Assembly: GCA_944323985.1 (NCBI GenBank)
Contig: CALUUP010000008.1
Span: forward strand, 1 to 64,000
DNA from: Candidatus Gastranaerophilales bacterium
GTDB taxonomy: Bacteria; Cyanobacteriota; Vampirovibrionia; Gastranaerophilales; Gastranaerophilaceae
Direction of reading: 5' to 3'
DNA: 64,000 nt
The position numbers and the translations under genes were made by a program. Positions within the stretch are counted from its first letter, which is position 1. Each line of letters starts with the position of its first letter. The notes under the pieces are model-generated. The model searched no databases. It was not told the origin of the DNA and was given only the letters and a program-made list of their open reading frames with translations. This document shows positions 1 to 64,000 of this stretch, in pieces.

Positions 1-54
1 ACAAGGTCGCCTCAATGATAATACTATCAGATGGTTTTGACCAATATAATGTAT

Positions 55-97
55 AAAAGAAGGTTTGAATAAATAAAGTAAGTTCAAACCTTCTTTT
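55..97 (+). terminator. hairpin terminator upstream of the purD-like gene
   Basis: A perfect 15-bp inverted repeat (arms 55-69 and 83-97, 13-nt loop) whose right arm ends in T-rich sequence. It probably ends a transcript entering from the left of the window. It lies immediately before the promoter of the next gene. Confidence 0.75.
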
Positions 98-100
98 ATA

Positions 101-109
101 TGGTATAAT
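101..109 (+). promoter_or_regulatory. extended -10 element (TGGTATAAT)
   Basis: TGGTATAAT matches the extended -10 consensus TGnTATAAT exactly. The hexamer ends 6 nt before the ATG at 116, so transcription should begin at or next to the start codon. No Shine-Dalgarno is present, so the mRNA is probably leaderless. Confidence 0.65.
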
Positions 110-115
110 TTTTTT

Positions 116-1357
116 ATGCAGAAGAAAATTTTAATTATTGGAAATGATATTAATGCTATTTCTCTTGCGAAGCTATTAGCAAATAAGCATGACGTTTTTA
201 TAACTCCTGCTTCCGATTTTTTGAAAGAATTTGCTACTTGTTTAGATATTAGAGAAGATAATATCTCTGAAATTTTAGAATTTGTTCTTGAAACAGGTAT
301 TGACATGACTATTCCTGTCTCTGAATTGACGCTAAAAACTGATATTGTTGAAATTTTTACAAGAAATAATCTTAATATTTTTGCTCCTAATTTTAATGCT
401 GCAAATTTAGCTTTGGATAAAGCTTATGCTAAAAAAGTTTTATATAAATTAAGAATTCCAACTCCGAGATTTGGTATTTTTGAAAAACAAAATATGGTTC
501 TTGATTATATTAAAAATTTGAAAAACCCTTTTGTTATTAAATCTAGTGATTCAAATAGTTCTGTGGTTTTTAATTCTTATAATCAAGCAAAGAATTATGT
601 TGATTTTAATTACATTGATAAGAATAAAAAAATTATAATAGAGGATTATGTGTATGGTACACCTTTTTCTTTTTATGTAATTACCGATGGATATAAAGCT
701 ATACCAATAGGTTCTTCTTTGAACTATAAACATAAATTAGAAGGTGACGGTGGGCAATTAACTTCCGGTATGGGGGCTTGTTCTCCTAATTATAAGCTTT
801 CTTTTGAGCAAGAAGAGTTTTTGATGAATAGTGTGATTTATCCAACTCTTGATTTTTTAGAAATTGAGGGGAACCCTTATTTAGGAATATTAGGTTTAAA
901 TTGTATTGTGGATAATGATGGTAATATTGTAGTTTTAGGTTATTATCCGTTTGTTCAAAATTTGGATGCTTATTCTATATTAGAGATGATTCAAGATGAT
1001 TTGTATAACCTTTTTGACTCTTGTGTTATTGGGGTTTTTAGTGATGAGGTTGATAATATTAATTTAAAAGATAAATTCTCTTCTACTTTAGTTTTACATT
1101 GTAATAATAAGGAAAATATTGAAAATATTATTGAAGGAATTGATCTATTAGAAGATGATACTTTTTATGCTTATACTCCAAGAATAAGAAAAAATAAATA
1201 TTTGGAATATGAAGCAATAAATGGAGAAGTTCTTTTTATTTCTACTTCTGCGTCTTCTGTTACTTCTGCTGTTAAGAAATTATATAATGAAGCTGAAAAT
1301 ATTAATTTTAAAGGTAAATATTTAAGAAAAGATATTTGTAAGCTTAATATTTCTTAA
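116..1357 (+). CDS. purD: PurD-like ATP-grasp ligase (phosphoribosylamine-glycine ligase family)
   Basis: 413 residues, close to the usual PurD length of about 420. A Rossmann-like N-terminus (KILIIGNDINAISLA, residues 4-18) is followed by an ATP-grasp region: EDYVYGTPFSFYVITDG near 176-192 matches the PurD EEFL-x-G-E-x-S region, and GDGGQLTSGMGACSP (210-224) matches the family GD-GPNTGGMG-Y-P signature. PurD makes glycinamide ribonucleotide in purine synthesis in the cytosol. The sequence is divergent: the AQDHKR segment before the GDG motif is replaced by SSLNYKHK. A paralogue with another substrate is therefore possible. No other pur genes lie nearby, and the gene appears to have its own leaderless promoter. 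Confidence 0.72.
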   Translation: MQKKILIIGNDINAISLAKLLANKHDVFITPASDFLKEFATCLDIREDNISEILEFVLETGIDMTIPVSELTLKTDIVEIFTRNNLNIFAPNFNAANLALDKAYAKKVLYKLRIPTPRFGIFEKQNMVLDYIKNLKNPFVIKSSDSNSSVVFNSYNQAKNYVDFNYIDKNKKIIIEDYVYGTPFSFYVITDGYKAIPIGSSLNYKHKLEGDGGQLTSGMGACSPNYKLSFEQEEFLMNSVIYPTLDFLEIEGNPYLGILGLNCIVDNDGNIVVLGYYPFVQNLDAYSILEMIQDDLYNLFDSCVIGVFSDEVDNINLKDKFSSTLVLHCNNKENIENIIEGIDLLEDDTFYAYTPRIRKNKYLEYEAINGEVLFISTSASSVTSAVKKLYNEAENINFKGKYLRKDICKLNIS

Positions 1358-1410
1358 TATTTTGCAATCAAAAAAGCAATTTTATAAAATACAAATACTT
1401 TATATATATA
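1351..1410 (+). promoter_or_regulatory. shared bipartite promoter motif, copy 1
   Basis: TTCTTAATAT at 1351, GCAATT at 1376 and ACTTTATATATA at 1397 are spaced exactly as in the copy before the 59483 gene (25 and 21 bp start to start). The CTTAATAT octamer also occurs 10 bp further upstream, giving a direct repeat with 10-bp period. It precedes the RHH gene. See the related copies near 5176, 9906, 22062 and 59394. Confidence 0.55.
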
Positions 1411-1458
1411 CAAGTGATAAATAAGTTTTACAGAGTATAAAGTAAAAAGGAGTATTTT

Positions 1459-1647
1459 ATGGCAAGAGTTTTAATTTCAATGCCTGAAAGTTTTTTAGGT
1501 AAAATTGATGAAGTAGCTGAAAATGAAAGCAGATCTCGTTCTGAATTGATTAGAGAAGCTTTGAGAAGTTATATTACAAGATCTCAAGTTAGAAACAATA
1601 CTTTAGCAGATAAGAATGCTAGGATTTTAGAGGCACTACTAGATTAG
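1459..1647 (+). CDS. ribbon-helix-helix (CopG/MetJ-type) DNA-binding protein
   Basis: A 62-residue protein opening with the RHH beta strand (ARVLISMPESFLGKIDEVA), then a helix-turn-helix rich in R/E/L (SRSELIREALRSYI, residues 26-39). Such proteins dimerise and bind DNA through the N-terminal strand, as antitoxins or small repressors. AAAAGGAG at 1444-1451 gives a good Shine-Dalgarno. No toxin gene follows; only a possible 15-codon TTG-started ORF at 1691-1738, preceded by GAGGGG, lies downstream. The promoter is one of the shared GCAATT/ACTTTATATATA type. A hairpin at 1655-1676 follows the stop codon. Confidence 0.82.
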   Translation: MARVLISMPESFLGKIDEVAENESRSRSELIREALRSYITRSQVRNNTLADKNARILEALLD

Positions 1648-1753
1648 TGAAGTCAAATTTAGACAAAGCTAAATTTTGGCGAGGGGATTTTTGGATAAAA
1701 ACACGAGAGAAATATTAGGAAAAGAAAGAGAAATTTAAAAAGAAAACAACCAT

Positions 1754-1785
1754 AGGAATTCTAAAGAGTAGAATTCCTTTTTTTT
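1754..1785 (+). terminator. rho-independent terminator after the RHH gene
   Basis: 8-bp stem (AGGAATTC 1754-1761, GAATTCCT 1771-1778) with a 9-nt loop and a run of T to 1785. It separates the RHH transcript from the MFS promoter. Confidence 0.8.
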
Positions 1786-1792
1786 GTGTTGA

Positions 1793-1821
1793 TTGACTAA
1801 TATTTTTTTTAGCGGTAGATT
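1793..1821 (+). promoter_or_regulatory. sigma-70 type promoter of the MFS gene
   Basis: TTGACT (1793-1798), 17-bp spacer, TAGATT (1816-1821). The hexamer ends 9 nt before the ATG at 1831, so the 5' leader would be only about 0-3 nt. No Shine-Dalgarno is visible. Confidence 0.6.
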
Positions 1822-1830
1822 ATTTTTTGT

Positions 1831-3066
1831 ATGAAAAAGAATTTGAAGTTACAAATTTTATTAATTTTTATAGGAGCATTTTTTTATTTTTTAGCAAATT
1901 TTCATAGAATTGCAATCCCTGGTGCTATTTTTGATGTTTTACAGCAAGAATTAAAACTTTCAGCCCCTTATATAACGGCTTTTGGTGCAATGTTTATGTA
2001 TATTTATGCTTTTAATCAGTTGATTATTGGTGTAATGGTCGATAGATTTGGTGGTATGAGAGTTATGTTAACTGGAGGGATTGTTTTAGCTTTAGGCACT
2101 CTTTTATTTCCATTGACTTCAAATATTTTTATTATGTATTTTGCAAGAGCTTTGTTAGGACTTGGTGGAAGTATGTTCTATTTAAGTCTTATAAGGGAAA
2201 TTAGAGAATGTGTTTCTGATAAAAATTTTGGTATTGCTATTTCTGTAATGTTATTTATAGGATATGCCGGAGGAATTGCCGCTAATGCTCCATTTGTATT
2301 TGTTTTGAATTATATGAGTTGGAGAGAAATTATTTTAATAATTGCGGCTATTACATTGGTTGCTGTTTTTGTTTTTTATTTTGTAGTTAGAAAAATAAAT
2401 CTTCCTGTGATTAATAAAAATGTTAAAATGCGTTCTCTTCCTTTTCGTTTAGTTTTACATAAGAAACACAATAGGAATTTGTTTAGTTTTGCTTGTTGTA
2501 ACTTTGGTATATCTTATACTATACAAACAATTATTGGGAAAAAATTTTTAGAAGATTTTTGTTGTATGACAACTTCTAAATCTGCGATGGTTTTATCAAT
2601 TATGGCTGTAATAGCAGCTATATTTAATATTGTTAATGCTTCTTTGTGTAAAATTTGTCATAATCATAGAGTAAGATATTTGAAAAATGCTTCTTTTGTT
2701 ACATTTTTCAGTTTATTAATTATATGTGTATGTTTATTTTTTAATATAAGAACTTTATTTATTGCATTAATATTTTGTGTGCTTGCAGGTAACGCAAGTC
2801 TTACATCTATTTTGGTTCCTGTTTTACATCTTACTAACAGAAAGATGTTTTCGGGAACTGCTGTTAGTATAATGAATTTTTGTTTCTTTATGATGGTTGG
2901 TTTTTTAGGTACTGCAACTGGGTTTTTATTAAATATTTTTAAACCAGAGCATGTTGGTAATGTTCTTGTTTATTCTGAAAAATCTTATTTAGCAGTTTTT
3001 GGTGTGTTTTTATTATTAAGTTTATTTGAGATGTATAAAGCTATGAAGCTTTCTAATAAATATTAA
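1831..3066 (+). CDS. major facilitator superfamily permease
   Basis: 411 residues with about 12 hydrophobic segments. The loop after TM2 holds GVMVDRFGGMRVM (residues 67-79), the MFS motif A (G-x3-D-R-x-G-R/G). The second half is a weaker copy, as usual for the family. The substrate cannot be told; the N-terminal half recalls anion or sugar-phosphate type permeases more than drug exporters. It is an inner-membrane protein. The gene stands alone behind its own near-leaderless promoter, and its last 45 bp overlap the 3' end of the convergent coaE gene. Confidence 0.85.
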   Translation: MKKNLKLQILLIFIGAFFYFLANFHRIAIPGAIFDVLQQELKLSAPYITAFGAMFMYIYAFNQLIIGVMVDRFGGMRVMLTGGIVLALGTLLFPLTSNIFIMYFARALLGLGGSMFYLSLIREIRECVSDKNFGIAISVMLFIGYAGGIAANAPFVFVLNYMSWREIILIIAAITLVAVFVFYFVVRKINLPVINKNVKMRSLPFRLVLHKKHNRNLFSFACCNFGISYTIQTIIGKKFLEDFCCMTTSKSAMVLSIMAVIAAIFNIVNASLCKICHNHRVRYLKNASFVTFFSLLIICVCLFFNIRTLFIALIFCVLAGNASLTSILVPVLHLTNRKMFSGTAVSIMNFCFFMMVGFLGTATGFLLNIFKPEHVGNVLVYSEKSYLAVFGVFLLLSLFEMYKAMKLSNKY

Positions 3067-3597
3067 AACTTCTTTTTCTAAATTATCAATAGAAGTGTTG
3101 TTTTCAATTATAAAATCAGATTTTTTTATTTTATCTTCTTGAGGAATTTGTGCGTTTATTCTTAATAAAGCATCTTTTTTTGATAGATTATTTCTTTTTT
3201 GAAGCCTTTCAAGTCTTATATTTTCGTCTGCAGCTATAAATAAAATTTTATCGAAGAGTTTATAAAAATCTGTTTCAAATAATAGCGGAACTGAAATGAA
3301 AATTACATTTTCATTTTTGTTTTCTGCAAAGATTTTTAATACTTCTTCTTTTATAAGCGGATGAATTATGTTTTCAAGTTTTGTTTTTAAATCAGGGTTG
3401 TTAAAAACAAGTTTACCAAGTTTCTCTCTATCAATTATTCCGTTTGTAAAAACGTTATATCCGTAAAATTCTTTTAAACTGTTGAGTTTTTCGTGAGCAA
3501 TTTTGTCTGTATCAAAAACTTTAAACTGTTTTGATAAAATCTTTTCTACTTGAGATTTTCCTGAGGCAATATTACCTGTTATCGCTATTTTTAGCAT
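3022..3597 (-). CDS. coaE: dephospho-CoA kinase
   Basis: CoaE phosphorylates the 3' hydroxyl of dephospho-CoA, the last step of coenzyme A synthesis. The 191 residues open with the P-loop ITGNIASGKSQ (6-16), followed by the family FDTDKIAHE segment (28-36) and the lid-type LQKRNNLSKKDALLRI region. Length is normal. The start overlaps the end of the rluB-type gene by 26 bp, so the two are translationally coupled. The 3' end overlaps the convergent MFS gene. Confidence 0.95.
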   Translation of the reverse strand: MLKIAITGNIASGKSQVEKILSKQFKVFDTDKIAHEKLNSLKEFYGYNVFTNGIIDREKLGKLVFNNPDLKTKLENIIHPLIKEEVLKIFAENKNENVIFISVPLLFETDFYKLFDKILFIAADENIRLERLQKRNNLSKKDALLRINAQIPQEDKIKKSDFIIENNTSIDNLEKEVLIFIRKLHSFIHLK

Positions 3598-4333
3598 ATT
3601 CTCTCTTTAATTTTTCGATATAATTTTTTACTTCTTTTATTTGTTTAGGCTTAATTTGTTTAACTTGCCCTTTTTTTAAACCTTCAATAGTAATGGTTCC
3701 GTGTTGAATTCTTTTTAAACTAATAACTTCATATCCAAGTTTTGCAAACATTTTTCTTATTTGTCTATTAATTCCCTGATATAGTGTAACTTGAATTAGT
3801 GAAGATTTGTTTGTAAGTTCAATTGGAAGAGTTTCTGCATATGCAGTTTTTCTTTCTCCACTATCTGTTTCAATAGTGATTCCATTGAACATCTTTTCTC
3901 CATTTTCTATTGTAAATTTACCATTTATAGTAACTAGGTAAACTTTTGGTAATTTAATAGAAGGATGCGTCATTTCATTAATGAAATCTCCATCATTTGT
4001 TAGAATAAGAAGTCCGGTTGAATCTTTATCTAATCTCCCGACAGGTTTTAAATTCTGTAGTTCCGGAGGTATTACATCGTAAATCGTTTTTCTACCTTTT
4101 TCATCATCAGATGTTGTTATATAACCTGCTGGTTTATAAAATTTATAATAAACGTGTTCTTGTGGACGTACTAATTTGTTATCTATGTATACTTTATCTT
4201 TTTCTCTGACATGATATCCAAGTTCATTTATAATCTTTTCATTAACACGAACTCTACCTGATAAAATGATTTCATCAGCTTTTCTTCGAGAACAAATTCC
4301 AGTAGAAGCTATATATTTGTTTAGTCTTGGCAT
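3572..4333 (-). CDS. rluB: 23S rRNA pseudouridine synthase, RluB/RsuA family
   Basis: An N-terminal S4 RNA-binding domain (residues 1-60, RLNKYIASTGICSRRKADE) precedes the catalytic domain. GRLDKDSTGLLILTNDGD (99-116) carries the catalytic aspartate D102, and the C-terminal QGINRQIRKMFAKLGYEV motif is present. The enzyme isomerises a uridine of rRNA, probably in helix 89 of 23S rRNA if it is RluB. RsuA or RluE specificity cannot be excluded. The gene overlaps both neighbours in a tight minus-strand operon (thioesterase-rluB-coaE). Confidence 0.93.
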   Translation of the reverse strand: MPRLNKYIASTGICSRRKADEIILSGRVRVNEKIINELGYHVREKDKVYIDNKLVRPQEHVYYKFYKPAGYITTSDDEKGRKTIYDVIPPELQNLKPVGRLDKDSTGLLILTNDGDFINEMTHPSIKLPKVYLVTINGKFTIENGEKMFNGITIETDSGERKTAYAETLPIELTNKSSLIQVTLYQGINRQIRKMFAKLGYEVISLKRIQHGTITIEGLKKGQVKQIKPKQIKEVKNYIEKLKREYAKNSDNR

Positions 4334-4737
4334 GATAATACTTTCTCAAAAGAATCTTTTAAAATATCAGGCATGCGTCTGTACATTTTTCCGTCATTAT
4401 GAATTGCTACAACTTCAAATTCAGCTTGAATAAATAGTTTACCGCTTTCTTTATTTTTTATAGTTTGTTCAAAAACAACTGTTACAGGTGTTAATTTTTT
4501 TATCCAAGTTTCTATAATTACGACGTCATTAAGTTTTCCTGAAGCTTTGTATCGAATATTCATATTAGTAACCGGCATAACGATATCGTTTGCTTCTAAT
4601 TCAAGTAAATTATGTCCAAGCATTTCGCATAATTCAACTCTACCCATTTCAAGCCATCTTAAATATGAACCGTGCCATACTACGCCGTATGCATCTGTGT
4701 CTGAATAATAAACTTTTTGTTCAAATGTATGTTTCAT
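4321..4737 (-). CDS. YbgC/FadM-type acyl-CoA thioesterase (hotdog fold)
   Basis: 138 residues, typical of single-domain hotdog thioesterases. YSDTDAYGVVWHGSYLRWLE (residues 11-30) matches the 4-hydroxybenzoyl-CoA thioesterase active site D-x2-G-x3-H-x2-Y-x4-E, with D15 as the likely catalytic residue. It would hydrolyse cytosolic acyl-CoA esters; chain length is not predictable. It is the first gene of the three-gene minus-strand operon and overlaps the next gene by 13 bp. It is divergent from the glyoxalase gene, with 44 bp between starts. Confidence 0.88.
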   Translation of the reverse strand: MKHTFEQKVYYSDTDAYGVVWHGSYLRWLEMGRVELCEMLGHNLLELEANDIVMPVTNMNIRYKASGKLNDVVIIETWIKKLTPVTVVFEQTIKNKESGKLFIQAEFEVVAIHNDGKMYRRMPDILKDSFEKVLSCQD

Positions 4738-4752
4738 AAACTCATTCTAACA

Positions 4753-4761
4753 TGATATAAT
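4753..4761 (+). promoter_or_regulatory. extended -10 element of the glyoxalase gene
   Basis: TGATATAAT fits TGnTATAAT. It lies 20 bp before the ATG, with AAGGAGGAG between, so here a short SD-containing leader is expected. Confidence 0.6.
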
Positions 4762-4781
4762 AATAAAAGTAAGGAGGAGTT

Positions 4782-5165
4782 ATGAAATTTTTACATACGA
4801 TGATTAGAGTTAGAGATATTCAAAAATCTTTAAATTTTTACGAAAAAGTTTTAGATATGAATCTTGTAGAAAAAAAACGTTTAGAAGATTGTTGGTTATA
4901 TTTTCTAGAAGATAATGAAAAAACTTGTCAAATTGAACTTACTTATAATGATGAAACTCCTGAAAATGGGTATAATATTGGTGCAGGTTTTGGGCATTTT
5001 GCTTTTCAAGTTGATTCACTTGATGATTTTACGAAAAAAATACAAAAGCTTGGTGTTGAATATCTCTATGAACCTTTTGATTTAAACGGTAAAGGTTCTA
5101 AAATAGCTTTTATAAAAGATCCAGACGGATATGAAATTGAATTAATAGAGAAAGTTGTTTGGTAG
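4782..5165 (+). CDS. gloA: lactoylglutathione lyase-like VOC protein (glyoxalase I)
   Basis: 127 residues, the usual length of bacterial GloA. The metal ligands expected for the family are seen at H5, E52 (QIELTYN), H72 (GFGHFAFQV) and E120 (DPDGYEIEL). The enzyme converts the hemithioacetal of methylglyoxal and a thiol to a lactoyl thioester. A strong SD (AAGGAGGAG) precedes the ATG by 6 nt. Genuine GloA is likely, but other VOC dioxygenases or lyases share this fold. Confidence 0.9.
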   Translation: MKFLHTMIRVRDIQKSLNFYEKVLDMNLVEKKRLEDCWLYFLEDNEKTCQIELTYNDETPENGYNIGAGFGHFAFQVDSLDDFTKKIQKLGVEYLYEPFDLNGKGSKIAFIKDPDGYEIELIEKVVW

Positions 5166-5175
5166 ATTGTAATAT

Positions 5176-5225
5176 TTCTTAATATTTTAGTCAATTTGTT
5201 AAAAAAATTTGACTTTATATATATG
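5176..5225 (+). promoter_or_regulatory. shared bipartite promoter motif, copy 2
   Basis: TTCTTAATAT at 5176, TCAATT at 5191 and ACTTTATATATA at 5212. The last two are 21 bp apart, as in the other copies, while the TTCTTAATAT box sits 10 bp (one helical turn) closer than in copies 1 and 4. It precedes the small gene at 5276. Confidence 0.55.
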
Positions 5226-5275
5226 TAAGTTAAGTAATAGGTATCAACCAATCAAGGGGTATCTAGGAGGTTATG

Positions 5276-5428
5276 ATGAATATTGCAATTAGGAAACTCG
5301 CTTTATTAGAGAAAACTTTGGAAGAAAAAGAGATTAATTCTAAAATTAATGGATATGTCGTAAGTCCTATTGATGCTGAATTAAAAGAAAAAATTTCTAA
5401 GTTAATGAATCAAGTAAGAGTTATTTAG
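5276..5428 (+). CDS. 50-residue small protein of unknown function
   Basis: A short ORF reading MNIAIRKLALLEKTLEEKE..., charged and probably helical, with a central GYVVSPID turn. Two ATGs are available (5273, 5276). The second is preferred because AGGAGG at 5265-5270 is then 5 nt away rather than 2. The upstream region has the shared GCAATT-type promoter, which argues that the ORF is expressed. Its last 8 bp overlap the 3' end of the convergent ABC transporter gene. No homologue is recognised. Confidence 0.6.
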   Translation: MNIAIRKLALLEKTLEEKEINSKINGYVVSPIDAELKEKISKLMNQVRVI

Positions 5429-7148
5429 ATTTATGAGAGTTTGCAAAATCAGCAAACTCTTTATTATTTTCTTTAAGATAATTGAAAGTTCCAATATCGT
5501 TTATTTTAGAATCTTTTAGGAATATTATTTTATCTGCATTTTTTATTGTTGTTAGTTTATGCGCAACTGCAACGATTGTAATAGATTTTCTTAATTCTTC
5601 TAAAACTGAACAAATTTCTTCTTCTGTTTTTAAGTCAAGTGCAGAAGTTGCTTCGTCTAATATTAGGATATCAGGGTTTGTGTATAATGCTCGAGCTATT
5701 GCAAGCCTTTGTTTTTGTCCTTGCGATAGACCAATATTGTCAATAAAAGGATTTTCATAGATTCCGTTTGGGAAATTATCTTTTATATAGTCGTATAGTT
5801 GAGCTTTTTTTAATGATTCAATAACTTTTGTGTCATCTATATTATCAAAACCAAATGCTACATTTTCTCTAATGGAAGCGTTTAGATTTTTAAATTCTTG
5901 TGGGATATAGCCTATTTTTAAGGATTTATTTTCAAGAACAGAATTATCAATAAGAATATCTCCTTTAGTCGGTTTCAGTAGTCCACATAAGAGATCTGTT
6001 AATGTTGTTTTTCCTGCTCCTGATAGTCCAACTATACCGATAAATTCATTCTTTTCTATTTCAAAATTTATATTTTTGAGGATTGGTTTATTTTCGTTGT
6101 ATTCAAAAAAGATGTTTTTAAATTCTATTTTGTTTTCAAATTTTGTATATTGAGTTTTTACTAATGCAGGGGAAGTTTTTATATTTAAATTTTCGTATGT
6201 TGTTAATAATTCATCAACAATATTTAGAGATGTTTTTATTCCATTTATGTTTGTTTGAATTCTTGAAATAGTTGGTGCTAGTCTAAAAATTGATGCTGTT
6301 ATAAGTGCAAATGAAGCTATTAAATTGGTGGTATTATTTAAATTTTGAATGGAAATTATTGAAAGTAAGATAAATAGCAATAATATTATACAAGGTTCAG
6401 TTATGTATGGTGGAATTGAATTATAAAATTGGGATTTTGTGATGTATGAAAAAAAGTCAAGTAATGTCTTTTTGTATTTGGTGAAAAAGAATATTTCGTT
6501 TTTTGAAATTTTTATGTTTTTTAAATTTAAGATAATTTCGTTTGTTGCATTGGTGCAATTTATTGAAGATTTATTTAATTTTTCAGAAACATTTTTTAAC
6601 GTCTTATTGAATAAGAATGTTTGTATAATTAAAATTAAGGCTGCAAATGTTATTGTAACGACTGTTGCAAGTGGAAATTTTAGAATTAAAAATAGAGTTA
6701 TAAAGCTTAGTATAATTATATTTATGCTTAGATTCATTAGTCTTAAAACAAAGTTATTTATAAAATTTGGTATAAGAAAAAATAAAATATTTGATTTTTT
6801 TGCTATAGCAATTTTTGAGCTGTTTTGAAAAGATGTTTGTAGAAAATATTCCATAAATTTTAAATTTAACTCAGCTTCAAGATTTTTAGTAAATTTTGCT
6901 TGAAGATATGTGTAATAAATCATAAATAAATTTTTTGTAAGGAATAAAAGAGTGATAGCTATTCCAATTAAAATGGAGGTTTTATCTAACTTGTTTTTTG
7001 ATAAAATTTGAAGAACAAAAGGATAAACAAGTGCGACTCCTGATAATTCAAGTAAACCTACAAAAAATGATAGAATATTGTAAAGATAAAATTTTTGTTT
7101 ATTATTCTTTAAATATTTAAAATATTTTAGAAGGCAAGTTTTGAACAT
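5421..7148 (-). CDS. ABC exporter, fused membrane and ATPase domains (lipid or oligosaccharide flippase-like)
   Basis: 575 residues. Six membrane segments fill the first 310 or so residues. The nucleotide-binding domain has Walker A GLSGAGKTTL (about 373), signature LSQGQKQRLAIARAL (about 473) and Walker B ILILDEATSALD (about 493). The layout is that of MsbA/PglK half-transporters, which act as homodimers. The N-terminal segment resembles the PglK lipid-linked oligosaccharide flippase more than drug exporters, but the substrate is inference. It is a single gene, divergent from the BI-1 gene. The membrane half is unusually rich in K, N and F codons. Confidence 0.88.
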   Translation of the reverse strand: MFKTCLLKYFKYLKNNKQKFYLYNILSFFVGLLELSGVALVYPFVLQILSKNKLDKTSILIGIAITLLFLTKNLFMIYYTYLQAKFTKNLEAELNLKFMEYFLQTSFQNSSKIAIAKKSNILFFLIPNFINNFVLRLMNLSINIIILSFITLFLILKFPLATVVTITFAALILIIQTFLFNKTLKNVSEKLNKSSINCTNATNEIILNLKNIKISKNEIFFFTKYKKTLLDFFSYITKSQFYNSIPPYITEPCIILLLFILLSIISIQNLNNTTNLIASFALITASIFRLAPTISRIQTNINGIKTSLNIVDELLTTYENLNIKTSPALVKTQYTKFENKIEFKNIFFEYNENKPILKNINFEIEKNEFIGIVGLSGAGKTTLTDLLCGLLKPTKGDILIDNSVLENKSLKIGYIPQEFKNLNASIRENVAFGFDNIDDTKVIESLKKAQLYDYIKDNFPNGIYENPFIDNIGLSQGQKQRLAIARALYTNPDILILDEATSALDLKTEEEICSVLEELRKSITIVAVAHKLTTIKNADKIIFLKDSKINDIGTFNYLKENNKEFADFANSHKSK

Positions 7149-7238
7149 ATAGAATATACTACATTAAAAAAACATTAATTTCATGAAAAAAAATAAAAAA
7201 AATATGTTATACTTTATACAAAGTAAGAAGGAGGATTT

Positions 7239-7964
7239 ATGTCAAACCCTATATTAAATGAAAAGTTTGTAAATCAAGAACAAGTATTACAAGGCGAACC
7301 GATGACAGTTAATGGAACTATTCAGGTAACAGCTTTTCTAGGAATTCTTTTAGTTGCAGCTGCAGCTTTTGTATGGACAAGATTTAGTTTAGGTTATACT
7401 GATTTAGCATTGATGTTAACTGCTGGTGGTGCTATTGTTGGTTTTGTTTTAGCTTTGATAGTATGTTTTACAAGAACAAAGTTTCTTATCCCTGTTTATG
7501 CGGTTTGCGAAGGTTTATTTTTGGGTGGAATTTCTGCTCAATTTGAAGCTTCTTATCCGGGGATTGTAACACAAGCTGTCGCCGGAACTTTTGCGGCATT
7601 GTTTTCAATGTTAATTTTATATAGAGCTAATGTTATTAAATGTACAGATAAATTTAGAAGTGTAATATTCATAGCTACATTGTCTATAGCTGCTGTTTAT
7701 TTGATTAATTTTATAGGTAGTTTTTTCAATATGCAAGTACCGGCATTAAATTCAGCATCTCCTATTGGAATTGGTATTAGTTTAATTGTTTGTGTAGTTG
7801 CTGCTTTAAACTTGATTATTGACTTTGATTTTATTGAAAAAGGTTCACAGATGATGTTACCTAAAGATATGGAGTGGTATGGTGCTTTTGGACTTATGGT
7901 AACAATTGTTTGGTTATATTTAGAGATTTTAAAATTACTGGCAAAATTAAGTGACCGTAGATAG
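7239..7964 (+). CDS. Bax inhibitor-1/YccA family membrane protein
   Basis: 241 residues with a hydrophilic N-terminus of about 30 residues and seven predicted membrane segments, ending in the family's terminal helix with an internal Asp (WLYLEILKLLAKLSDRR). Members are pH-sensitive Ca2+ leak channels or modulators of FtsH proteolysis (YccA, YetJ). AAGGAGG precedes the ATG by 6 nt, and a TATACT -10 lies at 7208-7213. It is the only member seen here. Confidence 0.87.
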   Translation: MSNPILNEKFVNQEQVLQGEPMTVNGTIQVTAFLGILLVAAAAFVWTRFSLGYTDLALMLTAGGAIVGFVLALIVCFTRTKFLIPVYAVCEGLFLGGISAQFEASYPGIVTQAVAGTFAALFSMLILYRANVIKCTDKFRSVIFIATLSIAAVYLINFIGSFFNMQVPALNSASPIGIGISLIVCVVAALNLIIDFDFIEKGSQMMLPKDMEWYGAFGLMVTIVWLYLEILKLLAKLSDRR

Positions 7965-8020
7965 ATTTTTTTTCAAGCTTCTTTTATAATAAAAGGAGCT
8001 TGATTTTTAAGGAGGGTTAA

Positions 8021-9217
8021 ATGTTTTTAGTTGGGGGGATTTCTTTTATTATAGGTGCTGTAGTTGCAGCCCTTGTTATGTATGTTTATTTTGTAAAAAG
8101 AGAGATGGCTTTAAAGGAAGGTTTTTCTCAATTAAAAACTAAAGCTGAGTTAACTCAAAATTTACAAGAAATTATTAAGCGAGATTTTGTTCAATTAGCG
8201 CAAGAAACTATAAAAAATGAGCAAGAAGATTTAAGAAAACAAAATAGAGAAGCTTTGGAAGAGAAAATTTTACCTCTTAAAACTGAGCTTGGAGAATTTA
8301 AAAATAAAGTTGAAAAATTTAATTTATCAGGTGTTGAAAATGTTGCAAAATTGGAACAACAAATTTTGAATTTAGAAAAAAATAATAAAATAATTGCGCA
8401 AGAAGCAAAAAATTTAACTGAAGCATTGACAAAAAATCAAAATGTAAAAGGGGCTTATGGCGAAAATATTTTGGATACTATTCTTGAATCTTGTGGTATG
8501 CAGGAAGGTATTCATTATTCAAAACAATATGTAACTACTTCTTCTAATTTAAAGGATGGTGAAATTCATACGATTAGACCTGATATCGTTATTAATTTAC
8601 CTAAAGACAGGCATATTATTATTGATTCAAAAGTTACTTTAACAAGTTATTTAGATTGTATTGAAGACGAATCTAAAGTTAAGGATTTTAAAGCGGAAGT
8701 AAAAAAAAGGATTATAGATTTAGCAAACAAAAATTATCAAAATGCTGAAAATTTATGGCAGCCTGATTTCGTTTTAATGTATATACCAATAGAGTCTTCT
8801 TTAAACTTAATTTATGAAGATTATGAATTAATAAATACTGCTTATAAATCTAAAATTATTATAATAGGGACTGCTTCTTTATTAACCACAATTAAACTTG
8901 TAGATCAATTATTCGCTCAACAAAAACAGTGTGAAAGTGTTAATAATATAGTTACTGCAGGAACTAATTTATATGAAACTTTTGTTCAATTTTGTGAGGA
9001 CTTAGTCGATTTACAAAAACGATTTGATGAAATTAATAAAAAATTTGGTACAACTATTAATAGATTTAAAAGAAAAAATAAAAATAGACTGGGTTTATTT
9101 GATCAAGTTAAAGAATTAAAACAGTTAGGAATAACTTCTTCAAAGGAGATTCCAAATGCTTTACTAGAAGTGGATGATAATATTGATGAGTTGGAAGGAG
9201 TTTTGGGAAATGACTAA
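8021..9217 (+). CDS. rmuC: RmuC-type DNA recombination protein
   Basis: 398 residues: an N-terminal membrane anchor (residues 3-26), a coiled coil (about 30-145), then the RmuC nuclease-like domain with GAYGENILDTILESCGM and RPDIVINLPKDRHIIIDSKV, which supplies the D-x-n-IDSK PD-(D/E)xK-type core. RmuC limits inversions at short inverted repeats. SD GGAGGG precedes the ATG. The stop overlaps the start of the response regulator by 8 bp, so the two are co-translated, which is an unexpected pairing. Confidence 0.92.
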   Translation: MFLVGGISFIIGAVVAALVMYVYFVKREMALKEGFSQLKTKAELTQNLQEIIKRDFVQLAQETIKNEQEDLRKQNREALEEKILPLKTELGEFKNKVEKFNLSGVENVAKLEQQILNLEKNNKIIAQEAKNLTEALTKNQNVKGAYGENILDTILESCGMQEGIHYSKQYVTTSSNLKDGEIHTIRPDIVINLPKDRHIIIDSKVTLTSYLDCIEDESKVKDFKAEVKKRIIDLANKNYQNAENLWQPDFVLMYIPIESSLNLIYEDYELINTAYKSKIIIIGTASLLTTIKLVDQLFAQQKQCESVNNIVTAGTNLYETFVQFCEDLVDLQKRFDEINKKFGTTINRFKRKNKNRLGLFDQVKELKQLGITSSKEIPNALLEVDDNIDELEGVLGND

Positions 9218-9905
9218 AATTCTTGTAGTTGATGATGATGTTGCAATAAATGAGTTAATAAAAATAAATTTAGAGTTAAATGGGTATTCAGTTATTCAAG
9301 CTTATAATGGGGTTGAAGGGTTTGCATTGGCAAAACAAGAAATGCCTGCGTTAATTATATTAGATGTAATGATGCCGGAAGTTGATGGATATACTGTTGC
9401 TCAAAGGATTCGTCAGGCAGCTGAAATTGCAGATACTCCAATTATTATGCTTACTGCTCTTTCTCAATTAAATGATAAGGTTAATGGTTTTAATATTGGT
9501 GTTGATGATTATTTAACTAAACCTTTTGAGATTGATGAACTAATCGTTAGAGTTAGGGCTGTTTTAAAAAGAACAAAGCAAATTCCAAAGTCTTCTGCTG
9601 TTAGAGAATTATTAACGTATAAAGAAATAACATTATTACCGGAAACGTATAGTGTTCAAATAAATGACAAAATTCAAAAACTTACTCCTATTGAGTTTGA
9701 TATATTTAATCTTTTATTCCAAAATCATGGAAATATGGTTTCTGGGGCTAGATTATTAAAAGAAATTTGGGGATATGAACCTGATGATAATGTTGAAACA
9801 ATAAGAGTTCATATTAGACATTTGAGAAGTAAAATCGATAAGATATCTGAAGGTAAGAAATATATTGAAACTATTTATGGTGGTGGATATAAATTAAATG
9901 TGTAG
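9210..9905 (+). CDS. OmpR/PhoB-family response regulator (orphan)
   Basis: 231 residues. The receiver domain has the acidic pair VVDDD (6-10), phosphoacceptor D52 (LIILDVMMP) and K104 (DDYLTKPF). The C-terminal winged helix has IRVHIRHLRSKI. The start at 9210 gives the canonical MTKILVVDDD; a reading from 9174 would add 12 residues encoded inside rmuC. AAGGAG at 9195-9200 serves as SD. No histidine kinase lies near, so the partner is unknown. It differs from the RpaB-like regulator at 61122 in length and linker. Confidence 0.93.
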   Translation: MTKILVVDDDVAINELIKINLELNGYSVIQAYNGVEGFALAKQEMPALIILDVMMPEVDGYTVAQRIRQAAEIADTPIIMLTALSQLNDKVNGFNIGVDDYLTKPFEIDELIVRVRAVLKRTKQIPKSSAVRELLTYKEITLLPETYSVQINDKIQKLTPIEFDIFNLLFQNHGNMVSGARLLKEIWGYEPDDNVETIRVHIRHLRSKIDKISEGKKYIETIYGGGYKLNV

Positions 9906-9963
9906 TTTTGTAAAGAAATAAAAATAAAAAGCAATTGTAAAAGTTATATATACTTTATATATG
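9906..9963 (+). promoter_or_regulatory. shared bipartite promoter motif, copy 3
   Basis: GCAATT at 9931 and ACTTTATATATG at 9952 (21 bp apart). A TTTTGTAAAG box starts 25 bp before GCAATT, at the position taken by TTCTTAATAW in copies 1 and 4. It precedes the YD-repeat gene. Confidence 0.5.
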
Positions 9964-10002
9964 CAGAGGAGAGTTGTTATAAATTATATAGGAGTTTTAT
10001 AA

Positions 10003-10896
10003 TTGAACAGTACTTCTTTGGCTACAGATTTACGAAAAAATGAATCTTTTGAAAATTTTGGTTGTGGAAATATAGATAATAATATTCCTTTTATAGAATT
10101 TAATCGAAATGAATTAGGCGAAATAACTTCCATCAATTATTATTTGGATGAAAGAGAATTAGAAAAACAAGTTTTTTATGAAAATTCTGAAATATCAAAA
10201 ATTAGATATTATCAAAACAATAAAGTGAGAAAAATTAATGAGTATAAGTTAGGTTTGCTTATTGAGTCTAAAATATATGATAAAGAAGGATTTAGTAAAT
10301 ATCAAATAAAATACGAATATGATAATTTAAATAGAATTAACAATATAGTGAAAATAGTTAATAATAAAGAATATGCAATAAAATATGTATATGATAGTTT
10401 AGGTAGAATAATATTAAGAAGAATATATGTAGATTTGATAGAACAGTTTTTTCAAGAATATAAGTATGATATTTTAGATAATTTGATAGAATATAGCGAT
10501 AGTAATCAACACATAAGAGTAGAAAATTATGTAGATAATAAGTTGTCAACGTATAGAATAATTGATAGAAAAGAAAAAGAAATTTTTGTAAAAAATAAGT
10601 TTAAAAGTGGTAAATATGTATGTACCACTTTGACAACAGAAGGTCATGATATTATAGAAAAAAATGAGTATTATGTGGATAATGTAATGTTAAAAAAACC
10701 AATGGCAAGTTTGGAAGATTTTGATTTAATAATTTCACAGTTGAAACCGAAAGAAGAAACTAATTTTGTTAAAAATGTAGGAAATTCAAACATAAAAGTT
10801 GATAATGTATTGGATGAGTATATAAAGGTAAAAATATTTCCAATATCATTAAGAAAAAGAGTTTTGTATAATTTATCATTAAAGGTTAATGTTTAA
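10003..10896 (+). CDS. YD-repeat (RHS-like) protein
   Basis: 297 residues with at least three YD repeats: YEYDNLNRINNI, YVYDSLGRIILR and YKYDILDNLIEY (about residues 105-165), plus degenerate copies on both sides. YD repeats form beta-shell strips in RHS/teneurin proteins, but this protein lacks the usual length, a core domain and a toxin tip. No signal peptide is seen, so location is uncertain. The start is TTG with GGAG 8 nt upstream; no ATG fits better. It carries the shared promoter motif. It may be cell-surface or regulatory; function unknown. Confidence 0.65.
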   Translation: MNSTSLATDLRKNESFENFGCGNIDNNIPFIEFNRNELGEITSINYYLDERELEKQVFYENSEISKIRYYQNNKVRKINEYKLGLLIESKIYDKEGFSKYQIKYEYDNLNRINNIVKIVNNKEYAIKYVYDSLGRIILRRIYVDLIEQFFQEYKYDILDNLIEYSDSNQHIRVENYVDNKLSTYRIIDRKEKEIFVKNKFKSGKYVCTTLTTEGHDIIEKNEYYVDNVMLKKPMASLEDFDLIISQLKPKEETNFVKNVGNSNIKVDNVLDEYIKVKIFPISLRKRVLYNLSLKVNV

Positions 10897-10957
10897 ATAT
10901 TTTACAAAAATTATATAATATTGTATAATAGAGCTGTTACAGATTTAGGAGGTTTAT

Positions 10958-11350
10958 ATGAAAGAAGAGTTTACAACAAATACAAGACGTTGGTATGATA
11001 AGGATCCTGTTTTATCTTCTGCAATGAAAACCTTAGAAGAATCTGATGATGAAACACAAATTAAAGTTGCATTAAATTTGATAAAAATAATAACAGAACA
11101 TCATATATCTAATTCTGAATATGAGTCAGTGGAGGATATTGTATCAGCAACGGAAGATGTTATGGATGAGTCAAAACACGGTCGTTGGTATGATTTGGAT
11201 GGAACTTTGAGAACAGCAATAAGTCTTCTTCAAAATTGTCCGGAATCAACAAGAGGTGTTATAGCTAAAGAAATGGCTAAGAATGTTATTGAGACCATAA
11301 AAAAAGAAGAAGATGTGGATGATGTTGAAATAGAGGTTCCAGAAGAATAA
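10958..11350 (+). CDS. RWYD-repeat protein A
   Basis: 130 residues, two copies of a helical unit that begins RWYDKDPVLSSAMKTLEES (11-29) and RWYDLDGTLRTAISLLQ (76-92), followed by a helix rich in A and K/E. The C-terminal tail is acidic. A second two-unit protein is encoded at 55663-55986, so this is a small family. AGGAGG precedes the ATG. No named domain is recognised. The regular R-W-Y-D-x-D-x-x-L-x-x-A-x-x-L-L spacing suggests a cytosolic protein- or nucleotide-binding helical module. Confidence 0.75.
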   Translation: MKEEFTTNTRRWYDKDPVLSSAMKTLEESDDETQIKVALNLIKIITEHHISNSEYESVEDIVSATEDVMDESKHGRWYDLDGTLRTAISLLQNCPESTRGVIAKEMAKNVIETIKKEEDVDDVEIEVPEE

Positions 11351-11360
11351 AAGATTATGA

Positions 11361-11400
11361 AAAGGCTGGGATTTTGAAAATTTCAAAATCCCAGCCTTTT
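11361..11400. terminator. bidirectional terminator
   Basis: A 19-bp near-perfect palindrome (arms 11361-11379 and 11381-11399) bounded by A and T runs, between the convergent RWYD and helicase genes. Confidence 0.9.
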
Positions 11401-11410
11401 ATTATAAATA

Positions 11411-13705
11411 TTAGTCAATATCAATAGGAGATCTTTGTATTAATTCTATAGCTTCTCTTGCTGTAAAGACAAGATCTTCCGGTATATTAGAAATTGTGCA
11501 AAATTGTCTTAGTACATCAATTACACGTTTAAAACACCTTACAATATCACCTTCTCCCATATCTATTTGATCAATTATATCTTCCCATTCGGATCCTGTT
11601 GCCCATAATTCTATGAGTGGAGAATAATAAGCATTTATGTACATAGGGTCATTAATTTCGTAAGTTTTTTGTTTTTTGTCTAAATCTCTTCTAATATCTT
11701 TTATTTTATTTAATCTTTTTCTTACATTAGGCGAAAGAGGTAGTTGAGAATATAAATCAGCCCTCATATCTTCTGTTGTAATAGCACAAATAACACTCGC
11801 TAGTTCTGCAGGAGTTAGACCGCTTAATATATTAGAGAAAATAATTTGAGCTAAGAAAAGTTCATTTTCTGAACGGATTTGAGAGATAGTTATTCCTTTT
11901 TCCGTAGGATAATCATCTTTAAGATATCCATATTCTTCAAGAACAGCTCTATGTGATAAGAATTTGTTCCAAAATATATCTTTTTGTTTCTCGATTTCTT
12001 TGTCTAATATTTTTTGTTTTGTATTATATCTATTTAGAACATCAATGATTTTCATATGTTTTTTAAAAAGTTTACAAGTATCACATTCGTATGAATGCAT
12101 CATATTAAGTAAATTTTTTGTTTGTTCTCCAAAAGCTTTTGCTTCATCAGAAAGTGGTCGGTTTTTTTTCTTCTCTTGTTTTTGTATAGTTTTAAAGGTT
12201 CTTCTGTTTTGTACATAAATTTCTCGAATTTTGTTATATTCAAGTAAGTCTTCATTAGTTCTTTTACAGAAGCAAGTGAAATTATTACATTCATCAATTT
12301 TTTCTTGGTTAATTTCTTTAATTTTAAGTAAAGGCTCTATTCTAGAGTTAGAAGAAAAATATCCAAAGCTTTTCAAAACTAATTCTTTAGCTTCTTCTAA
12401 TGAAAAACGTTGGAGTAAGTTTAAAACCATTGAATAACTAGGAGAGAATTTACTTTCAAGAGGATTTGCGTCACTAAGCACAAGTTCTGCTACTTCTTCA
12501 GGAGTTTGGAAAGGAGTTCCGACAATTGTAACATATCCTATTTCGTCCATTCCTCTACGTCCGGCTCTACCTGACATTTGTAGAAATTCGCTCGGCGTTA
12601 GAGTTCTGTGTCCGGTATCAGTTCTTTTGGAAATGGAACTGATAACTGTAGAACGAGCTGGCATGTTAATCCCTGCTGCGAGAGTTTCTGTTGCAAAAAC
12701 AACTTTTATTAAACCTTTTTGGAATAATTTTTCAACAAGAACTTTCCAAGCAGGTAATAGTCCAGCATGATGTGATGCTACTCCAAGTAGCAGATATTCA
12801 ATGTGTTTGTTTTTATATAGATATGGATTTTCTGCAATATATTCGTCTATGATTTTTTTGATTTCTTCTTGTTCTTGTTTTGTAACTAAGCATAAAGAGG
12901 CACATTTTTCCATTTGTTCGTCGCATTTTTTTCTGGAGAAGGTAAAGTATATTGCAGGAAGCATATCTTTTTCGTGTAAATTTCTAACAACATCTTTAAC
13001 AGTATTTCTTTTTTGAACAGCCTTACCTCTTTTAAATTCTTTTTTTTCAGGTTTTATTTTTTTATTTAATGTTCCATTAGGGGTTAGCAGTGGTAGTAAA
13101 GTATTTGGTTGGGAAGAGTCAAAGTAAAAAAATCTAAGAGGTACAGGTCTAAAATCTGTATTAATTAATTCTGTTTTTGAATGAACAGTATTAATCCATT
13201 CCGTAAGTTTGTCAGCATTAGCAACAGTAGCCGAGAGTGCAACTAATTGAACATTAGTAGGACAGTAGATAATGCTTTCTTCCCAAACAGTACCTCTTTG
13301 TTCATCATTCATATAATGAACTTCATCTAGAATAACATATTTAACGTCTTTTAAATTATCAGTAACAGAACCAAAATTAGTTCCGTACAACATATTTCTG
13401 AAAACTTCAGTAGTCATAACCACAATTTGAGCATTTCTATTAAAAGAACTGTCGCCGGTCAAAAGTCCAACTTTGTCAGAACCATATTTTTCAGAGAAAT
13501 CATTGAATTTTTGATTAGAAAGAGCTTTAAGAGGTGTTGTATAAAAAACTCGTTTGTTATTTTGTAATGCACAATGAATAGCGTGTTGAGCGATAACAGT
13601 TTTTCCAGCTCCGGTTGGAGCGCAAACAACTACGCTTTTCCCTTCTGTAATACAATTACAAGCTTGTTTTTGAAAATCATCTAATTCAAAAGGAAATTCG
13701 TACAT
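11411..13705 (-). CDS. Ski2-like DExH-box RNA helicase
   Basis: 764 residues. Motif I APTGAGKT (29-36), motif II DEVH (127-130), SAT motif III (LVALSATVAN) and motif VI QMSGRAGRRGMDEIGYV are all present, followed by a long helical C-terminus. The pattern is that of the Ski2/Mtr4 superfamily, which has cyanobacterial and chloroplast (ISE2-like) members acting in RNA turnover. It is ATP-dependent and cytosolic. It is transcribed alone; an A-rich leader with AAGAGG precedes the ATG. The cyanobacterial-type helicase supports the taxonomic inference. Confidence 0.88.
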   Translation of the reverse strand: MYEFPFELDDFQKQACNCITEGKSVVVCAPTGAGKTVIAQHAIHCALQNNKRVFYTTPLKALSNQKFNDFSEKYGSDKVGLLTGDSSFNRNAQIVVMTTEVFRNMLYGTNFGSVTDNLKDVKYVILDEVHYMNDEQRGTVWEESIIYCPTNVQLVALSATVANADKLTEWINTVHSKTELINTDFRPVPLRFFYFDSSQPNTLLPLLTPNGTLNKKIKPEKKEFKRGKAVQKRNTVKDVVRNLHEKDMLPAIYFTFSRKKCDEQMEKCASLCLVTKQEQEEIKKIIDEYIAENPYLYKNKHIEYLLLGVASHHAGLLPAWKVLVEKLFQKGLIKVVFATETLAAGINMPARSTVISSISKRTDTGHRTLTPSEFLQMSGRAGRRGMDEIGYVTIVGTPFQTPEEVAELVLSDANPLESKFSPSYSMVLNLLQRFSLEEAKELVLKSFGYFSSNSRIEPLLKIKEINQEKIDECNNFTCFCKRTNEDLLEYNKIREIYVQNRRTFKTIQKQEKKKNRPLSDEAKAFGEQTKNLLNMMHSYECDTCKLFKKHMKIIDVLNRYNTKQKILDKEIEKQKDIFWNKFLSHRAVLEEYGYLKDDYPTEKGITISQIRSENELFLAQIIFSNILSGLTPAELASVICAITTEDMRADLYSQLPLSPNVRKRLNKIKDIRRDLDKKQKTYEINDPMYINAYYSPLIELWATGSEWEDIIDQIDMGEGDIVRCFKRVIDVLRQFCTISNIPEDLVFTAREAIELIQRSPIDID

Positions 13706-13763
13706 ATTAAAAAGACCTCTTTTATGCTATTCACAATATAATTATAACATAGATTTGACACAC

Positions 13764-13794
13764 AAAAGCAAGGACATAAAAAGTCCTTGCTTTT
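13764..13794 (-). terminator. terminator of the flagellin gene
   Basis: 12-bp perfect stem (13764-13775 with 13783-13794) around AAGGAC/GTCCTT, with T-rich flanks on the minus strand, 30 bp past the flagellin stop codon. Confidence 0.8.
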
Positions 13795-13823
13795 TATTAG
13801 GGCAATGTACCCGCTAATTCTTA

Positions 13824-14678
13824 TTATAACAAGTTCAATGCAATACTTGGAGTTTGGTTTGCGGTAGCAAGTAATGTAGCAGAAGCTTGTTGTAGAATTT
13901 GAGCTTTTATGTAATTTGAAGATTCTTCAGCAATGTCAGCATCTCTAAGAGTTGATAAAGATGACATAATATTTTCAGATTGAACATCAATAGATTCTAT
14001 AGCAGATTCAATTCTGTTTTGAGCAGAACCTAAAGTTGTTGAACGTCCTGAAATAGTGTTAATAACTTTATCGATTTCATCTAACATACTAGAAGCATCT
14101 GTGCCTTTAGCAAGACCTGCACATTTTTCAGCAATAGTTGATATATCTTCACCAAATAGGGAATTTACGTCACCTGCTTCAAATAAACTAGCATCAAGTA
14201 CAATTTGGCTATCAGCAGATCCGTATAGACCTACTTGTAAGCTAATATCCTGCATAGAACCGTCCATCATTTTTAGTCCGTTAAATTCACAGTTAGCAGC
14301 GATACGGTCAACTTCTTCTAGTCTTGCAGTAATTTCAGATTGAATAGCTTTAAGGGAATCTGAACCGTAAGTTCCGTTTGCAGCTTGTTCGGTTAAGTCT
14401 CTTACACGTTGAAGGTGAGATGAAACAAGAGCGTAAGTGTCTTCTAAAGTTGTTAACATGTCAGCTCCTGTAGCAGCGTTGTCAGCTGCAACATCTAGAG
14501 AACCTAATTGAGTGTCCCAGTTTCTTGCAATTGAATAACCAGCAGCGTTGTCTGAAGCGTGGTTAATCTTGTAACCGGTTGTCATTCTCTCAATTGCTTG
14601 GTTAAGAGAGTTTGTTGCTTTGCTCAAGTTTGATTGAACAATCAGAGATGAGATGTTTGTGTTAATTGTTAGTGCCAT
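13824..14678 (-). CDS. fliC: flagellin
   Basis: 284 residues. The conserved N-terminal D0/D1 (MALTINTNISSL..., RMTTGYKINHASDNAAGYSIA) and C-terminal D1/D0 (ILQQASATLLATANQTP, ending ALNLL) regions are complete. The variable middle is short, as in small flagellins. It polymerises into the flagellar filament after export by the flagellar type III system. The SD AAAGGAG is strong. The upstream 180 bp contain no clear sigma-28 promoter. No other flagellar gene lies in the window. Codon use is less AT-biased than the neighbours, as for abundant proteins. Confidence 0.96.
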   Translation of the reverse strand: MALTINTNISSLIVQSNLSKATNSLNQAIERMTTGYKINHASDNAAGYSIARNWDTQLGSLDVAADNAATGADMLTTLEDTYALVSSHLQRVRDLTEQAANGTYGSDSLKAIQSEITARLEEVDRIAANCEFNGLKMMDGSMQDISLQVGLYGSADSQIVLDASLFEAGDVNSLFGEDISTIAEKCAGLAKGTDASSMLDEIDKVINTISGRSTTLGSAQNRIESAIESIDVQSENIMSSLSTLRDADIAEESSNYIKAQILQQASATLLATANQTPSIALNLL

Positions 14679-14856
14679 TCTTTACTCCTTTCTGGCGATC
14701 ACATCCTACGAATGCGTCCTTGCATTGTTTTTCTTACTACTCAAATTCCACATCTTAAAATTTTGATAACAGTTATGGGATAATTTTTTACAATTCGTAA
14801 CAATAGAGGTCTGAAATATTCGTTAGTGCTATACTTTTATTTGAATAGGAGATGAA

Positions 14857-15063
14857 ATGGGAAAGATAGTTATTGATAATAGTCGTTGTAAATCTTGTTA
14901 TATATGTACAATGACTTGTCCTAAGGGATTGATTAAAAAAAGTTCTAAAACTAATCGTTTAGGTGATTATATGGTTGAGTTTAATGATGAGAATGGAGAA
15001 TGTATAGCTTGCGCGATGTGTGCAAAACGTTGTCCAGATGTTGCAATAGAGGTTTATAAGTAA
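14857..15063 (+). CDS. korD: 2-oxoacid:ferredoxin oxidoreductase delta subunit (2x[4Fe-4S] ferredoxin)
   Basis: 68 residues with two C-x2-C-x2-C-x3-C cluster motifs (CKSCYICTMTCP and CIACAMCAKRCP). It passes electrons from the alpha/beta catalytic core to ferredoxin. AGGAGATGA supplies the SD. The stop shares a base with the next start. The order delta-alpha-beta-gamma in 14857-17410 is that of KorDABC/VorDABC complexes. Confidence 0.92.
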   Translation: MGKIVIDNSRCKSCYICTMTCPKGLIKKSSKTNRLGDYMVEFNDENGECIACAMCAKRCPDVAIEVYK

Positions 15064-16145
15064 TGGGTAATGAAAAAGTTTTAATAAAAGGTAATTATGC
15101 AATAGCACAAGCTGCTGTAAATGCAGGTTGCCAATGTTATTTTGGCTATCCAATAACTCCGCAAACAGAAATTGGAGAATATTTAAGTGGAAAGATGCAG
15201 GAATTAGGTAGAGGTTATGTTTGTGCTGAAAGTGAATTAGCAGCTATAAATATGGTAATGGGTGCCGTTTCGACAGGTGTTAAGGCGATGACTTCTTCAT
15301 CTTCTTGTGCTGTAGCTTTAATGCAAGAAGCTCTGTCTTATGCAGCTTCTGATGAATTACCTGTCGTTTTAGTTAATGTGATGAGAACAGGTCCCGGCTT
15401 AGGCTATATTTATCCTGCTCAAGGGGATTATAATCAAGCTGTTTATGGTGGTGGAAATGGGGATTATAAAATTATTGTTTTAGCTCCTTCTACTGTTCAG
15501 GAATGTATTGATTTAACTTATAGATCTTTTTATTTAGCTCAAAAATATAGAAATCCTGTTATTCTATTAGCAGATGGTTTATTGGGACAAATGATGGAAC
15601 CCGCTTCATTTGGGGAGTATCCATATCCTGAAGTTGATGTTTCTTCGTGGGCTTTGACAGGGGCAAAAAATAGAGAGCCTAGAAGTATTTATTCTGTTGC
15701 AAGAGAAGAGAAAAAACAGATTCAGCATATTTTCGATTTACATAAAAAATTTGAGGTGATAACTCAGAATGAAACAACTTATGAAGAGTTCAATGTAGAA
15801 GATGCAGATTTTGTTTTGACAGCATTTGGCTCTATGACTAGAAATATAAAAGCAGCAATGAATGTTTTGAGAAGAAAAGGTTTAAAAGTTGGAGTATTTA
15901 GACCGATAACTCTTTCTCCTTTCCCTCATAAGAGAATTAATGAATTGGCTTCTAGGGGTAAAGATTTTATTGTTGTAGAGATGAATATGGGGCAAATGTT
16001 TAAGGATGTTAAATTTGCTGTAGAAGGTAAGGTAAATGTTGATTTAGTGAACAGACCTTGTGGTGAATGGTTGAGTGTGGAAGAAATTGTTTCTTCTGTT
16101 GAAAAAATAGTTGAAGGGAGAAAACAATATGCAGCAAGTATTTAG
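15063..16145 (+). CDS. korA: 2-oxoacid:ferredoxin oxidoreductase alpha subunit
   Basis: 360 residues. The pyrimidine-binding domain starts GNYAIAQAAVNAGCQCYFGY and carries PITPQTEIGEYLS and ESELAAINMVMGA, typical of KorA/VorB. With the beta subunit it forms the thiamine-diphosphate site that decarboxylates a 2-oxoacid and forms acyl-CoA. Whether 2-oxoglutarate or branched-chain oxoacids are preferred cannot be read from sequence; two branched-chain aminotransferases 4-7 kb away make the latter plausible. Confidence 0.92.
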   Translation: MGNEKVLIKGNYAIAQAAVNAGCQCYFGYPITPQTEIGEYLSGKMQELGRGYVCAESELAAINMVMGAVSTGVKAMTSSSSCAVALMQEALSYAASDELPVVLVNVMRTGPGLGYIYPAQGDYNQAVYGGGNGDYKIIVLAPSTVQECIDLTYRSFYLAQKYRNPVILLADGLLGQMMEPASFGEYPYPEVDVSSWALTGAKNREPRSIYSVAREEKKQIQHIFDLHKKFEVITQNETTYEEFNVEDADFVLTAFGSMTRNIKAAMNVLRRKGLKVGVFRPITLSPFPHKRINELASRGKDFIVVEMNMGQMFKDVKFAVEGKVNVDLVNRPCGEWLSVEEIVSSVEKIVEGRKQYAASI

Positions 16146-16881
16146 TATTCCAAAATCAATGAAAAAAGATTTTAAATATACTTTTTGTCCAGGTTGTGAT
16201 CACGGTATTGCAATCAGACTTGTGGCAGAAGTTATTGATGAATTGGGTATAAGAGAAGATATAATTTCTTCAACTTCAGTAGGATGCTCTGTATTTTTAT
16301 ATGATTTTCTTGATATAGATTGTGTAGAAGCTCCTCACGGAAGAGCTTTGGCTTCTGCTACAGGGGTTAAAAGAGCAAGACCTGATAAATTTGTATTTAC
16401 ATATTCTGGTGATGGTGATTTCGCTTCTATTGGGTTAGCAGAATCTATGCATACTGCTTTAAGAGGGGAATGTATTTCCAGTATTTGTATAAATAATACA
16501 ACTTATGGTATGACTGGAGGTCAATTAGGGCCAACTACTTTATTAGGACAAAAAACAACAACTTCTCCTTCTGGTAGAAATGTTGATTATTATGGTTATC
16601 CTATAAAAATTGCAGAACACATTGCTTTATGTGATGGTACTGCTTATTCTGCTAGAGTTGCTTTGGATACTATTCAACATATTAATCAAGCAAAACAAGC
16701 TATTAAAAAAGCGTTTCAAGTTCAACTTGATGGTTTAGGTTTTGGATTTGTGGAAATATTATCTTCTTGTCCTACAAATTGGCATATGACTCCGGAAGAT
16801 GCTCATAAACGTGTTCGAGAAGAAATGATTCCTGTTTTTCCTTTAGGAGTATTTAAGGAGGTAAGCAAAGATGGAAACTAA
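16129..16881 (+). CDS. korB: 2-oxoacid:ferredoxin oxidoreductase beta subunit
   Basis: About 250 residues. FCPGCDHGIAIRLVAEV and the ThDP-binding GDGDFASIGL-x-n-NNTTYGMTGGQ segment are diagnostic. The ATG at 16129 is chosen, with GGGAG at 16116-16120 eight nt upstream; the in-frame TTG at 16111 lacks an SD. It overlaps korA by 17 bp. The product binds thiamine diphosphate and one iron-sulfur cluster. Confidence 0.93.
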   Translation: MQQVFSIPKSMKKDFKYTFCPGCDHGIAIRLVAEVIDELGIREDIISSTSVGCSVFLYDFLDIDCVEAPHGRALASATGVKRARPDKFVFTYSGDGDFASIGLAESMHTALRGECISSICINNTTYGMTGGQLGPTTLLGQKTTTSPSGRNVDYYGYPIKIAEHIALCDGTAYSARVALDTIQHINQAKQAIKKAFQVQLDGLGFGFVEILSSCPTNWHMTPEDAHKRVREEMIPVFPLGVFKEVSKDGN

Positions 16882-17410
16882 TTTTATACTTGCAGGTTTT
16901 GGCGGTCAGGGGATTTTGCTTGCCGGTACTGTTTTAGCAAATGCGTTTATGCTAGAAGGTAAAAATGTTACTTGGTATCCTTGTTATGGAGCTGAAATGC
17001 GTGGTGGAACAGTGAATTGTGAAATTGTTGTTTCTGATGAAGAAGTTAGTTCTGTTCATAAACAAGATACAGATTTTGCTTTGGTTTTAAACCAACAATC
17101 TTTTGATAGATTTGTTCATAGAGTTAAATCTGGAGGAACTATTGTTTCTAATTCCACTCTTGTTTCGGATTCTCGTCCTAGAAGTGATATAAATTATGTA
17201 TTTGCTCCAATGACAGAAATTGCAAATGACTTAGGTTCTTCAAAAGTTACAAATATGGTATCTTTAGGAGTTTTGGCATCTGTTTCTGCGATTGTTTCAA
17301 AAGAATTTTTAGAAAAAGCTGTGGAAAAAGTTTTAGGAGAAAAGAAAAAAGATTTATTACCTTTGAATATAAAAGCTTTGAATACAATCTCAGAAGGGTG
17401 TACGGTATGA
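16871..17410 (+). CDS. korC: 2-oxoacid:ferredoxin oxidoreductase gamma subunit
   Basis: 179 residues opening with ILAGFGGQGILLAGTVLA, the gamma-subunit nucleotide-binding-like signature, and containing YGAEMRGGTVNCEIVVSDEEV. It completes the four-subunit complex and binds the CoA-handling region. It overlaps korB by 11 bp and is preceded by AAGGAGG inside korB. Confidence 0.92.
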   Translation: METNFILAGFGGQGILLAGTVLANAFMLEGKNVTWYPCYGAEMRGGTVNCEIVVSDEEVSSVHKQDTDFALVLNQQSFDRFVHRVKSGGTIVSNSTLVSDSRPRSDINYVFAPMTEIANDLGSSKVTNMVSLGVLASVSAIVSKEFLEKAVEKVLGEKKKDLLPLNIKALNTISEGCTV

Positions 17411-17727
17411 AAATTTTTAAAATAGCTCCTAAAATAATAGAAAAAGTGAAAATTTCTAAAGAAATACAAAACCCTTACAAAGAGCAATTAGTTCAAGCAA
17501 AGGGGATTATGGAAAATTATCTGAAAGATAAACCTTTTAATGTAAATATAAATAAAGTTTCTTCGGTTTGGGGCAAAGATGCTGATGATTATGTTGAGAT
17601 TCAAGGATATACTCCTAAGTCTTTGTCAATTTATCATATAAAAAAAGAAAGCGATATGTCTTTTTTAAGATTAGTTTATAAAACTTTAGAAGAATTAGCA
17701 AAAGATAAAATATTTCAAGCCAAATAG
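17407..17727 (+). CDS. conserved-looking small protein at the end of the kor operon
   Basis: 106 residues (MKIFKIAPKIIEKVKISKE...). The ATG overlaps the korC stop (ATGA), so the GTG at 17398 is not preferred. The protein is basic at the N-terminus, has a VWGKDADDYVEIQGYTPKSL strand region and a helical end. No known family is recognised. Tight coupling to korC is the only functional hint. The 3' end overlaps a convergent gene by 13 bp. Confidence 0.65.
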   Translation: MKIFKIAPKIIEKVKISKEIQNPYKEQLVQAKGIMENYLKDKPFNVNINKVSSVWGKDADDYVEIQGYTPKSLSIYHIKKESDMSFLRLVYKTLEELAKDKIFQAK

Positions 17728-18119
17728 TCTAAAATAGCTCCGCCGATTTCTTCATTGGGATCAAAGCCGCAATTTTTTGGAGGATTTATAGAATTTCTGA
17801 TAAGCATTGCACAAAGTGGGCCAAATGCGTCAGGAATTTTAGTTTTTCTATAAATTCCTGCTAGAAATGTTTGAATATTAGGTGAGGTTGTGTTGTTGTA
17901 TTTTGATAATATGGGATACATAGATAACACTTTTTCACATACCCCTTTTTCGTTTACTCCATCTTTATCTAGCATTAAATTTAATGTGTATAAACTTTCT
18001 AAAACATCTTCTTCTGATTTAGGATTTTCAAGAGAGGTTTTTATCTCTGGGAGAGTTTTTTGTTCTTTTATGTCGAATATGCAATAATTCCTATATTGAT
18101 TTGGATACGATACACTCAT
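17715..18119 (-). CDS. helical-repeat-like protein of unknown function
   Basis: 134 residues, mostly helical (SEEDVLESLYTLNLMLDKD, SPNIQTFLAGIYRKTKIPD, GPLCAMLIRNSINPP), resembling a few HEAT-like hairpins. It is the last gene of the minus-strand sigF-pilD operon, with 2 bp between it and pilD. No signal peptide. Function unknown; the linkage suggests a role tied to pilin processing or its regulation. Confidence 0.6.
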   Translation of the reverse strand: MSVSYPNQYRNYCIFDIKEQKTLPEIKTSLENPKSEEDVLESLYTLNLMLDKDGVNEKGVCEKVLSMYPILSKYNNTTSPNIQTFLAGIYRKTKIPDAFGPLCAMLIRNSINPPKNCGFDPNEEIGGAILDYLA

Positions 18120-18121
18120 AG

Positions 18122-19030
18122 TTAGAAGTTTACATTAAAAAAAATAAAATATAAAGCTCCAATAATAAGTGGTGGAACAAACGGAAGATAGTTTCTATTT
18201 TGTTCTGTTTTTAAAGAGTTTAGTATAGAAATAGAAAGTAGTATACCACTTATAATTACGAAAAACATTGAGTAGTAGTTTTGAACAAGAGTTGTAAATA
18301 TTAATATAGATAAAATAAATAGTATTGATAATATACAAGTTTTTTTATTGTTTAATTTAAATTGATTATATAAAAACATTGGAACAATAAAAATCATAGC
18401 TGCAAATAAACTATATAAGAGAACTAATAAAATGTTTTGGTAGCCAAAGATAGTTCCTAAAGCTGCTGCAACGTAGGTATCAGCTTCTCCCATAGCACGT
18501 GTTTTTGCAACAAGATATCCACTTCGTGCGATAATTTCTAATATTAAAGCTCCTAATAAAAGTCCTAAAAAAGAATCTAAAAGTCCATTAAAACCGGACA
18601 TTAAGAAATTATATAAAAGACCTGTTATTCCAATAAATATTGCGATATTGCAATCAACTATTTTTTCTTTTATATCAGTTGTTGACATTATAATGAAGCC
18701 GGATAACCATATAATTATAAATAAAGTTTTTAGGCTAAAACCGAATTTTATGTACGTTGTAGCATAAGATAACATTGTTATTATTTCTATAATAGGGTAT
18801 TGTATACTAATTTTTTCTTTACAAAAATAACATTTTCCTTTAAGTAAAATGTACGATAGAACAGGAATATTATGCCACCATTTTAGTCTATTACCGCATT
18901 TAGGACATTTAGAAGGTGGGAAAACGATACTTTCATCTGCTAAAGATCGAAGTATTACAACATTAAAGAAACTTCCCATACAAAGACCTATTATACAAAT
19001 CCAAAAAAGACCATAGGTATATAAATCCAT
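18122..19030 (-). CDS. pilD: type IV prepilin peptidase
   Basis: 302 residues. The N-terminal cytoplasmic domain has GSFFNVVILR and two CxxC pairs (CPKCGNRLKWW and CYFCKEKIS). Six to eight membrane segments follow. The catalytic aspartates are in STTDIKEKIVD and MGEADTYVAAALG (a GxGD-type site with A before D). The enzyme cleaves the leader of type IV pilins and N-methylates them at the inner membrane. It starts 1 bp after the sigma-factor stop codon. No pilin gene is in the window. Confidence 0.92.
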   Translation of the reverse strand: MDLYTYGLFWICIIGLCMGSFFNVVILRSLADESIVFPPSKCPKCGNRLKWWHNIPVLSYILLKGKCYFCKEKISIQYPIIEIITMLSYATTYIKFGFSLKTLFIIIWLSGFIIMSTTDIKEKIVDCNIAIFIGITGLLYNFLMSGFNGLLDSFLGLLLGALILEIIARSGYLVAKTRAMGEADTYVAAALGTIFGYQNILLVLLYSLFAAMIFIVPMFLYNQFKLNNKKTCILSILFILSILIFTTLVQNYYSMFFVIISGILLSISILNSLKTEQNRNYLPFVPPLIIGALYFIFFNVNF

Positions 19031-19031
19031 T

Positions 19032-19826
19032 TTATACCTCTTCTATATTATCTGCTATCATTTTATAAAGTATGCTAAAAGCTTTTTTCAGTTTTCTTGA
19101 AACTTGCATTTGTGTCATATTAAGTTTTTCACTAATTTCCTTTTGTGAAAAATCATTGTAATAATATAAATTAATTAGTTTTTTGTATTCTTCCGGAAGT
19201 TTTTCTATAACTTCTTTAAGAATGATTTTAGAATCTTCAAGCTCAAGAGCTTCTTTATAATTCATTCCGGCAATCATCTCTTCATAGTTGGAATGTCCGG
19301 AATCTGTCATATAAATTTCATCTAAAGATAAAGTATTTTTTCTTCTATCAGCCTGTTTTGCAAAGTCGACTTCTTTTGCGGTTACATTTAGAGCAGCAGC
19401 TACATTGTCATTTGTTAATTCGTTTAATTCATTAATAGTTAAATCTCTAGTGAATGTGTTAATACGATATGATAATTCTTGTATATGTCTGGGAACTCTA
19501 ATTGTATTAAGTTTATCTCTGAGGAAGTGTTTCATTTCTCCAATAATTAAATAACCTGCATAAATTTTGAAGTTGTTATTAATATCTTTAGAATAACTAT
19601 CAATGGCTTTCAAAAGTCCTATGGCTCCTGCTTGAACCATATCTTCAATAGGGTCATAAGAACGTCTTGCAATCGTTTTTGCAATACGTTTAATTATTGG
19701 AAACATTTGAGTCACTATAAGAGCTTTAATTTTTGTTTTTTTGTACTTATCTGTTTCTAAATGGTATTCTTCTAACCATTTAGAAACAAGTTCGTATGTT
19801 TTTTGTTCGTTATTATTTAATACCAT
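19032..19826 (-). CDS. group-3 RNA polymerase sigma factor, SigF/SigB type
   Basis: 264 residues with region 2 (DMVQAGAIGLLKAIDSY and YLIIGEMKHFLRDKLNTIRVPR), a region 3 (VAAALNVTAKEVDFAKQ) and region 4 helix-turn-helix (FSQKEISEKLNMTQMQVSRKLKKA). This matches the SigF/B/FliA class rather than the primary sigma. Cyanobacterial SigF controls type IV pili, and here pilD follows at once. The flagellin gene 5 kb away makes a FliA-like role an alternative. The first gene of the operon. Confidence 0.88.
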   Translation of the reverse strand: MVLNNNEQKTYELVSKWLEEYHLETDKYKKTKIKALIVTQMFPIIKRIAKTIARRSYDPIEDMVQAGAIGLLKAIDSYSKDINNNFKIYAGYLIIGEMKHFLRDKLNTIRVPRHIQELSYRINTFTRDLTINELNELTNDNVAAALNVTAKEVDFAKQADRRKNTLSLDEIYMTDSGHSNYEEMIAGMNYKEALELEDSKIILKEVIEKLPEEYKKLINLYYYNDFSQKEISEKLNMTQMQVSRKLKKAFSILYKMIADNIEEV

Positions 19827-19881
19827 TTTAGCTCCACTCTAGTATTTCATAATAATATCACGAGAAAAATGTATTATCAAA

Positions 19882-20343
19882 TTAGATATTAGATTTTTTA
19901 ATTTGATTTTCTAAGTCATTTAATTCTTCAATTAGAGCTTTGCTATATTTTTCTTTTAACTCTTCCACAAGAGCCATTGTTCCTTCTAATTGTGATTTTA
20001 ACGTATCGATATATTTATTGGTTTTTTTATCGGTTTCAGAAGCAATTTTGTGGGCTTTAACGGTACATTTATATCCTTCATTAGGTATATCTATATTTTT
20101 TTGTTCACCATCAACTATTTCTGTAAAAACACCAAAAGGTTTCGGTAAATTAAATGATACAGTATCTTGGTTTTTATTTTCTAAAATAGTTCTGATATCA
20201 TCTGTAAAAGTTTTAGCAAAATCTAAGTCTTTTTTTCTTGGGGAATTAGCACTTTTTTGAGCTAATTCAAAACCAGCTTTTACTGTTTTATTGTAATTAA
20301 TTTTTGAATTAAATGTTGTGTTGTTGATTGGTTGAATTTTCAT
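19882..20343 (-). CDS. lineage-type protein with N-terminal MKIQPIN...FNSK signature
   Basis: 153 residues. MKIQPINNTTFNSK at the N-terminus is like the starts of several unrelated proteins in this window (26406, 26791, 34834, 51129, 63383). The rest is helical and charged, with a coiled-coil-like end (ELKEKYSKALIEELNDLENQ). No membrane segment, no known domain. It is a single gene; AAAGGA lies upstream of the ATG. Confidence 0.65.
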   Translation of the reverse strand: MKIQPINNTTFNSKINYNKTVKAGFELAQKSANSPRKKDLDFAKTFTDDIRTILENKNQDTVSFNLPKPFGVFTEIVDGEQKNIDIPNEGYKCTVKAHKIASETDKKTNKYIDTLKSQLEGTMALVEELKEKYSKALIEELNDLENQIKKSNI

Positions 20344-20365
20344 TTCACATATCCTTTCTTTGTAC

Positions 20366-21097
20366 TTATAGATAAAAAACTAAATTTATTAAAAAATCTG
20401 CAATTAACATGTATACAGTAGATAAAACGGCAGCTTTTGTTGTAGATTCCCCTACATCTTTTGCGCCCCCTTTTGTTTCATATCCTTGTGTTGCACAAAC
20501 CAGTGCAATTAATGTTCCAAAAATAAAACCTTTAAAGATACTAATATAAATATCTCTAGAATTTAGCCATAACCAGACAGAGTTTATATATCTTGCTGGA
20601 TGAAGATTAATTGTAGCTTTTGAAACAAAGAGTCCTCCGGAAATCCCAACGAGTTCTGCAAGTATAACAACCATTGGTACCGTAATTGCTGCCGCTAATA
20701 ATCTTGGTGCAAAATAGTATCCTACTGGATCCACTTTTAATGTTTTAATAGCATCAACTTGTGAGGTTACTTGCATATTTGCAATTTCTGCAGAAATTGC
20801 AGTTCCGGCTCTGGCTCCAATTGCTAATGCGACAAATCCCGGGGCGATTTCTCTTATCATAACGACAGCAATAGAACCTCCGACATATGCTTCTGCCCCT
20901 GACATTAAAAATTGTTTTGATACTTGTATTGCGATAACTGCAGCTGATACAAAAGCTATCACTAATGATATTAGCAAAGAATCGTAACTTATTGCTGCGG
21001 CTTGGTTTATTATATGAACAACCCTTGAGCGACCTGTTATCAAATAACAGATACTTCTACAAAGGTTTTCTACACATTTTCCGAAAAAACTAATCAT
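20366..21097 (-). CDS. mlaE: MlaE-type ABC transporter permease (lipid transport)
   Basis: 243 residues with about six hydrophobic segments. MIREIAPGFVALAIGARAGT, the EIANMQVTSQVDAIKTL loop and PRLLAAAITVPMVVI are the MlaE/TGD1 signature. In Mla systems this permease works with MlaF and MlaD to move phospholipids between membranes, which implies a two-membrane envelope. Neither partner is adjacent. The start overlaps the ilvE stop by 8 bp. Confidence 0.92.
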   Translation of the reverse strand: MISFFGKCVENLCRSICYLITGRSRVVHIINQAAAISYDSLLISLVIAFVSAAVIAIQVSKQFLMSGAEAYVGGSIAVVMIREIAPGFVALAIGARAGTAISAEIANMQVTSQVDAIKTLKVDPVGYYFAPRLLAAAITVPMVVILAELVGISGGLFVSKATINLHPARYINSVWLWLNSRDIYISIFKGFIFGTLIALVCATQGYETKGGAKDVGESTTKAAVLSTVYMLIADFLINLVFYL

Positions 21098-22004
21098 AAA
21101 TAGGCGTACACCAATCTTTAAATTTGTCTACATTACCCCTTACAACTTCAAAATATAAGTCTGAAATTTGTTTAGTGAGTTTTCCGATTTTACCATCGCC
21201 GACGACTCTGTGATCAATGCTTTCAACTGGAACTATTTGTGCTCCTGTTCCACAACAGAATACTTCATCTGCTAAATATAATTCAGTTCTATCAATTGCT
21301 CTTTCTTTAACAGGTATATTTAATTCTTTTGCTAATTCTAGAACTGTATTTCTGGTTACTCCTACGAGTATATCGTCGGTTGTATTAGAAGTTGTTAAAA
21401 CTCCGTTTATGACTAGAAATATGTTCATTGCAGAGCCTTCTGTAACTTGACCTGATTCAGATAAAACAACTGCATCGTCAAAACCTGCTTCGTGTGCATC
21501 TGTTTTTATTAATGCAGAATTAGCATAAGCTCCGCTAACTTTCGCTCTTGGAGGAATTGCATTATCAGATGTTCTTCTCCAATTAGAAACACATAACTTT
21601 AAGCCTTTATCAGCGTCAAAATAGTCGCCAAAAGGAGTTGTAAATATTAAAAAAGAGTCTTCATTATCAGTGAGTGTCGGACCAACTTTTTGTGAGGATT
21701 TGTAAAGTGTTGGTCTTATGTACACATCTGTTTTGTATTCATTTTTTCTTAGTAAGTCTTTAGTTATTTTACAATATTCTTCTATTGAATATGGACTTTG
21801 CATCCACATTACTTTGGCACTCCTTAAGAGTCTTTCATAATGTTCTTTTACTCTAAATGCATATAGTTGATTTTTGTCTTTATTATAATAGGCTCTTATA
21901 CCTTCAAAAACTGAGGTGCCATATAAAAATGCGTGTGTTCTAACGGGAATTGTAGCTGTTTTTGCTTCAATATATTCTCCATTCATAAATAGATATTCAG
22001 TCAT
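21090..22004 (-). CDS. ilvE: branched-chain amino acid aminotransferase (class IV, bacterial type)
   Basis: 304 residues, the standard length for IlvE. VFEGIRAYYN (33-42), the PLP-lysine region PPRAKVSGAYANSALIKTD and the EVFCCGTGAQIVPVESIDHR phosphate-binding segment are all present. It interconverts Val/Leu/Ile and their 2-oxoacids. A longer, distinct class IV enzyme lies 0.9 kb further on the same strand (22859-23884), so the window has two non-identical IlvE-like enzymes. Confidence 0.92.
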   Translation of the reverse strand: MTEYLFMNGEYIEAKTATIPVRTHAFLYGTSVFEGIRAYYNKDKNQLYAFRVKEHYERLLRSAKVMWMQSPYSIEEYCKITKDLLRKNEYKTDVYIRPTLYKSSQKVGPTLTDNEDSFLIFTTPFGDYFDADKGLKLCVSNWRRTSDNAIPPRAKVSGAYANSALIKTDAHEAGFDDAVVLSESGQVTEGSAMNIFLVINGVLTTSNTTDDILVGVTRNTVLELAKELNIPVKERAIDRTELYLADEVFCCGTGAQIVPVESIDHRVVGDGKIGKLTKQISDLYFEVVRGNVDKFKDWCTPIYD

Positions 22005-22061
22005 TTATAAATTACTCCTCATCAGATTTATTTTATAACAAAATTATTCTTTAAAATTGAT

Positions 22062-22119
22062 TTTGTAAATATTTTTTTACAAAAAAGCAAATTTTAAAAT
22101 TTAAATGTTTTTATATAAT
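22062..22119 (+). promoter_or_regulatory. shared bipartite promoter motif, weaker copy 5
   Basis: GCAAAT at 22087, 21 bp before TTTTTATATAAT at 22108; the central TTTATATA is identical to the other copies. TTTGTAAATA starts 25 bp before GCAAAT, as in copy 3. It precedes the EF-hand gene. Two mismatches make this the least certain member. Confidence 0.4.
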
Positions 22120-22139
22120 TGTGTGGAGGTAGATTCTGT

Positions 22140-22817
22140 ATGTTTGAAGTTAATAATGGTGTTGCAAAGATTGACGGTAGTAAAGGGAAATATGATAACA
22201 AGGTAACAAATCCTTCAGTTAGGTATGGAAGAAATGCTGTTGAAAATTATTTTACATATTTAGAGAAACCAATTATTGCTGATAATATGAATCCTGCTCC
22301 GATTTTAGATTTTGGTTTATCGCAGAATGCGGCTGAAAATAATGCTGATAAGTTAGATAAATTTTTAAAAGAGAATGACGAATATTTAAAAGCTCTTCCT
22401 CCTTTACAATTTGAATATCGTTATATGCCACAGATGCAAAAAGGACAGATTGATAAACAAGCTGTTTTAGGTGCAGCTTATGAGGAATTGGGACAAGTTG
22501 AAGAACTTAGTGTAAAAGATTTAGATAATAAATTTGCACCGGATGAAACATTTACATCTGAAGCTTTGGATATTAATAAAGATGGAAAAATTGATATCGC
22601 TGAATATGGCTCAAGTATTATTGCAGCTGATTTGTTAAGTAAATCAGATTCTCCTGATATAAATAATGTAGATGGGACTATTAATAAAAAAGGCTTTGAT
22701 GCTTTATTAAGATACACTCAAAAAAGTAATGCTGAAGCCGCTGCTAAATTGTATTCTAATATTTATAATACATATAATTTAGGTGAAGCTAAAAAAGATT
22801 TTAATCCTAATGCATAA
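22140..22817 (+). CDS. EF-hand-containing protein A
   Basis: 225 residues. A canonical EF-hand loop is seen at 144-155: DINKDGKIDIAE, with D144, N146, D148, G149 and E155 in the calcium positions. No signal peptide. The ATG at 22140 is preferred over an in-frame TTG at 22119 because GGAGGT (22125-22130) lies 9 nt upstream. The first part is polar and tyrosine-rich (LQFEYRYMPQMQKGQ). A second EF-hand protein is encoded at 47812-48306. Function unknown; calcium sensing or buffering is the family expectation. Confidence 0.72.
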   Translation: MFEVNNGVAKIDGSKGKYDNKVTNPSVRYGRNAVENYFTYLEKPIIADNMNPAPILDFGLSQNAAENNADKLDKFLKENDEYLKALPPLQFEYRYMPQMQKGQIDKQAVLGAAYEELGQVEELSVKDLDNKFAPDETFTSEALDINKDGKIDIAEYGSSIIAADLLSKSDSPDINNVDGTINKKGFDALLRYTQKSNAEAAAKLYSNIYNTYNLGEAKKDFNPNA

Positions 22818-22821
22818 ATAA

Positions 22822-22850
22822 AAAGCGGTATTTTAAATACCGCTTTTTTA
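22822..22850. terminator. bidirectional terminator
   Basis: 14-bp near-perfect palindrome with A and T arms around AGCGGTA/TACCGCT, between the EF-hand gene and the convergent aminotransferase. Confidence 0.9.
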
Positions 22851-22858
22851 GTTTTTAT

Positions 22859-23884
22859 TTAACAGATTTCTTTTATCCATCCTTTAGGAGCTTCAATTCT
22901 ACCCATTTGAATTCCCGTTAAAGTATCATATAATTTTTGAGTTATAGGTCCCATTTTTTCCATTCCTGATGGGAATAAGATTTCTTTGCCGTGATCTACA
23001 ACTTTTCCAACAGGAGAAAGTACTGCTGCTGTTCCGCATAAAGCACATTCTGCAAAATCTTTTACTTCTTCAAATTTTATTTCTCTTTCTTCAGCTTTTA
23101 GCCCTAAATAATGTTCTGCAACATACATAAGAGATCTTCTTGTGATAGATGGTAATATTGTATTTGATTTAGGTGTAATAACTTTATTATCTTTTGTTAC
23201 AAAAATAATATTTGCACCACCTGTTTCTTCAACTTTTGTTCTTGTTGCGGAATCTAAATACATATTTTCATTATAACCTTGATTATGAGCATCAACTATA
23301 GCGTGAAGACTCATTGCGTAATTTAAACCAGCTTTGACATGTCCAGTTCCGAGAGGAGCGGCTCTATCAAAATCAGGAACTCTTAATGTTATTGGTTTTG
23401 CACCTCCTTTAAAATAAGGTCCAACCGGAGATGTAAATATACGGAATTGGTATTCACTTGCTGGTTTAACTCCCATTACAGGGTTTATTCCAAACATATA
23501 AGGTCTAATGTAAAGTGTTGCTCCAGAACCATATGGAGGAACATAATCAATATTTCTTTTTACAGTTTCAACTACTGCTTCTACAAATCTGTCTTCCGGA
23601 AATACCGGCATTTCTAATCTTTTACAAGTATCTGCCATTCTTTTTGCATTTAAATCTGGTCTAAAGCAAACTACTTTTCCGTTTTCTGTTCGATAAGCTT
23701 TCATTCCTTCAAAACAAGTTTGGGCATATTGTAATACACAAGCACACTCATTCATTACAATATTTTCATCGGTGGATAATATTCCACTGTCCCATTTGCC
23801 ATCTTTATAGTTTGCTATATATCTGTAATCAGTTTTTATATAACCAAAACCAAGGTTACTCCAATCGATGTTATTTTTATTCAT
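22859..23884 (-). CDS. ilvE: branched-chain amino acid aminotransferase (class IV, long BCAT type)
   Basis: 341 residues, similar to the longer BCAT subfamily that includes eukaryotic enzymes. Visible signatures are YAQTCFEGMKAYR, FRPDLNAKRMADTCKRLEMP, LYIRPYMFG and the lysine region GTGHVKAGLNYAMSLHA. It catalyses the same reaction as the enzyme at 21090-22004. The two may divide synthesis and catabolism. AGGA precedes the ATG closely; the gene is a single transcription unit. Confidence 0.92.
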   Translation of the reverse strand: MNKNNIDWSNLGFGYIKTDYRYIANYKDGKWDSGILSTDENIVMNECACVLQYAQTCFEGMKAYRTENGKVVCFRPDLNAKRMADTCKRLEMPVFPEDRFVEAVVETVKRNIDYVPPYGSGATLYIRPYMFGINPVMGVKPASEYQFRIFTSPVGPYFKGGAKPITLRVPDFDRAAPLGTGHVKAGLNYAMSLHAIVDAHNQGYNENMYLDSATRTKVEETGGANIIFVTKDNKVITPKSNTILPSITRRSLMYVAEHYLGLKAEEREIKFEEVKDFAECALCGTAAVLSPVGKVVDHGKEILFPSGMEKMGPITQKLYDTLTGIQMGRIEAPKGWIKEIC

Positions 23885-23916
23885 AAGCTATCCTCCAAAT
23901 TTTATTATACAACTAA

Positions 23917-23949
23917 CAAAAAAAGAGGAACTATAAATTCCTCTTTTTG
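23917..23949 (-). terminator. terminator of the symporter gene
   Basis: 11-bp stem (23920-23930 with 23938-23948) around AGAGGAA/TTCCTCT followed on the minus strand by a T run; it lies 27 bp past the gltP-type stop codon. Confidence 0.8.
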
Positions 23950-23975
23950 GTTGTTACAGTTTATTAATTTATATT

Positions 23976-25301
23976 TTAGTTTATTATATCTCCGTATTCT
24001 TCTGGATTATTTAATAAATCGTAATTTATCTCGTTTTCGTTGTCTGCAATTGCGGCTGCAACAACAGCATCAGATGTTACGTTTAATAAAGTTCTCATCA
24101 TATCAGTTATTCTTTCAATTGTGAATAAGAATGCAAAGCCTGCAACTAGTTGCTCAGGGCTAAGGCCCATTCCGTTAAGAACTAATGCTATTGTAATTAG
24201 ACCAGCTCCAGGGATACCTGCACAAGTACTTGAAGCTACGATTGCTAATACAGCTATTTGTACAACTAAGAACGGTGTTAGTTCGACTCCGTATGATTGA
24301 GTTAAGAAAATTACTGCTATAGTTTGTAGCATAGCTGTTCCATCCATATTAAGAGTTGCTCCTAATGGAAGAACAAAACTTGATACTTTGTGAGAAATTC
24401 CTCTTTTTTCACAACAAGCTATTGTTAGAGGTAGTGTAGCAGAAGAACTTGCTGTTCCAAAAGCCACCATCATTGCTTCTGCGATTGCAGCGTATAACAT
24501 TAATACAGGAACTTTTGAAAATATTTTTAAAAATACAGGATATACAACGAAGAATTGTATTGCAAAACCTAGTGCGAGTACTCCTAAATATTTAGAGATA
24601 CTCATGAATATGTCAACACCGAAAGATGATACTGCAACAGCAGTAAGAGCAAAAACACCGGGTGCCGCAAAACACATAATCCAATCTGTAATCTTCATTG
24701 TTGCTGCAAATATTGATTCAAAAAAGCTCACAAAAGGTCTGTTGATATCACCTGCTTTAGCTAATGCTAAAGAAAATATTAATGCAAACACTATTATTGG
24801 AACCATATCTCCGCTTGCTATTGCTGATAAAGGGTTTTTAGGGACAAATCCTAAAAATATATTTAGAAGATTTCCGCGTTGTTCTTCAATTGTTGCTGCA
24901 ACTTGAGCTTGGATATTTGTTGCAATATCAAGGTTTATATAGTGTGCAGCTCCTAAACCAGGTTTAAATAAAAGAGCTAAACTTGCACCGATTGTTACTG
25001 CCAATACTGTTATTATACTGTAGTAAAAAATCATTTTAGTGCCAAGTTTACCGATTTGTTTGCTATCGCCAACGCTTGTTATACCAATTACAATTGCTGA
25101 AATTACTAATGGTATAACTATCATTTGGATTAATCTGATGAATAATTGACCGATAAAAGTTAGGGTTGTCATAACAATAGGGTTAGGTTCGTTATGCAGC
25201 CATATACCAACAATGACACCTAAAATTAAACCTACAAAAATATGCCAATTTCTTTTTAAACCGAGCCCAAGTGCTATTAACACTTGCATGTAAAATTTCA
25301 T
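23976..25301 (-). CDS. gltP: dicarboxylate/glutamate:cation symporter (DAACS family)
   Basis: 441 residues with eight membrane segments and re-entrant loops. The family signatures are TASSSATLPLTIACC (HP1), LGATLNMDGTAMLQT (TM7 NMDGT) and SSTCAGIPGAGLITI (HP2). The protein takes up glutamate, aspartate or C4-dicarboxylates with Na+ or H+. The choice between GltP, GltT and DctA is not certain. It stands alone. Confidence 0.93.
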   Translation of the reverse strand: MKFYMQVLIALGLGLKRNWHIFVGLILGVIVGIWLHNEPNPIVMTTLTFIGQLFIRLIQMIVIPLVISAIVIGITSVGDSKQIGKLGTKMIFYYSIITVLAVTIGASLALLFKPGLGAAHYINLDIATNIQAQVAATIEEQRGNLLNIFLGFVPKNPLSAIASGDMVPIIVFALIFSLALAKAGDINRPFVSFFESIFAATMKITDWIMCFAAPGVFALTAVAVSSFGVDIFMSISKYLGVLALGFAIQFFVVYPVFLKIFSKVPVLMLYAAIAEAMMVAFGTASSSATLPLTIACCEKRGISHKVSSFVLPLGATLNMDGTAMLQTIAVIFLTQSYGVELTPFLVVQIAVLAIVASSTCAGIPGAGLITIALVLNGMGLSPEQLVAGFAFLFTIERITDMMRTLLNVTSDAVVAAAIADNENEINYDLLNNPEEYGDIIN

Positions 25302-25386
25302 ATGTCAATTCCTCTCATATACTTATATTAACCTGTTTATTGTACTATTTTTTCGATTAGTTGTAAAGAAGCTTGTTTTAAGTGTT

Positions 25387-25878
25387 TTATTTTAAAATAC
25401 TTTCTCCAGAAATCTTTTCTCCGGATATTTTATATCTTGCTTTTTCTGCTTTCATTAAATGATTATCAACCATTGAATATGATTCTAATGTTAATTCATT
25501 AATTCCGCTAAAAGAGTTTTCATTAAGTCTTATTGTCACAGTATCAATAAGAATTTTATTATCATATGGTGCTTTTTTAGAAAAAACAATTAAGTTACCT
25601 TCTATTGTTTTTACTGATATTTCGGCATTAGCTCCGCTAAAAGGGTTTGATAATGTTACTTTATCTCCAACTCTTGATAAATTCCACATATCTACACTTT
25701 GCGGTTTAAATGTTGTATAGCTGTTTGTATCTTCCAATTTAGCGTTAACTCTCCAGCTTCCAAAAAAAGCTTTTGGAATGTCATTAATCGAAACCCCAGC
25801 TTGTAGTGTGAATTCTTCTGCAAAAATTTTTCCAATCACTAACAAAAATATGCTAAATATAATTAATATTCTTTTCAT
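25387..25878 (-). CDS. exported protein of unknown function
   Basis: 163 residues with a clear signal peptide (MKRILIIFSIFLLVIGKIFA, cleavage probably after FA near residue 20). The mature part is beta-rich: PKAFFGSWRVNAKL, VDMWNLSRVGDKVTLSNP. The F-x-G-x-W segment is reminiscent of small envelope proteins. It follows the 25887 gene by 8 bp in one minus-strand operon. No family recognised. Confidence 0.7.
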   Translation of the reverse strand: MKRILIIFSIFLLVIGKIFAEEFTLQAGVSINDIPKAFFGSWRVNAKLEDTNSYTTFKPQSVDMWNLSRVGDKVTLSNPFSGANAEISVKTIEGNLIVFSKKAPYDNKILIDTVTIRLNENSFSGINELTLESYSMVDNHLMKAEKARYKISGEKISGESILK

Positions 25879-25886
25879 AGTTGGTT

Positions 25887-26288
25887 TTAGCTTTTTAGTT
25901 CTGTGTTTATATTTAAGTCGATGTATTTAAAAGTGTTTACTAAAATTCCTGGCGGAAAATTATAAATATTATTGCAAGGGGTAATTTTTAGAATAGAATT
26001 TGTACTATCTACACCTGCAATAGTCGCTAGGTATTGGTTTTTATTAACGGTGAATATTACATAACCGTTAGTTGTTTGAACTTCATCAATTAGAAATCTG
26101 TTTGCTGTTAAGGATGCAAGTGTTAGATAAAATAATTTTTCTTTATTTGTTGCAAACAATTTCGTACAATCTTCGAAAATAATGTTTTGTGGTACTGTTA
26201 AGGGTTGTTGTACATTTTGTTGAGTAATTTCTGCAGCATAAGTAATTGAACTTAGCGCTAGGATAAATGTTAATAATACTTTTTTCAT
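25887..26288 (-). CDS. exported small protein of unknown function
   Basis: 133 residues with signal peptide MKKVLLTFILALSSITYA. The ATG at 26288 is preferred: GAGG lies 6 nt upstream, whereas the in-frame TTG at 26300 has none. The mature part has a conserved-looking ATNKEKLFYLTLASLTANRF helix followed by strands ending in a hydrophobic FPPGILVNTFKYIDL. Its pairing with the next exported protein suggests a shared envelope role. Confidence 0.7.
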   Translation of the reverse strand: MKKVLLTFILALSSITYAAEITQQNVQQPLTVPQNIIFEDCTKLFATNKEKLFYLTLASLTANRFLIDEVQTTNGYVIFTVNKNQYLATIAGVDSTNSILKITPCNNIYNFPPGILVNTFKYIDLNINTELKS

Positions 26289-26359
26289 ATTATACCTCAA
26301 ATTATATAATACATAAGAATATCATATTAAGTTGAGTTATAACTCCTACAATTGAATTA

Positions 26360-26395
26360 AAAAAACGAAATCTTTTTACAAAGATTTCGTTTTTT
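26360..26395 (-). terminator. terminator after the 95-residue gene
   Basis: 16-bp perfect stem (26360-26375 with 26380-26395, 4-nt loop) with A/T arms, 11 bp past the stop codon. Confidence 0.88.
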
Positions 26396-26405
26396 TAGTA
26401 AATCT

Positions 26406-26690
26406 CTATAATAATGCAGCTGCGGCAATTGCAGCTCCCCAAATAAGAAAAGCTTTTGCTACGTCGCCATCATCCATATTATTGTTTCCACCGCAGCCAC
26501 CTACTTCTGCATTTCCAAAATATTTTAGATCTTTTGATTTTGCATTATCGGGTAAATTTTTGCTTAAATTTAAAGTGTCTTTTGTTAATGCTTCTGGCAT
26601 TCTTAAATTAGATTTTCTTAGTTTAATAGCTCCAAAATTTTGAGTTGTTGTTGTCGGTTGATTTTTAGTTTCAATTTTTTGAATTTTCAT
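26406..26690 (-). CDS. small protein with glycine/cysteine patch and C-terminal membrane helix
   Basis: 94 residues. The N-terminus (MKIQKIETKNQ, then QNFGAIKLRK) fits the shared N-terminal signature seen in this window. A VGGCGGNNNMDDGD patch precedes a terminal hydrophobic helix (AKAFLIWGAAIAAAALL), so it may be tail-anchored. Of two adjacent ATGs the second (26690) is better placed after AAGGAG. No family recognised. The single cysteine could carry a modification; that is speculation. Confidence 0.6.
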   Translation of the reverse strand: MKIQKIETKNQPTTTTQNFGAIKLRKSNLRMPEALTKDTLNLSKNLPDNAKSKDLKYFGNAEVGGCGGNNNMDDGDVAKAFLIWGAAIAAAALL

Positions 26691-26755
26691 CATAAACTCC
26701 TTTCTTTTAAAATTTTTATTATTTTACATCTAAAAATAAAAAATACAAGAAGATT

Positions 26756-26784
26756 TTGACAAAAAAAAATTTTTTGGTTTTTAT
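26756..26784 (+). promoter_or_regulatory. sigma-70 promoter of the metalloprotease-like gene
   Basis: Perfect TTGACA (26756-26761), 17-bp A/T-tract spacer, TTTTAT (26779-26784), then 6 nt to ATG. No SD is present, so a leaderless mRNA is predicted. Confidence 0.65.
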
Positions 26785-26790
26785 TTGAAT

Positions 26791-27612
26791 ATGGATAGAA
26801 TATTATCATCTACTTCTTTAACTTTTAAATCTGGGTTAACAAGAAATTTAGTAAAAGATTTTAAAAAAATAAATGTATCTGAAATTGAAGCTGATTTTAG
26901 AAAACTTGGAACGAATGCAAATTTTTTAAATTCAAAATCTTTGTCAGGTTCAATCACCATAATATGTGATGTTTTGAATGATATTTCAGGAAAATATCAT
27001 TTACCATTAGATTATCAGCCAAGAATGATAAGAGTGTTTAAAAAGGAAGAAGGGATTGAAAAATTTCAGAATAATTTATTTGGTTTTTGTAATGTTGATA
27101 CTAAGAAGGTTTTAAAAAATGAGTTACCTTTTGTCGCAGGAACAATTTTTTTAAGAAAGATGTTTTTTGATTCTGTAATTTTTCAAGATTTAGTTACTAC
27201 GTATGAGAATTTTAGAAAATCTTTATCTTCTTCTCATTTTTTAGCTATTCCTTTGCATGAATGGTTTCATTCTATTCATTTAGATTTAATTTATAAAAAA
27301 TATGGTTATGAAGGCAATTGCCCAATAATGAAGCAAATTTATCATAAACCTTGTTCTTGTGGTTTGAAAAAAATAGAAGAATTAGATAAATGTAATATTT
27401 CGAAAAGTGATAAATTTTATTTGAATAATTTTTTAGGTACTTATTCGGTAAATCAATCTTCTTTATTAGAAATTTTTGCTGAATTTATGACGAAAATAAC
27501 AACAAAATCATTGGATGAAGATTTGAATATTATAAAAAATCCTTTGGATAATATTCCTAAAGATTTTCCTGTAAATCTGAAAAAGTTTTTGGAAGAAACT
27601 TTGGATGTATAA
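26791..27612 (+). CDS. putative zinc metalloprotease (HExxH) of unknown family
   Basis: 273 residues. HEWFH at 156-160, within PLHEWFHSIHLD, is an HExxH zinc motif. LEIFAEFMTKI about 70 residues later offers E227 or E231 as third ligand, as in gluzincins. A cysteine/histidine patch (YHKPCSCG) lies between. The N-terminus MDRILSSTSLTFKSG fits the shared signature; no classical signal peptide. The ATG at 26791 is used instead of the TTG 6 nt earlier because it fits the promoter. Activity is inference: the motif is short, although its context (hydrophobic before, helix after) is right. Confidence 0.6.
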   Translation: MDRILSSTSLTFKSGLTRNLVKDFKKINVSEIEADFRKLGTNANFLNSKSLSGSITIICDVLNDISGKYHLPLDYQPRMIRVFKKEEGIEKFQNNLFGFCNVDTKKVLKNELPFVAGTIFLRKMFFDSVIFQDLVTTYENFRKSLSSSHFLAIPLHEWFHSIHLDLIYKKYGYEGNCPIMKQIYHKPCSCGLKKIEELDKCNISKSDKFYLNNFLGTYSVNQSSLLEIFAEFMTKITTKSLDEDLNIIKNPLDNIPKDFPVNLKKFLEETLDV

Positions 27613-27638
27613 AATTTTTTATTTATAAAAACGTGTGG

Positions 27639-27644
27639 TATAAT
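27639..27644 (+). promoter_or_regulatory. extended -10 (TGGTATAAT) of the helicase-nuclease gene
   Basis: TGGTATAAT ends at 27644, 30 bp before an SD-led ATG at 27675 (AGAGGGGA). A normal leader is expected here. Confidence 0.5.
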
Positions 27645-27674
27645 TTAAAAAAATATGCGTAAGAGGGGAAAATC

Positions 27675-30600
27675 ATGTTACAAGAAGCAACAAGAGCAAT
27701 TAATTCAGCATTTAACAATAGTTTTATAAAAAAATTAAGTCAATATTTGCATGATTGTGTAAGAGAAGAAGTTAAGAGTTCTACTTTTAGAAATTTGAAG
27801 GCAGATAAGGATAATAAATGGATATTTTTAAATGAAGAAGATTCTTTATTTACTCAAGGTCTTGAATATTTGCGTCTTGAAGGTTCGGATCCTAAGCTTA
27901 CTGAACTTATGATTCAATCTGAGACAAGTCAAAAGGATAAGTATTTGATTTATGGGTATATTTTCCTTGTAGGTAAAAATAAATCAGGTAAGAAAAATGA
28001 ATTTTTAACTCCTCTTTTATATTCTCCTTGTCGTTTAGAACGTAATGGGGTGAATATAAATTGTATGTTGACGGATGAGTTTATTTCGTTAAATACAGGA
28101 GCTTTAACCGCTCTAATGAAAAAAAGTGATGATGAAGATGAAACAGAACAATTGTTAGAAGGTTTATTAGATGTGGTTCCTACTGTTCCGATTACGCAAG
28201 AAAAATTAGATATATTTTTAACAACTTTAAAATCTATAGTACCTGATATTGATGTTTCTCTAAGTGCAGACAATATTGTTAGAGAAGATAATATAGAAAA
28301 AGATTTCTATAGTGATGGAGTTAAAATTACTTCAGAAAATATAGATGAAATAATAGAAGAAGAGGAGAATGCTAAGAAGGTACAAATAAAACTTGATAAA
28401 ATCAGTTTAACTAATCAGTGTGCAATTATTTTAACTAAGCGCCCTTCTGTAACTGCAGGAGTTTTGCATGAATTAACTCAAATTGCAGAAAAACCCAGCG
28501 GAGTGTATAGAGAAACTGTTCTTAATTTAATTAACGAAGAGTATACTCAATCTAAACCAACTGATACTCAACAGAAAACTTTGGCAGACTTTTTTCCTGT
28601 AACTCCATTGTCTTTATCCGATGCTCAGTTGAATGTTATAAAAAATGTAGAAAATTCAAAATTAGTATCAGTTTTCGGTCCTCCTGGAACAGGAAAATCT
28701 CAAACTATAGTGAATCTTGCAGCACATTTAATTGCAAATGGTAAAACGGTACTTGTTGCTTCAAGAATGGATAAAGCGGTTGATGTTATTGCAGAAAGAT
28801 TAAATGATTTAGGTGCTCCGTTTTTAGCTTTAAGAGCTGGGAGGTTAAATTATCAAAGAGAATTGAGTATGCAGCTTCAAGATTTATTGGCTAATAAAGT
28901 TGATTTGGATGAAGGTGTAGAAAATTCTATTCTTTGTGATGTTTCTGATATGGAAGAGCTTTTAAAAGCTATTTCTGATTTAGAGAAAAAATCTGAAAAG
29001 ATTATAAAATTAGAAGAAAGTTGGACTGGGGTTAATGAACAGATTAAGTTAGAAGAGCCAATGCATCTGGATCCTAAATTTATTAAAAATGTTTTAAAAG
29101 AAGATGAAATAAATTTAGTTGAGAATTCTATTAAATTATTAAGTAGTAATCTAGAAAAATCAGGATTTTTTGCGGGATTAAAAAATATTTCTGCGATTGG
29201 AAATCTTAAAAAAGCTCTAAAAATAAACAGTTTTGATGTTAATAATGAAAATTTAGCTATATTAAAAAATGAATTAGAATATGCAAAATTAATTTGTAAG
29301 GCTAGAAAGATTGAAACTGAAATTCAGACAATCGGCAATATTCATGTTTTTTCTGAACAGATAAGAAACATGAAAAAGAAACAAAAGCGTCTTGCTATTG
29401 ATATTTTGAAAACAAAAAGAAGATCTGCTTTAAAAGGACTTATGCAAGATCCTATCAAGCGTCAAAGACTCTTTGTTCATTCAAAATCTTTAGTAGAAAG
29501 AAAGAAAAATCTTCAAAACAGGCTTCTTGAAACAGAAGATTTTAAGCCTTTATTAGAAGCATTTCCTTGTTGGTGTGTTACAACATATGCGGTTTCGGGT
29601 TCTCTTCCGATGAAACCAGGACTTTTTGATGTTGTAATTATTGATGAAGCTTCTCAATGTGATATTGCAAGTTGTTTCCCAATTTTATATAGAGCTAAGA
29701 AAGCAGTAGTTGTTGGTGATGATAAACAATTACCTCATTTATCATTTTTAGAAAAAGCTAAAGAACAATCGTTTCTTTCTCAATATGGTATCAATGACAG
29801 ATATCAGCTTATGTGGAGATTTAGAACGAACTCTATGTTTGATTTAGCAAATTATTATTCAATGCATCCTGTTCTATTGGACGAACATTTTAGAAGTTTA
29901 CCGCCGATTATTAATTATTCTAATAAAGAATTTTATGGTGGAAGAATAAGAGTAATGAGAAGGAACGATAATACAAAAAAAGTTTTAGAAACTGTTGTTG
30001 TTCCGGATGGGAAAGTGGATTTTGATGCAACAAGAAATCTTCCTGAAATTGAGGCTCTTGTAAAAAGATTACATGAAATTGTAGTTGAGGATGAACGAAA
30101 GAATCCTGAAAATCCTGTGTCTATCGGTATAATATCTCCGTTTAGAGCGCAAGTTGAGCAACTTAAGATTTCTGTTTCAAAGGTTTTATCAGAACATATG
30201 ATGGAAAAACATCAAATAGAAATTGGTACAGCTCATACTTTTCAGGGAGATGAAAGAGATATTATTCTAGCTTCTTGGGCGTATGCAAATAATAGTTTTC
30301 CTCAAAGTTTAATATTCTTGCAAAAACCAAATTTATTTAATGTTGCAATTACAAGAGCGAGATATCAAATGATTAATTTTATCTCAAAAAATCCTAGAGA
30401 ATTACCGGAAGGTATTTTAAGAAGTTATTTAGGTTTTGTAGAAGAGTATGAAAATCGATATGCATTAAGAAATTCAGATGATTTTGATGAGAATGTCTAT
30501 AAAAATTCTTTTGAAAAAGAAGTTGCCCAAGCTTTTAGAGATTTAGGACATGATGTTGTTTGTGGCGTCGATATAGCAGGGTTGAGCGTAGATTTACTTG

Positions 30601-30782
30601 TTGACAATAAATTTGTAATCGAATGTGATGGAGTTGAAGATAAAACTTCTGCGAAGGTTTCAAATATGAAAAAGCAAGCAATAATTGAGCGTTCAGGTCT
30701 TAAAGTTTCAAGAATTTCAAGACGAGAATGGCAATATTCTCCTAAGGCTTGTATAGATAGAATAATTAATTCCAATGTATAG
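27675..30782 (+). CDS. SF1 (Upf1-like) helicase with C-terminal PD-(D/E)xK nuclease domain
   Basis: 1035 residues. Walker A GPPGTGKSQT at about 335, Walker B IDEASQCD at about 655, motif III VVGDDKQLPH, and C-terminal motifs DEHFRSLPPI, GTAHTFQGDERD and NVAITRARYQM mark an Upf1-like SF1 helicase. The last 100 residues (FEKEVAQAFRDLGHDV, SVDLLVDNKFVIECDGVE, VSRISRREW) fit a Vsr/MTES_1575-type endonuclease fold with D and E-x-D/C active-site residues. Such fusions occur in DNA repair and in phage defence. No defence partner genes are adjacent. It leads an operon with the SMR gene, 17 bp downstream. Confidence 0.82.
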   Translation: MLQEATRAINSAFNNSFIKKLSQYLHDCVREEVKSSTFRNLKADKDNKWIFLNEEDSLFTQGLEYLRLEGSDPKLTELMIQSETSQKDKYLIYGYIFLVGKNKSGKKNEFLTPLLYSPCRLERNGVNINCMLTDEFISLNTGALTALMKKSDDEDETEQLLEGLLDVVPTVPITQEKLDIFLTTLKSIVPDIDVSLSADNIVREDNIEKDFYSDGVKITSENIDEIIEEEENAKKVQIKLDKISLTNQCAIILTKRPSVTAGVLHELTQIAEKPSGVYRETVLNLINEEYTQSKPTDTQQKTLADFFPVTPLSLSDAQLNVIKNVENSKLVSVFGPPGTGKSQTIVNLAAHLIANGKTVLVASRMDKAVDVIAERLNDLGAPFLALRAGRLNYQRELSMQLQDLLANKVDLDEGVENSILCDVSDMEELLKAISDLEKKSEKIIKLEESWTGVNEQIKLEEPMHLDPKFIKNVLKEDEINLVENSIKLLSSNLEKSGFFAGLKNISAIGNLKKALKINSFDVNNENLAILKNELEYAKLICKARKIETEIQTIGNIHVFSEQIRNMKKKQKRLAIDILKTKRRSALKGLMQDPIKRQRLFVHSKSLVERKKNLQNRLLETEDFKPLLEAFPCWCVTTYAVSGSLPMKPGLFDVVIIDEASQCDIASCFPILYRAKKAVVVGDDKQLPHLSFLEKAKEQSFLSQYGINDRYQLMWRFRTNSMFDLANYYSMHPVLLDEHFRSLPPIINYSNKEFYGGRIRVMRRNDNTKKVLETVVVPDGKVDFDATRNLPEIEALVKRLHEIVVEDERKNPENPVSIGIISPFRAQVEQLKISVSKVLSEHMMEKHQIEIGTAHTFQGDERDIILASWAYANNSFPQSLIFLQKPNLFNVAITRARYQMINFISKNPRELPEGILRSYLGFVEEYENRYALRNSDDFDENVYKNSFEKEVAQAFRDLGHDVVCGVDIAGLSVDLLVDNKFVIECDGVEDKTSAKVSNMKKQAIIERSGLKVSRISRREWQYSPKACIDRIINSNV

Positions 30783-30799
30783 TAGGAGAAAGTAAATAA

Positions 30800-31117
30800 G
30801 TGGGTTGGTTTTATTTATTAGTAGCTGCAATTTTTGAAGTTGGTTGGCCTTTTGGTTTAAAGATGGCTGCTTTAGGAAATTCGAAAATTTTTTGGATAAT
30901 TTTTGCAATTATTGCAATGACTTTAAGTGGAGTGTTTTTGTTTTTTGCTCAAAAAACAATTCCTGTAGGAACCGCTTATGCTGTTTGGACAGGTATAGGT
31001 GCAGCTTGCACATTTGCTATAGGCGTACTAATTTTTCACGATACATTTAGCTTAATGCGGGCTTTGGGTGTGATTTTAATTTTGTTTGGAGTTGCACTTC
31101 TTAAAATAGGACATTAA
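30800..31117 (+). CDS. sugE: small multidrug resistance protein, SugE/Gdx type
   Basis: 105 residues with four membrane helices. The conserved Glu of TM1 (AAIFEVGWPFGLK) and the IPVGTAYAVWTGIGAA segment are typical of the SugE/Gdx group, many of which export guanidinium in exchange for protons. The start is GTG with AGGAGA 10 nt upstream. It follows the helicase-nuclease gene closely and probably shares its transcript, though a functional link is doubtful. Confidence 0.9.
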   Translation: MGWFYLLVAAIFEVGWPFGLKMAALGNSKIFWIIFAIIAMTLSGVFLFFAQKTIPVGTAYAVWTGIGAACTFAIGVLIFHDTFSLMRALGVILILFGVALLKIGH

Positions 31118-31119
31118 GA

Positions 31120-32565
31120 TTATTTCTCTGTAGAAGCTCCTATTCTGTGAACTCTTATAAAATTGGTCCTTCCTGATATCAGTTTTGGAATGGAACCTAT
31201 GATAATAATTCTTTCATCTTTTTGGAAAGTTGTATTTTTGAGAATATATTCATCAATTTTATTTAACAATTCAGAATCAAGTACTGTATCCCAGTTTTTT
31301 AAATCAGGATAAATATCCCAATAAATATTTAGTCTTCTGCAAGTGGTTTCCATATCTGATATAGCAATTATTGGAATAGAAGGTTTTAATTTAGAAAGTA
31401 ATTTTGGTGTATATCCTGTATGTGTGAATGCTAATATTGCTTTAGCTTGAATGTCTTGTGCCATTTTGACTGCAGCATTTGCTATTGCTTGTGGTGAAAG
31501 ATCGTAATTGTTGTTAACTTCTAGATCTAAGTCTGATAGACAAAAATCACTTTTCTCAACGTTAAAAGCAATTTTATTCATAATTTTAACGGCTTCTGTA
31601 GGATTTTTCCCCATAGCAGTTTCTCCTGATAGCATAATTGCATCAGTTCCATCTAGTATTGCATTTGCAACGTCACTCGCTTCTGCTCTTGTTGGAATAG
31701 GGTTTTCTATCATAGATTCTAACATTTGAGTTGCAACAATACAGAGTTTACGTTGTTTAATCGTATTTTCAACAATACATTTTTGAACAATAGGTACTTC
31801 TTCAGGCGACATTTCAATACCAAGATCTCCTCTAGCAACCATTATTCCGTCTGTTACATTAAGAATTTGTTGTATATTTTCAATCGCTTCAGGTTTTTCT
31901 ATTTTTGCAATGATAGGTATATTACCACCAAAATCTGTAACATACTTTCTTGCAAGTTCAATGTCATCAGCTTTTCTTACAAAAGAAAGAGCTATGTAGT
32001 CTATATTATGTTTAACTGCAAAATTAATGTATTTTATATCTTTATCTGTAACAGCATTAAGACTTGCTGTTGAACCAGGAAGATTTATCCCTTTTCTTGG
32101 TTTAATTATTTTTCCATATAAAACTTTAGTGTATACTTTTTTATCTTTTATATTAGTAACAGATAATCCGATATTTCCATCATCAAGTAAAATTTTATCA
32201 CCAATTTTAACATCTTCTGCTATGCCCGTATAATCCACAGGGATAAATTCTTTATTCTGAATATCATTTGAAGCTTTTAATATTACTTCTTGTCCTTTTT
32301 CTATTGATATAGGTTCGTTAATATTTCCAACTCTGATTTTAGGTCCTTGTAAATCTATCATTATAGGAATAAAAATATTCTTTTCATTTGCAATACTTCT
32401 AATTAATTCAATATTTTTTTTGTGATTTTCTTCATTTCCATGAGAAGTATTTAAACGAAACATAGAAACTCCCGCTTCGATTAATTTTTGAATCATTTCA
32501 TAGCTGGATGTTGCAGGTCCAAGAGTTGCAATTATTTTTGTTTTTGGATTGTTGTTTTTATACAT
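31120..32565 (-). CDS. pyk: pyruvate kinase
   Basis: 481 residues. TKIIATLGPATSSYEMI at the N-terminus, FRLNTSHG, IMIDLQGPKIRVG and MVARGDLGIEMSPEEVP (active-site region) with TQMLESMI are all present, as is the C-terminal alpha/beta domain (AILAFTHTGYTPKLLSK). It makes ATP and pyruvate from phosphoenolpyruvate. With the PPi-dependent PFK at 35281 it gives a PPi-type glycolysis. It converges on the sugE gene with 2 bp between stops. Confidence 0.97.
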   Translation of the reverse strand: MYKNNNPKTKIIATLGPATSSYEMIQKLIEAGVSMFRLNTSHGNEENHKKNIELIRSIANEKNIFIPIMIDLQGPKIRVGNINEPISIEKGQEVILKASNDIQNKEFIPVDYTGIAEDVKIGDKILLDDGNIGLSVTNIKDKKVYTKVLYGKIIKPRKGINLPGSTASLNAVTDKDIKYINFAVKHNIDYIALSFVRKADDIELARKYVTDFGGNIPIIAKIEKPEAIENIQQILNVTDGIMVARGDLGIEMSPEEVPIVQKCIVENTIKQRKLCIVATQMLESMIENPIPTRAEASDVANAILDGTDAIMLSGETAMGKNPTEAVKIMNKIAFNVEKSDFCLSDLDLEVNNNYDLSPQAIANAAVKMAQDIQAKAILAFTHTGYTPKLLSKLKPSIPIIAISDMETTCRRLNIYWDIYPDLKNWDTVLDSELLNKIDEYILKNTTFQKDERIIIIGSIPKLISGRTNFIRVHRIGASTEK

Positions 32566-32691
32566 AATGTTTTATTATACAACAAAATTATCATTTTATC
32601 AATAAATAATTTTATCAATAAATACTAATCATTACCCACAGATTACACATACAAAAAATCTATTAAAAAATGGTTTTAGCCCCCTCCTGAA

Positions 32692-32917
32692 ATGACTGGA
32701 ACGACGAGGCTGTCTAGGATTGTTCGCAAAGAACTGCAATTTCTCATTTTGACATCAAGAATTCTTCTCTTGTCAAAATGTTCCAGTCTTCGCTTACAAT
32801 CCGCGCGAACTTGGGCAGGTTTAAAACAACCTGTGGCGAGTTCTCACTTCTTTATTTCACGAATAAAAAACAAAAAAATAAGTCCGATTATGCGGACTTA
32901 TTTTTTATTAATGGCGG
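32692..32917. repeat. structured repeat R1 with tRNA-Asp 3'-end fragment
   Basis: A 220-bp unit aligning over its whole length with R2 at 33259-33480. It begins with GGAACGACGAGGCT, identical to the minus-strand view of the tRNA-Asp acceptor and T-arm, and ends with an ATGGCGG fragment of the same tRNA end. Inside are a closing stem (32706-32712 with 32784-32790), a hairpin (32747-32778), an 18-nt hairpin around CAGGTT/AACCTG, and a terminator hairpin (32873-32906). ORFs across it are not protein-like. The 32566-32691 stretch before it shows nothing beyond AT-rich sequence. Confidence 0.75.
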
Positions 32918-33035
32918 AAATAATGCGTTTTATATCGAACCATTTATTACAACATTAAAATTGCAGTTAATGAATAAAGATAGTACAAAACTAGTTTATA
33001 TGTTAAATCAATGGGCTACTAAATATGCAGCTTAA
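32918..33035 (+). pseudogene. possible 3' fragment of a lost gene
   Basis: In frame with the junction, this encodes about 38 protein-like residues (TTLKLQLMNKDSTKLVYML, ending KYAA) and a stop codon, but the reading frame upstream runs into R1, which is not coding. It looks like the C-terminal remnant of a gene cut where R1 ends. No family is recognised, and chance cannot be excluded. Confidence 0.3.
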
Positions 33036-33258
33036 TATTAAACATAGTTTATCTGTTATTGTAGATATGTTGAATCTTTGTTGAATAATCTACATTACTA
33101 AATTGTGATAGCTTTTCGTAGGTCTGATTTAGTTTGTAGGATGTGGTAAATCTGTGATTTACCACATCTTTTAATAATTTTGTTTTGTGAATCAATGAAT
33201 ACCTAATAGAACCTGTCAGCATTACTATACTGACAAAATTTATTTTCAAATTTTGTTA
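33036..33258. other. intergenic stretch between R1 and R2 with hairpins
   Basis: No convincing gene. A perfect 13-bp hairpin (33140-33152 with 33156-33168, 3-nt loop) followed by TTTT looks like a plus-strand terminator. TGTCAG...CTGACA at 33217-33238 forms a second small dyad. The minus-strand ORF at 33049-33249 crosses both hairpins and is judged spurious. Confidence 0.5.
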
Positions 33259-33480
33259 ATGGCGGGAACGACGAGGCTGTCTTGAGTCGCTCGCATTAAA
33301 CGGCAATTCCGTGTTTTGACTTCGTGATTTCATCACTTGTCAAAATCACTCCAGCCTCTGCTCGCTCCTCGCTCGAACTCAGGCAGGTTTAAAACAACCT
33401 GCGGCGAGTTCTCACCTCTTTATTCCACAACAAAAGAACAAAAAAATAAGCCCGACAAGCGGGCTTATTTTTTTGTTAAA
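33259..33480. repeat. structured repeat R2 next to tRNA-Asp
   Basis: Second copy of the 220-bp unit, starting with a copy of the tRNA-Asp 3' end (ATGGCGGGAACGACGAGGCT) and ending where the intact tRNA-Asp gene begins. The closing stem is 33273-33279 with 33352-33358, the hairpin 33314-33345, and the CAGGTT/AACCTG hairpin is conserved. Relative to R1, base changes at two pairs of the hairpin and one pair of the terminator are compensatory, and R1's closing stem keeps pairing through two G-U pairs readable only on the plus strand. Confidence 0.75.
33441..33473 (-). terminator. terminator after tRNA-Asp (also usable on the plus strand)
   Basis: 14-bp stem (33441-33454 with 33460-33473) around AAGCCCG/CGGGCTT with A and T flanks, 8 bp past the CCA end of tRNA-Asp. 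It is the homologue of the hairpin at 32873-32906 in R1. Confidence 0.85.
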
Positions 33481-33558
33481 TGGCGGGAACGACGAGGCTC
33501 GAACTCGCGACCTCATGCGTGACAGGCATGCGCTCTAACCAAACTGAGCTACGCTCCC
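33481..33558 (-). tRNA. tRNA-Asp (anticodon GTC)
   Basis: Complete cloverleaf on the minus strand: acceptor GGGAGCG/CGTTCCC, anticodon stem CATGC/GCATG with loop CTGTCAC (anticodon GTC), T-arm GCGAG-TTCGAGC-CTCGT, discriminator G and encoded CCA. A promoter at 33599-33627 and a terminator at 33441-33473 frame it. Fragments of its 3' end recur at 32692, 32911 and 33259. Confidence 0.96.
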
Positions 33559-33598
33559 ATATTTAATTTTCACATCGTAACCTCTCGGTTACATTTTT

Positions 33599-33627
33599 AA
33601 TATAACTTGCTAAATTTTTTTTTGCAA
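33599..33627 (-). promoter_or_regulatory. promoter of tRNA-Asp
   Basis: On the minus strand TTGCAA, 17 bp, TATATT, giving a start near 33592. The leader holds a small hairpin GTAACC/GGTTAC (33576-33591) before the mature 5' end. Confidence 0.65.
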
Positions 33628-33683
33628 GTACTTATTTTTTTACCCAATTAGTTAATTGCAAATTAATCAACTCGAGAATTTAT

Positions 33684-33712
33684 TTAACACCGTTATTTTT
33701 GTTTAATATAAT
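33684..33712 (+). promoter_or_regulatory. consensus sigma-70 promoter with no ORF behind it
   Basis: TTAACA (33684-33689), exactly 17 bp, TATAAT (33707-33712). Only about 60 nt separate the expected start from a terminator, and that interval has no start codon. Confidence 0.6.
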
Positions 33713-33718
33713 CATTAA

Positions 33719-33777
33719 ATCTTTTTCATACTTCCAGCTATTCTTAATTCCTAGAGCCATTTGGCTCTTTTTTTTTA
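33719..33777 (+). ncRNA. candidate 60-nt small RNA
   Basis: Bounded by the promoter at 33684-33712 and a terminator hairpin AGAGCCA/TGGCTCT (33753-33759, 33762-33768) with eight or more T. It could also be a terminated leader of the ZIP gene at 34031, but the terminator lies 250 bp before that start, and the ZIP gene has its own -10. Confidence 0.45.
33753..33777 (+). terminator. terminator of the candidate small RNA
   Basis: 7-bp GC-containing stem with a tiny loop and a long T run on the plus strand. No plus-strand gene precedes it within 600 bp. Confidence 0.75.
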
Positions 33778-33807
33778 GAGGATACGGAAAAATCCAAAAA
33801 TTGACTG

Positions 33808-33980
33808 GCGAGAGCGGGAGCGTTGTACGAAGTACAAAAGCTCATTCTCGCAAATTTTTGAGATTTTTATAAATCCGACCTTCGGTGTGTGAGCATCAGG
33901 TTGTGTGTGGGATAGCATACAATCTGATGCGAAACCGTTCCTAGCAGTTTGCGAGAAAAATGTCAAATTTTCCGCAAACT
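33808..33980. other. three consecutive large hairpins before the ZIP gene
   Basis: Hairpin 1 (33808-33851): GCGAGA, GAGC and TTGTAC arms pair with GTACAA, GCTC and TCTCGC. Hairpin 2 (33893-33930): about 13 bp, GCATCAG paired with CTGATGC and beyond. Hairpin 3 (33946-33980): AGTTTGCG paired with CGCAAACT. A small stem with a TTC loop sits at 33878-33886. The block is visibly richer in G+C than its surroundings and has no credible ORF. A TGATATAAT -10 for the ZIP gene follows at 33993-34001. Confidence 0.6.
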
Positions 33981-34030
33981 CTTTATTTATTGTGATATAA
34001 TTTTCTCGTGAATAAATAAAGGATAAACAA

Positions 34031-34831
34031 ATGATAGAAAATTGGAAAATACCTCTTTTAATGACTGTTTTTGCAGGACTTGCTACGGTTATAGGTGGTT
34101 TTATAACTTTTTTGGTCAATAGAAAAAGTCTTAAAATTCTTTCTTTAGGACTTGGCTTTTCTGCTGGTGTCATGATTTTTGTTTCTCTTACAGAAATTCT
34201 TAATACCGCAGAAGAATTATTAAAACAATATTATCCGATAGATTATCATTGGATTATGTTTTGGGGATTTATTGCAGGGGTTATTATTTCTAAACTTATT
34301 GATACATTCCTTCCCGATCACGTTGAAGATGATTTGGGTGCTGACAACAAAGAAGGTTCGTCTAAGAAAGAACATAGAATAAAAAGAGCGGGTTTATTAA
34401 CGGCTATCGCAATTGCAGTTCATAATTTTCCGGAAGGACTTGGAACATTCCTTGTTACATCACAAGATTTAACTATCGGGATTTCAGTTGCATTAGCTAT
34501 CGCTTTACACAATATTCCAGAAGGAATTGCCGTTGCTTTACCTATTTACCATGCTACCGGTAAAAAAAGAATGGCTATTTGGTATTCTTTTTGGACTGGC
34601 ATGACTGAACCTTTAGGAGCTTTAATAGGACTAGCTTTATTACATTGGTTTTTGCCTCAAGTATTTGTAGGTTTTGCTATGGCTGCGGTTGTTGGGATTA
34701 TGATTTATATTTCTTTCGATACACTACTACCCCTCTCTCACGAATATGGCGATTGGCATTATGCTATTGCAGGTATTATGTCCGGTATTATTGTTATTTG
34801 GGCTAGTTTATTATTCTTAAACGGTTATTAA
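34031..34831 (+). CDS. zupT: ZIP-family divalent metal transporter (ZupT-like)
   Basis: 266 residues with eight membrane segments and a hydrophilic loop (about residues 95-120). VHNFPEGLGTFLV and LHNIPEGIAVALP are the paired H-N-x-P-E-G metal-site motifs of TM4 and TM5. It imports Zn2+ or a similar metal. AAAGGA precedes the ATG by about 8 nt. The unusual hairpin block upstream may affect its expression. It is a single gene. Confidence 0.93.
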   Translation: MIENWKIPLLMTVFAGLATVIGGFITFLVNRKSLKILSLGLGFSAGVMIFVSLTEILNTAEELLKQYYPIDYHWIMFWGFIAGVIISKLIDTFLPDHVEDDLGADNKEGSSKKEHRIKRAGLLTAIAIAVHNFPEGLGTFLVTSQDLTIGISVALAIALHNIPEGIAVALPIYHATGKKRMAIWYSFWTGMTEPLGALIGLALLHWFLPQVFVGFAMAAVVGIMIYISFDTLLPLSHEYGDWHYAIAGIMSGIIVIWASLLFLNGY

Positions 34832-34833
34832 TT

Positions 34834-35175
34834 TTAAACTTCTAAATCTAATCCGGAATTTTTAAGCTTTTCTTTTTGTTTTTCTAGTCTTTTCATTTTT
34901 ATTTCTTTTATTGATTTTCTTAATGATTCTATCCAGTTATTTATACTGTATATTTTATAACTATAATAATCTTGTTGAATATCACTTGGCTTTTTAATAT
35001 TTTTCCATGTTTTATCAAGTTTTATTAATTCAATTTCTAATTCGCTAATTTTAGACTCTATAATGGAAATTTGAGATTTTTCTTTTTTAGTTAATTTTAG
35101 AATTGGACCTTTATATTCTGAAATCGGTTTTAAACCTTTTGTAACTACATAATTTGAATTCTGTAATATTTTCAT
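34834..35175 (-). CDS. coiled-coil protein with the shared N-terminal signature
   Basis: 113 residues. MKILQNSNYVVTKGLKPISEYKGP at the start fits the M-K-I...K-G-type signature of this window; the remainder is a long charged helix (QISIIESKISELEIELIKL, then SLRKSIKEIKMKRLEKQKE). No membrane segment. AAAGGA lies upstream of the ATG. Function unknown. Confidence 0.6.
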   Translation of the reverse strand: MKILQNSNYVVTKGLKPISEYKGPILKLTKKEKSQISIIESKISELEIELIKLDKTWKNIKKPSDIQQDYYSYKIYSINNWIESLRKSIKEIKMKRLEKQKEKLKNSGLDLEV

Positions 35176-35280
35176 AATAATCCTTTCTACATTGATTAAA
35201 AAAACAAAAAAATATATTTTGCTACTCTACATAAAAATTTTTAAGGTATAATATAATCAACAAAAAGAAAGGAAACTTTT

Positions 35281-36960
35281 ATGACAAATTTATCACCATT
35301 ACAAATTGAAAGATTAAAATACCAACCTAAATTGCCTTCTTCTTTGGCAAATGGTATTAATCATTTAACAGCTTTAGAAGGTGATGCAACACAATCTGTT
35401 GCTAACCAAGAAGAAATTAAAGCTTTATTTAAAAATACTTATGGAAAACCTACTGTTACTTTCCAAACATCTAATGATTCAAAACCTAGCGAAGTTAGAA
35501 ATGTTGGGGTTATCTTATCAGGTGGACAAGCTCCTGGTGGACACAACGTTATTGCTGGTCTTTATGATGCTTTAAAACAAGCTAATCCTGCTAACAATTT
35601 ATACGGATTCTTAGGCGGACCTAGTGGTATTATTGAAGGTAAGTATGTAGAATTTAATGATAGCTTTATCAATGATTATAGAAACACTGGTGGTTTTGAT
35701 ATTATTGGTTCCGGAAGAACTAAACTTGAAACTGAAGAACAATTTAAATCTGCTCTTGAAGTTTGTAAAAAGCTAAATATTTCTGCTGTTGTAATAATTG
35801 GTGGAGATGACTCTAATACTAACGCTGCATTGTTAGCTGAATGGTTTGTTGCTAATAACGCAAACATTCAAGTAATAGGTTGCCCAAAAACAATTGATGG
35901 GGACTTAAAAAATGAACAAATTGAAATTTCTTTTGGTTTTGATACAGCTACTAAGACTTATGGAGAATTAATTGGTAATATTGAAAGAGATGCTAACTCT
36001 GCTAAAAAATATTGGCACTTTGTTAAAATTATGGGAAGAAGTGCTTCTCACGTTGCTTTAGAAGCTGCTCTTCAAACTCAACCAAATATTACTTTAATTT
36101 CAGAAGAAGTTGAACAAAAGAAAATGTCTTTAGCTTCCATTATAGATTATATTTCTGATATTGTTGTAAGACGTTCTGAAAATGGTAAAAATTTCGGTAT
36201 TGCAGTTATTCCAGAAGGGTTAATTGAATTTATTCCAGAGTTAAAATCTATGATAGCTAATTTAAATGATGTTATGCCGACTCTTGAAAAAGATTCTGCA
36301 TATTCAAACGGTAGTGATGCTGAAAAAATTGCTATTATTGAAAATACTTTATCAAGCGAGAATGCTTCTGTATTTAAATCTTTACCAGCATTAATTAAAT
36401 CTCAATTATTAATGGATAGAGATCCTCACGGTAATGTTCAAGTTTCTAAAATTGAAACTGAAAAATTATTAATTTCTATGGTAGAAGAAAAATTAGCAAA
36501 ATTGAAAAAAGAAGGCAAATTCTCAGGTAAATTCTCTACACAATCACACTTCTTTGGTTATGAAGGAAGATGTGCATTCCCTTCTAACTTTGATGCAGAT
36601 TACTGCTACGCATTAGGATTTAATGCTTTTGCTTTAATCAATTTTGGTCTAACAGGCTATTTATCTTCTGTAAGAAATTTAACAGAACCAGCTAATGATT
36701 GGATTGCAGGAGGTGTTCCTCTTACCATGATGATGAATATGGAAAGAAGACACGGCGAAATGAAACCTGTTATCAAAAAAGCTTTAGTTGAATTAGATGG
36801 ACCTGTATTCAAAAAATTGGAAGCTAACAGAGAAGACTGGGCTATGAATGATAGATATTTATTCCCAGGAGCTATTCAATATTTTGGACCAAGTTCTGTT
36901 TGTGATATTACTACTGTAACATTACAATTAGAAAGTGAAGCAAAATTAGCTAAAGTTTAA
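35281..36960 (+). CDS. pfp: pyrophosphate-dependent 6-phosphofructokinase
   Basis: 559 residues, the length of the long PPi-PFK type rather than ATP-PFK (320). [19 protein letters not shown], the [16 protein letters not shown] segment (D for the G of ATP enzymes indicates PPi use) and [11 protein letters not shown] catalytic loop are clear. It interconverts fructose 6-phosphate and fructose 1,6-bisphosphate with PPi. Codon choice is richer in C-ending codons than neighbours, suggesting high expression. TATAAT at 35247-35252 and GAAAGGAAA supply promoter and SD. Confidence 0.96.
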
Positions 36961-36974
36961 TAAAATAAATGACT

Positions 36975-37010
36975 AAAAAAATGGAGTTCTAAAAAGAGCT
37001 CCATTTTTTT
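36975..37010 (+). terminator. terminator of pfp
   Basis: ATGGAG/CTCCAT stem extended by AGA/TCT pairs over an AAAA loop and a T run, about 20 bp past the stop codon. Confidence 0.8.
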
Positions 37011-37111
37011 ATGATAATATCTTTACATTGCGTCATACTTTATTGAATTGGAAGAATATTTAATATATCCTAGTTTTATAGTGAGGTATTAGAGTTATTT
37101 AGGAATTATTC

Positions 37112-38116
37112 ATGGAAAAAGGTTTTGTTGAAAATGGGTTTATTATAGATTTAAGTGATGTAAAAAATACTACTCAGTTAGTTTTTGAACTTAGTTCTAT
37201 AATGGAGCATCCGGATGTTAAAGGTAAAAAAATTTGTTTAAAATTAGGAGATTTAGATTTAAAACAATCTCAGTTATTAAGTATAAAGGCATTAATAGAA
37301 TCTATGGATGCAGATATTGCTTTTATAGATACTAATTCAGAACAAACAGAAGCATCAGCAATAAGTTTGGGTATAATAATTTCAGAACTTAATGAGGAAG
37401 AAATTCCTTCTATAACGGCTTCTAGTGAAAATGATATTAAAGAAGAATCTGTTCAAGTAAAGATAGAAGAGATAGATGATAAAAAAGAGAATTTAGATAA
37501 GACAATAGAGGTTCATGCAGATATAGAGCAAAGTCAAAATAGTCCAATAGAAACAGCTGAAGATATAGAAGATATTTATGAGGAGGAAACAACTCAAGAA
37601 ATATCAGAAATTATTCCTAGAGAGCATTTTGAAACAAATTTTGAAACATTAGCTGTAAATGAAGGTTTGGTATCAAAAGAGGAAGTTAGTAAGTATATTC
37701 TTTTAGATACAGGAGATGTTTTACCAGTTGGTGTTGAAGAGAATTCTATTAATACAGAGGTTTTACCAACTTTATATATTAGTCAAACATTGCGTTCCGG
37801 TCAAACAGTGACTTATGATGGAAATATCTTGATAATAGGTGATGCTCATCCCGGAAGTGAAATTGTTGCTACTGGTGATATAACTGTTTGGGGTATATTA
37901 GGTGGTATTGCACATGCTGGATCTCAAGGTAATGTGACATCAAAAGTAAGAGCATTAAAATTGAATGCAATTCAGTTAAGAATTGCAGGATTGTATGCAA
38001 GACGTAATGATACGTTGAATGTACCATATGTACAAAAAACTAATGAGTTTACTCCTGAAGAGGCTAAAATTGAAGATGGAAAAATAGTAATTTATAAAAA
38101 ATTAAGGAGAGATTAA
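37112..38116 (+). CDS. minC: septum site-determining protein MinC
   Basis: 334 residues. The N-terminal FtsZ-antagonist domain (1-110) is followed by a very acidic linker (about 110-215, EEIDDKKENLDKTIEVH and similar) and the C-terminal beta-helix MinD-binding domain (TLRSGQTVTYDGNILIIGD, GSEIVATGDITVWGILGG, HAGSQGN). It blocks FtsZ assembly away from midcell. It is longer than E. coli MinC (231) because of the linker. The stop overlaps the minD start by one base. Confidence 0.94.
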   Translation: MEKGFVENGFIIDLSDVKNTTQLVFELSSIMEHPDVKGKKICLKLGDLDLKQSQLLSIKALIESMDADIAFIDTNSEQTEASAISLGIIISELNEEEIPSITASSENDIKEESVQVKIEEIDDKKENLDKTIEVHADIEQSQNSPIETAEDIEDIYEEETTQEISEIIPREHFETNFETLAVNEGLVSKEEVSKYILLDTGDVLPVGVEENSINTEVLPTLYISQTLRSGQTVTYDGNILIIGDAHPGSEIVATGDITVWGILGGIAHAGSQGNVTSKVRALKLNAIQLRIAGLYARRNDTLNVPYVQKTNEFTPEEAKIEDGKIVIYKKLRRD

Positions 38117-38928
38117 TGACTGGTCGAGTAATAGTAATCACATCCGGTAAAGGCGGAGTTGGAAAAACAACAACTAGTGCGAACATCGGTACTGCTCTTG
38201 CAAAAGCGGGTTATAAAGTTGTGCTAATTGACACTGACTTAGGACTAAGAAATTTAGACCTTTTGCTTGGTTTGGAAAATAGAATTGTGTATACAATAGT
38301 AGATGTAATAGAAGAACGTTGTAAATTAAAACAAGCTTTGGTAAAAGATAAAAAGAATCCAAATTTATCATTATTGGCAGCAGCTCAAACAAGAGATAAA
38401 ACTGCAGTGAATGCGGAACAATTAAAAGAAATTTGTGATACTTTAAAAGAAGAAAATGACTTTGTCTTAGTTGATTGTCCTGCCGGAATAGAACAAGGTT
38501 TTCAAAATGCGGTTGCAGGGGCTAGCGAAGCTATTGTTGTTACAACTCCTGAAATGTCAGCTATTCGTGATGCTGATAGAATCATTGGTTTATTAGAGGC
38601 GAAAGAAGAAATAAAAAGTTACAAACTTTTATTAAATAGAGTTCGTCCAAGTCTTATCAAATCAAATGAAATGATGAGTGTCGATGATGTTGTAGAAATT
38701 CTATCCTGTCCTTTAGTTGGTATAATACCGGAAGATACTGGTATTATTACTTCTACTAATAAAGGTGAACCTATTGTAAATGATGAAAATGCGCTTGCAG
38801 GAAAAGCTTATAGAAATGTGGCGCAAAGAATTTTAGGTGAAGAAGTTCCATTTTTAGACTTAGATGAGCCAAAAGGATTTGTTGCTAAAATTAAGAATGT
38901 ATTTGCAAAATTGAAAGCGAAGGTGTAG
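38116..38928 (+). CDS. minD: septum site-determining ATPase MinD
   Basis: 270 residues. Deviant Walker A SGKGGVGKTTTSANIG (11-26), DTDLGLRNLDLLLGLENR, and a C-terminal amphipathic membrane-targeting helix (GFVAKIKNVFAKLKAKV). It binds the membrane in the ATP form and recruits MinC; MinE releases it. minC-minD-minE are almost contiguous and surely one operon. Confidence 0.97.
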   Translation: MTGRVIVITSGKGGVGKTTTSANIGTALAKAGYKVVLIDTDLGLRNLDLLLGLENRIVYTIVDVIEERCKLKQALVKDKKNPNLSLLAAAQTRDKTAVNAEQLKEICDTLKEENDFVLVDCPAGIEQGFQNAVAGASEAIVVTTPEMSAIRDADRIIGLLEAKEEIKSYKLLLNRVRPSLIKSNEMMSVDDVVEILSCPLVGIIPEDTGIITSTNKGEPIVNDENALAGKAYRNVAQRILGEEVPFLDLDEPKGFVAKIKNVFAKLKAKV

Positions 38929-38929
38929 G

Positions 38930-39442
38930 ATGGGACTTTTCTCTGATATTTATAATACAGTGGCTAAGTTCTTCCGCCCACAAGAAGAACAGGGCGATGC
39001 TTCTAAATCTGTTGCTACAAACAGATTAAAGTTAGTTCTTATGCAAGATAGAACAAATCTTACTCCTAAAATCTTGGAGCAAATGCGTGGAGAATTAATT
39101 GATTTATTATCACGTTATGTAGAATTAGATAAAGAACTTCTTGAATTAAATTTTGAACAAGAAGGAGAGCAGGTTGCTTTAATGTTGTCTATTCCTGTTA
39201 TAAGAGCTAAAGATGAAGAAGAAATTGAGGCTGCTCTTAAAGCTGAAGCAGAAAAATTAGAAGAAAAAATTGAAGCTATAGAAGAAGTAATGGATTCTTC
39301 TGTTGAATCTTCTGAAGAAAATAATAATGAAAATAGCTTAGATGAAAATTCTTCAAATGTTATATCAACTCCTGAAGAAATGAATTCTTCTAAGAATAAC
39401 GAACAAGAAATTTCTTTTGAGGAATGCCATTCTGAACAATAA
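38930..39442 (+). CDS. minE: cell division topological specificity factor MinE with acidic C-terminal extension
   Basis: 170 residues. The first 95 or so match MinE: NRLKLVLMQDRTNLTPKILE carries the MinD-binding helix, then MRGELIDLLSRYVEL and a beta strand. A tail of about 75 residues, highly acidic and serine/asparagine-rich, follows; ordinary MinE is near 90 residues. It drives MinD oscillation or gradients at the membrane. The start lies one base after minD. Confidence 0.94.
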   Translation: MGLFSDIYNTVAKFFRPQEEQGDASKSVATNRLKLVLMQDRTNLTPKILEQMRGELIDLLSRYVELDKELLELNFEQEGEQVALMLSIPVIRAKDEEEIEAALKAEAEKLEEKIEAIEEVMDSSVESSEENNNENSLDENSSNVISTPEEMNSSKNNEQEISFEECHSEQ

Positions 39443-39455
39443 GCAAAATTTTAAT

Positions 39456-39499
39456 AAAAAAAGAATTTGAGATACATTTTATCTCAAATTCTTTTTTTT
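39456..39499. terminator. bidirectional terminator between minE and the DHA2 gene
   Basis: 18-bp stem (39456-39473 with 39481-39498), A run on the left and T run on the right; it overlaps the stop codon of the convergent exporter gene. Confidence 0.9.
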
Positions 39500-41039
39500 A
39501 TGCTTCTTTTAAATTCTTTAAAAGTAATATCAATGGAATAATAACAGCAGCAGCAATAGCAAAAATTCTAAAGGCATCTATAAAAGCAGCTAAATTTGCC
39601 TGTTGCATTAAAAGTTTATATGCTACACTTTCTCCCATATATTTTGCAGTATGAGGATCTACAGTTGTCATAAACATACTACTATAAGCTTGTACACGTT
39701 CAGAATAAGTATTAACAGTATCTGATAGATGTTGAATAAGCATAAATTGATGCTTTTGAGCACCCCTTGAAAGAAGAGTTGCCACAATTGAAGTTCCAAA
39801 AGCACCACCAATATTTTTTAATAAATTTTGTAGTCCACTCGCATTAGTCATTTGCTCATTTTTTAGTGTAGCAACCGAAAGAGTAATAATAGGAATCATT
39901 GCTAAGCCTAAACCTACTCCAAATAAAAAGTTTGGTACTGCAATATTCATAGTTGAAATTTGAAGATTTAATTCTCCTAACATCCAACTTCCACCTGCTA
40001 TACATCCAAGCCCTATCATAACCAATAATCTATTATCAATTAAATTTGCCAGAGTTGCGCACAACACCATTGCAAGCAATGCCCCTAAACCTCTTGGCAT
40101 CATTGATAATCCACTTTTATAAGCATCATAACCCATTAATGCTTGTAAAAATTGTGGTAATATAGCTAATGATGCTAATAATACTGCTTGCATTACTATT
40201 TGAACTAAAGTTCCTATTAAAAAGTTTTTATCCTTGAATACACTCAAATCAACCAAAGATTCTTTATTCATAATCTGAGAAACAAGAAACGCTATACCGG
40301 TAATTGTAGATAAAGCAGATAACCAGCATATCCAAGGTGCATTAAACCAATCAGCATTGTTTCCTTTATCTAAAACTATTTGAAGTGTTAAAAGCCAAAT
40401 TGAAAGCATCAAAAAACCAAAAGCATCAGTCTTAACACCACTTTGTTTCTGAGCATATGGAGGATCGTAAATAAGAGCTTTTGATAAAATCACAGCTATT
40501 ATACCAATTGGGATATTAATAAAATAAATAAAAGGCCAAGACCAATTTTCAGTAATCCATCCACCAAGAACTGGACCGATAATCGGAGCCATAACAATTA
40601 CCAAACCAAACATTGCCATGGCTTTTCCTCTATCTTGAGGTTTAAAATTCTCTAACAAGATAGCTTGTGAAATTGGAAGTAAACCTCCACCACCTATACC
40701 TTGCAAAATTCTTGCAAAAATCATTGTTTCCAAATTTTCTGAAATTCCACAAAGTCCTGAAGCTACAGTAAATAAAATTATACTTAATATAAAGAAATTT
40801 TTACGTCCTAAAGCTTTGCTAAACCAACCGACCATTGGAATAACAATACCACTGGCAATAAGATAAAATGTCAATATCCACATTGACTCCTCTCTACTTA
40901 CTGAAAAACTTCCTGCCATATGTGGTAATGCTACGTTTGCAATAGTTTCATCTAACACAAACATAAACGCTGCTGCCATTGTTGGAAGGCAGGCTAACCA
41001 AGGATTTAAACTTTTATTCTCTTCTATAATTTCTGTCAT
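39498..41039 (-). CDS. DHA2-family MFS multidrug exporter (EmrB-like)
   Basis: 513 residues, 14 membrane segments. FMFVLDETIANVALPHMAG (motif D1), GWFSKALGRKNFFI (motif A) and ARILQGIGGGGLLPISQA (motif B/C) are as in EmrB/QacA. It would export hydrophobic compounds by proton antiport. No EmrA membrane-fusion partner or TolC is next to it. A large dyad at 41077-41112 overlaps its promoter region, so a local repressor is likely. Confidence 0.9.
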   Translation of the reverse strand: MTEIIEENKSLNPWLACLPTMAAAFMFVLDETIANVALPHMAGSFSVSREESMWILTFYLIASGIVIPMVGWFSKALGRKNFFILSIILFTVASGLCGISENLETMIFARILQGIGGGGLLPISQAILLENFKPQDRGKAMAMFGLVIVMAPIIGPVLGGWITENWSWPFIYFINIPIGIIAVILSKALIYDPPYAQKQSGVKTDAFGFLMLSIWLLTLQIVLDKGNNADWFNAPWICWLSALSTITGIAFLVSQIMNKESLVDLSVFKDKNFLIGTLVQIVMQAVLLASLAILPQFLQALMGYDAYKSGLSMMPRGLGALLAMVLCATLANLIDNRLLVMIGLGCIAGGSWMLGELNLQISTMNIAVPNFLFGVGLGLAMIPIITLSVATLKNEQMTNASGLQNLLKNIGGAFGTSIVATLLSRGAQKHQFMLIQHLSDTVNTYSERVQAYSSMFMTTVDPHTAKYMGESVAYKLLMQQANLAAFIDAFRIFAIAAAVIIPLILLLKNLKEA

Positions 41040-41076
41040 AACATTTCCTTATTTTTACAAGAAAATATTATCACGA

Positions 41077-41112
41077 TTGTGTTGCAAAAGCAACATGTTG
41101 CTTCTACAACAA
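41077..41112 (-). promoter_or_regulatory. candidate operator of the DHA2 exporter
   Basis: A perfect 12-bp palindrome GCAACATGTTGC (41090-41101) sits in the centre of a nearly symmetric 36-bp dyad. A GATAAT -10-like hexamer lies just downstream on the minus strand, so the dyad covers the -35 area. Dimeric TetR or MarR repressors bind such sites beside efflux genes. The cognate regulator is not in the neighbourhood. Confidence 0.55.
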
Positions 41113-41118
41113 TACGTG

Positions 41119-41964
41119 TTAAAATTTTGCATAGGAACCTATAATTCTTATACCTTTTGCAAGTGGAGATAAATCCTTGATAAGATTTTTTATTACATCA
41201 TCGTCTTTATGTCCATCAAAATCTATAAATACTGCTTGTTCTTCAGATCTATTATTCATCATTTTAGAATTAATTTGAGTAATATTTATATTATATTTAA
41301 CAAAAATTTGAACTATATCTAATAAGGCTCCTTGTCTATCTGTTAAAAATAAAACAATACTTGTTTTATCTTTACCCGTAGAATAAGTTTCTGTATCACC
41401 AATTACGATAAATCTTTTTTCATTATTTTTATCATCTTCAATATGTTCTTTTAAAATATTTAAGTTATATAATTCAGCTGTTTTTGGAGTTCCTATAATT
41501 GAATATGTAAGATTATAATTATTTAAAAGTCTTGCAGATTCATCCATATTTTCTGCAATCACAATATTTAATTGTCGTGGCATTTCATCTCTTACAAAAT
41601 TTTTACTTTTTGCTAAAGCATTTGGATTAGAAATTAAACCTGTTATAGAATAGAATTCGGTCGTTTTTGATAAAATACAATCATTTACTGGAACTATGGT
41701 TTCAGCCAATATCTTTACATTTTCATTTTTTGTCTGAATCAAATTATCAATTGTTTCTCTAATAATTCCTTCATAAGTTGTTTCAACAGGAATTATTGCA
41801 ATCGAATTACTATTTTCATCTACATAATCAATACATTCTTTTATTGAACGTAATGATCTTTGATATAAATATAAATCATATGCTTTAAATAATTTATCTT
41901 TAGCAATTTCAGAATACGAACCACCAACACCTAAGCATACAATTTCATTAAATTCTTTAAACAT
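41119..41964 (-). CDS. pheA: prephenate dehydratase homologue with ACT domain
   Basis: 281 residues. GVGGSYSEIAKDKLF (12-26) and LISNPNALAKSKNFV fit the dehydratase domain; the last 80 residues are an ACT domain (KTSIVLFLTDRQGALLDIVQ). The enzyme would convert prephenate to phenylpyruvate in phenylalanine synthesis. The otherwise invariant Thr-Arg-Phe catalytic motif appears as KRF (NNEKRFIVIG), so activity is uncertain. It is a single gene. Confidence 0.82.
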   Translation of the reverse strand: MFKEFNEIVCLGVGGSYSEIAKDKLFKAYDLYLYQRSLRSIKECIDYVDENSNSIAIIPVETTYEGIIRETIDNLIQTKNENVKILAETIVPVNDCILSKTTEFYSITGLISNPNALAKSKNFVRDEMPRQLNIVIAENMDESARLLNNYNLTYSIIGTPKTAELYNLNILKEHIEDDKNNEKRFIVIGDTETYSTGKDKTSIVLFLTDRQGALLDIVQIFVKYNINITQINSKMMNNRSEEQAVFIDFDGHKDDDVIKNLIKDLSPLAKGIRIIGSYAKF

Positions 41965-42032
41965 AAAAACCCCATCTATATAAAAACACTACAACTCTAT
42001 ATTACCATTAAAAATTTTAAAATAACAGTTAG

Positions 42033-44264
42033 TTATTCTCGAGTAAGGGTTAATAAAATTTCTTGAGGAATATAAGTATTTTTAACTCCTGAATCAGTAT
42101 TAGCAAGGAAGAATTCAACAGTTTCACCCTCTTTTATACCAAGCTTATCAAAAGGTATTGTAACATCTATAACATCATTATTTACAATACTAATTCCTTC
42201 CGGATTATCAAGAGTCCACAAATTTGGATGTAAAACTGTAGCTAAACGTGGAGGATATAATGTATCTTTTACTATAGTTAATGCTATTTCATGTTCAAAA
42301 CGTTCTAACAATATTGGATATGGGTTATCGGTTTTGCTAATAAGTCTAATATAAGCTCTTAATCCTATATTTGTTGCGTTTCTTGTATAAATATAAAACT
42401 GATTAATTCTATCAATAAAACTTATTTCTCCGGAGCCTTTATTTACATGGAGTCTGAAATAGATATTATTTTTATCACAACCAAAATTTATTTTATCAAC
42501 AATTTTATTTTCTCTAAAGACTGGTCCATCTAACATACTAATAGAACCTGAATTATACCAATCATCGACACTTTTATATAAACCATCCATTCTTGGGGTA
42601 ATAGAACGTTGAGGATGTTTAAAAGGAACTTCTACTGCTGTTATAAGAGTTTTATCTAAATATTCCGGATAATCTATGCCCAAAATCAGATAAACATTTT
42701 TTAAACGTTCTCTAAACATATAATCAAAAATAAAATCTTGTCCTGAATAATTAGGCTCTCCATACCACCAGAACCAGTCGCTTCCTTCTGCTATTAACAG
42801 TTCTCGTTTTGCAAAATTTATTTTTTGATTAAGTTTATGTTCTTTTATATAATTATCTAAATCATCTTTAGTTTTTTTAAGATAAGCCCAAGCTTTATTT
42901 TTCTCAGATTCTCCTATCCAAAATTGAAAAGTTTGATCAATCCACGAACCTGAAAATATTTTTTTTAATTCTTTTTTGTGTTCATCTTTTTCTACATAAT
43001 CACTTATTAAAACCGTAGAAAGCGATTCATCATTTTCAATATAAGAATAAATATTTTCTAAGAAATCAATTCCGTCATTTTGGTAATTTTCCCAACAGTT
43101 TTCACAATCTAGGGCAATTGTTAATAAGTGAGTTTTATCAGGAGATACAACCAATTTATTTTGAATAAGTTTTATTTTTTCATACAAATCGCCTGCAGCC
43201 ATTTGTGGATTTATACCAGCATATTCAAAATTTATAAGATGTGGAATTGATCTATCTCTAAATATTACATCAATTTCCGAATCTTTAGTTTTATAACTAT
43301 AAACTTTTAATAAATGATATGGGTCATCCAAATTTCCCTTAAAATCTCTTACAAAATCAACATTAATCGAATTTGCCAAAACACCTTCATCAGAAATTGT
43401 CCATTTTATACCTTCTTTAGCTAACAGATTTAAAGTTTTAGCACCCAAACACAATTCAGGCGGCCAAATTCCTTTTGGACGAACTCCGAAAATTTCTTCT
43501 ATTCTATCCAATCCTTTTTTTATTTGGAGTTTTGCATCATCTAACATATCCAACGATTGAGGAAGACCTTCTGTTGTTAAAGTATTTTTAACAGAATTTT
43601 TCATATCAGCAAGAATTGGTAAAATTGCATGATAATAAGGACTTGTTGTGAGTTCTATTCTTCCTGATTGAATATATTTTTTATAAGTTGGAATAATTTC
43701 TTTCATAATTTGAAGATGAATATTAATTATCTCAATTCTATCTTCTTTAGAATAATTATATTGTTTATTCCACAAATCTTTTAATCTCGGATATCTTTCA
43801 TAATGAATAGGATCAATCCAAACAAGATTAAACAAAGCCATTAAATCTGAAATTTCTTGACTAGAAAAATCTTCTAAAACCGCAACATCTTTAGAAAAAC
43901 GCTTTTGATAGAGGTTTTTATAATTTTCACTTCTATAAATCATAGTTTCGAATTTAGAACTAAAAAAATTATTCAAAACAAAAGCTTTTTCTTCATCTGT
44001 AAGAGTATCCGCATCAACGGCAGAAAGTTCCGCATGAATATCAGTAAGCCCATTATCTGTATAATCAATAATTGCATCTAAAAGAGCAGGAACGATATTG
44101 AAATTTAGCTTAAGTTTAGGAAATTTTTCCAAAAATAGAGCCATATCCAAATAGTCTTTAATCGCATGTAATCTCACCCAAGGCATTAAGTAAGTGCCTT
44201 CAAGCTCATATACAGGCTGATGCATATGCCAATATATTGCTAGAGATAAATTTTGCGTATCCAT
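42033..44264 (-). CDS. glycoside hydrolase family 57 protein
   Basis: 743 residues. LAIYWHMHQPVYE opens the GH57 (beta/alpha)7 barrel; GIWPPELCLGAKTLNLLAKE at about 270 matches the conserved region 3 and LLTIALDCENCWENYQNDG the later catalytic region. Some 200 C-terminal residues form a beta-rich domain. GH57 enzymes act on alpha-glucans such as glycogen (amylase, amylopullulanase or branching activities). There is no signal peptide, so storage glucan turnover in the cytosol is likely. Exact activity is not predictable. Confidence 0.88.
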   Translation of the reverse strand: MDTQNLSLAIYWHMHQPVYELEGTYLMPWVRLHAIKDYLDMALFLEKFPKLKLNFNIVPALLDAIIDYTDNGLTDIHAELSAVDADTLTDEEKAFVLNNFFSSKFETMIYRSENYKNLYQKRFSKDVAVLEDFSSQEISDLMALFNLVWIDPIHYERYPRLKDLWNKQYNYSKEDRIEIINIHLQIMKEIIPTYKKYIQSGRIELTTSPYYHAILPILADMKNSVKNTLTTEGLPQSLDMLDDAKLQIKKGLDRIEEIFGVRPKGIWPPELCLGAKTLNLLAKEGIKWTISDEGVLANSINVDFVRDFKGNLDDPYHLLKVYSYKTKDSEIDVIFRDRSIPHLINFEYAGINPQMAAGDLYEKIKLIQNKLVVSPDKTHLLTIALDCENCWENYQNDGIDFLENIYSYIENDESLSTVLISDYVEKDEHKKELKKIFSGSWIDQTFQFWIGESEKNKAWAYLKKTKDDLDNYIKEHKLNQKINFAKRELLIAEGSDWFWWYGEPNYSGQDFIFDYMFRERLKNVYLILGIDYPEYLDKTLITAVEVPFKHPQRSITPRMDGLYKSVDDWYNSGSISMLDGPVFRENKIVDKINFGCDKNNIYFRLHVNKGSGEISFIDRINQFYIYTRNATNIGLRAYIRLISKTDNPYPILLERFEHEIALTIVKDTLYPPRLATVLHPNLWTLDNPEGISIVNNDVIDVTIPFDKLGIKEGETVEFFLANTDSGVKNTYIPQEILLTLTRE

Positions 44265-44307
44265 ACAACCTATGATACTAAAAATTTACAATCTTATCAA
44301 TAGAATA

Positions 44308-44970
44308 TTAAAAAAGCCCTTCACAAAGAACAAATCTACCTAATAATTCAAGTTCACAATATTCTTTTAAAGAATCTACCAAACATTTATTTTCACAAAA
44401 CCCACCTGACAAATATATTTTTTCAGATTTTTTGCAGAAATTCCAAGCATTAAAAGCAATCCCGTGAACAAATTTCGATATTGCATCTGAGGGTTTTTCT
44501 CCTGATGATATAGAATCCATAATTTTTTCCATACCAAAAATTCCACAAGTAACTGCAAATTTTTCGGGATTATATTTAAGTTCATCCGCTTTTACATTAT
44601 AAAATTTTAAAAGCATTTCTACAGTAGCTCCAGTAGAACTTGCACAAGAAGTATTCCAATCCATATCGTGGAATTTTCCTTCCTTAAATTTAACCCATTT
44701 AGCATCTCTACTACCTAAATCTAATATTGTTGAGTTTTGAGCTATACCAAGTTTTTTAGCCCCTTTTGCTAATGCTACAATTTCATTCTCATTAGAATTA
44801 GTCATATGTCCGCAACAACTATTAGGGATTATATTCATTGATTTTACAAGACTGGATGGTAGAATGTAATAGAACTGATTATTTTTTCTTTGAATTAAAT
44901 ATTCTTTTGAAAAATTTTCAGTATCAGTTATTATTTTTGAATATGTAGTTCCGGCGTCCAAATAAATCAT
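44308..44970 (-). CDS. BcrAD/BadFG-type ATPase (2-hydroxyacyl-CoA dehydratase activator-like)
   Basis: 220 residues of the ASKHA fold. The phosphate-1 motif is DAGTTYSKII (5-14), ILDLGSRDAKWVKF the phosphate-2 region and YLSGGFCENKCLVDSL the adenosine region; the cluster-binding segment SCASSTGATVEMLLKF keeps one cysteine of the usual pair. Activators of this family inject electrons into dehydratases. It is shorter than the usual 255-270 residues and no dehydratase gene is adjacent, so its partner is unknown. Confidence 0.82.
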   Translation of the reverse strand: MIYLDAGTTYSKIITDTENFSKEYLIQRKNNQFYYILPSSLVKSMNIIPNSCCGHMTNSNENEIVALAKGAKKLGIAQNSTILDLGSRDAKWVKFKEGKFHDMDWNTSCASSTGATVEMLLKFYNVKADELKYNPEKFAVTCGIFGMEKIMDSISSGEKPSDAISKFVHGIAFNAWNFCKKSEKIYLSGGFCENKCLVDSLKEYCELELLGRFVLCEGLF

Positions 44971-45047
44971 AAATACATTATATCAAAATAAAATTTGATA
45001 AAAAGTTAAAATATATTAATAAAAACAATTAAAAATGTGAGATACAC

Positions 45048-45076
45048 TTGAAAAAAAATTTTTAGCGAAATAAAAT
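45048..45076 (+). promoter_or_regulatory. promoter and short structured leader of rpmE
   Basis: TTGAAA (45048-45053), exactly 17 bp, TAAAAT (45071-45076); start near 45083. The 50-nt leader has a TCAAG/CTTGA stem-loop (45093-45110) before AGAAGG. L31 leaders are autoregulated in several bacteria, so this stem is a candidate. Confidence 0.55.
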
Positions 45077-45132
45077 GTTATTGGTCGAAAGAATCAAGTT
45101 TGGAATCTTGAAAGAACAGAAAGAAGGTCATT

Positions 45133-45333
45133 ATGAAAGATGGTATCCATCCAGATTATAAAAAAACTGTTATCAAATGTGTTTGCGGTAACGAAATAGA
45201 AACAGGTTCTGTTGTAGATAATCTAACAGTTGAAATTTGTTCAAACTGTCACCCATTCTACACAGGTCAACAAAAAATTCTTGACTCTGAAGGACGTGTT
45301 GAAAGATTTAACAAACGTTACGGTAATAAATAA
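45133..45333 (+). CDS. rpmE: 50S ribosomal protein L31 (zinc-binding type)
   Basis: 66 residues, the usual length. C16, C18, C36 and C39 ([21 protein letters not shown]) keep the zinc site of the C+ form, which marks zinc-replete growth. HPFYTGQQK is diagnostic. C-ending codons are frequent, as expected of a highly expressed gene. Confidence 0.97.
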
Positions 45334-45360
45334 TAACGGTTTAGTTAAGATTTTACAAAT

Positions 45361-45390
45361 AAAAAAGAAGCCTTTAGGCTTCTTTTTTAT
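45361..45390 (+). terminator. terminator of rpmE
   Basis: AAGAAGCC/GGCTTCTT stem (45365-45372, 45377-45384) with A and T flanks, 28 bp past the stop codon. Confidence 0.88.
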
Positions 45391-45392
45391 TA

Positions 45393-45420
45393 TTGACAAA
45401 ATTTCAAAATATATTATAAG
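45393..45420 (+). promoter_or_regulatory. promoter of folK
   Basis: Perfect TTGACA (45393-45398), 16 bp, TATAAG (45415-45420), then 8 nt to the ATG. No SD is visible, so the leader would be 0-2 nt. Confidence 0.6.
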
Positions 45421-45428
45421 ATAAATTT

Positions 45429-45929
45429 ATGGCAATAGTTTATTTATCATTAGGTTCAAATTTAGGAGATAGAATAGGTCATCTTCAACAAGCAACAAGC
45501 TTGATTGGTGCAATTCCTGAAGTTAGTATTGTATCAACATCTTCTTTTTATGAATCAGAGCCTTGGTGTATGGAATCAGAAAACTGGTTTGTTAATGCTA
45601 TTATTCAAATTTCTACATCTCTAAAACCTGAAGAATTATTAAAAGAATGCCAAAGAATAGAACTTCAACTTGGTAGAAAAAGAGATTCTGCTAAAGGATA
45701 TGTTGATAGAACAATTGATATCGATATTCTTTTTTACGATAACTTAATCTTCAATTCTCCAGAACTTACGATTCCTCATAAATTCTTCCATAAAAGAGCA
45801 TTTTTATTAGTACCTATGCTTGAGATAGCTCAAGATTTTGTACATCCTTTGTTTAATAAAAATATAAGCGAAATTTATGAAGATTTAGAAAACCCTGAAA
45901 TGGTTTGTCTTTATGGAACAAGAATTTAA
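45429..45929 (+). CDS. folK: HPPK, 6-hydroxymethyl-7,8-dihydropterin pyrophosphokinase
   Basis: 166 residues. YLSLGSNLGDRIGHLQQA, SSFYESEPWC and LGRKRDSAKGYVDRTIDIDI with D-x-D metal ligands are the HPPK signature; IPHKFFHKRAFLLVP follows. It attaches pyrophosphate to the pterin in folate synthesis. folE2 lies at 54871. The next gene follows after 9 bp. Confidence 0.96.
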   Translation: MAIVYLSLGSNLGDRIGHLQQATSLIGAIPEVSIVSTSSFYESEPWCMESENWFVNAIIQISTSLKPEELLKECQRIELQLGRKRDSAKGYVDRTIDIDILFYDNLIFNSPELTIPHKFFHKRAFLLVPMLEIAQDFVHPLFNKNISEIYEDLENPEMVCLYGTRI

Positions 45930-45938
45930 GGGGTTTTG

Positions 45939-47081
45939 ATGAATAGAGAGATTGCAATTATTGGCGCAGGAGCTTCCGGTTGCATATGTGCTTATTATCT
46001 TTTAAAAGCCGGAAAGGATGTTAGCATATTTGACTTTTCTACTCCATTAAGAACTATTCTTCCAACTGGTGGCGGAAGATGTAATCTCGCTCATGCGGAA
46101 TACGATTTTAAAGATTTAGTCAAAAATTATCCTAGAGGTGAAAAATTTCTTTATTCTATATTTTCTCAATTTGGGACATATGAAACATTAGCCCTTTTTG
46201 ATGAGCTTGAAATAGAGACCTACAGTCAAGAAAATGGAAGAATTTATCCAACTTCAAACGCCTCAAAAGACGTTCAAGAAAAAATCCTCAATAAGCTAAA
46301 AGGAATAAATTTTGTTAAAGAAAAAGTTATTCTTATCTCACCTTTAGAAAAAGGTTATAAGATAAAAACAAATAAGGCTGAATACTTTTTTACAGATGTT
46401 GTTGTATCAGTTGGTGGCGAGAAATTTAAGAATGAACTTTTATTTAAAAATTTAAATTTAAATATTATTCCATTTACCCCCGCTCTTGTTGGACTTAATT
46501 CTAAAGAAAATTTTAAAGAAATATCAGGTATAGTTATAAAAAATGTTTATTCTAAAGATTTAAAAATAACAGACGATTTGTTATTTACTCATTTTGGGAT
46601 ATCAGGTCCTTTAACTTATAAAATTTCTTCTTATAAGACTAAAGATAAAATCCCTTATAAATTAATATTTGACTTGTATCCTTATGAATTTGATTTACAA
46701 GAATTTTTAAATAAAAATCCGCATAAAGAATTAAAAAACATTTTATCAAATATTTTACCAATTAATTTTGTTAAATTTATTTTAAAAGACTTATCAGAGG
46801 TCAAAGCTCATAAGATTGATGGAAAAACAAGAGATTTAATTTTAGAAAAAATACATAATTTTGAAATAACAATAATAGGAACAGATAAAGGCGAAGAAAC
46901 AGTATCAGCTGGCGGTATTGATTTAGATGAAATAAATCCAAAAACAATGGAAGCCAAAAAATATCCAAATCTTTATTTTACAGGCGAAATTTTAAATATC
47001 GACGGATTATGTGGTGGGTTTAACCTCCAAAACGCTTGGTCAACAGCTTATGTTGCAGCAAATGCTATCTTACAAGAATAA
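45939..47081 (+). CDS. BaiN/HI0933-family flavoprotein
   Basis: About 380 residues. FAD-binding IAIIGAGASGCICAYYLL (4-21), PTGGGRCNLAHAEYDF with the N-x-T/S-N-like region, and the C-terminal LYFTGEILNIDGLCGGFNLQNAWSTA are the HI0933/BaiN family marks. The start is the ATG at 45939, next to a TTG, with AAGGGG upstream. The family includes a bile-acid reductase and many uncharacterised NAD(P)H flavoproteins; the substrate here is unknown. It overlaps a convergent gene by 17 bp. Confidence 0.88.
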   Translation: MNREIAIIGAGASGCICAYYLLKAGKDVSIFDFSTPLRTILPTGGGRCNLAHAEYDFKDLVKNYPRGEKFLYSIFSQFGTYETLALFDELEIETYSQENGRIYPTSNASKDVQEKILNKLKGINFVKEKVILISPLEKGYKIKTNKAEYFFTDVVVSVGGEKFKNELLFKNLNLNIIPFTPALVGLNSKENFKEISGIVIKNVYSKDLKITDDLLFTHFGISGPLTYKISSYKTKDKIPYKLIFDLYPYEFDLQEFLNKNPHKELKNILSNILPINFVKFILKDLSEVKAHKIDGKTRDLILEKIHNFEITIIGTDKGEETVSAGGIDLDEINPKTMEAKKYPNLYFTGEILNIDGLCGGFNLQNAWSTAYVAANAILQE

Positions 47082-47712
47082 TAAACCAAGGATTATCTTT
47101 TGTATTATCTCCAAAATGAGAAAACTGTATCATCCCTCTTTTTTTGATGTTTATAAATCCGCTTAAAGGATATAATTCAAATTTAGCATTTCCGGATGTA
47201 AAAGAATAATGATAAAAATTTCTATCTGTATCATTTAATACAATTAGCTTTAAATTTTTTATAGATTTTTTAATTTTTAAAGAATTTGTATTCGGACTAA
47301 ATTCTGATATTTTTATAATCTTAAAATCAGGAAAAAGCTCTTGAACCTCCTCCAGTGAAAGCTCTCTTTTATTCAAAATATTATCATCTAATGTAAATTC
47401 ATAAAACTTTAAATCCTGATTAGAATACCCAAATAATTTACCATCTTTTAAAAATTCATACTGACAACCTGTAGTAAAAGCATATTCACCTGTTGATTTA
47501 TAGAATTCAGAATAACTTCCTGTACCATCACAAATCATTTTTATATAATAATCTTTATCAGCTCTTTTTACTTTATTAGACCAAGTATAATTATCAATTT
47601 TTAATTTAGCCTCTTCTTTTAAATTTGGATAACTAATAGAAGAATATTCAACTGCACTCACAATATGTGCGGATAAAAATATAACTGTTAAAATTGATAA
47701 AAATTTTTTCAT
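47065..47712 (-). CDS. exported protein of unknown function
   Basis: About 215 residues with a signal peptide (MKKFLSILTVIFLSAHIVSA). The ATG at 47712 is preferred: AGGAGA is 8 nt upstream, while the TTG at 47718 has less space. The mature part is rich in aromatic residues and lysine (IKMICDGTGSYSEFYKSTGE, KNLKLIVLNDTDRNFYHYSF). No domain recognised; a periplasmic or surface location is inferred. Confidence 0.7.
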   Translation of the reverse strand: MKKFLSILTVIFLSAHIVSAVEYSSISYPNLKEEAKLKIDNYTWSNKVKRADKDYYIKMICDGTGSYSEFYKSTGEYAFTTGCQYEFLKDGKLFGYSNQDLKFYEFTLDDNILNKRELSLEEVQELFPDFKIIKISEFSPNTNSLKIKKSIKNLKLIVLNDTDRNFYHYSFTSGNAKFELYPLSGFINIKKRGMIQFSHFGDNTKDNPWFIILVR

Positions 47713-47811
47713 ACTCAATCTCTCCTAAATAAAAAAATTATACTAAACATTTGCTAATACTTCAACTTTTTGTAGGAGGGTAATTTTGAAAATATAAGCT
47801 ATTATACGAAT

Positions 47812-48306
47812 ATGAGTTTGATTTCTAATGCAATAAGCGGAATAGGAAATAATTTAGGCGGGGTAAAATCAACGCCAGATTTTAATTTGGACGATTCTAC
47901 TTTTGCTGATTTATTAGAGAAACAATTATTGAACAAAATTGATAGCCAAGAAAATAACACTATTACAGGCTTAGGTATGCCTGCAGGTTTTCAAATAGAA
48001 AATCTTGACGGTACAGAATTTTCAGAAACAGCTCAAGATCAAATGGAAGCAATTGGAGAAAAAATAAATATTGAAGAAAATAATATCTCTAATCCTTTTG
48101 ATATGGATCATAATGGTGATATCACAGGTCATGAAGCAATTTCATTTTTTAGTTCTCTATTAAATAGTGATACAAAAGGTGATAATGCTAGATCAGAACT
48201 TTTTGATTTTGCAAAAAAACAAGCAGCTAACTTTTATAATACATACTCAAAAAGCTTCGTTACAGATTTAAAAGATTTTGTTGAAGATATTAAGAGTATT
48301 TCTTAA
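47812..48306 (+). CDS. EF-hand-containing protein B
   Basis: 164 residues with one canonical EF loop, DMDHNGDITGHE at 97-108 (D97, D99, N101, D103, E108). The N-terminal MSLISNAISGIGNN and DDSTFADLLEKQLL segments are helical and resemble the style of small rod-type flagellar proteins, though not enough to assign. It has no SD; a TATTAT lies 6 nt before the ATG. It shares the EF-hand and size class with the 22140 gene. Confidence 0.68.
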   Translation: MSLISNAISGIGNNLGGVKSTPDFNLDDSTFADLLEKQLLNKIDSQENNTITGLGMPAGFQIENLDGTEFSETAQDQMEAIGEKINIEENNISNPFDMDHNGDITGHEAISFFSSLLNSDTKGDNARSELFDFAKKQAANFYNTYSKSFVTDLKDFVEDIKSIS

Positions 48307-48645
48307 TTAGAGATTTTTCCAATATGGAGTAAAGTTTAAAATTTCTGACAAAGCTTTGTCAAAATCTCCATCAAATCTCAAAGCTCTATCATCTAAAATC
48401 ACACTGGCATAAGAATTTTTTACGTTAGTTATATCATGTATAAATTCATCTAATTGATATTTTTTTAACCATTCATATGTGAGTTTTTTATTCCTTACTG
48501 TAAATATTTCAATTTTATAAGTTTTGGCAAGAGTTTGTAAAAATTCTTTTACCACATTTCTTGGAGCTGGAATTTGACTTTCACTAAAATTTCCACAATA
48601 TGTGTTTAACACACCATCCAAATCTATTAGTAATGTTTTTGGCAT
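48307..48645 (-). CDS. small HAD-superfamily protein
   Basis: 112 residues. LLIDLDGVLNTY (5-16) is HAD motif I (DxDGx) and SVILDDRALRFDG motif IV; there is no cap domain. Phosphatase activity on a small phosphoester is the family expectation. It is shorter than most HAD enzymes. Its stop codon is directly next to that of the convergent EF-hand gene. Confidence 0.8.
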   Translation of the reverse strand: MPKTLLIDLDGVLNTYCGNFSESQIPAPRNVVKEFLQTLAKTYKIEIFTVRNKKLTYEWLKKYQLDEFIHDITNVKNSYASVILDDRALRFDGDFDKALSEILNFTPYWKNL

Positions 48646-48786
48646 AAAGCCTTCTTTCTTTTTAAATATTACAATCAGAATGTAAAAAATATTATAAACT
48701 AAAAATACTTATATTATTACATTTTGAATATATAAATACTATCCCATAGTTTTTATTTTGTCAAATAGTAACTTAGAATTTTATTA

Positions 48787-49020
48787 ATGGGAAGAAAAAT
48801 TTATAAATATGATAAGGTCTTAGCTCGAAAATTTGGACAAAAAATTGTACAGCTTAGAAAAAACGCTAATTTCACACAAGAAGAACTTGCTTTTAAAGTA
48901 AATATTTCAACAAGTTATCTTAGTGCTATAGAGCGTGGAATTACAGATACCACAATTTCAACAGCAAAAAGATTTGCAAAAGCTTTAAATACAGAACTTG
49001 CAAAATTATTTGAATTTTAG
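48787..49020 (+). CDS. XRE-family helix-turn-helix regulator
   Basis: 77 residues: one HTH_3 domain, RKNANFTQEELAFKVNISTS with LSAIERG in the recognition region. It binds DNA as a dimer. TAGAAT lies 7 nt before the ATG and no SD is seen. It may regulate itself or nearby genes; the target is unknown. Confidence 0.9.
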   Translation: MGRKIYKYDKVLARKFGQKIVQLRKNANFTQEELAFKVNISTSYLSAIERGITDTTISTAKRFAKALNTELAKLFEF

Positions 49021-49225
49021 CTATTACATGTTAATCTCCGACCTACACAATTTACAAATATTAAATTTCTATTCACTCCTCACTATTCACTCCTCACTAC
49101 CCCCCAATTGATTTACCCCTTGTTTGTAATATAATAAAACTATCGGAACAAGATAGCTTTTTTAGTATAAAAATGTGTAGAAATATATAGTAAATGCTAA
49201 GAATTTTGATTAATAAGGAGGTCAA
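49021..49225. repeat. intergenic stretch with a 14-bp tandem repeat
   Basis: CTATTCACTCCTCA occurs twice head to tail (49069-49082, 49083-49096), followed by CTA and a C run. No gene fits. The stretch leads into the well-placed SD (AAGGAGG) of the NifU-like gene. Confidence 0.6.
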
Positions 49226-49927
49226 ATGGGCAAAATAGAAATTACACACGAAATCGAAGAAAAATGCTGCGTACATCGTGGTATTAAAGGTTCACCAGCT
49301 CCAATCCCTCAAGAAGGAGAATGGACAAAATGTAAAGAAATCAAAGATATTTCAGGTTTAACTCACGGATGCGGTTGCTGTGCTCCTCAACAAGGTACAT
49401 GTAAACTAACTCTTAACGTTAAAGATGGTATCATTCAAGAAGCTTTAGTAGAAACAATCGGATGTTCTGGTATGACTCACTCAGCTGCTATGGCTGCAGA
49501 AATCCTTCCTGGAAAAACTATCCTTGAAGCTTTAAATACAGACTTAGTTTGTGATGCTATTAACGTTGCAATGAGAGAATTATTCTTACAAATCGTTTAC
49601 GGAAGAACTCAATCAGCATTCTCTGAAAATGGACTTCCTGTTGGTGCTGGTCTTGAAGATTTAGGTAAAGGACTTTGCTCTATGTGTGGTACTATCCACT
49701 CTACTAAACAAAAAGGTGTTAGATATCTTTCACTTACTGAAGGTTACATCTTAAAAATGGGTCTTGATAAAAATGATGAAGTTATCGGATACCAATTCGT
49801 AAACTTAGGAAAAGTTATGGATGCTATCAAAAAAGGTGTTGATCCAAAAGAAGCTTACGAAAAAAATATTGGTACTTACGGCAGATTTGCTGACGCTGTT
49901 AAGTACATCGATCCACGTGAAGAATAG
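49226..49927 (+). CDS. NifU-like iron-sulfur scaffold protein paired with GGGtGRT protein
   Basis: 233 residues. Cysteine-rich segments: HGCGCCAPQQGTC (about 48-60), VETIGCSGMTHSAAMAAE and GLCSMCGTIHS. The middle resembles the NifU/IscU N-terminal fold, but the cysteine spacing differs from IscU. It is always of interest because the next gene encodes the GGGtGRT family, a pairing known from anaerobic gut bacteria. Codon use (AAC, TTC, ATC, TAC) differs clearly from the neighbourhood, which points to high expression. A 140-bp spacer separates it from its partner. Confidence 0.75.
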   Translation: MGKIEITHEIEEKCCVHRGIKGSPAPIPQEGEWTKCKEIKDISGLTHGCGCCAPQQGTCKLTLNVKDGIIQEALVETIGCSGMTHSAAMAAEILPGKTILEALNTDLVCDAINVAMRELFLQIVYGRTQSAFSENGLPVGAGLEDLGKGLCSMCGTIHSTKQKGVRYLSLTEGYILKMGLDKNDEVIGYQFVNLGKVMDAIKKGVDPKEAYEKNIGTYGRFADAVKYIDPREE

Positions 49928-50067
49928 TGCAAGCAAAGCTTGCCGTTTAGAAGAGGTAAGTTTATAAGTTTATAAGAAATTAATACTTCTTCTCAACTAC
50001 TAAACTTCTCAACTTCTAAACTTTAGATAAAGTTAGTAATAAATATTAAAAATAAGGAAAAACAATT

Positions 50068-51069
50068 ATGACAGTAAAATTTGAAGGACAAGATAGACGT
50101 GAAGCTACTCTTAAAAAAGTTTTACCTGAGTATGGTTTCAAATCTTTAGAAGATGCTCGCGAACTATGTTTATCAAAAGGCATCGACGTAGATGCTATTG
50201 TTAAAGGTATTCAGCCTATCGCATTTGATAACGCTTCTTGGGCTTATACTTTAGGTTGTGCAATTGCAATTAAAAAAGGACTTAAAACAGCAGCAGAAGC
50301 AGCTGAAGCTATCGGTTTAGGTTTACAAGCATTTGCAGTACCAGGTTCAGTTGGTGACAGAAGACAAGTAGGTATTGGCCACGGTAACTTAGCTGCTATG
50401 TTATTAAGAGAAGAAACTGATTGTTTCTGCTTCTTAGCTGGTCACGAATCTTTCGCTGCTGCAGAAGGTGCTATCGGTATTGCTAGAAATGCTAATAAAG
50501 TAAGAAAAAATCCTTTAAGAGTTATCTTAAATGGTCTTGGTAAAGATGCTGCTCATATCATTGCAAGAATCAACGGTTTTACATCAGTTGAAACTGAATA
50601 TGATTACAAAACTGGCGAATTAAAAATCGTTAAAGAAACTCCATTCTCAGAAGGAGAAAGAGCAAAAGTAAGATGCTATGGTGCTGACGATGTAAACGAA
50701 GGTGTTGCAATTATGATTAAAGAAGGTGTTGATGTATCAATTACCGGTAATTCAACTAACCCAACTCGTTTCCAACACCCTGTAGCTGGTACTTACAAAA
50801 AATGGTGCTGGGAAAATGGTAGAAAATACTTCTCAGTAGCATCTGGTGGTGGTACAGGAAGAACTCTTCACCCTGATAACGTTGCAGCTGGTCCTGCTTC
50901 TTATGGTATGACAGATACTATGGGTAGAATGCATGGTGATGCTCAATTCGCTGGTTCATCTTCTGTTCCTGCTCACGTAGAAATGATGGGTGTTATCGGT
51001 ATGGGTAACAATCCTATGGTTGGTGCTACTGTTGCAGTTGCAGTTGCTGTTGAAAATGCTATGAAATAA
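50068..51069 (+). CDS. GGGtGRT family protein
   Basis: 333 residues. The name-giving VASGGGTGRTLHPDNV lies at about 257-272. Other conserved features are VPGSVGDRRQVGIGHGNLA, LAGHESFAAAEGAIGIARNA and MMGVIGMGNNPMVGATVA. The family is conserved in anaerobes but its role is not established, as far as is known to the annotator. The gene follows the NifU-like gene, uses the same optimised codons and ends at a strong terminator, so the pair forms a transcription unit probably involved in iron-sulfur or redox metabolism. Confidence 0.88.
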   Translation: MTVKFEGQDRREATLKKVLPEYGFKSLEDARELCLSKGIDVDAIVKGIQPIAFDNASWAYTLGCAIAIKKGLKTAAEAAEAIGLGLQAFAVPGSVGDRRQVGIGHGNLAAMLLREETDCFCFLAGHESFAAAEGAIGIARNANKVRKNPLRVILNGLGKDAAHIIARINGFTSVETEYDYKTGELKIVKETPFSEGERAKVRCYGADDVNEGVAIMIKEGVDVSITGNSTNPTRFQHPVAGTYKKWCWENGRKYFSVASGGGTGRTLHPDNVAAGPASYGMTDTMGRMHGDAQFAGSSSVPAHVEMMGVIGMGNNPMVGATVAVAVAVENAMK

Positions 51070-51085
51070 GTTTAGCAATTGAAAT

Positions 51086-51123
51086 AAAAAAATCCTCAAA
51101 CATTGTTTGAGGATTTTTTTTTA
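51086..51123. terminator. bidirectional terminator after the GGGtGRT gene
   Basis: 16-bp stem (51086-51101 with 51105-51120), 3-nt loop, A and T runs; it lies between convergent genes. Confidence 0.92.
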
Positions 51124-51128
51124 TAAAC

Positions 51129-51479
51129 TTATATTAATTTTTCTAAAGATTTTTTCAATCCATTTTTTTCTATTTCACTATTTACTCTAAGATTATCAAC
51201 TATTCCTCTGTAAAAATCTCTTGCGTGTGACATTTTTCTTAAATTTATGCTAGAGGTAATTACTCCTGAATTAATAAAAACAGAGTTTTCTTTCTGTGCA
51301 ATTTTGATATCTTTTCCATACATTTTTGCATGATTTTCAAGAGGGGCATTATATTTATTTAGTATTTCTTGAACATAATCATCTACCTGATTTATGATTT
51401 TAACTTCAGGCTTTCTTGCTTTGAAGGAATTTTTTTGATAAGTACATTTGTTTTCATTGCATATAGGGTTAATATTCAT
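51129..51479 (-). CDS. protein with shared N-terminal signature
   Basis: 116 residues: MNINPICNENKCTYQKNSFK at the start fits the M-x-I...F-K signature. The body is helical (VDDYVQEILNKYNAPLENH, HARDFYRGIVDNLRVNSE). No membrane segment, no known domain. AAGGAGA precedes the ATG closely. It is a single gene. Confidence 0.62.
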   Translation of the reverse strand: MNINPICNENKCTYQKNSFKARKPEVKIINQVDDYVQEILNKYNAPLENHAKMYGKDIKIAQKENSVFINSGVITSSINLRKMSHARDFYRGIVDNLRVNSEIEKNGLKKSLEKLI

Positions 51480-51531
51480 TGTTATATTCTCCTTTTATGA
51501 ATTGAAAAACTTCTAAAAAATAAATTTGCTA

Positions 51532-52767
51532 TTAGTTATTAAAATTAATAAATGTATTTTTAATAACTTCGTAACCTTTTATTAAAGTTTTAAAATCTAC
51601 TTTTTCAGCTGCTGAATGCATATTGTATACATCAGCGAGTCCTAATAAAGATGGCATAAAATATTCTCCTTTGGAATTTTTATTGTGGCAATAAATATGA
51701 GTTTCAGCTCCAGCATGAAAAGATGAGATATCATTTTTTATTCCAACTATTTCACAAGCTTTGGTATGAACTTTTTCTATTCTGTCATCATTAGCTTTTT
51801 CAAAAGGAAGTAAATGAACCTCAAATTCAATTTCAGCTACTGCTAAGCCCTCATATTTTTTATTAAATTTATTTACAATTTCTTGCATTAAAGATTTAAG
51901 TTCTTCTTCTTTTTCTACTGACGCACTTCTAATTGAATATGACGCCATTCCTAGAGTATTTATTATATTTGTTGAAGATTTTTTCATAATTTCTTCAATA
52001 TAATTATTTGTTTTTATTCCATTTTCTACTATTGAAGCAACTGAATTTTGAATTCCCCCAGCGACTATAGCTCCTAGGTTACAAGAAGTAATAACACCCG
52101 TATTATCAGAATAATAGACTCCTTGAGGAAATTCAGCAATTAATTCAGCAATTAACTTTGCAGCATTTAATCTTGTTGTATCAGCAATATCAATACCAGA
52201 ATGTCCTCCTTTAAGACCTTTAACAGTAATTTTAGCATTTGTATAACTTGCGCCGGAAATCTGTAATTGCCCAAGTTTATCAGCATCACAGACTAAAACA
52301 TATTTTGATTTAAACTTATTAAATTCTAAATGTTCAGCACCACTCATGCCTGTTTCTTCATCTCTGGTAAATGTTATTTCAAGTCCTCCGGCAGCATCAA
52401 CAATTCCATTTTTAATGTCTTTTGCAAGTTTTAAAGCACACGCAACCCCGACTTTATCATCAGCTCCAAGTGTTCTTCCTTTTGCTTTTATAAAATCGCC
52501 GTCTAAAATTAATTCAATTGGACTGTCATCTCCAACGACATCCATATGTGAAGATAACATAATCGGTTCTTTAGTCGAATCTTTTGCTGGTATGTTAATA
52601 TAAACATTGCCATAATTATCACATTTTGCATTTATATCATTTTTCTTAGCAAAATTTAAAATCCACTCTATAACCTTCTCTTCTTTTAATGATGGAGATG
52701 GTATTTGAACTAATTCACAAAAAATATCTAAAACTTCATTTTCTTTTCTTAAATCTTCTAAATTCAT
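51532..52767 (-). CDS. M20-family peptidase, PepT/YqjE-like
   Basis: 411 residues. The zinc-site motifs are LSSHMDVVGDD, GADDKVGVAC (D and D), FTRDEETGMSGAEHL (catalytic EE) and GAETHIYCHNK. A dimerisation lid lies between (GGHSGIDIADTTRLNA). It would be a cytosolic aminotripeptidase or dipeptidase. PepT proper is close, but the branch called peptidase T2-like fits better. It is separated by 31 bp from the zinc-ribbon protein upstream and may share its operon. Confidence 0.88.
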   Translation of the reverse strand: MNLEDLRKENEVLDIFCELVQIPSPSLKEEKVIEWILNFAKKNDINAKCDNYGNVYINIPAKDSTKEPIMLSSHMDVVGDDSPIELILDGDFIKAKGRTLGADDKVGVACALKLAKDIKNGIVDAAGGLEITFTRDEETGMSGAEHLEFNKFKSKYVLVCDADKLGQLQISGASYTNAKITVKGLKGGHSGIDIADTTRLNAAKLIAELIAEFPQGVYYSDNTGVITSCNLGAIVAGGIQNSVASIVENGIKTNNYIEEIMKKSSTNIINTLGMASYSIRSASVEKEEELKSLMQEIVNKFNKKYEGLAVAEIEFEVHLLPFEKANDDRIEKVHTKACEIVGIKNDISSFHAGAETHIYCHNKNSKGEYFMPSLLGLADVYNMHSAAEKVDFKTLIKGYEVIKNTFINFNN

Positions 52768-52798
52768 ATTATTTCCTCGTTTTCTTTTTTATTAAAAT

Positions 52799-52996
52799 TT
52801 ATTCGCCTCTAAAAAATCTTCTATTTGTGCCTTCTCCGCCTATCCTAACCCTTACAGGTCTTAGACATCTAGGACAACGTCCTACATATGCTGTACCATC
52901 TTTGTTTTTGTATAATCTTCCATATGTGTGACAACAATCAAACCATATTCCTAAAAAAGGTCTATTTATAGATTCTTTTTCATTATCTTCTGCCAT
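52799..52996 (-). CDS. small zinc-ribbon-like protein
   Basis: 65 residues with CC at about 21-22 (WFDCCHTYGRLYKN) and CPRC at 41-44 (GRCPRCLRPVRVRIGGEG), then a basic tail. Two pairs of Cys/His could hold one zinc ion. The sequence is strikingly regular and looks strongly constrained. Its start overlaps the end of the GHL10 gene by 14 bp. Binding of nucleic acid or a ribosome is a guess only. Confidence 0.72.
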   Translation of the reverse strand: MAEDNEKESINRPFLGIWFDCCHTYGRLYKNKDGTAYVGRCPRCLRPVRVRIGGEGTNRRFFRGE

Positions 52997-54806
52997 TTTT
53001 TGTATCCTTTTGCTGAGTTGAAGATTTAGAATAGTTTTCTGTTATTACTATTTCTTTTTTTATAGGTTTGAAAACACTTTCTGTTAATGTATTAATATAA
53101 TTTTCTGTTAAATGTGCATAGTCAAATATTATAAGTCCATTTAAACCAAATCTTCTTGCTGCATGGATTTGCTTCATTAAATCAGAAGTTGTTCCATTCA
53201 TAAAGGTTACAAATAATCCTGCATATAATTTTGTACTGTTAGATTTATTTCTTAAAATTTCTTCCATTAAATTCATTGCTGTTGCATCATTACAAGTTAA
53301 AAATAATGGTGTAAAACCATCAACATAATTGTTCATAGACCAATTACGCCAATCTTGCATTTTTGTCGTTAATGCAAGTCCTCTATTAGGAAAGATTACG
53401 GTTGTTAACATAATGTTATTAGCTCTACATAATTTACTAGCTTTTTTCACAAAATTAGTGACTTTATTGGCGCGGTATATTCTCCAACTGTACCACAAAT
53501 AATCGTTTGGTTTTAATGTTATGGGATCTACTCCATACATATTTTTAAATTCATTTCGTGCTATTTTAGTGTATCCCCAATTAGACATATCATAATTAGA
53601 ATAACTAATGTCTAAAGATTGAGGATATCTGATGTAATCTAAATTAATACCGTCAGGTTTATAAGATACAATTATTTCGGTTAATAATTCGTATAAGAAT
53701 TTTTGTACTTCAGGGTTTGCTGGATCTATAAAATATCCGTTATGTTCTGAAATAGAATACGGTATAGTTTCAGAATCTGCATTTCTTTTTTGATAATTTG
53801 CCCATTGAGGTTTTCTTGAAAGAATATACGCAGGATTTGTTTCAGGAGGTTTGTTTCCTACATAAAAAGTTTCAAACCAAATGTGAACTTTTATGCCTCT
53901 TTTATGAGCTTCATTTATCCATATTTTTAGAGGGTCAAAACCTACATAATCTTCGTTTTGTTTTATGAATCCATAATTCTCCATTGTTTTAGAAGGGAAA
54001 ATTGTTTTACCGTGATAGTAAGTTTCTATGAATATATTGTTTATACCACAGTTTGTAAGTTGATCTATGACTTTTACAATATCTTTTTCTGAATAAAATG
54101 TCGGTCTTATCCAAACTCCTTTGAGTTCGTTGGATTCATATGGTATAACAGTCGACATCGCCAAATTTGCGTATTCTATTGCTCTCGAAGCATATTTCTG
54201 CGAATTGTTGCTGTCTTTTTGTGCTTTATCAATGTAGTCATTAGCTTTTGCGATATTTTGTGAGGTTCGTTTTTGATTATATTCAGAACAATTTTGTATG
54301 TAATAAAGCATCATGTTTTGAACTTCTTTTATTTTTTCTCTTGCACTGTATAAGAATGTATCAGATGTAATATAAGAAGTTATAATTTTTTTGTTCAAAT
54401 CAATAGAAATTTTAGCCCCAACCATTATATTTTCATGAATCCATTTTTTAGCTTGTCCATGTCCGCTGATAACAATTCCATTAGCCGGTATTAAAGAATC
54501 TGCACCGCTTAGTGCCGTAACAGTATCTCCTACAACAATGGCTTCTGTTCCAAATTCATTTGTATTTGTTCTATAACCAAATGAAGGGGTGTATATGACA
54601 AGTTGATTAGCTCCTCTAAGTCCAGGATAACTTGCCCCTTTCCAGTTAGTAGAAAATTGAGGATCAATAACATCCACTTTAAACATAGATTGGTTAAAAA
54701 TTATCTCGTTATTTTTTGGTATGTAGTTAGAGTAAATGCTTTGAGCAGAAACAATTCCACACATGATAAATATTGATAGTATCAATAAGCAAACTCTTCT
54801 TATCAT
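52983..54806 (-). CDS. exported GHL10 family glycosyl hydrolase-like protein
   Basis: 607 residues. A signal peptide (MIRRVCLLILSIFIMCGIVS) is followed by a 200-residue N-terminal region and a GHL10 barrel beginning ELKGVWIRPTFYSEKDIVKV, with GINNIFIETYYHGKT, PDGINLDYIRYPQ and a late LNGLIIFDYAH strand. The family is related to YngK and is thought to act on cell-wall or surface glycans. Substrate unknown. It overlaps the small zinc-ribbon gene. Confidence 0.85.
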   Translation of the reverse strand: MIRRVCLLILSIFIMCGIVSAQSIYSNYIPKNNEIIFNQSMFKVDVIDPQFSTNWKGASYPGLRGANQLVIYTPSFGYRTNTNEFGTEAIVVGDTVTALSGADSLIPANGIVISGHGQAKKWIHENIMVGAKISIDLNKKIITSYITSDTFLYSAREKIKEVQNMMLYYIQNCSEYNQKRTSQNIAKANDYIDKAQKDSNNSQKYASRAIEYANLAMSTVIPYESNELKGVWIRPTFYSEKDIVKVIDQLTNCGINNIFIETYYHGKTIFPSKTMENYGFIKQNEDYVGFDPLKIWINEAHKRGIKVHIWFETFYVGNKPPETNPAYILSRKPQWANYQKRNADSETIPYSISEHNGYFIDPANPEVQKFLYELLTEIIVSYKPDGINLDYIRYPQSLDISYSNYDMSNWGYTKIARNEFKNMYGVDPITLKPNDYLWYSWRIYRANKVTNFVKKASKLCRANNIMLTTVIFPNRGLALTTKMQDWRNWSMNNYVDGFTPLFLTCNDATAMNLMEEILRNKSNSTKLYAGLFVTFMNGTTSDLMKQIHAARRFGLNGLIIFDYAHLTENYINTLTESVFKPIKKEIVITENYSKSSTQQKDTKNGRR

Positions 54807-54870
54807 CCCCTATAATCCTTTATTGTATATTATAGAACCAGAATATTATAATTACAAGAATTATTTTTGT

Positions 54871-55662
54871 TTATCCTTCAGCTTGATATGCCCAAGCAGA
54901 ATGGTTATGAATACTCTCTAAAGATTCACATTCAACTTCAAATGAATCTATAATATCATTATTCCTCAAAAGAATTACTACATCTCTTAGGACATCTTCT
55001 ACGAACTTAGGATTGTCGTATGCTTTTTCTGTTACGAATTTTTCATCTTCTCTTTTTAATAAAGGATATAACTCACAAGATGCCGATTTTTCTATATCTT
55101 TTACTAAATCTTCAAGCCAAATATGCTCATCTTCTGGATATGTTACTTTTACAGAAACAATAGCTCTCTGATTATGAGCACCATAGTTTGAAATTTCTTT
55201 TGAACAAGGACATAGAGTTGTTACAGGGACTTTTACTCCTAAAAAGAAGCGATATTCTTCGTCTTCTTCATTATAATTATCTAAGATTCCTTCAAAAAAG
55301 CAGTCATAACACATTGGGGCAGATATTCCTGTTACAGGAGATGTTTTATTAATAAAATATTTAAAATCTAACTTTAAATATCCACTTTTAGCATCGAGTT
55401 TTTGCACGATAGCTTCCACACATCCTTTTATATCAATTCCAAGTGTTTTTTTAGTTCTCCATTCGTTTAAAACTTCAACAAAACGTGACATATGAGTACC
55501 TTTATAATGTGCAGGTAAAGAAACTCCGGCTGTTGCATTTGAATATACAACAATATCGTCAGCATTTTTTCGTTGTATTTTTAAGGGTAATTCAATACCT
55601 TTAATTCCAACTTTTTGAATATCAACACCTCTTGTGTCTGATTGATTTTGAACATCTTTCAT
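54871..55662 (-). CDS. folE2: GTP cyclohydrolase I, FolE2 type
   Basis: 263 residues. VKVPVTTLCPCSKEISNYGA carries the metal-binding cysteine of the type IB enzyme, and HNQRAIVSVKV and SCELYPLLKREDEKFVTEKA follow. It makes dihydroneopterin triphosphate for folate or queuosine synthesis without strict need for zinc. The start is one base after the RWYD-repeat stop codon, so the two form an operon. It replaces FolE and pairs with folK at 45429. Confidence 0.95.
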   Translation of the reverse strand: MKDVQNQSDTRGVDIQKVGIKGIELPLKIQRKNADDIVVYSNATAGVSLPAHYKGTHMSRFVEVLNEWRTKKTLGIDIKGCVEAIVQKLDAKSGYLKLDFKYFINKTSPVTGISAPMCYDCFFEGILDNYNEEDEEYRFFLGVKVPVTTLCPCSKEISNYGAHNQRAIVSVKVTYPEDEHIWLEDLVKDIEKSASCELYPLLKREDEKFVTEKAYDNPKFVEDVLRDVVILLRNNDIIDSFEVECESLESIHNHSAWAYQAEG

Positions 55663-55986
55663 TTATATATCGATTCCTTCAAAACTTTTTTGTTCTAATG
55701 CGATTAAAAGTTTTAGAGCTGCAACTCTTTGAATTTTAGGTGGAGCATTTCTTAAAAGTTCTACTGCTTTTAACATCATAGGATCATTGTCATACCAACG
55801 ATTCCCTTTGCCCTGATATGTATTTATTATGTCATAAACATGTTCTATAACTTCTCCAGCAACTTGTTCTTGAAGCTGTAACATAAATTCTGCCGCCTCA
55901 CTTTTTGTTTCATCAGGAGATAATCTTAGTAACTCCAAAGCTTCTTTTAAAATAGGATCTTTGTCATACCAGCGTTTGTTAATCAT
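55663..55986 (-). CDS. RWYD-repeat protein B
   Basis: 107 residues, two repeat units starting RWYDKDPILKEALELLR (5-21) and RWYDNDPMMLKAVELLR (63-79). They match the units of the protein at 10958-11350 position by position, but without the acidic tail. It is first in an operon with folE2 (0-1 bp apart) and divergent from aroQ. The folate linkage may be only genomic. Function unknown. Confidence 0.75.
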   Translation of the reverse strand: MINKRWYDKDPILKEALELLRLSPDETKSEAAEFMLQLQEQVAGEVIEHVYDIINTYQGKGNRWYDNDPMMLKAVELLRNAPPKIQRVAALKLLIALEQKSFEGIDI

Positions 55987-56054
55987 TTTTTCCTCGCATT
56001 CTTTTAATTATTATTGTATTATAAAAAGTATGATATTGAAAGGTGCTTAATATT

Positions 56055-56486
56055 ATGAAAATTTTACTTATTAATGGTGCTAATTTAAATATGTTAGGAC
56101 AAAGAGAACCTGAAAAATATGGTTCTACAACTCTTAAAGATATAGAAACTCTTGTTATTGAAAAAGGTAAAAATCTTAATTGTGAAGTAGAAACTTTTCA
56201 AAGCAATCACGAAGGTGAAATTGTTGATAAAATTCAACAAGCAAAAAATGTTTATGAAGGAATTTTGATTAATGCAGGAGGTTATACTCATACAAGCGTT
56301 GTAATAAGAGATGCTATTGCTGCTGTTAATATTCCAACTGTTGAAATTCATATGACTAACATTCACGCTAGAGAAGATTTTAGACATACCTCCCTTATTT
56401 CTGGAGTTTGTATTGGACAAGTTGTAGGTTTCAAGGAACTAAGTTATATTTTTGCACTTGAAGGGTTAGTTAATTATCTTAAATAA
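56055..56486 (+). CDS. aroQ: 3-dehydroquinate dehydratase, type II
   Basis: 143 residues, standard for AroQ. ILLINGANLNMLGQREPEKYG with the catalytic Tyr of the lid, ILINAGGYTHTSVVIRDAI and VEIHMTNIHAREDFRHTSLI are diagnostic. It catalyses the third shikimate step. The ATG at 56055 is used; the GTG at 56043 overlaps the SD-like AAAGG. It is an independent transcript with a terminator behind it. Confidence 0.95.
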   Translation: MKILLINGANLNMLGQREPEKYGSTTLKDIETLVIEKGKNLNCEVETFQSNHEGEIVDKIQQAKNVYEGILINAGGYTHTSVVIRDAIAAVNIPTVEIHMTNIHAREDFRHTSLISGVCIGQVVGFKELSYIFALEGLVNYLK

Positions 56487-56487
56487 A

Positions 56488-56513
56488 AACTTCCCTTGTT
56501 TGGGAAGTTATTA
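56488..56513 (+). terminator. terminator of aroQ
   Basis: AACTTCCC/GGGAAGTT stem (56488-56495, 56502-56509) with a 6-nt loop next to the stop codon. The T run is weak. Confidence 0.7.
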
Positions 56514-56648
56514 AATTCTCTTTCTCTCGCTCTTTTATCACTTATATAACATTTTGTTATTACCGTTTTGTATATATATAAAGTTTTATTTTTATTGCTA
56601 ATTTCAATAAGTAATAATATTTTAACATTTCTTAATGTTTAAAATTTC

Positions 56649-56676
56649 TTGATTTTCTTTTTGAATACATTAAAAT
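56649..56676 (+). promoter_or_regulatory. promoter of the 56683 gene
   Basis: TTGATT (56649-56654), 16 bp, TAAAAT (56671-56676), then 6 nt to ATG with no SD: another leaderless arrangement. The 130 bp before it are AT-rich with no other feature seen. Confidence 0.55.
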
Positions 56677-56682
56677 ATTTGT

Positions 56683-57417
56683 ATGATAAGAAAATTGACG
56701 ATATTGCTTATAACTTTGTTTTTGAGTTCTTCTTTGTATGTTATGCCTCAAGATAATGGAGGACACGCAGGGACACCTCCAGGGTTTTATGACGATATAG
56801 ATCCAAATTCTTTAAATGATGAAGATGATGAGGATATTAATACGAAGTCTTTAGAAAATACTCAGGTTGAATCTCAAGAAATAATAATTCCACAAAATTA
56901 TGAGAAGACAAAACCTACAAAAAATTATTCTGATATCTATAATAGTCTAAGTGTTCCGAATTTTTCTTATTTGCATGATATTGATCCTGAACAATATTAT
57001 GATATGAAAGATACAACTTGGTCAGTCTATCCTTTATTAAGACTTAATTCTCCTATATATTTTAAAACTATTACAGTAGAGCCAGGTTATTATTTACTTA
57101 CACCTCGTGAACAAGATGGTGATTGGTATATGTTATTTAAGCAAAATGGTGTGGTTAAATATATAATTCCTGTTTATGAGAGAGATTATACTCAGGAATT
57201 GTTTTACGACAAACACATTCCAAAACCTAAGTTAACAACCGCACAAAAAATCCACATGGGATTTCTCGATTTTATAGGAAAATTTAAAAGTACTAAACGA
57301 AAATCTCCAATTCAAACTTATTTGGAAGTAAATGATTTAGAAAATTATTTTGTTTCGATTGTTATTTATTATGGTTCTCATAAATATTCAACAATTTTTA
57401 GAACAGTAAAATTATAA
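56683..57417 (+). CDS. exported protein with acidic linker
   Basis: 244 residues. Signal peptide MIRKLTILLITLFLSSSLYV, a linker rich in D/E/N (DDIDPNSLNDEDDEDINTKS), then a folded part with DTTWSVYPLLRLNSPIYFK and VEPGYYLLTPREQDGDWYML. The latter resembles a small beta-sandwich. Cell envelope location inferred; no family recognised. The predicted mRNA is leaderless. Confidence 0.7.
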   Translation: MIRKLTILLITLFLSSSLYVMPQDNGGHAGTPPGFYDDIDPNSLNDEDDEDINTKSLENTQVESQEIIIPQNYEKTKPTKNYSDIYNSLSVPNFSYLHDIDPEQYYDMKDTTWSVYPLLRLNSPIYFKTITVEPGYYLLTPREQDGDWYMLFKQNGVVKYIIPVYERDYTQELFYDKHIPKPKLTTAQKIHMGFLDFIGKFKSTKRKSPIQTYLEVNDLENYFVSIVIYYGSHKYSTIFRTVKL

Positions 57418-57418
57418 A

Positions 57419-57454
57419 AAAAAAGATATACTTTATTTTTGTATATCTTTTTTA
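57419..57454. terminator. bidirectional terminator
   Basis: 13-bp stem (57419-57431 with 57441-57453) with A/T flanks between convergent genes. Confidence 0.85.
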
Positions 57455-57470
57455 TTTTGGTAATTTAGGA

Positions 57471-59249
57471 CTAAACCTTAGTAGTTTCTTCTATAGATTT
57501 ATGTTTAGAAACAGAATATCTGGACTTATAATCTTCATATTTACTTATGAATTGAAGATCTTCATCTTTGTTTCTATGATTATATTCGTGTTTATCCAAA
57601 GTATTATCGTGTAATTGGATAACACTTGTTGCAATATTACCACAGTGAGCCGCAATTCTTCTTAAATCGTTTAATAAATCAGAAAACATAAAACTAACTT
57701 CAGCAGTGCAAAGCCCTTCTTTAAGTCTTTGGATATGGCGAGTTTTAACTTTTCTTATGATTTTCTTTATAACAGCTTCTAATGGCTCAACTTCTTGGGC
57801 TAATTTAAAGTTATTTGTTTTATAAGCTTCAAAAGAAACCATGAAAATTTCAGATACAGCATGTACTATAACTTTTAATTCTTCTACAGCTTCCGGAGAA
57901 AGTTTTTTATCACTTTCTTTTAACTTTTCAGCGATTTTAAGAATGTATGAAGCGTGGTCGCCAATTCTTTCATAATCTCCAATTGTCAATAATAATTGGG
58001 AAATCTTATTATTATCTTCTTCGGAAAGTTCTTTTCCTGATAATTTGATTAAAAAAGAGTCTAGTTTATCTTCATATGTATCAATTTTAATTTCATTATT
58101 TCTAATTTGTTCAGCTTTTTTATAATGAAAACTTTTTAGCATTTTGGTAGAATTAATAAAGTTGAATTCAACCATATCAGCCATTTTTATTGTTTGTCTG
58201 TTACACTCAGCTATTGCAAAAGATGGAGCAAGTAATAATCTTTCATCTAAAAGAACACTCTTATCTCTAACTTTTTTGTCCTTAACAAATACCATTGCAG
58301 ATTTTTCTAAGAATTTAGTAAATGGGAATAGTAGAATTGTTGTAACAATATTGAAAATAGAATGCACCATTGCAATTCCAAACGGTGATATATCGCTTGT
58401 AACAAAATTAAATTTAAAAACAAAATTTCCTAATTCAAAAGCAGATAAGCAAATTATTACACCAAAAACATTAAATAAAACGTGAACAGCAGCAACTCTT
58501 TTAGCATTAGTATTAACACCAATACTGGAAAGTATTGCAGAAATACACGTACCAATATTTTGTCCCATAACTATTGGAATCGCCATACCATAAGTAATGC
58601 CACCAACCATTGATAAAGCTTGCAAAATACCAATTGAAGCTGCGGAGCTTTGAATAATAGCAGTTACAACAGTACCTACCACAACTCCTAAAATAGGATT
58701 AGTAAACGCGGTCAAAATATGAGTAAACTGAGGCATATCCGCTAATGGAGACATCGCATCAGTCATAACTTCCATACCAAACATTAGTATTGCAAATCCA
58801 ATTAAAACCGCTCCGACATTTTTTCTTTTATTAGATTTTGCCGCCATAATCATTACAACACCAACTATTGCCATAATAGGAGAAAAGGATTCAGGTTTTA
58901 ATAATCTTACGAAAAAATTAGAACTCTGAATCCCTGCTAAACTTAATATCCAAGCTGTTACTGTAGTACCAATATTTGATCCCATAATAACGCCTATCGC
59001 TTGAGATAATTTCATAATTCCCGAATTAACAAGACCTACCAACATTACAGTTACAGCTGAAGAAGATTGTACCGCTGCAGTAACTCCTGCTCCGAAAATT
59101 AAACTCTTTATCGGATTAGAAGTCATCTTCTTTAAAATTCGCTCTAACCTACCACCGGCAATCTTTTCTAAACCTGAAGACATAATAGTTATTCCATATA
59201 GGAAAAACGCAAGTCCCCCGCAAAGTGTGAATATAGAAAATATATCCAT
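57471..59249 (-). CDS. Na/Pi cotransporter family protein with PhoU-like domain
   Basis: About 592 residues. Two inverted repeat halves carry the QSSSAVTVMLVGLVNSG and IQSSAASIGILQALSM motifs of the PNaS family; about nine membrane segments are followed by a PhoU-like helical domain (residues 350 on). It takes up phosphate with Na+ or senses it. The ATG at 59249 (MDIFSIF) is preferred because GGAAGGAAAGG lies just upstream; the ATG at 59291 has no SD. It is divergent from the 59483 gene. Confidence 0.88.
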   Translation of the reverse strand: MDIFSIFTLCGGLAFFLYGITIMSSGLEKIAGGRLERILKKMTSNPIKSLIFGAGVTAAVQSSSAVTVMLVGLVNSGIMKLSQAIGVIMGSNIGTTVTAWILSLAGIQSSNFFVRLLKPESFSPIMAIVGVVMIMAAKSNKRKNVGAVLIGFAILMFGMEVMTDAMSPLADMPQFTHILTAFTNPILGVVVGTVVTAIIQSSAASIGILQALSMVGGITYGMAIPIVMGQNIGTCISAILSSIGVNTNAKRVAAVHVLFNVFGVIICLSAFELGNFVFKFNFVTSDISPFGIAMVHSIFNIVTTILLFPFTKFLEKSAMVFVKDKKVRDKSVLLDERLLLAPSFAIAECNRQTIKMADMVEFNFINSTKMLKSFHYKKAEQIRNNEIKIDTYEDKLDSFLIKLSGKELSEEDNNKISQLLLTIGDYERIGDHASYILKIAEKLKESDKKLSPEAVEELKVIVHAVSEIFMVSFEAYKTNNFKLAQEVEPLEAVIKKIIRKVKTRHIQRLKEGLCTAEVSFMFSDLLNDLRRIAAHCGNIATSVIQLHDNTLDKHEYNHRNKDEDLQFISKYEDYKSRYSVSKHKSIEETTKV

Positions 59250-59393
59250 AAAATCCTTTCCTTCCAATACTAGAATACTTTCTAATGACATATATCACCA
59301 GTGTATCAAAAGGGATTTTTTTTTTCGAGTGGTAACTCTTTTTTTGTTTCAAAATATTTACAAAATTGAAAAAAAAATAGCATTTTGTTACAA

Positions 59394-59451
59394 TTCTTAA
59401 TAATACAGTAAAGATAAAGCAATTTTTTTATTATTAAATACTTTATATATA
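59394..59451 (+). promoter_or_regulatory. shared bipartite promoter motif, copy 4
   Basis: TTCTTAATAA at 59394, GCAATT at 59419 and ACTTTATATATA at 59440, spaced as in copy 1. GTTACAAT starts 7 bp before the first box and matches one half of the HLR1-type site bound by cyanobacterial RpaB. It precedes the 59483 gene. Confidence 0.55.
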
Positions 59452-59482
59452 CATAAGAGATATTTAATAAAAGAGGTATAAA

Positions 59483-59668
59483 ATGAGTAGAGATGTTAAA
59501 AAGAGATTTACTGTAATTAGTAATGAAGAAATGATTTATAAAGAAAAAAAACGAGAGACAGATTATAATAATTTATATCAAACAAATCCTCTAACAGAAA
59601 AATTAGTAAAATTTGTAAATACATCACCTAGTAAAAAGTTTTCTGTTGAAGATTTGATAAAATGGTAA
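59483..59668 (+). CDS. 61-residue protein of unknown function
   Basis: MSRDVKKRFTVISNEEMIYK..., basic N-terminal half, then SPSKKFSVEDLIKW at the end. An AAGAGG SD and the shared promoter motif support expression. It is first in a plus-strand run with the 59702 gene and prmC. No family recognised. Confidence 0.6.
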   Translation: MSRDVKKRFTVISNEEMIYKEKKRETDYNNLYQTNPLTEKLVKFVNTSPSKKFSVEDLIKW

Positions 59669-59701
59669 AATAAAAAAAATCAAGCGGAAAAATGGAAAAG
59701 A

Positions 59702-60208
59702 ATGTATCAAATAAAAAACAGAATATATCTTGATTTTGATAAAACTCAAAAAAGTGGTATATGCAATTATATAAGATCGTTAGTGAAACAAAATTTAGAT
59801 AAGACTTGTTCAGAAATATTGGACAAGTTTCTTGATGATGAAAAATATTATTTAGAACAAAAAGCATCAAGATTTCCTTTTTTAGAAAACATAATAGATG
59901 ATAGTATTTTTTTGAACGATACAGAAGCTTATATAAAAGAATGTATAAAGTATTATGAATATAAAGAAAAACAGCGTCCGATAATTGAAGCTAATAAAGA
60001 ATTTGAAAAAAGGAAACGCAAATTTTTACAAGAAGTAAAAATGTCAAAAGAAAAACCTACTAAAAAACAATTATATTATTATGATAGATTATGTAAAAAA
60101 TATTCTATTGAAAAAAAAGATATAGAAAATTTGTCAAAATTGGATTTAAGAGATGAAATAGAAAGAATTTTAAATGAACATTCAAACGATTACAAAATTA
60201 CTAATTGA
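59702..60208 (+). CDS. helical protein of unknown function upstream of prmC
   Basis: 168 residues, charged and helical. The last 50 residues, beginning KPTKKQLYYYDRLCKKYSIE, look like a small helical DNA- or protein-binding module with the T-x-x-Q-x-x-Y-Y/x-x-L pattern seen at the ends of several phage-type and host proteins. SD is weak (GGAAAAG). The 3' end overlaps prmC by 35 bp, so translation is coupled. Confidence 0.6.
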   Translation: MYQIKNRIYLDFDKTQKSGICNYIRSLVKQNLDKTCSEILDKFLDDEKYYLEQKASRFPFLENIIDDSIFLNDTEAYIKECIKYYEYKEKQRPIIEANKEFEKRKRKFLQEVKMSKEKPTKKQLYYYDRLCKKYSIEKKDIENLSKLDLRDEIERILNEHSNDYKITN

Positions 60209-60998
60209 TAATGGAATAGAAGCTAATGAAGCAAAAAAAGAAATGTGTATGTTATTAGAGTATTTTTGTAACTACACAGAAAAAGATCGATTAATGGGAA
60301 AAGAGCTTACTGAAGATGATTTGAACTTAATTTATGAAAAGGTTGTATATAGAATAGAAACAAAGAATCCTATTCAGTATATAATTGGCGAAGCATATTT
60401 TATGGGAGAATATTTCAAAGTTAATACAGATGTTTTAATTCCTAGAGATGAAACAGAAATATTAGTAAGAAAAGCTATTGATATAATAGAAAAGAATGGT
60501 TTTATAGATGTTTTAGATATAGGAACAGGAAGCGGTTGTATAGCTTGTACGATTGCAAAACGAACAAAAGCAACCGTTTTGGGAGTAGATATATCTTCCG
60601 ATGCTTTAAGAGTTGCATTGGATAATGTTACTAAACTAGGGATTAATAATAGAGCAGTTTTTAGAAAATCAGATTTGTTTTCAAAAGTAAGAGAAGAAGA
60701 AAAATTTGATATGATAATATCAAATCCACCGTATATTCCAATAGGAACAAAATTGGATGCTGAAGTTGAAAAAGAACCTAAAATAGCACTTTTTGCAGCG
60801 GAAAATGGGTTATATTTTTATAAAGAAATAATAAAACAAGCACCTCAATATCTAAAAAAAGGTGGTTGGTTACTGTTCGAACTTGGAATAGAAGAGTCAG
60901 AAGAAGTAAAAAACCACATGGCTGAATATTTTGAAGATATAAAAATCGAAAAAGACCTTGCAGGTATTGATAGAATTATATATGGAAAGGCAATTTAA
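60174..60998 (+). CDS. prmC: peptide chain release factor N5-glutamine methyltransferase
   Basis: 274 residues. The N-terminal helical domain precedes the AdoMet-binding VLDIGTGSGCIACTIAKR and the NPPYIP catalytic motif. It methylates the GGQ glutamine of RF1 and RF2. ATG at 60174 lies within the upstream gene. Length is typical. Confidence 0.95.
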   Translation: MNIQTITKLLIDNGIEANEAKKEMCMLLEYFCNYTEKDRLMGKELTEDDLNLIYEKVVYRIETKNPIQYIIGEAYFMGEYFKVNTDVLIPRDETEILVRKAIDIIEKNGFIDVLDIGTGSGCIACTIAKRTKATVLGVDISSDALRVALDNVTKLGINNRAVFRKSDLFSKVREEEKFDMIISNPPYIPIGTKLDAEVEKEPKIALFAAENGLYFYKEIIKQAPQYLKKGGWLLFELGIEESEEVKNHMAEYFEDIKIEKDLAGIDRIIYGKAI

Positions 60999-61034
60999 TA
61001 CTTTTTATATTAATTTTCCCCTAGATTTACCCCC

Positions 61035-61063
61035 TTGCAAAAAAGTTTAAATTCTATTAAGAT
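61035..61063 (+). promoter_or_regulatory. promoter of the RpaB-like gene
   Basis: TTGCAA (61035-61040), exactly 17 bp, TAAGAT (61058-61063). The leader is about 50 nt with AAAGGTGG as SD. Confidence 0.6.
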
Positions 61064-61121
61064 ATATGTATAAATATTAAGTTTATAAATTTTTGTAAAT
61101 ACAAGTATTAAAGGTGGTAGC

Positions 61122-61907
61122 ATGGCAGAGAATGAAGAATTACAAGAGATGAGCGAAGGCGAAACTCGTCAAAAGATATTAGTTGCGGATGATGAAGCAA
61201 GTATCAGAAGAATCTTAGAAACTCGTCTTAAAATGGTCGGTTACGATGTTGTAGTTGCAGAAGATGGCGAAGAAGCTGTCGAAGTTTTCAATAAAACAAA
61301 TCCAGATTTGGTAGTGTTAGATGTCATGATGCCAAAGATGGACGGTTATGGTGTAACGCGAGAAATAAGAAGAACTTCAGATGTTCCAATTATAATACTG
61401 ACAGCACTTGGTGATGTTTCAGAAAGAATAACAGGTTTAGAACTTGGTGCAGATGATTATGTGATAAAGCCTTTTTCACCAAAAGAATTAGAGGCTCGTG
61501 TGAAAGCTGTATTAAGAAGAACAATAAGTAAAGATGTTGTTATTCCGGCATCTTCAACAGTAGGTTCAACAGCAGGAACTGGTAAAAATGCTAAGAATAT
61601 AATAACAACAGGAACAATAAAAATTGATACAGCTAGAAGACAAGTATTTAGAAAAAATGAAAGAATTCGTTTAACTGGAATGGAATTTAGCTTATTAGAA
61701 TTATTAGTTAACAATTCTGGTCAAGCATATTCAAGAAATGAAATCTTACAGCATGTTTGGTCATATCCGGCTGATCATAGAATTGATACACGTGTAGTAG
61801 ATGTTCATATTTCAAGACTACGTTCTAAATTAGAAGCAGATCCAACAAATCCGGAATTAATCTTAACTGCGCGTGGAATTGGTTATATGTTCCAGAGAAT
61901 TAACTAA
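61122..61907 (+). CDS. rpaB: RpaB/Ycf27-like OmpR-family response regulator
   Basis: 261 residues. The receiver reads ILVADDEASIRRILETRL and VVLDVMMPKMDGYGV, with D67 as phosphoacceptor and K116 (DDYVIKPFSPKELEARV). These segments match cyanobacterial RpaB almost word for word. A Thr/Ser/Ala-rich linker (residues 145-165) precedes the winged helix (VVDVHISRLRSKLE, ILTARGIGYMF). RpaB controls light-stress and housekeeping promoters through direct repeats. No kinase is adjacent. The presence in a lineage with no photosynthesis genes here suggests an older, general role. Confidence 0.9.
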   Translation: MAENEELQEMSEGETRQKILVADDEASIRRILETRLKMVGYDVVVAEDGEEAVEVFNKTNPDLVVLDVMMPKMDGYGVTREIRRTSDVPIIILTALGDVSERITGLELGADDYVIKPFSPKELEARVKAVLRRTISKDVVIPASSTVGSTAGTGKNAKNIITTGTIKIDTARRQVFRKNERIRLTGMEFSLLELLVNNSGQAYSRNEILQHVWSYPADHRIDTRVVDVHISRLRSKLEADPTNPELILTARGIGYMFQRIN

Positions 61908-61930
61908 TAATATAAATATTTTGAATACAA

Positions 61931-61964
61931 CAAGAGGCTTGATAAAAATTTTTCAAGCCTCTTG
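61931..61964 (+). terminator. hairpin after the RpaB-like gene
   Basis: 12-bp perfect stem (61931-61942 with 61953-61964) around AGAGGCTTGA/TCAAGCCTCT. The following T tract is short, so termination may be partial. Confidence 0.7.
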
Positions 61965-61989
61965 CTTTATAATATTTATTTGTTATACT
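61962..61989 (+). promoter_or_regulatory. promoter of tRNA-His
   Basis: TTGCTT (61962-61967), 16 bp, TATACT (61984-61989), start about 12 nt before the tRNA. Confidence 0.5.
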
Positions 61990-62007
61990 AGAACTTGCAA
62001 AGGTTAT

Positions 62008-62084
62008 GGCGCCTGTCGTCAAGCGGTTAAGACCTCGGATTGTGGTTCCGATATGCATGGGTTCGAATCCCATCAGGCGCCCCA
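62008..62084 (+). tRNA. tRNA-His (anticodon GTG)
   Basis: Acceptor GCGCCTG/CAGGCGC, anticodon stem-loop CGGATTGTGGTTCCG (anticodon GTG), T-loop TTCGAAT, encoded CCA. The histidine-specific extra G at position -1 (62008) faces C73 (62081), confirming identity. Confidence 0.97.
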
Positions 62085-62094
62085 TTTACAAAAG

Positions 62095-62117
62095 ACTCCA
62101 GAGATGGAGTTTTTTTA
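62095..62117 (+). terminator. terminator of tRNA-His
   Basis: ACTCCA/TGGAGT stem (62095-62100, 62105-62110) with GAGA loop and a T run. Confidence 0.8.
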
Positions 62118-62324
62118 TGCGCATGATGGAGATGAAAACTGTATTTGTTTGAGTAACGTGATTAGTTTAATTTGTGTGATTATTTGGGGTAATCAGCTTT
62201 TGACGTGGTTTAGATGGGTAGGAAGAAATTAATCAAACCATTTGACCAAGCTATCGGTTAAATTACACTTTTGCTTTTGTTTTTAAGCAATTTATACTAA
62301 ACTGTTTAGTTTAAGTAACAAAAT
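62118..62324. other. intergenic stretch with inverted repeat arm and palindrome
   Basis: No gene supported; the ORF that runs across tRNA-His into this stretch is spurious. It holds the left arm of a 14-bp inverted repeat (62231-62244, partner at 62919-62932) and a 15-bp dyad ACTAAAC-T-GTTTAGT (62296-62310). Confidence 0.5.
62231..62244. repeat. inverted repeat, left arm
   Basis: AATCAAACCATTTG, the exact reverse complement of 62919-62932. The pair encloses one membrane-protein gene. A third partial copy (ATGGTTTGATTT) starts at 62944. Confidence 0.7.
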
Positions 62325-62819
62325 TTATTGATACTTATTTAGAATTTCAATTATATCAGAAGTTCCTGATAGTGATTTAAAATAATATACTTCCTCTCCC
62401 AAGCGTAAAGCAAAATTTATAAATACAGGGAAATCGGTTTCTGATACCAAATTTTTTGAATTTATTAATATAGCTCTATTTAAAACCTTTAATACTACGC
62501 AATCATTAAAAACACATATTTTAGCAGAACCTTTTCTTTTTGTATAAGCTGATGTTTTTTTTCTGCTATATACAAAAAAAAGCTGAAATTCTCTTAATGG
62601 TTTTCCTTTTTCTTTTACTAATTTATTATATGATATAGGGAATTTTTTGTATAAAATTCTTTTATCTATGATAAAGCATAAAGCTACTATTAATATAATA
62701 CCTGAAAAAATTATATAAGGATTGATGACGCCGTTATTCATAATTTTATCAATTATACAAAATTTTTTCTCCATGCAAAATAGTAAGATTAGAAAAATAG
62801 TAATATCAAATATTTTCAT
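62325..62819 (-). CDS. small membrane protein of unknown function
   Basis: 164 residues. Two hydrophobic segments at the N-terminus (about residues 4-16 and 34-50), then a basic cytosolic or periplasmic part (EFQLFFVYSRKKTSAYTKRK) and a beta-rich C-terminus ending SGTSDIIEILNKYQ. No family recognised. AGGAGG lies 9-15 bp before the ATG. The gene lies inside a 14-bp inverted-repeat pair. Confidence 0.6.
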   Translation of the reverse strand: MKIFDITIFLILLFCMEKKFCIIDKIMNNGVINPYIIFSGIILIVALCFIIDKRILYKKFPISYNKLVKEKGKPLREFQLFFVYSRKKTSAYTKRKGSAKICVFNDCVVLKVLNRAILINSKNLVSETDFPVFINFALRLGEEVYYFKSLSGTSDIIEILNKYQ

Positions 62820-63382
62820 AACTATAACAAAGCCTCCTTAGAATATCATATCATATGTTTGAAATAAAAATAATGTGAATAAATAATACTTTTACAACAT
62901 TTAACAATTGTAAAAAGACAAATGGTTTGATTTCAAATTACAGATGGTTTGATTTTTGGGTAAATTAACACACCAATTTTTCTCAAATTTCTTATCACTT
63001 TTTACCGAGTAAATTAAAATAAATTTCCACCTAAATTTAAAATTTTGAAAAATTTTTCAACACTGTCCTGTCCCAAAAATCCTGAACTGTACCAAAATAC
63101 TTAAACTGTATTTAAATCCTCGCCATTTAAGGTTTTGAGACACTGTCTTTTTTTAGACATTGACGGACAGTAATCGGACTTTTTTGCCAGTTCAGGAATT
63201 TCATTTTTAGCGACTTTGTAAAGAAACAACTTAAATGATTATTTGTAACAGTAAAAACGAGTATTGGGAAAATTAAAGTTTATATTTTGTTTTTGCTAAT
63301 GCTGTTGTTTTATTGGTTCCTATAAATTCTTAGTTTTAAATTTTAATAGCAAAAAATATTTTTTACGTGTTTCTATCTATAT
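62820..63382. other. long intergenic stretch with repeated CTGT-type motifs
   Basis: No ORF supported. It holds the right arm of the inverted repeat (62919-62932) and its partial copy (62944-62955). From about 63060 to 63200 a structured patch has TCCTGAACTG (63080-63089) facing CAGTTCAGGA (63188-63197), a perfect 10-bp inverted repeat, and several ACTGTC/GACAGT segments between. This could be a hairpin-forming relic or a non-coding RNA. Confidence 0.5.
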
Positions 63383-64000
63383 ATGAGAATATTACCTGTT
63401 AATTTATCAAGTTTAAATAATTGTAAAGATTTAAACCATAATTCAGGTGCATCTTCAATATCTCAAAATGATGAGATACATTCTTCTTTTGAGTTATCTA
63501 ATCATTTTTATATGCCGATTAGTTTCACTTCAAAAGATTTAGAATACAAAAGGGCTAAACAGTATTTAGATAATGAAATTTATATTAATGGTGTCCCCAG
63601 TGCTATAAAAGAATTGGATTTAAACAAGTTAAACGGCATACAAAATGGTATAAAAATATTTGATGGGTTGAATATGAAAGAAATCGCCTTTCTTTGTGAT
63701 CAATTAAGTGAAATTGCGGTTTATCGCGGTTGTAGCGGTTATTGCGGACATTGCTATGTTGATGCGAAAAAGCCGATTAAAGAAGATGATCATCATATTA
63801 ACAGAATGTCTTTTGAAGATTATAAGTTATTGACTGATGGTTTCAAAACTTTACGAGAACGTCTTGGTTTCTCTCCTTCTAATTATTTGTATTATGGAAT
63901 TTCATTGTTTCGTGATGCTGATTGTTTGGAGATGGAATTGAAAGATAAAAAAGGTAATACCTACGATTTTATTGATTTAGCAAATATGGCAAATGATGCT
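63383..64000 (+). CDS. radical SAM protein, 5' part (cut by window end)
   Basis: At least 206 residues with no stop before the window end. C117-x3-C121-x2-C124 (YRGCSGYCGHCYVDAK) is the radical SAM 4Fe-4S motif. A 115-residue N-terminal extension precedes it and includes MRILPVNLSSL and PISFTSKDLEY, the shared signature of this window. An SPSNYLYYGISLFRDAD segment follows. No SD is clear at the ATG. Reaction unknown; a peptide- or cofactor-modifying enzyme is possible. The C-terminal part is outside the window. Confidence 0.78.
   Translation, partial: MRILPVNLSSLNNCKDLNHNSGASSISQNDEIHSSFELSNHFYMPISFTSKDLEYKRAKQYLDNEIYINGVPSAIKELDLNKLNGIQNGIKIFDGLNMKEIAFLCDQLSEIAVYRGCSGYCGHCYVDAKKPIKEDDHHINRMSFEDYKLLTDGFKTLRERLGFSPSNYLYYGISLFRDADCLEMELKDKKGNTYDFIDLANMANDA

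Follow-up and report, generated by a model that had tools for sequence, protein, structure and literature searches.

Introduction

The Correia or NEMIS elements of Neisseria come in two sizes, about 107 and 155 bp, the difference being an internal piece of 50 bp (PMC2229807, PMC10969869). The former paper also describes the CIR elements of Caulobacter, which consist of two palindromic arms and a linker and are kept between species, and the RUP elements, which insert at TA dinucleotides (PMC2229807).

Here we analysed a window of 64,000 nucleotides from Candidatus Gastranaerophilales bacterium (GenBank assembly GCA_944323985.1, contig CALUUP010000008.1, positions 1 to 64,000, forward strand). 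A first-pass annotation had pointed to three large hairpins at 33808-33980, in front of a gene for a ZIP metal transporter, and had offered two readings, a cis-regulator of metal transport or a mobile hairpin relic. Our analysis makes it highly probable that the block represents a MITE-like element, mobile but non-autonomous, that belongs to the Gastranaerophilales, a gut order related to cyanobacteria. The family is apparently undescribed so far; no published description was found among the titles and opening lines of abstracts of the open-access literature on Gastranaerophilales and Melainabacteria.

Results

The hairpin block and its borders

The block does contain three stem-loops. In RNA folding of 33775-33990, the + strand reached -80.4 kcal/mol, whereas shuffled sequences averaged -48.57 (sd 4.51; z -7.06) and none of 200 shuffles was as good; the - strand reached -67.2 kcal/mol (z -5.76). 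The block had rightly been described as richer in G+C than its surroundings: 0.434 at 33808-33980 vs. 0.296 in the window, with 0.243 in the left flank (33560-33777) and 0.338 in the right flank (33982-34830). The proposed borders had to be redrawn, since comparison with other copies set the repeated unit at 33778-33981 (204 bp). The first hairpin, drawn as one, turned out to be two nested things, since the loop of the left-end palindrome has received an extra hairpin of 46 nt (module A, Table 1). The window element equals the 157-bp standard form plus this inserted hairpin and a 1-nt difference. By repeat finding, 33777-33791 pairs with 33968-33982 as an inverted repeat at 80%.

Table 1. Features of the element and its neighbourhood in the window
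Feature	Position	Strand	Basis or remark
Candidate small RNA gene, separate from the element	33684-33776	+	Promoter/terminator scan
Small-RNA promoter (TTAACA, 17, TATAAT)	33684-33712	+	
Candidate small RNA AAATCTTTTTCATACTTCCAGCTATTCTTAATTCC	from ~33717	+	
Small-RNA terminator	33753-33776	+	Stem differs between genomes
Left 4-bp target-site duplication, TTTA	33774-33777		Sequence; a 4-bp duplication is the family rule
Probable mobile element, 204 bp	33778-33981	+	Covariance model match, 153 bits
Left terminal inverted repeat GAGGATACGGAAAA	33778-33791	+	Family motif GAGNNTGCGGAAAAA
Module A, optional 46-nt hairpin in the left-end loop	33806-33851	+	
Invariant linker GGTGTGTGA	33884-33892	+	Unchanged in 43 aligned copies, partly by construction
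Central covarying hairpin	33893-33930	+	Inverted-repeat finding and covariation
Central hairpin loop GTGGGATAGC	33907-33916	+	
Conserved linker GAAACCGTTCC	33931-33941	+	Alignment; CCGTTCC required by the core search pattern
Right-end palindrome, including right terminal inverted repeat TTTTCCGCAAACTC	33945-33981	+	Repeat finding, alignment
Right 4-bp target-site duplication, TTTA	33982-33985		Sequence
Predicted extended -10 of the ZIP promoter, TGATATAAT	33993-34001	+	Sequence
ZIP-family metal transporter gene, 266 aa	34031-34831	+	PF02535

Copies and distribution

Copies were collected with a core pattern that demanded exact matches to GGTGTGTGA, GGGATAGC and CCGTTCC, so the invariance of these motifs is partly built in; copies from other searches, that with the covariance model among them, were not chosen by this pattern. 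The pattern matched 103 DNA stretches in the genome collection. Among the 80 matches listed were Candidatus Gastranaerophilales, Melainabacteria, Cyanobacteria, Candidatus Adamsella and unclassified MAGs, and one was labelled a proteobacterium. One stretch in the IMG/VR viral contigs matched the element pattern, and the phage and plasmid collections contained no match. The window's own genome holds three full copies, the other two on C18 (93%) and C19 (91%), and one solo element end on C13. The structure alignment started from 64 copies of 154-160 bp, of which 43 remained after thinning (<95% identity). A covariance model built from 43 copies gave matches in 56 of the order's 286 genomes, spread over 18 of 50 genera (E<=0.001), and many genomes outside the window's genus had a single match each.

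As is typical of MITEs, the element is multi-copy, dispersed and mostly intergenic, with copies beside unrelated genes in many genomes. "Relic" is too weak a word for a family that reaches high copy numbers in several genomes (e.g. G029). Around 54 copies, 72 of 108 gene flanks were 5' ends of genes; this is weak evidence for a 5'-end preference because upstream gaps are usually longer.

The commonest class measures 155-159 bp and the longest complete copy read 319 bp, below the limit of about 500 bp for MITEs. Even that copy is too short to contain a transposase, and the lack of an internal transposase is a further mark of MITEs. Copies of 46, 56, 98-99, 155-159 and 203-319 bp have the ends and the target duplication in common. 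The larger forms have additional pieces, namely module A, which sits in the left loop, module B (CATTAAACG...CTCTGC) and another insert in the core, and the stems of the optional modules differ between genomes. Module A is present in L032, L089, L100 and L139 and missing from the orthologous insertion in L123. Elements in G042, G265 and G037 follow the same three-hairpin plan at 155-157 bp with other core sequences. At L200, L210 and L211 the same end motif surrounds a different core with GTCATTCTGAG / GAAGAATCTC palindromes; the ends therefore carry several unrelated cores.

Two similar structured repeats (32690-32900 and 33258-33470) lie beside a tRNA gene of the window (33484-33558). Each begins with sequence resembling the 3' end of this tRNA (TGGCGGGAACGACGAGGCT in 33258-33470) and has a terminator-like hairpin after it, and the repeat at 33258-33470 has CATTAAACGGC...CCTCTGC in common with module B of the long elements.

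Ends and target duplications

Both ends bear terminal inverted repeats resembling GAGNNTGCGGAAAAA, within the range of about 4-30 bp for MITEs. In G029 this motif occurred 46 times forward and 46 times reverse (reversed control 0). It was present in 27 of 38 genomes of the genus, and where copy number is high its counts greatly exceeded those of the reversed control.

From 105 distinct core-bearing contexts we obtained 74 copies with both ends by the motif rule; 71 of these had flanks of 12 bp at either end, and dropping shared flanks left 67. Younger copies of MITEs are flanked by direct repeats, and an exact 4-bp duplication was found at 44 of these 67 distinct insertions (TTTA/TTTA in the window), vs. 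2.05 expected when flanks were re-paired; the maximum in 1000 shuffled pairings was 8. Repeat lengths of 2-3 and 5-10 showed no comparable peak in the same 67 insertions. The remaining 23 had no exact duplication. Further, mostly distant model matches, including those in G042, G265 and G037, had an exact 4-bp duplication in 3 of 20 cases. The element inserts into AT-rich sites that show a weak and symmetric preference, T..C.NNNN.G..A.

Candidate mobilisers

Searches with PF01609 and PF13586 turned up no IS partner with a DDE_Tnp_1 or DDE_Tnp_1_2 transposase. PF01609 matched 5 of 38 genus genomes, and the six loci examined contained no pair of matching ends; PF13586 matched one of 16 genomes searched, and none of those from the window's genus. 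Among the matches listed, no end-motif pair at the spacing of a transposase gene was convincing. A 2189-bp pair in G029 (L193) was rejected as an autonomous copy, having host-like genes inside (translations read) and no duplication. Reading of the sequences beside 20 fetched isolated end motifs revealed no transposase; several of these motifs were chance matches inside genes and others were short palindromic elements.

At L073 (3490-7800), MuA-like (650 aa), ATPase-like and tyrosine-recombinase-like frames lie beside an element copy, and the region may be a transposable prophage. The MuA-like gene and ATPase beside the copy in L073/L274, named from sequence, were not taken as partner because the region has no second matching end.

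One closely similar cassette of hipB-hipA, the element and a tyrosine recombinase was seen at at least nine examined loci (L064 4448-6808; similar at L062, L069, L115, L134, L135, L265 and L270-L273). The recombinase was named by PF00589, HipA and HipB by reading the sequence. Most matches to the cassette proteins were about 86-100% identical and lay in different neighbourhoods and genera.

The ZIP locus

The downstream gene had been correctly identified as a ZIP transporter (PF02535, E 5.2e-35), and the element lies 49 bp upstream of its start codon. A 17-bp spacer counted from TGATATAAT would put the -35 at 33973-33978, within the last hairpin, just as the first-pass annotation had supposed. 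Many orthologous ZIP genes are preceded by comparable TG-rich -10-like sequences without an obvious -35.

Absence of the block before ZIP orthologues, together with copies elsewhere, had been named beforehand as the outcome that would argue against metal control, and this is the outcome we observed. ZIP orthologues were found in 41 of 57 genomes searched, and the best 30 loci were fetched, 29 of them from other genomes. The covariance model detected the element in none of these 29 (best match 10.7 bits, E 0.91, a 37-position fragment), and copies stand by unrelated genes. No known metal riboswitch core had been recognised in the block, and indeed no Rfam family reached its gathering score there; a permissive threshold gave chance-level matches only. 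On these two results we reject a metal riboswitch, and the reading as a metal cis-regulator is not supported. The reading as a mobile hairpin is supported by the inverted repeats at its ends, the duplicated 4-bp targets and the dispersal of its copies.

A sister genome (L123, contig CALVAL010000022.1) carries a 157-bp copy, without the 46-nt hairpin, at the same ZIP site. This insertion was found by pattern and agrees with G275:C22 in contig number and position. Since the insertion is common to both ZIP sites, it probably predates the split of the two genomes. Identity between them was 150/157 in the element, 663/797 (83%) in the ZIP gene, 158/178 in the left flank and 38/49 in the right flank. 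These values suggest either slower evolution of the element than of the sequence around it or its homogenisation through conversion. In the related ZIP loci L165 and L169 no element separates the terminator from the -10 region, which follows it directly, and both loci are therefore natural empty sites.

Covariation in the core

Across the 43 copies (<95% identity), 12 of 14 tested pairs of the central hairpin had changed on both sides, and the linkers and loop stay fixed while the stem changes. In the central pairs, 98.5% of cells pair vs. 77.8% after shuffling, and the covariation score was 0.657 vs. 0.236 shuffled and 0.030-0.145 when slid. Tree counts of changes to G-U vs. A-C gave 16:6 in the central, 14:7 in the left and 3:10 in the right hairpin. 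The G-U excess in the central and left hairpins favours a folded + strand; the right hairpin shows the opposite. Selection on the fold is likely, though not proven, because arm-to-arm correction could mimic covariation.

A neighbouring small-RNA candidate

The candidate small RNA has three copies in the window's own genome. Of 57 relatives, some of them in other families, 45 gave a match with 33-34 nt identical, and among 39 distinct copies that were fetched 38 agree over all 35 nt. Rfam contained no match to it. It also lies upstream of ZIP in several relatives, and other copies lie elsewhere. At L260, a unit beginning CTACGCACGTAGACATATGGTCGGCTGACAG is repeated downstream of one copy. The complement of the candidate resembles a ribosome-binding site followed by ATG AAA AAG, and a search of its own genome for antisense targets (<=3 mismatches over 23 nt) returned none beyond its own copies. 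This nearly invariant 35-nt candidate is a separate lead on regulation in the order.

Discussion

As a MITE-like element, the block would be moved by a transposase supplied in trans that recognises the ends, each a palindrome, and makes a 4-bp staggered cut. The element would land preferentially in promoter regions, and the window copy would have landed between the terminator of the conserved small-RNA gene and the extended -10 of ZIP. The sequence upstream of the promoter would thereby have been replaced and the basal ZIP promoter probably left working, because orthologous ZIP promoters are without an obvious -35 too. A false lead, the metal switch, is removed and gives way to a mobile family that would reshape promoter regions in a little-studied gut lineage. 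Several points count against the MITE reading. No autonomous relative or transposase turned up with PF01609, PF13586 or among the end-motif pairs listed; 23 of the 67 insertions have no exact duplication, and of the 20 further, mostly distant matches only 3 have one; and the fold and parts of the core appear to have been conserved for longer than expected of ordinary MITEs.

Other explanations of the whole block fare worse. It is most improbable that it serves as a metal-responsive leader of the ZIP gene, be it a riboswitch or a protein site: the short distance to the start codon and the retention of the insertion in two genomes, with a difference of 17% between their ZIP genes, fit such a leader, but the element is missing from the 29 other ZIP loci, stands near many other genes and matches no Rfam riboswitch. 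We think it very unlikely that the enzyme acting on the hairpins is a tyrosine recombinase, in the manner of integrons, or a REP-type HUH transposase and not a DDE transposase. Both element ends are palindromic, and the hipBA-element-recombinase cassette, found in several genera, includes a tyrosine recombinase of 179 aa whose start lies some 80 bp beyond the right end of the element; yet 4-bp duplications at varied sites are expected of neither enzyme, the recombinase is missing beside most other copies examined, and in G211 (L275) a 56%-identical recombinase lies on the other side of the element. The 179-aa protein was rejected as mobiliser, most copies giving it no support.

Two readings deal with the core and can stand alongside the MITE reading of the entire element. 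One, which we hold possible if doubtful, is a mobile structured-RNA element whose core is transcribed, by read-through or from an undetected promoter, and whose folded RNA acts on behalf of the element or of genes nearby, with ends that serve just to move it. The double changes in the central pairs, the G-U bias in two hairpins, the invariant single-stranded motifs, the optional modules with changing stems, and the recurrence of the three-hairpin plan in G042, G265 and G037, where the cores differ, argue for it. The opposite bias of the right hairpin argues against it, as do the only marginal advantage of the + strand in stability of the central stem alone (27/43, p 0.059) and the lack of an identified internal promoter; a folded single DNA strand would, moreover, give the same pattern. 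The other reading, which we judge unlikely, takes the compensatory changes as neutral: each hairpin arm would be corrected from the other through template switching, conversion would act between copies, and covariation would reflect DNA mechanics and not selection. The higher identity of element and orthologue than of ZIP gene and flanks is what copy-to-copy conversion would give, and the window and L123 elements differ by a whole 46-nt module. Conversion does not, however, require invariant loop and linker motifs (an invariance that is partly ascertainment), and the G-U over A-C bias in two hairpins also speaks against it.

A broader proposal is rather unlikely, namely that the element belongs to an ancient, order-wide family that carries as cargo a folded RNA of modular build, or a single-strand hairpin, on which selection acts. 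Its terminal palindromes would serve movement, its core hairpin would keep fixed loop and linker motifs, domains would be gained and lost as units, and the mover would not be among the common insertion-sequence transposases tested. Be that as it may, a compensating, long-conserved fold with modular domains raises the question whether some MITE-like elements carry a functional RNA.

Seen beside known systems, this family is new and MITE-like; its hairpin core is unusual in being so conserved and modular, and as to metal control it is ordinary. It is short, dispersed, intergenic and of MITE type like ERIC, RUP and BOX (PMC2229807, PMC10969869), of which RUP differs in its insertion at TA dinucleotides (PMC2229807). 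From the CIR elements it differs in having clear target duplications and a third, central hairpin. The palindrome at each end, in inverted orientation, recalls REPIN / RAYT palindromes and the ends of IS200/IS605. REPIN / RAYT and IS200/IS605 are not known to make a target duplication; the present element, in contrast, has 4-bp duplications. Compared by description with the Correia / NEMIS elements, it stands apart in its 4-bp duplication, its covarying central hairpin and its further optional modules. It resembles them in being MITE-like with two size forms, here 157 and 204 bp, and in the predicted folding of its RNA, as Correia / NEMIS transcripts fold.
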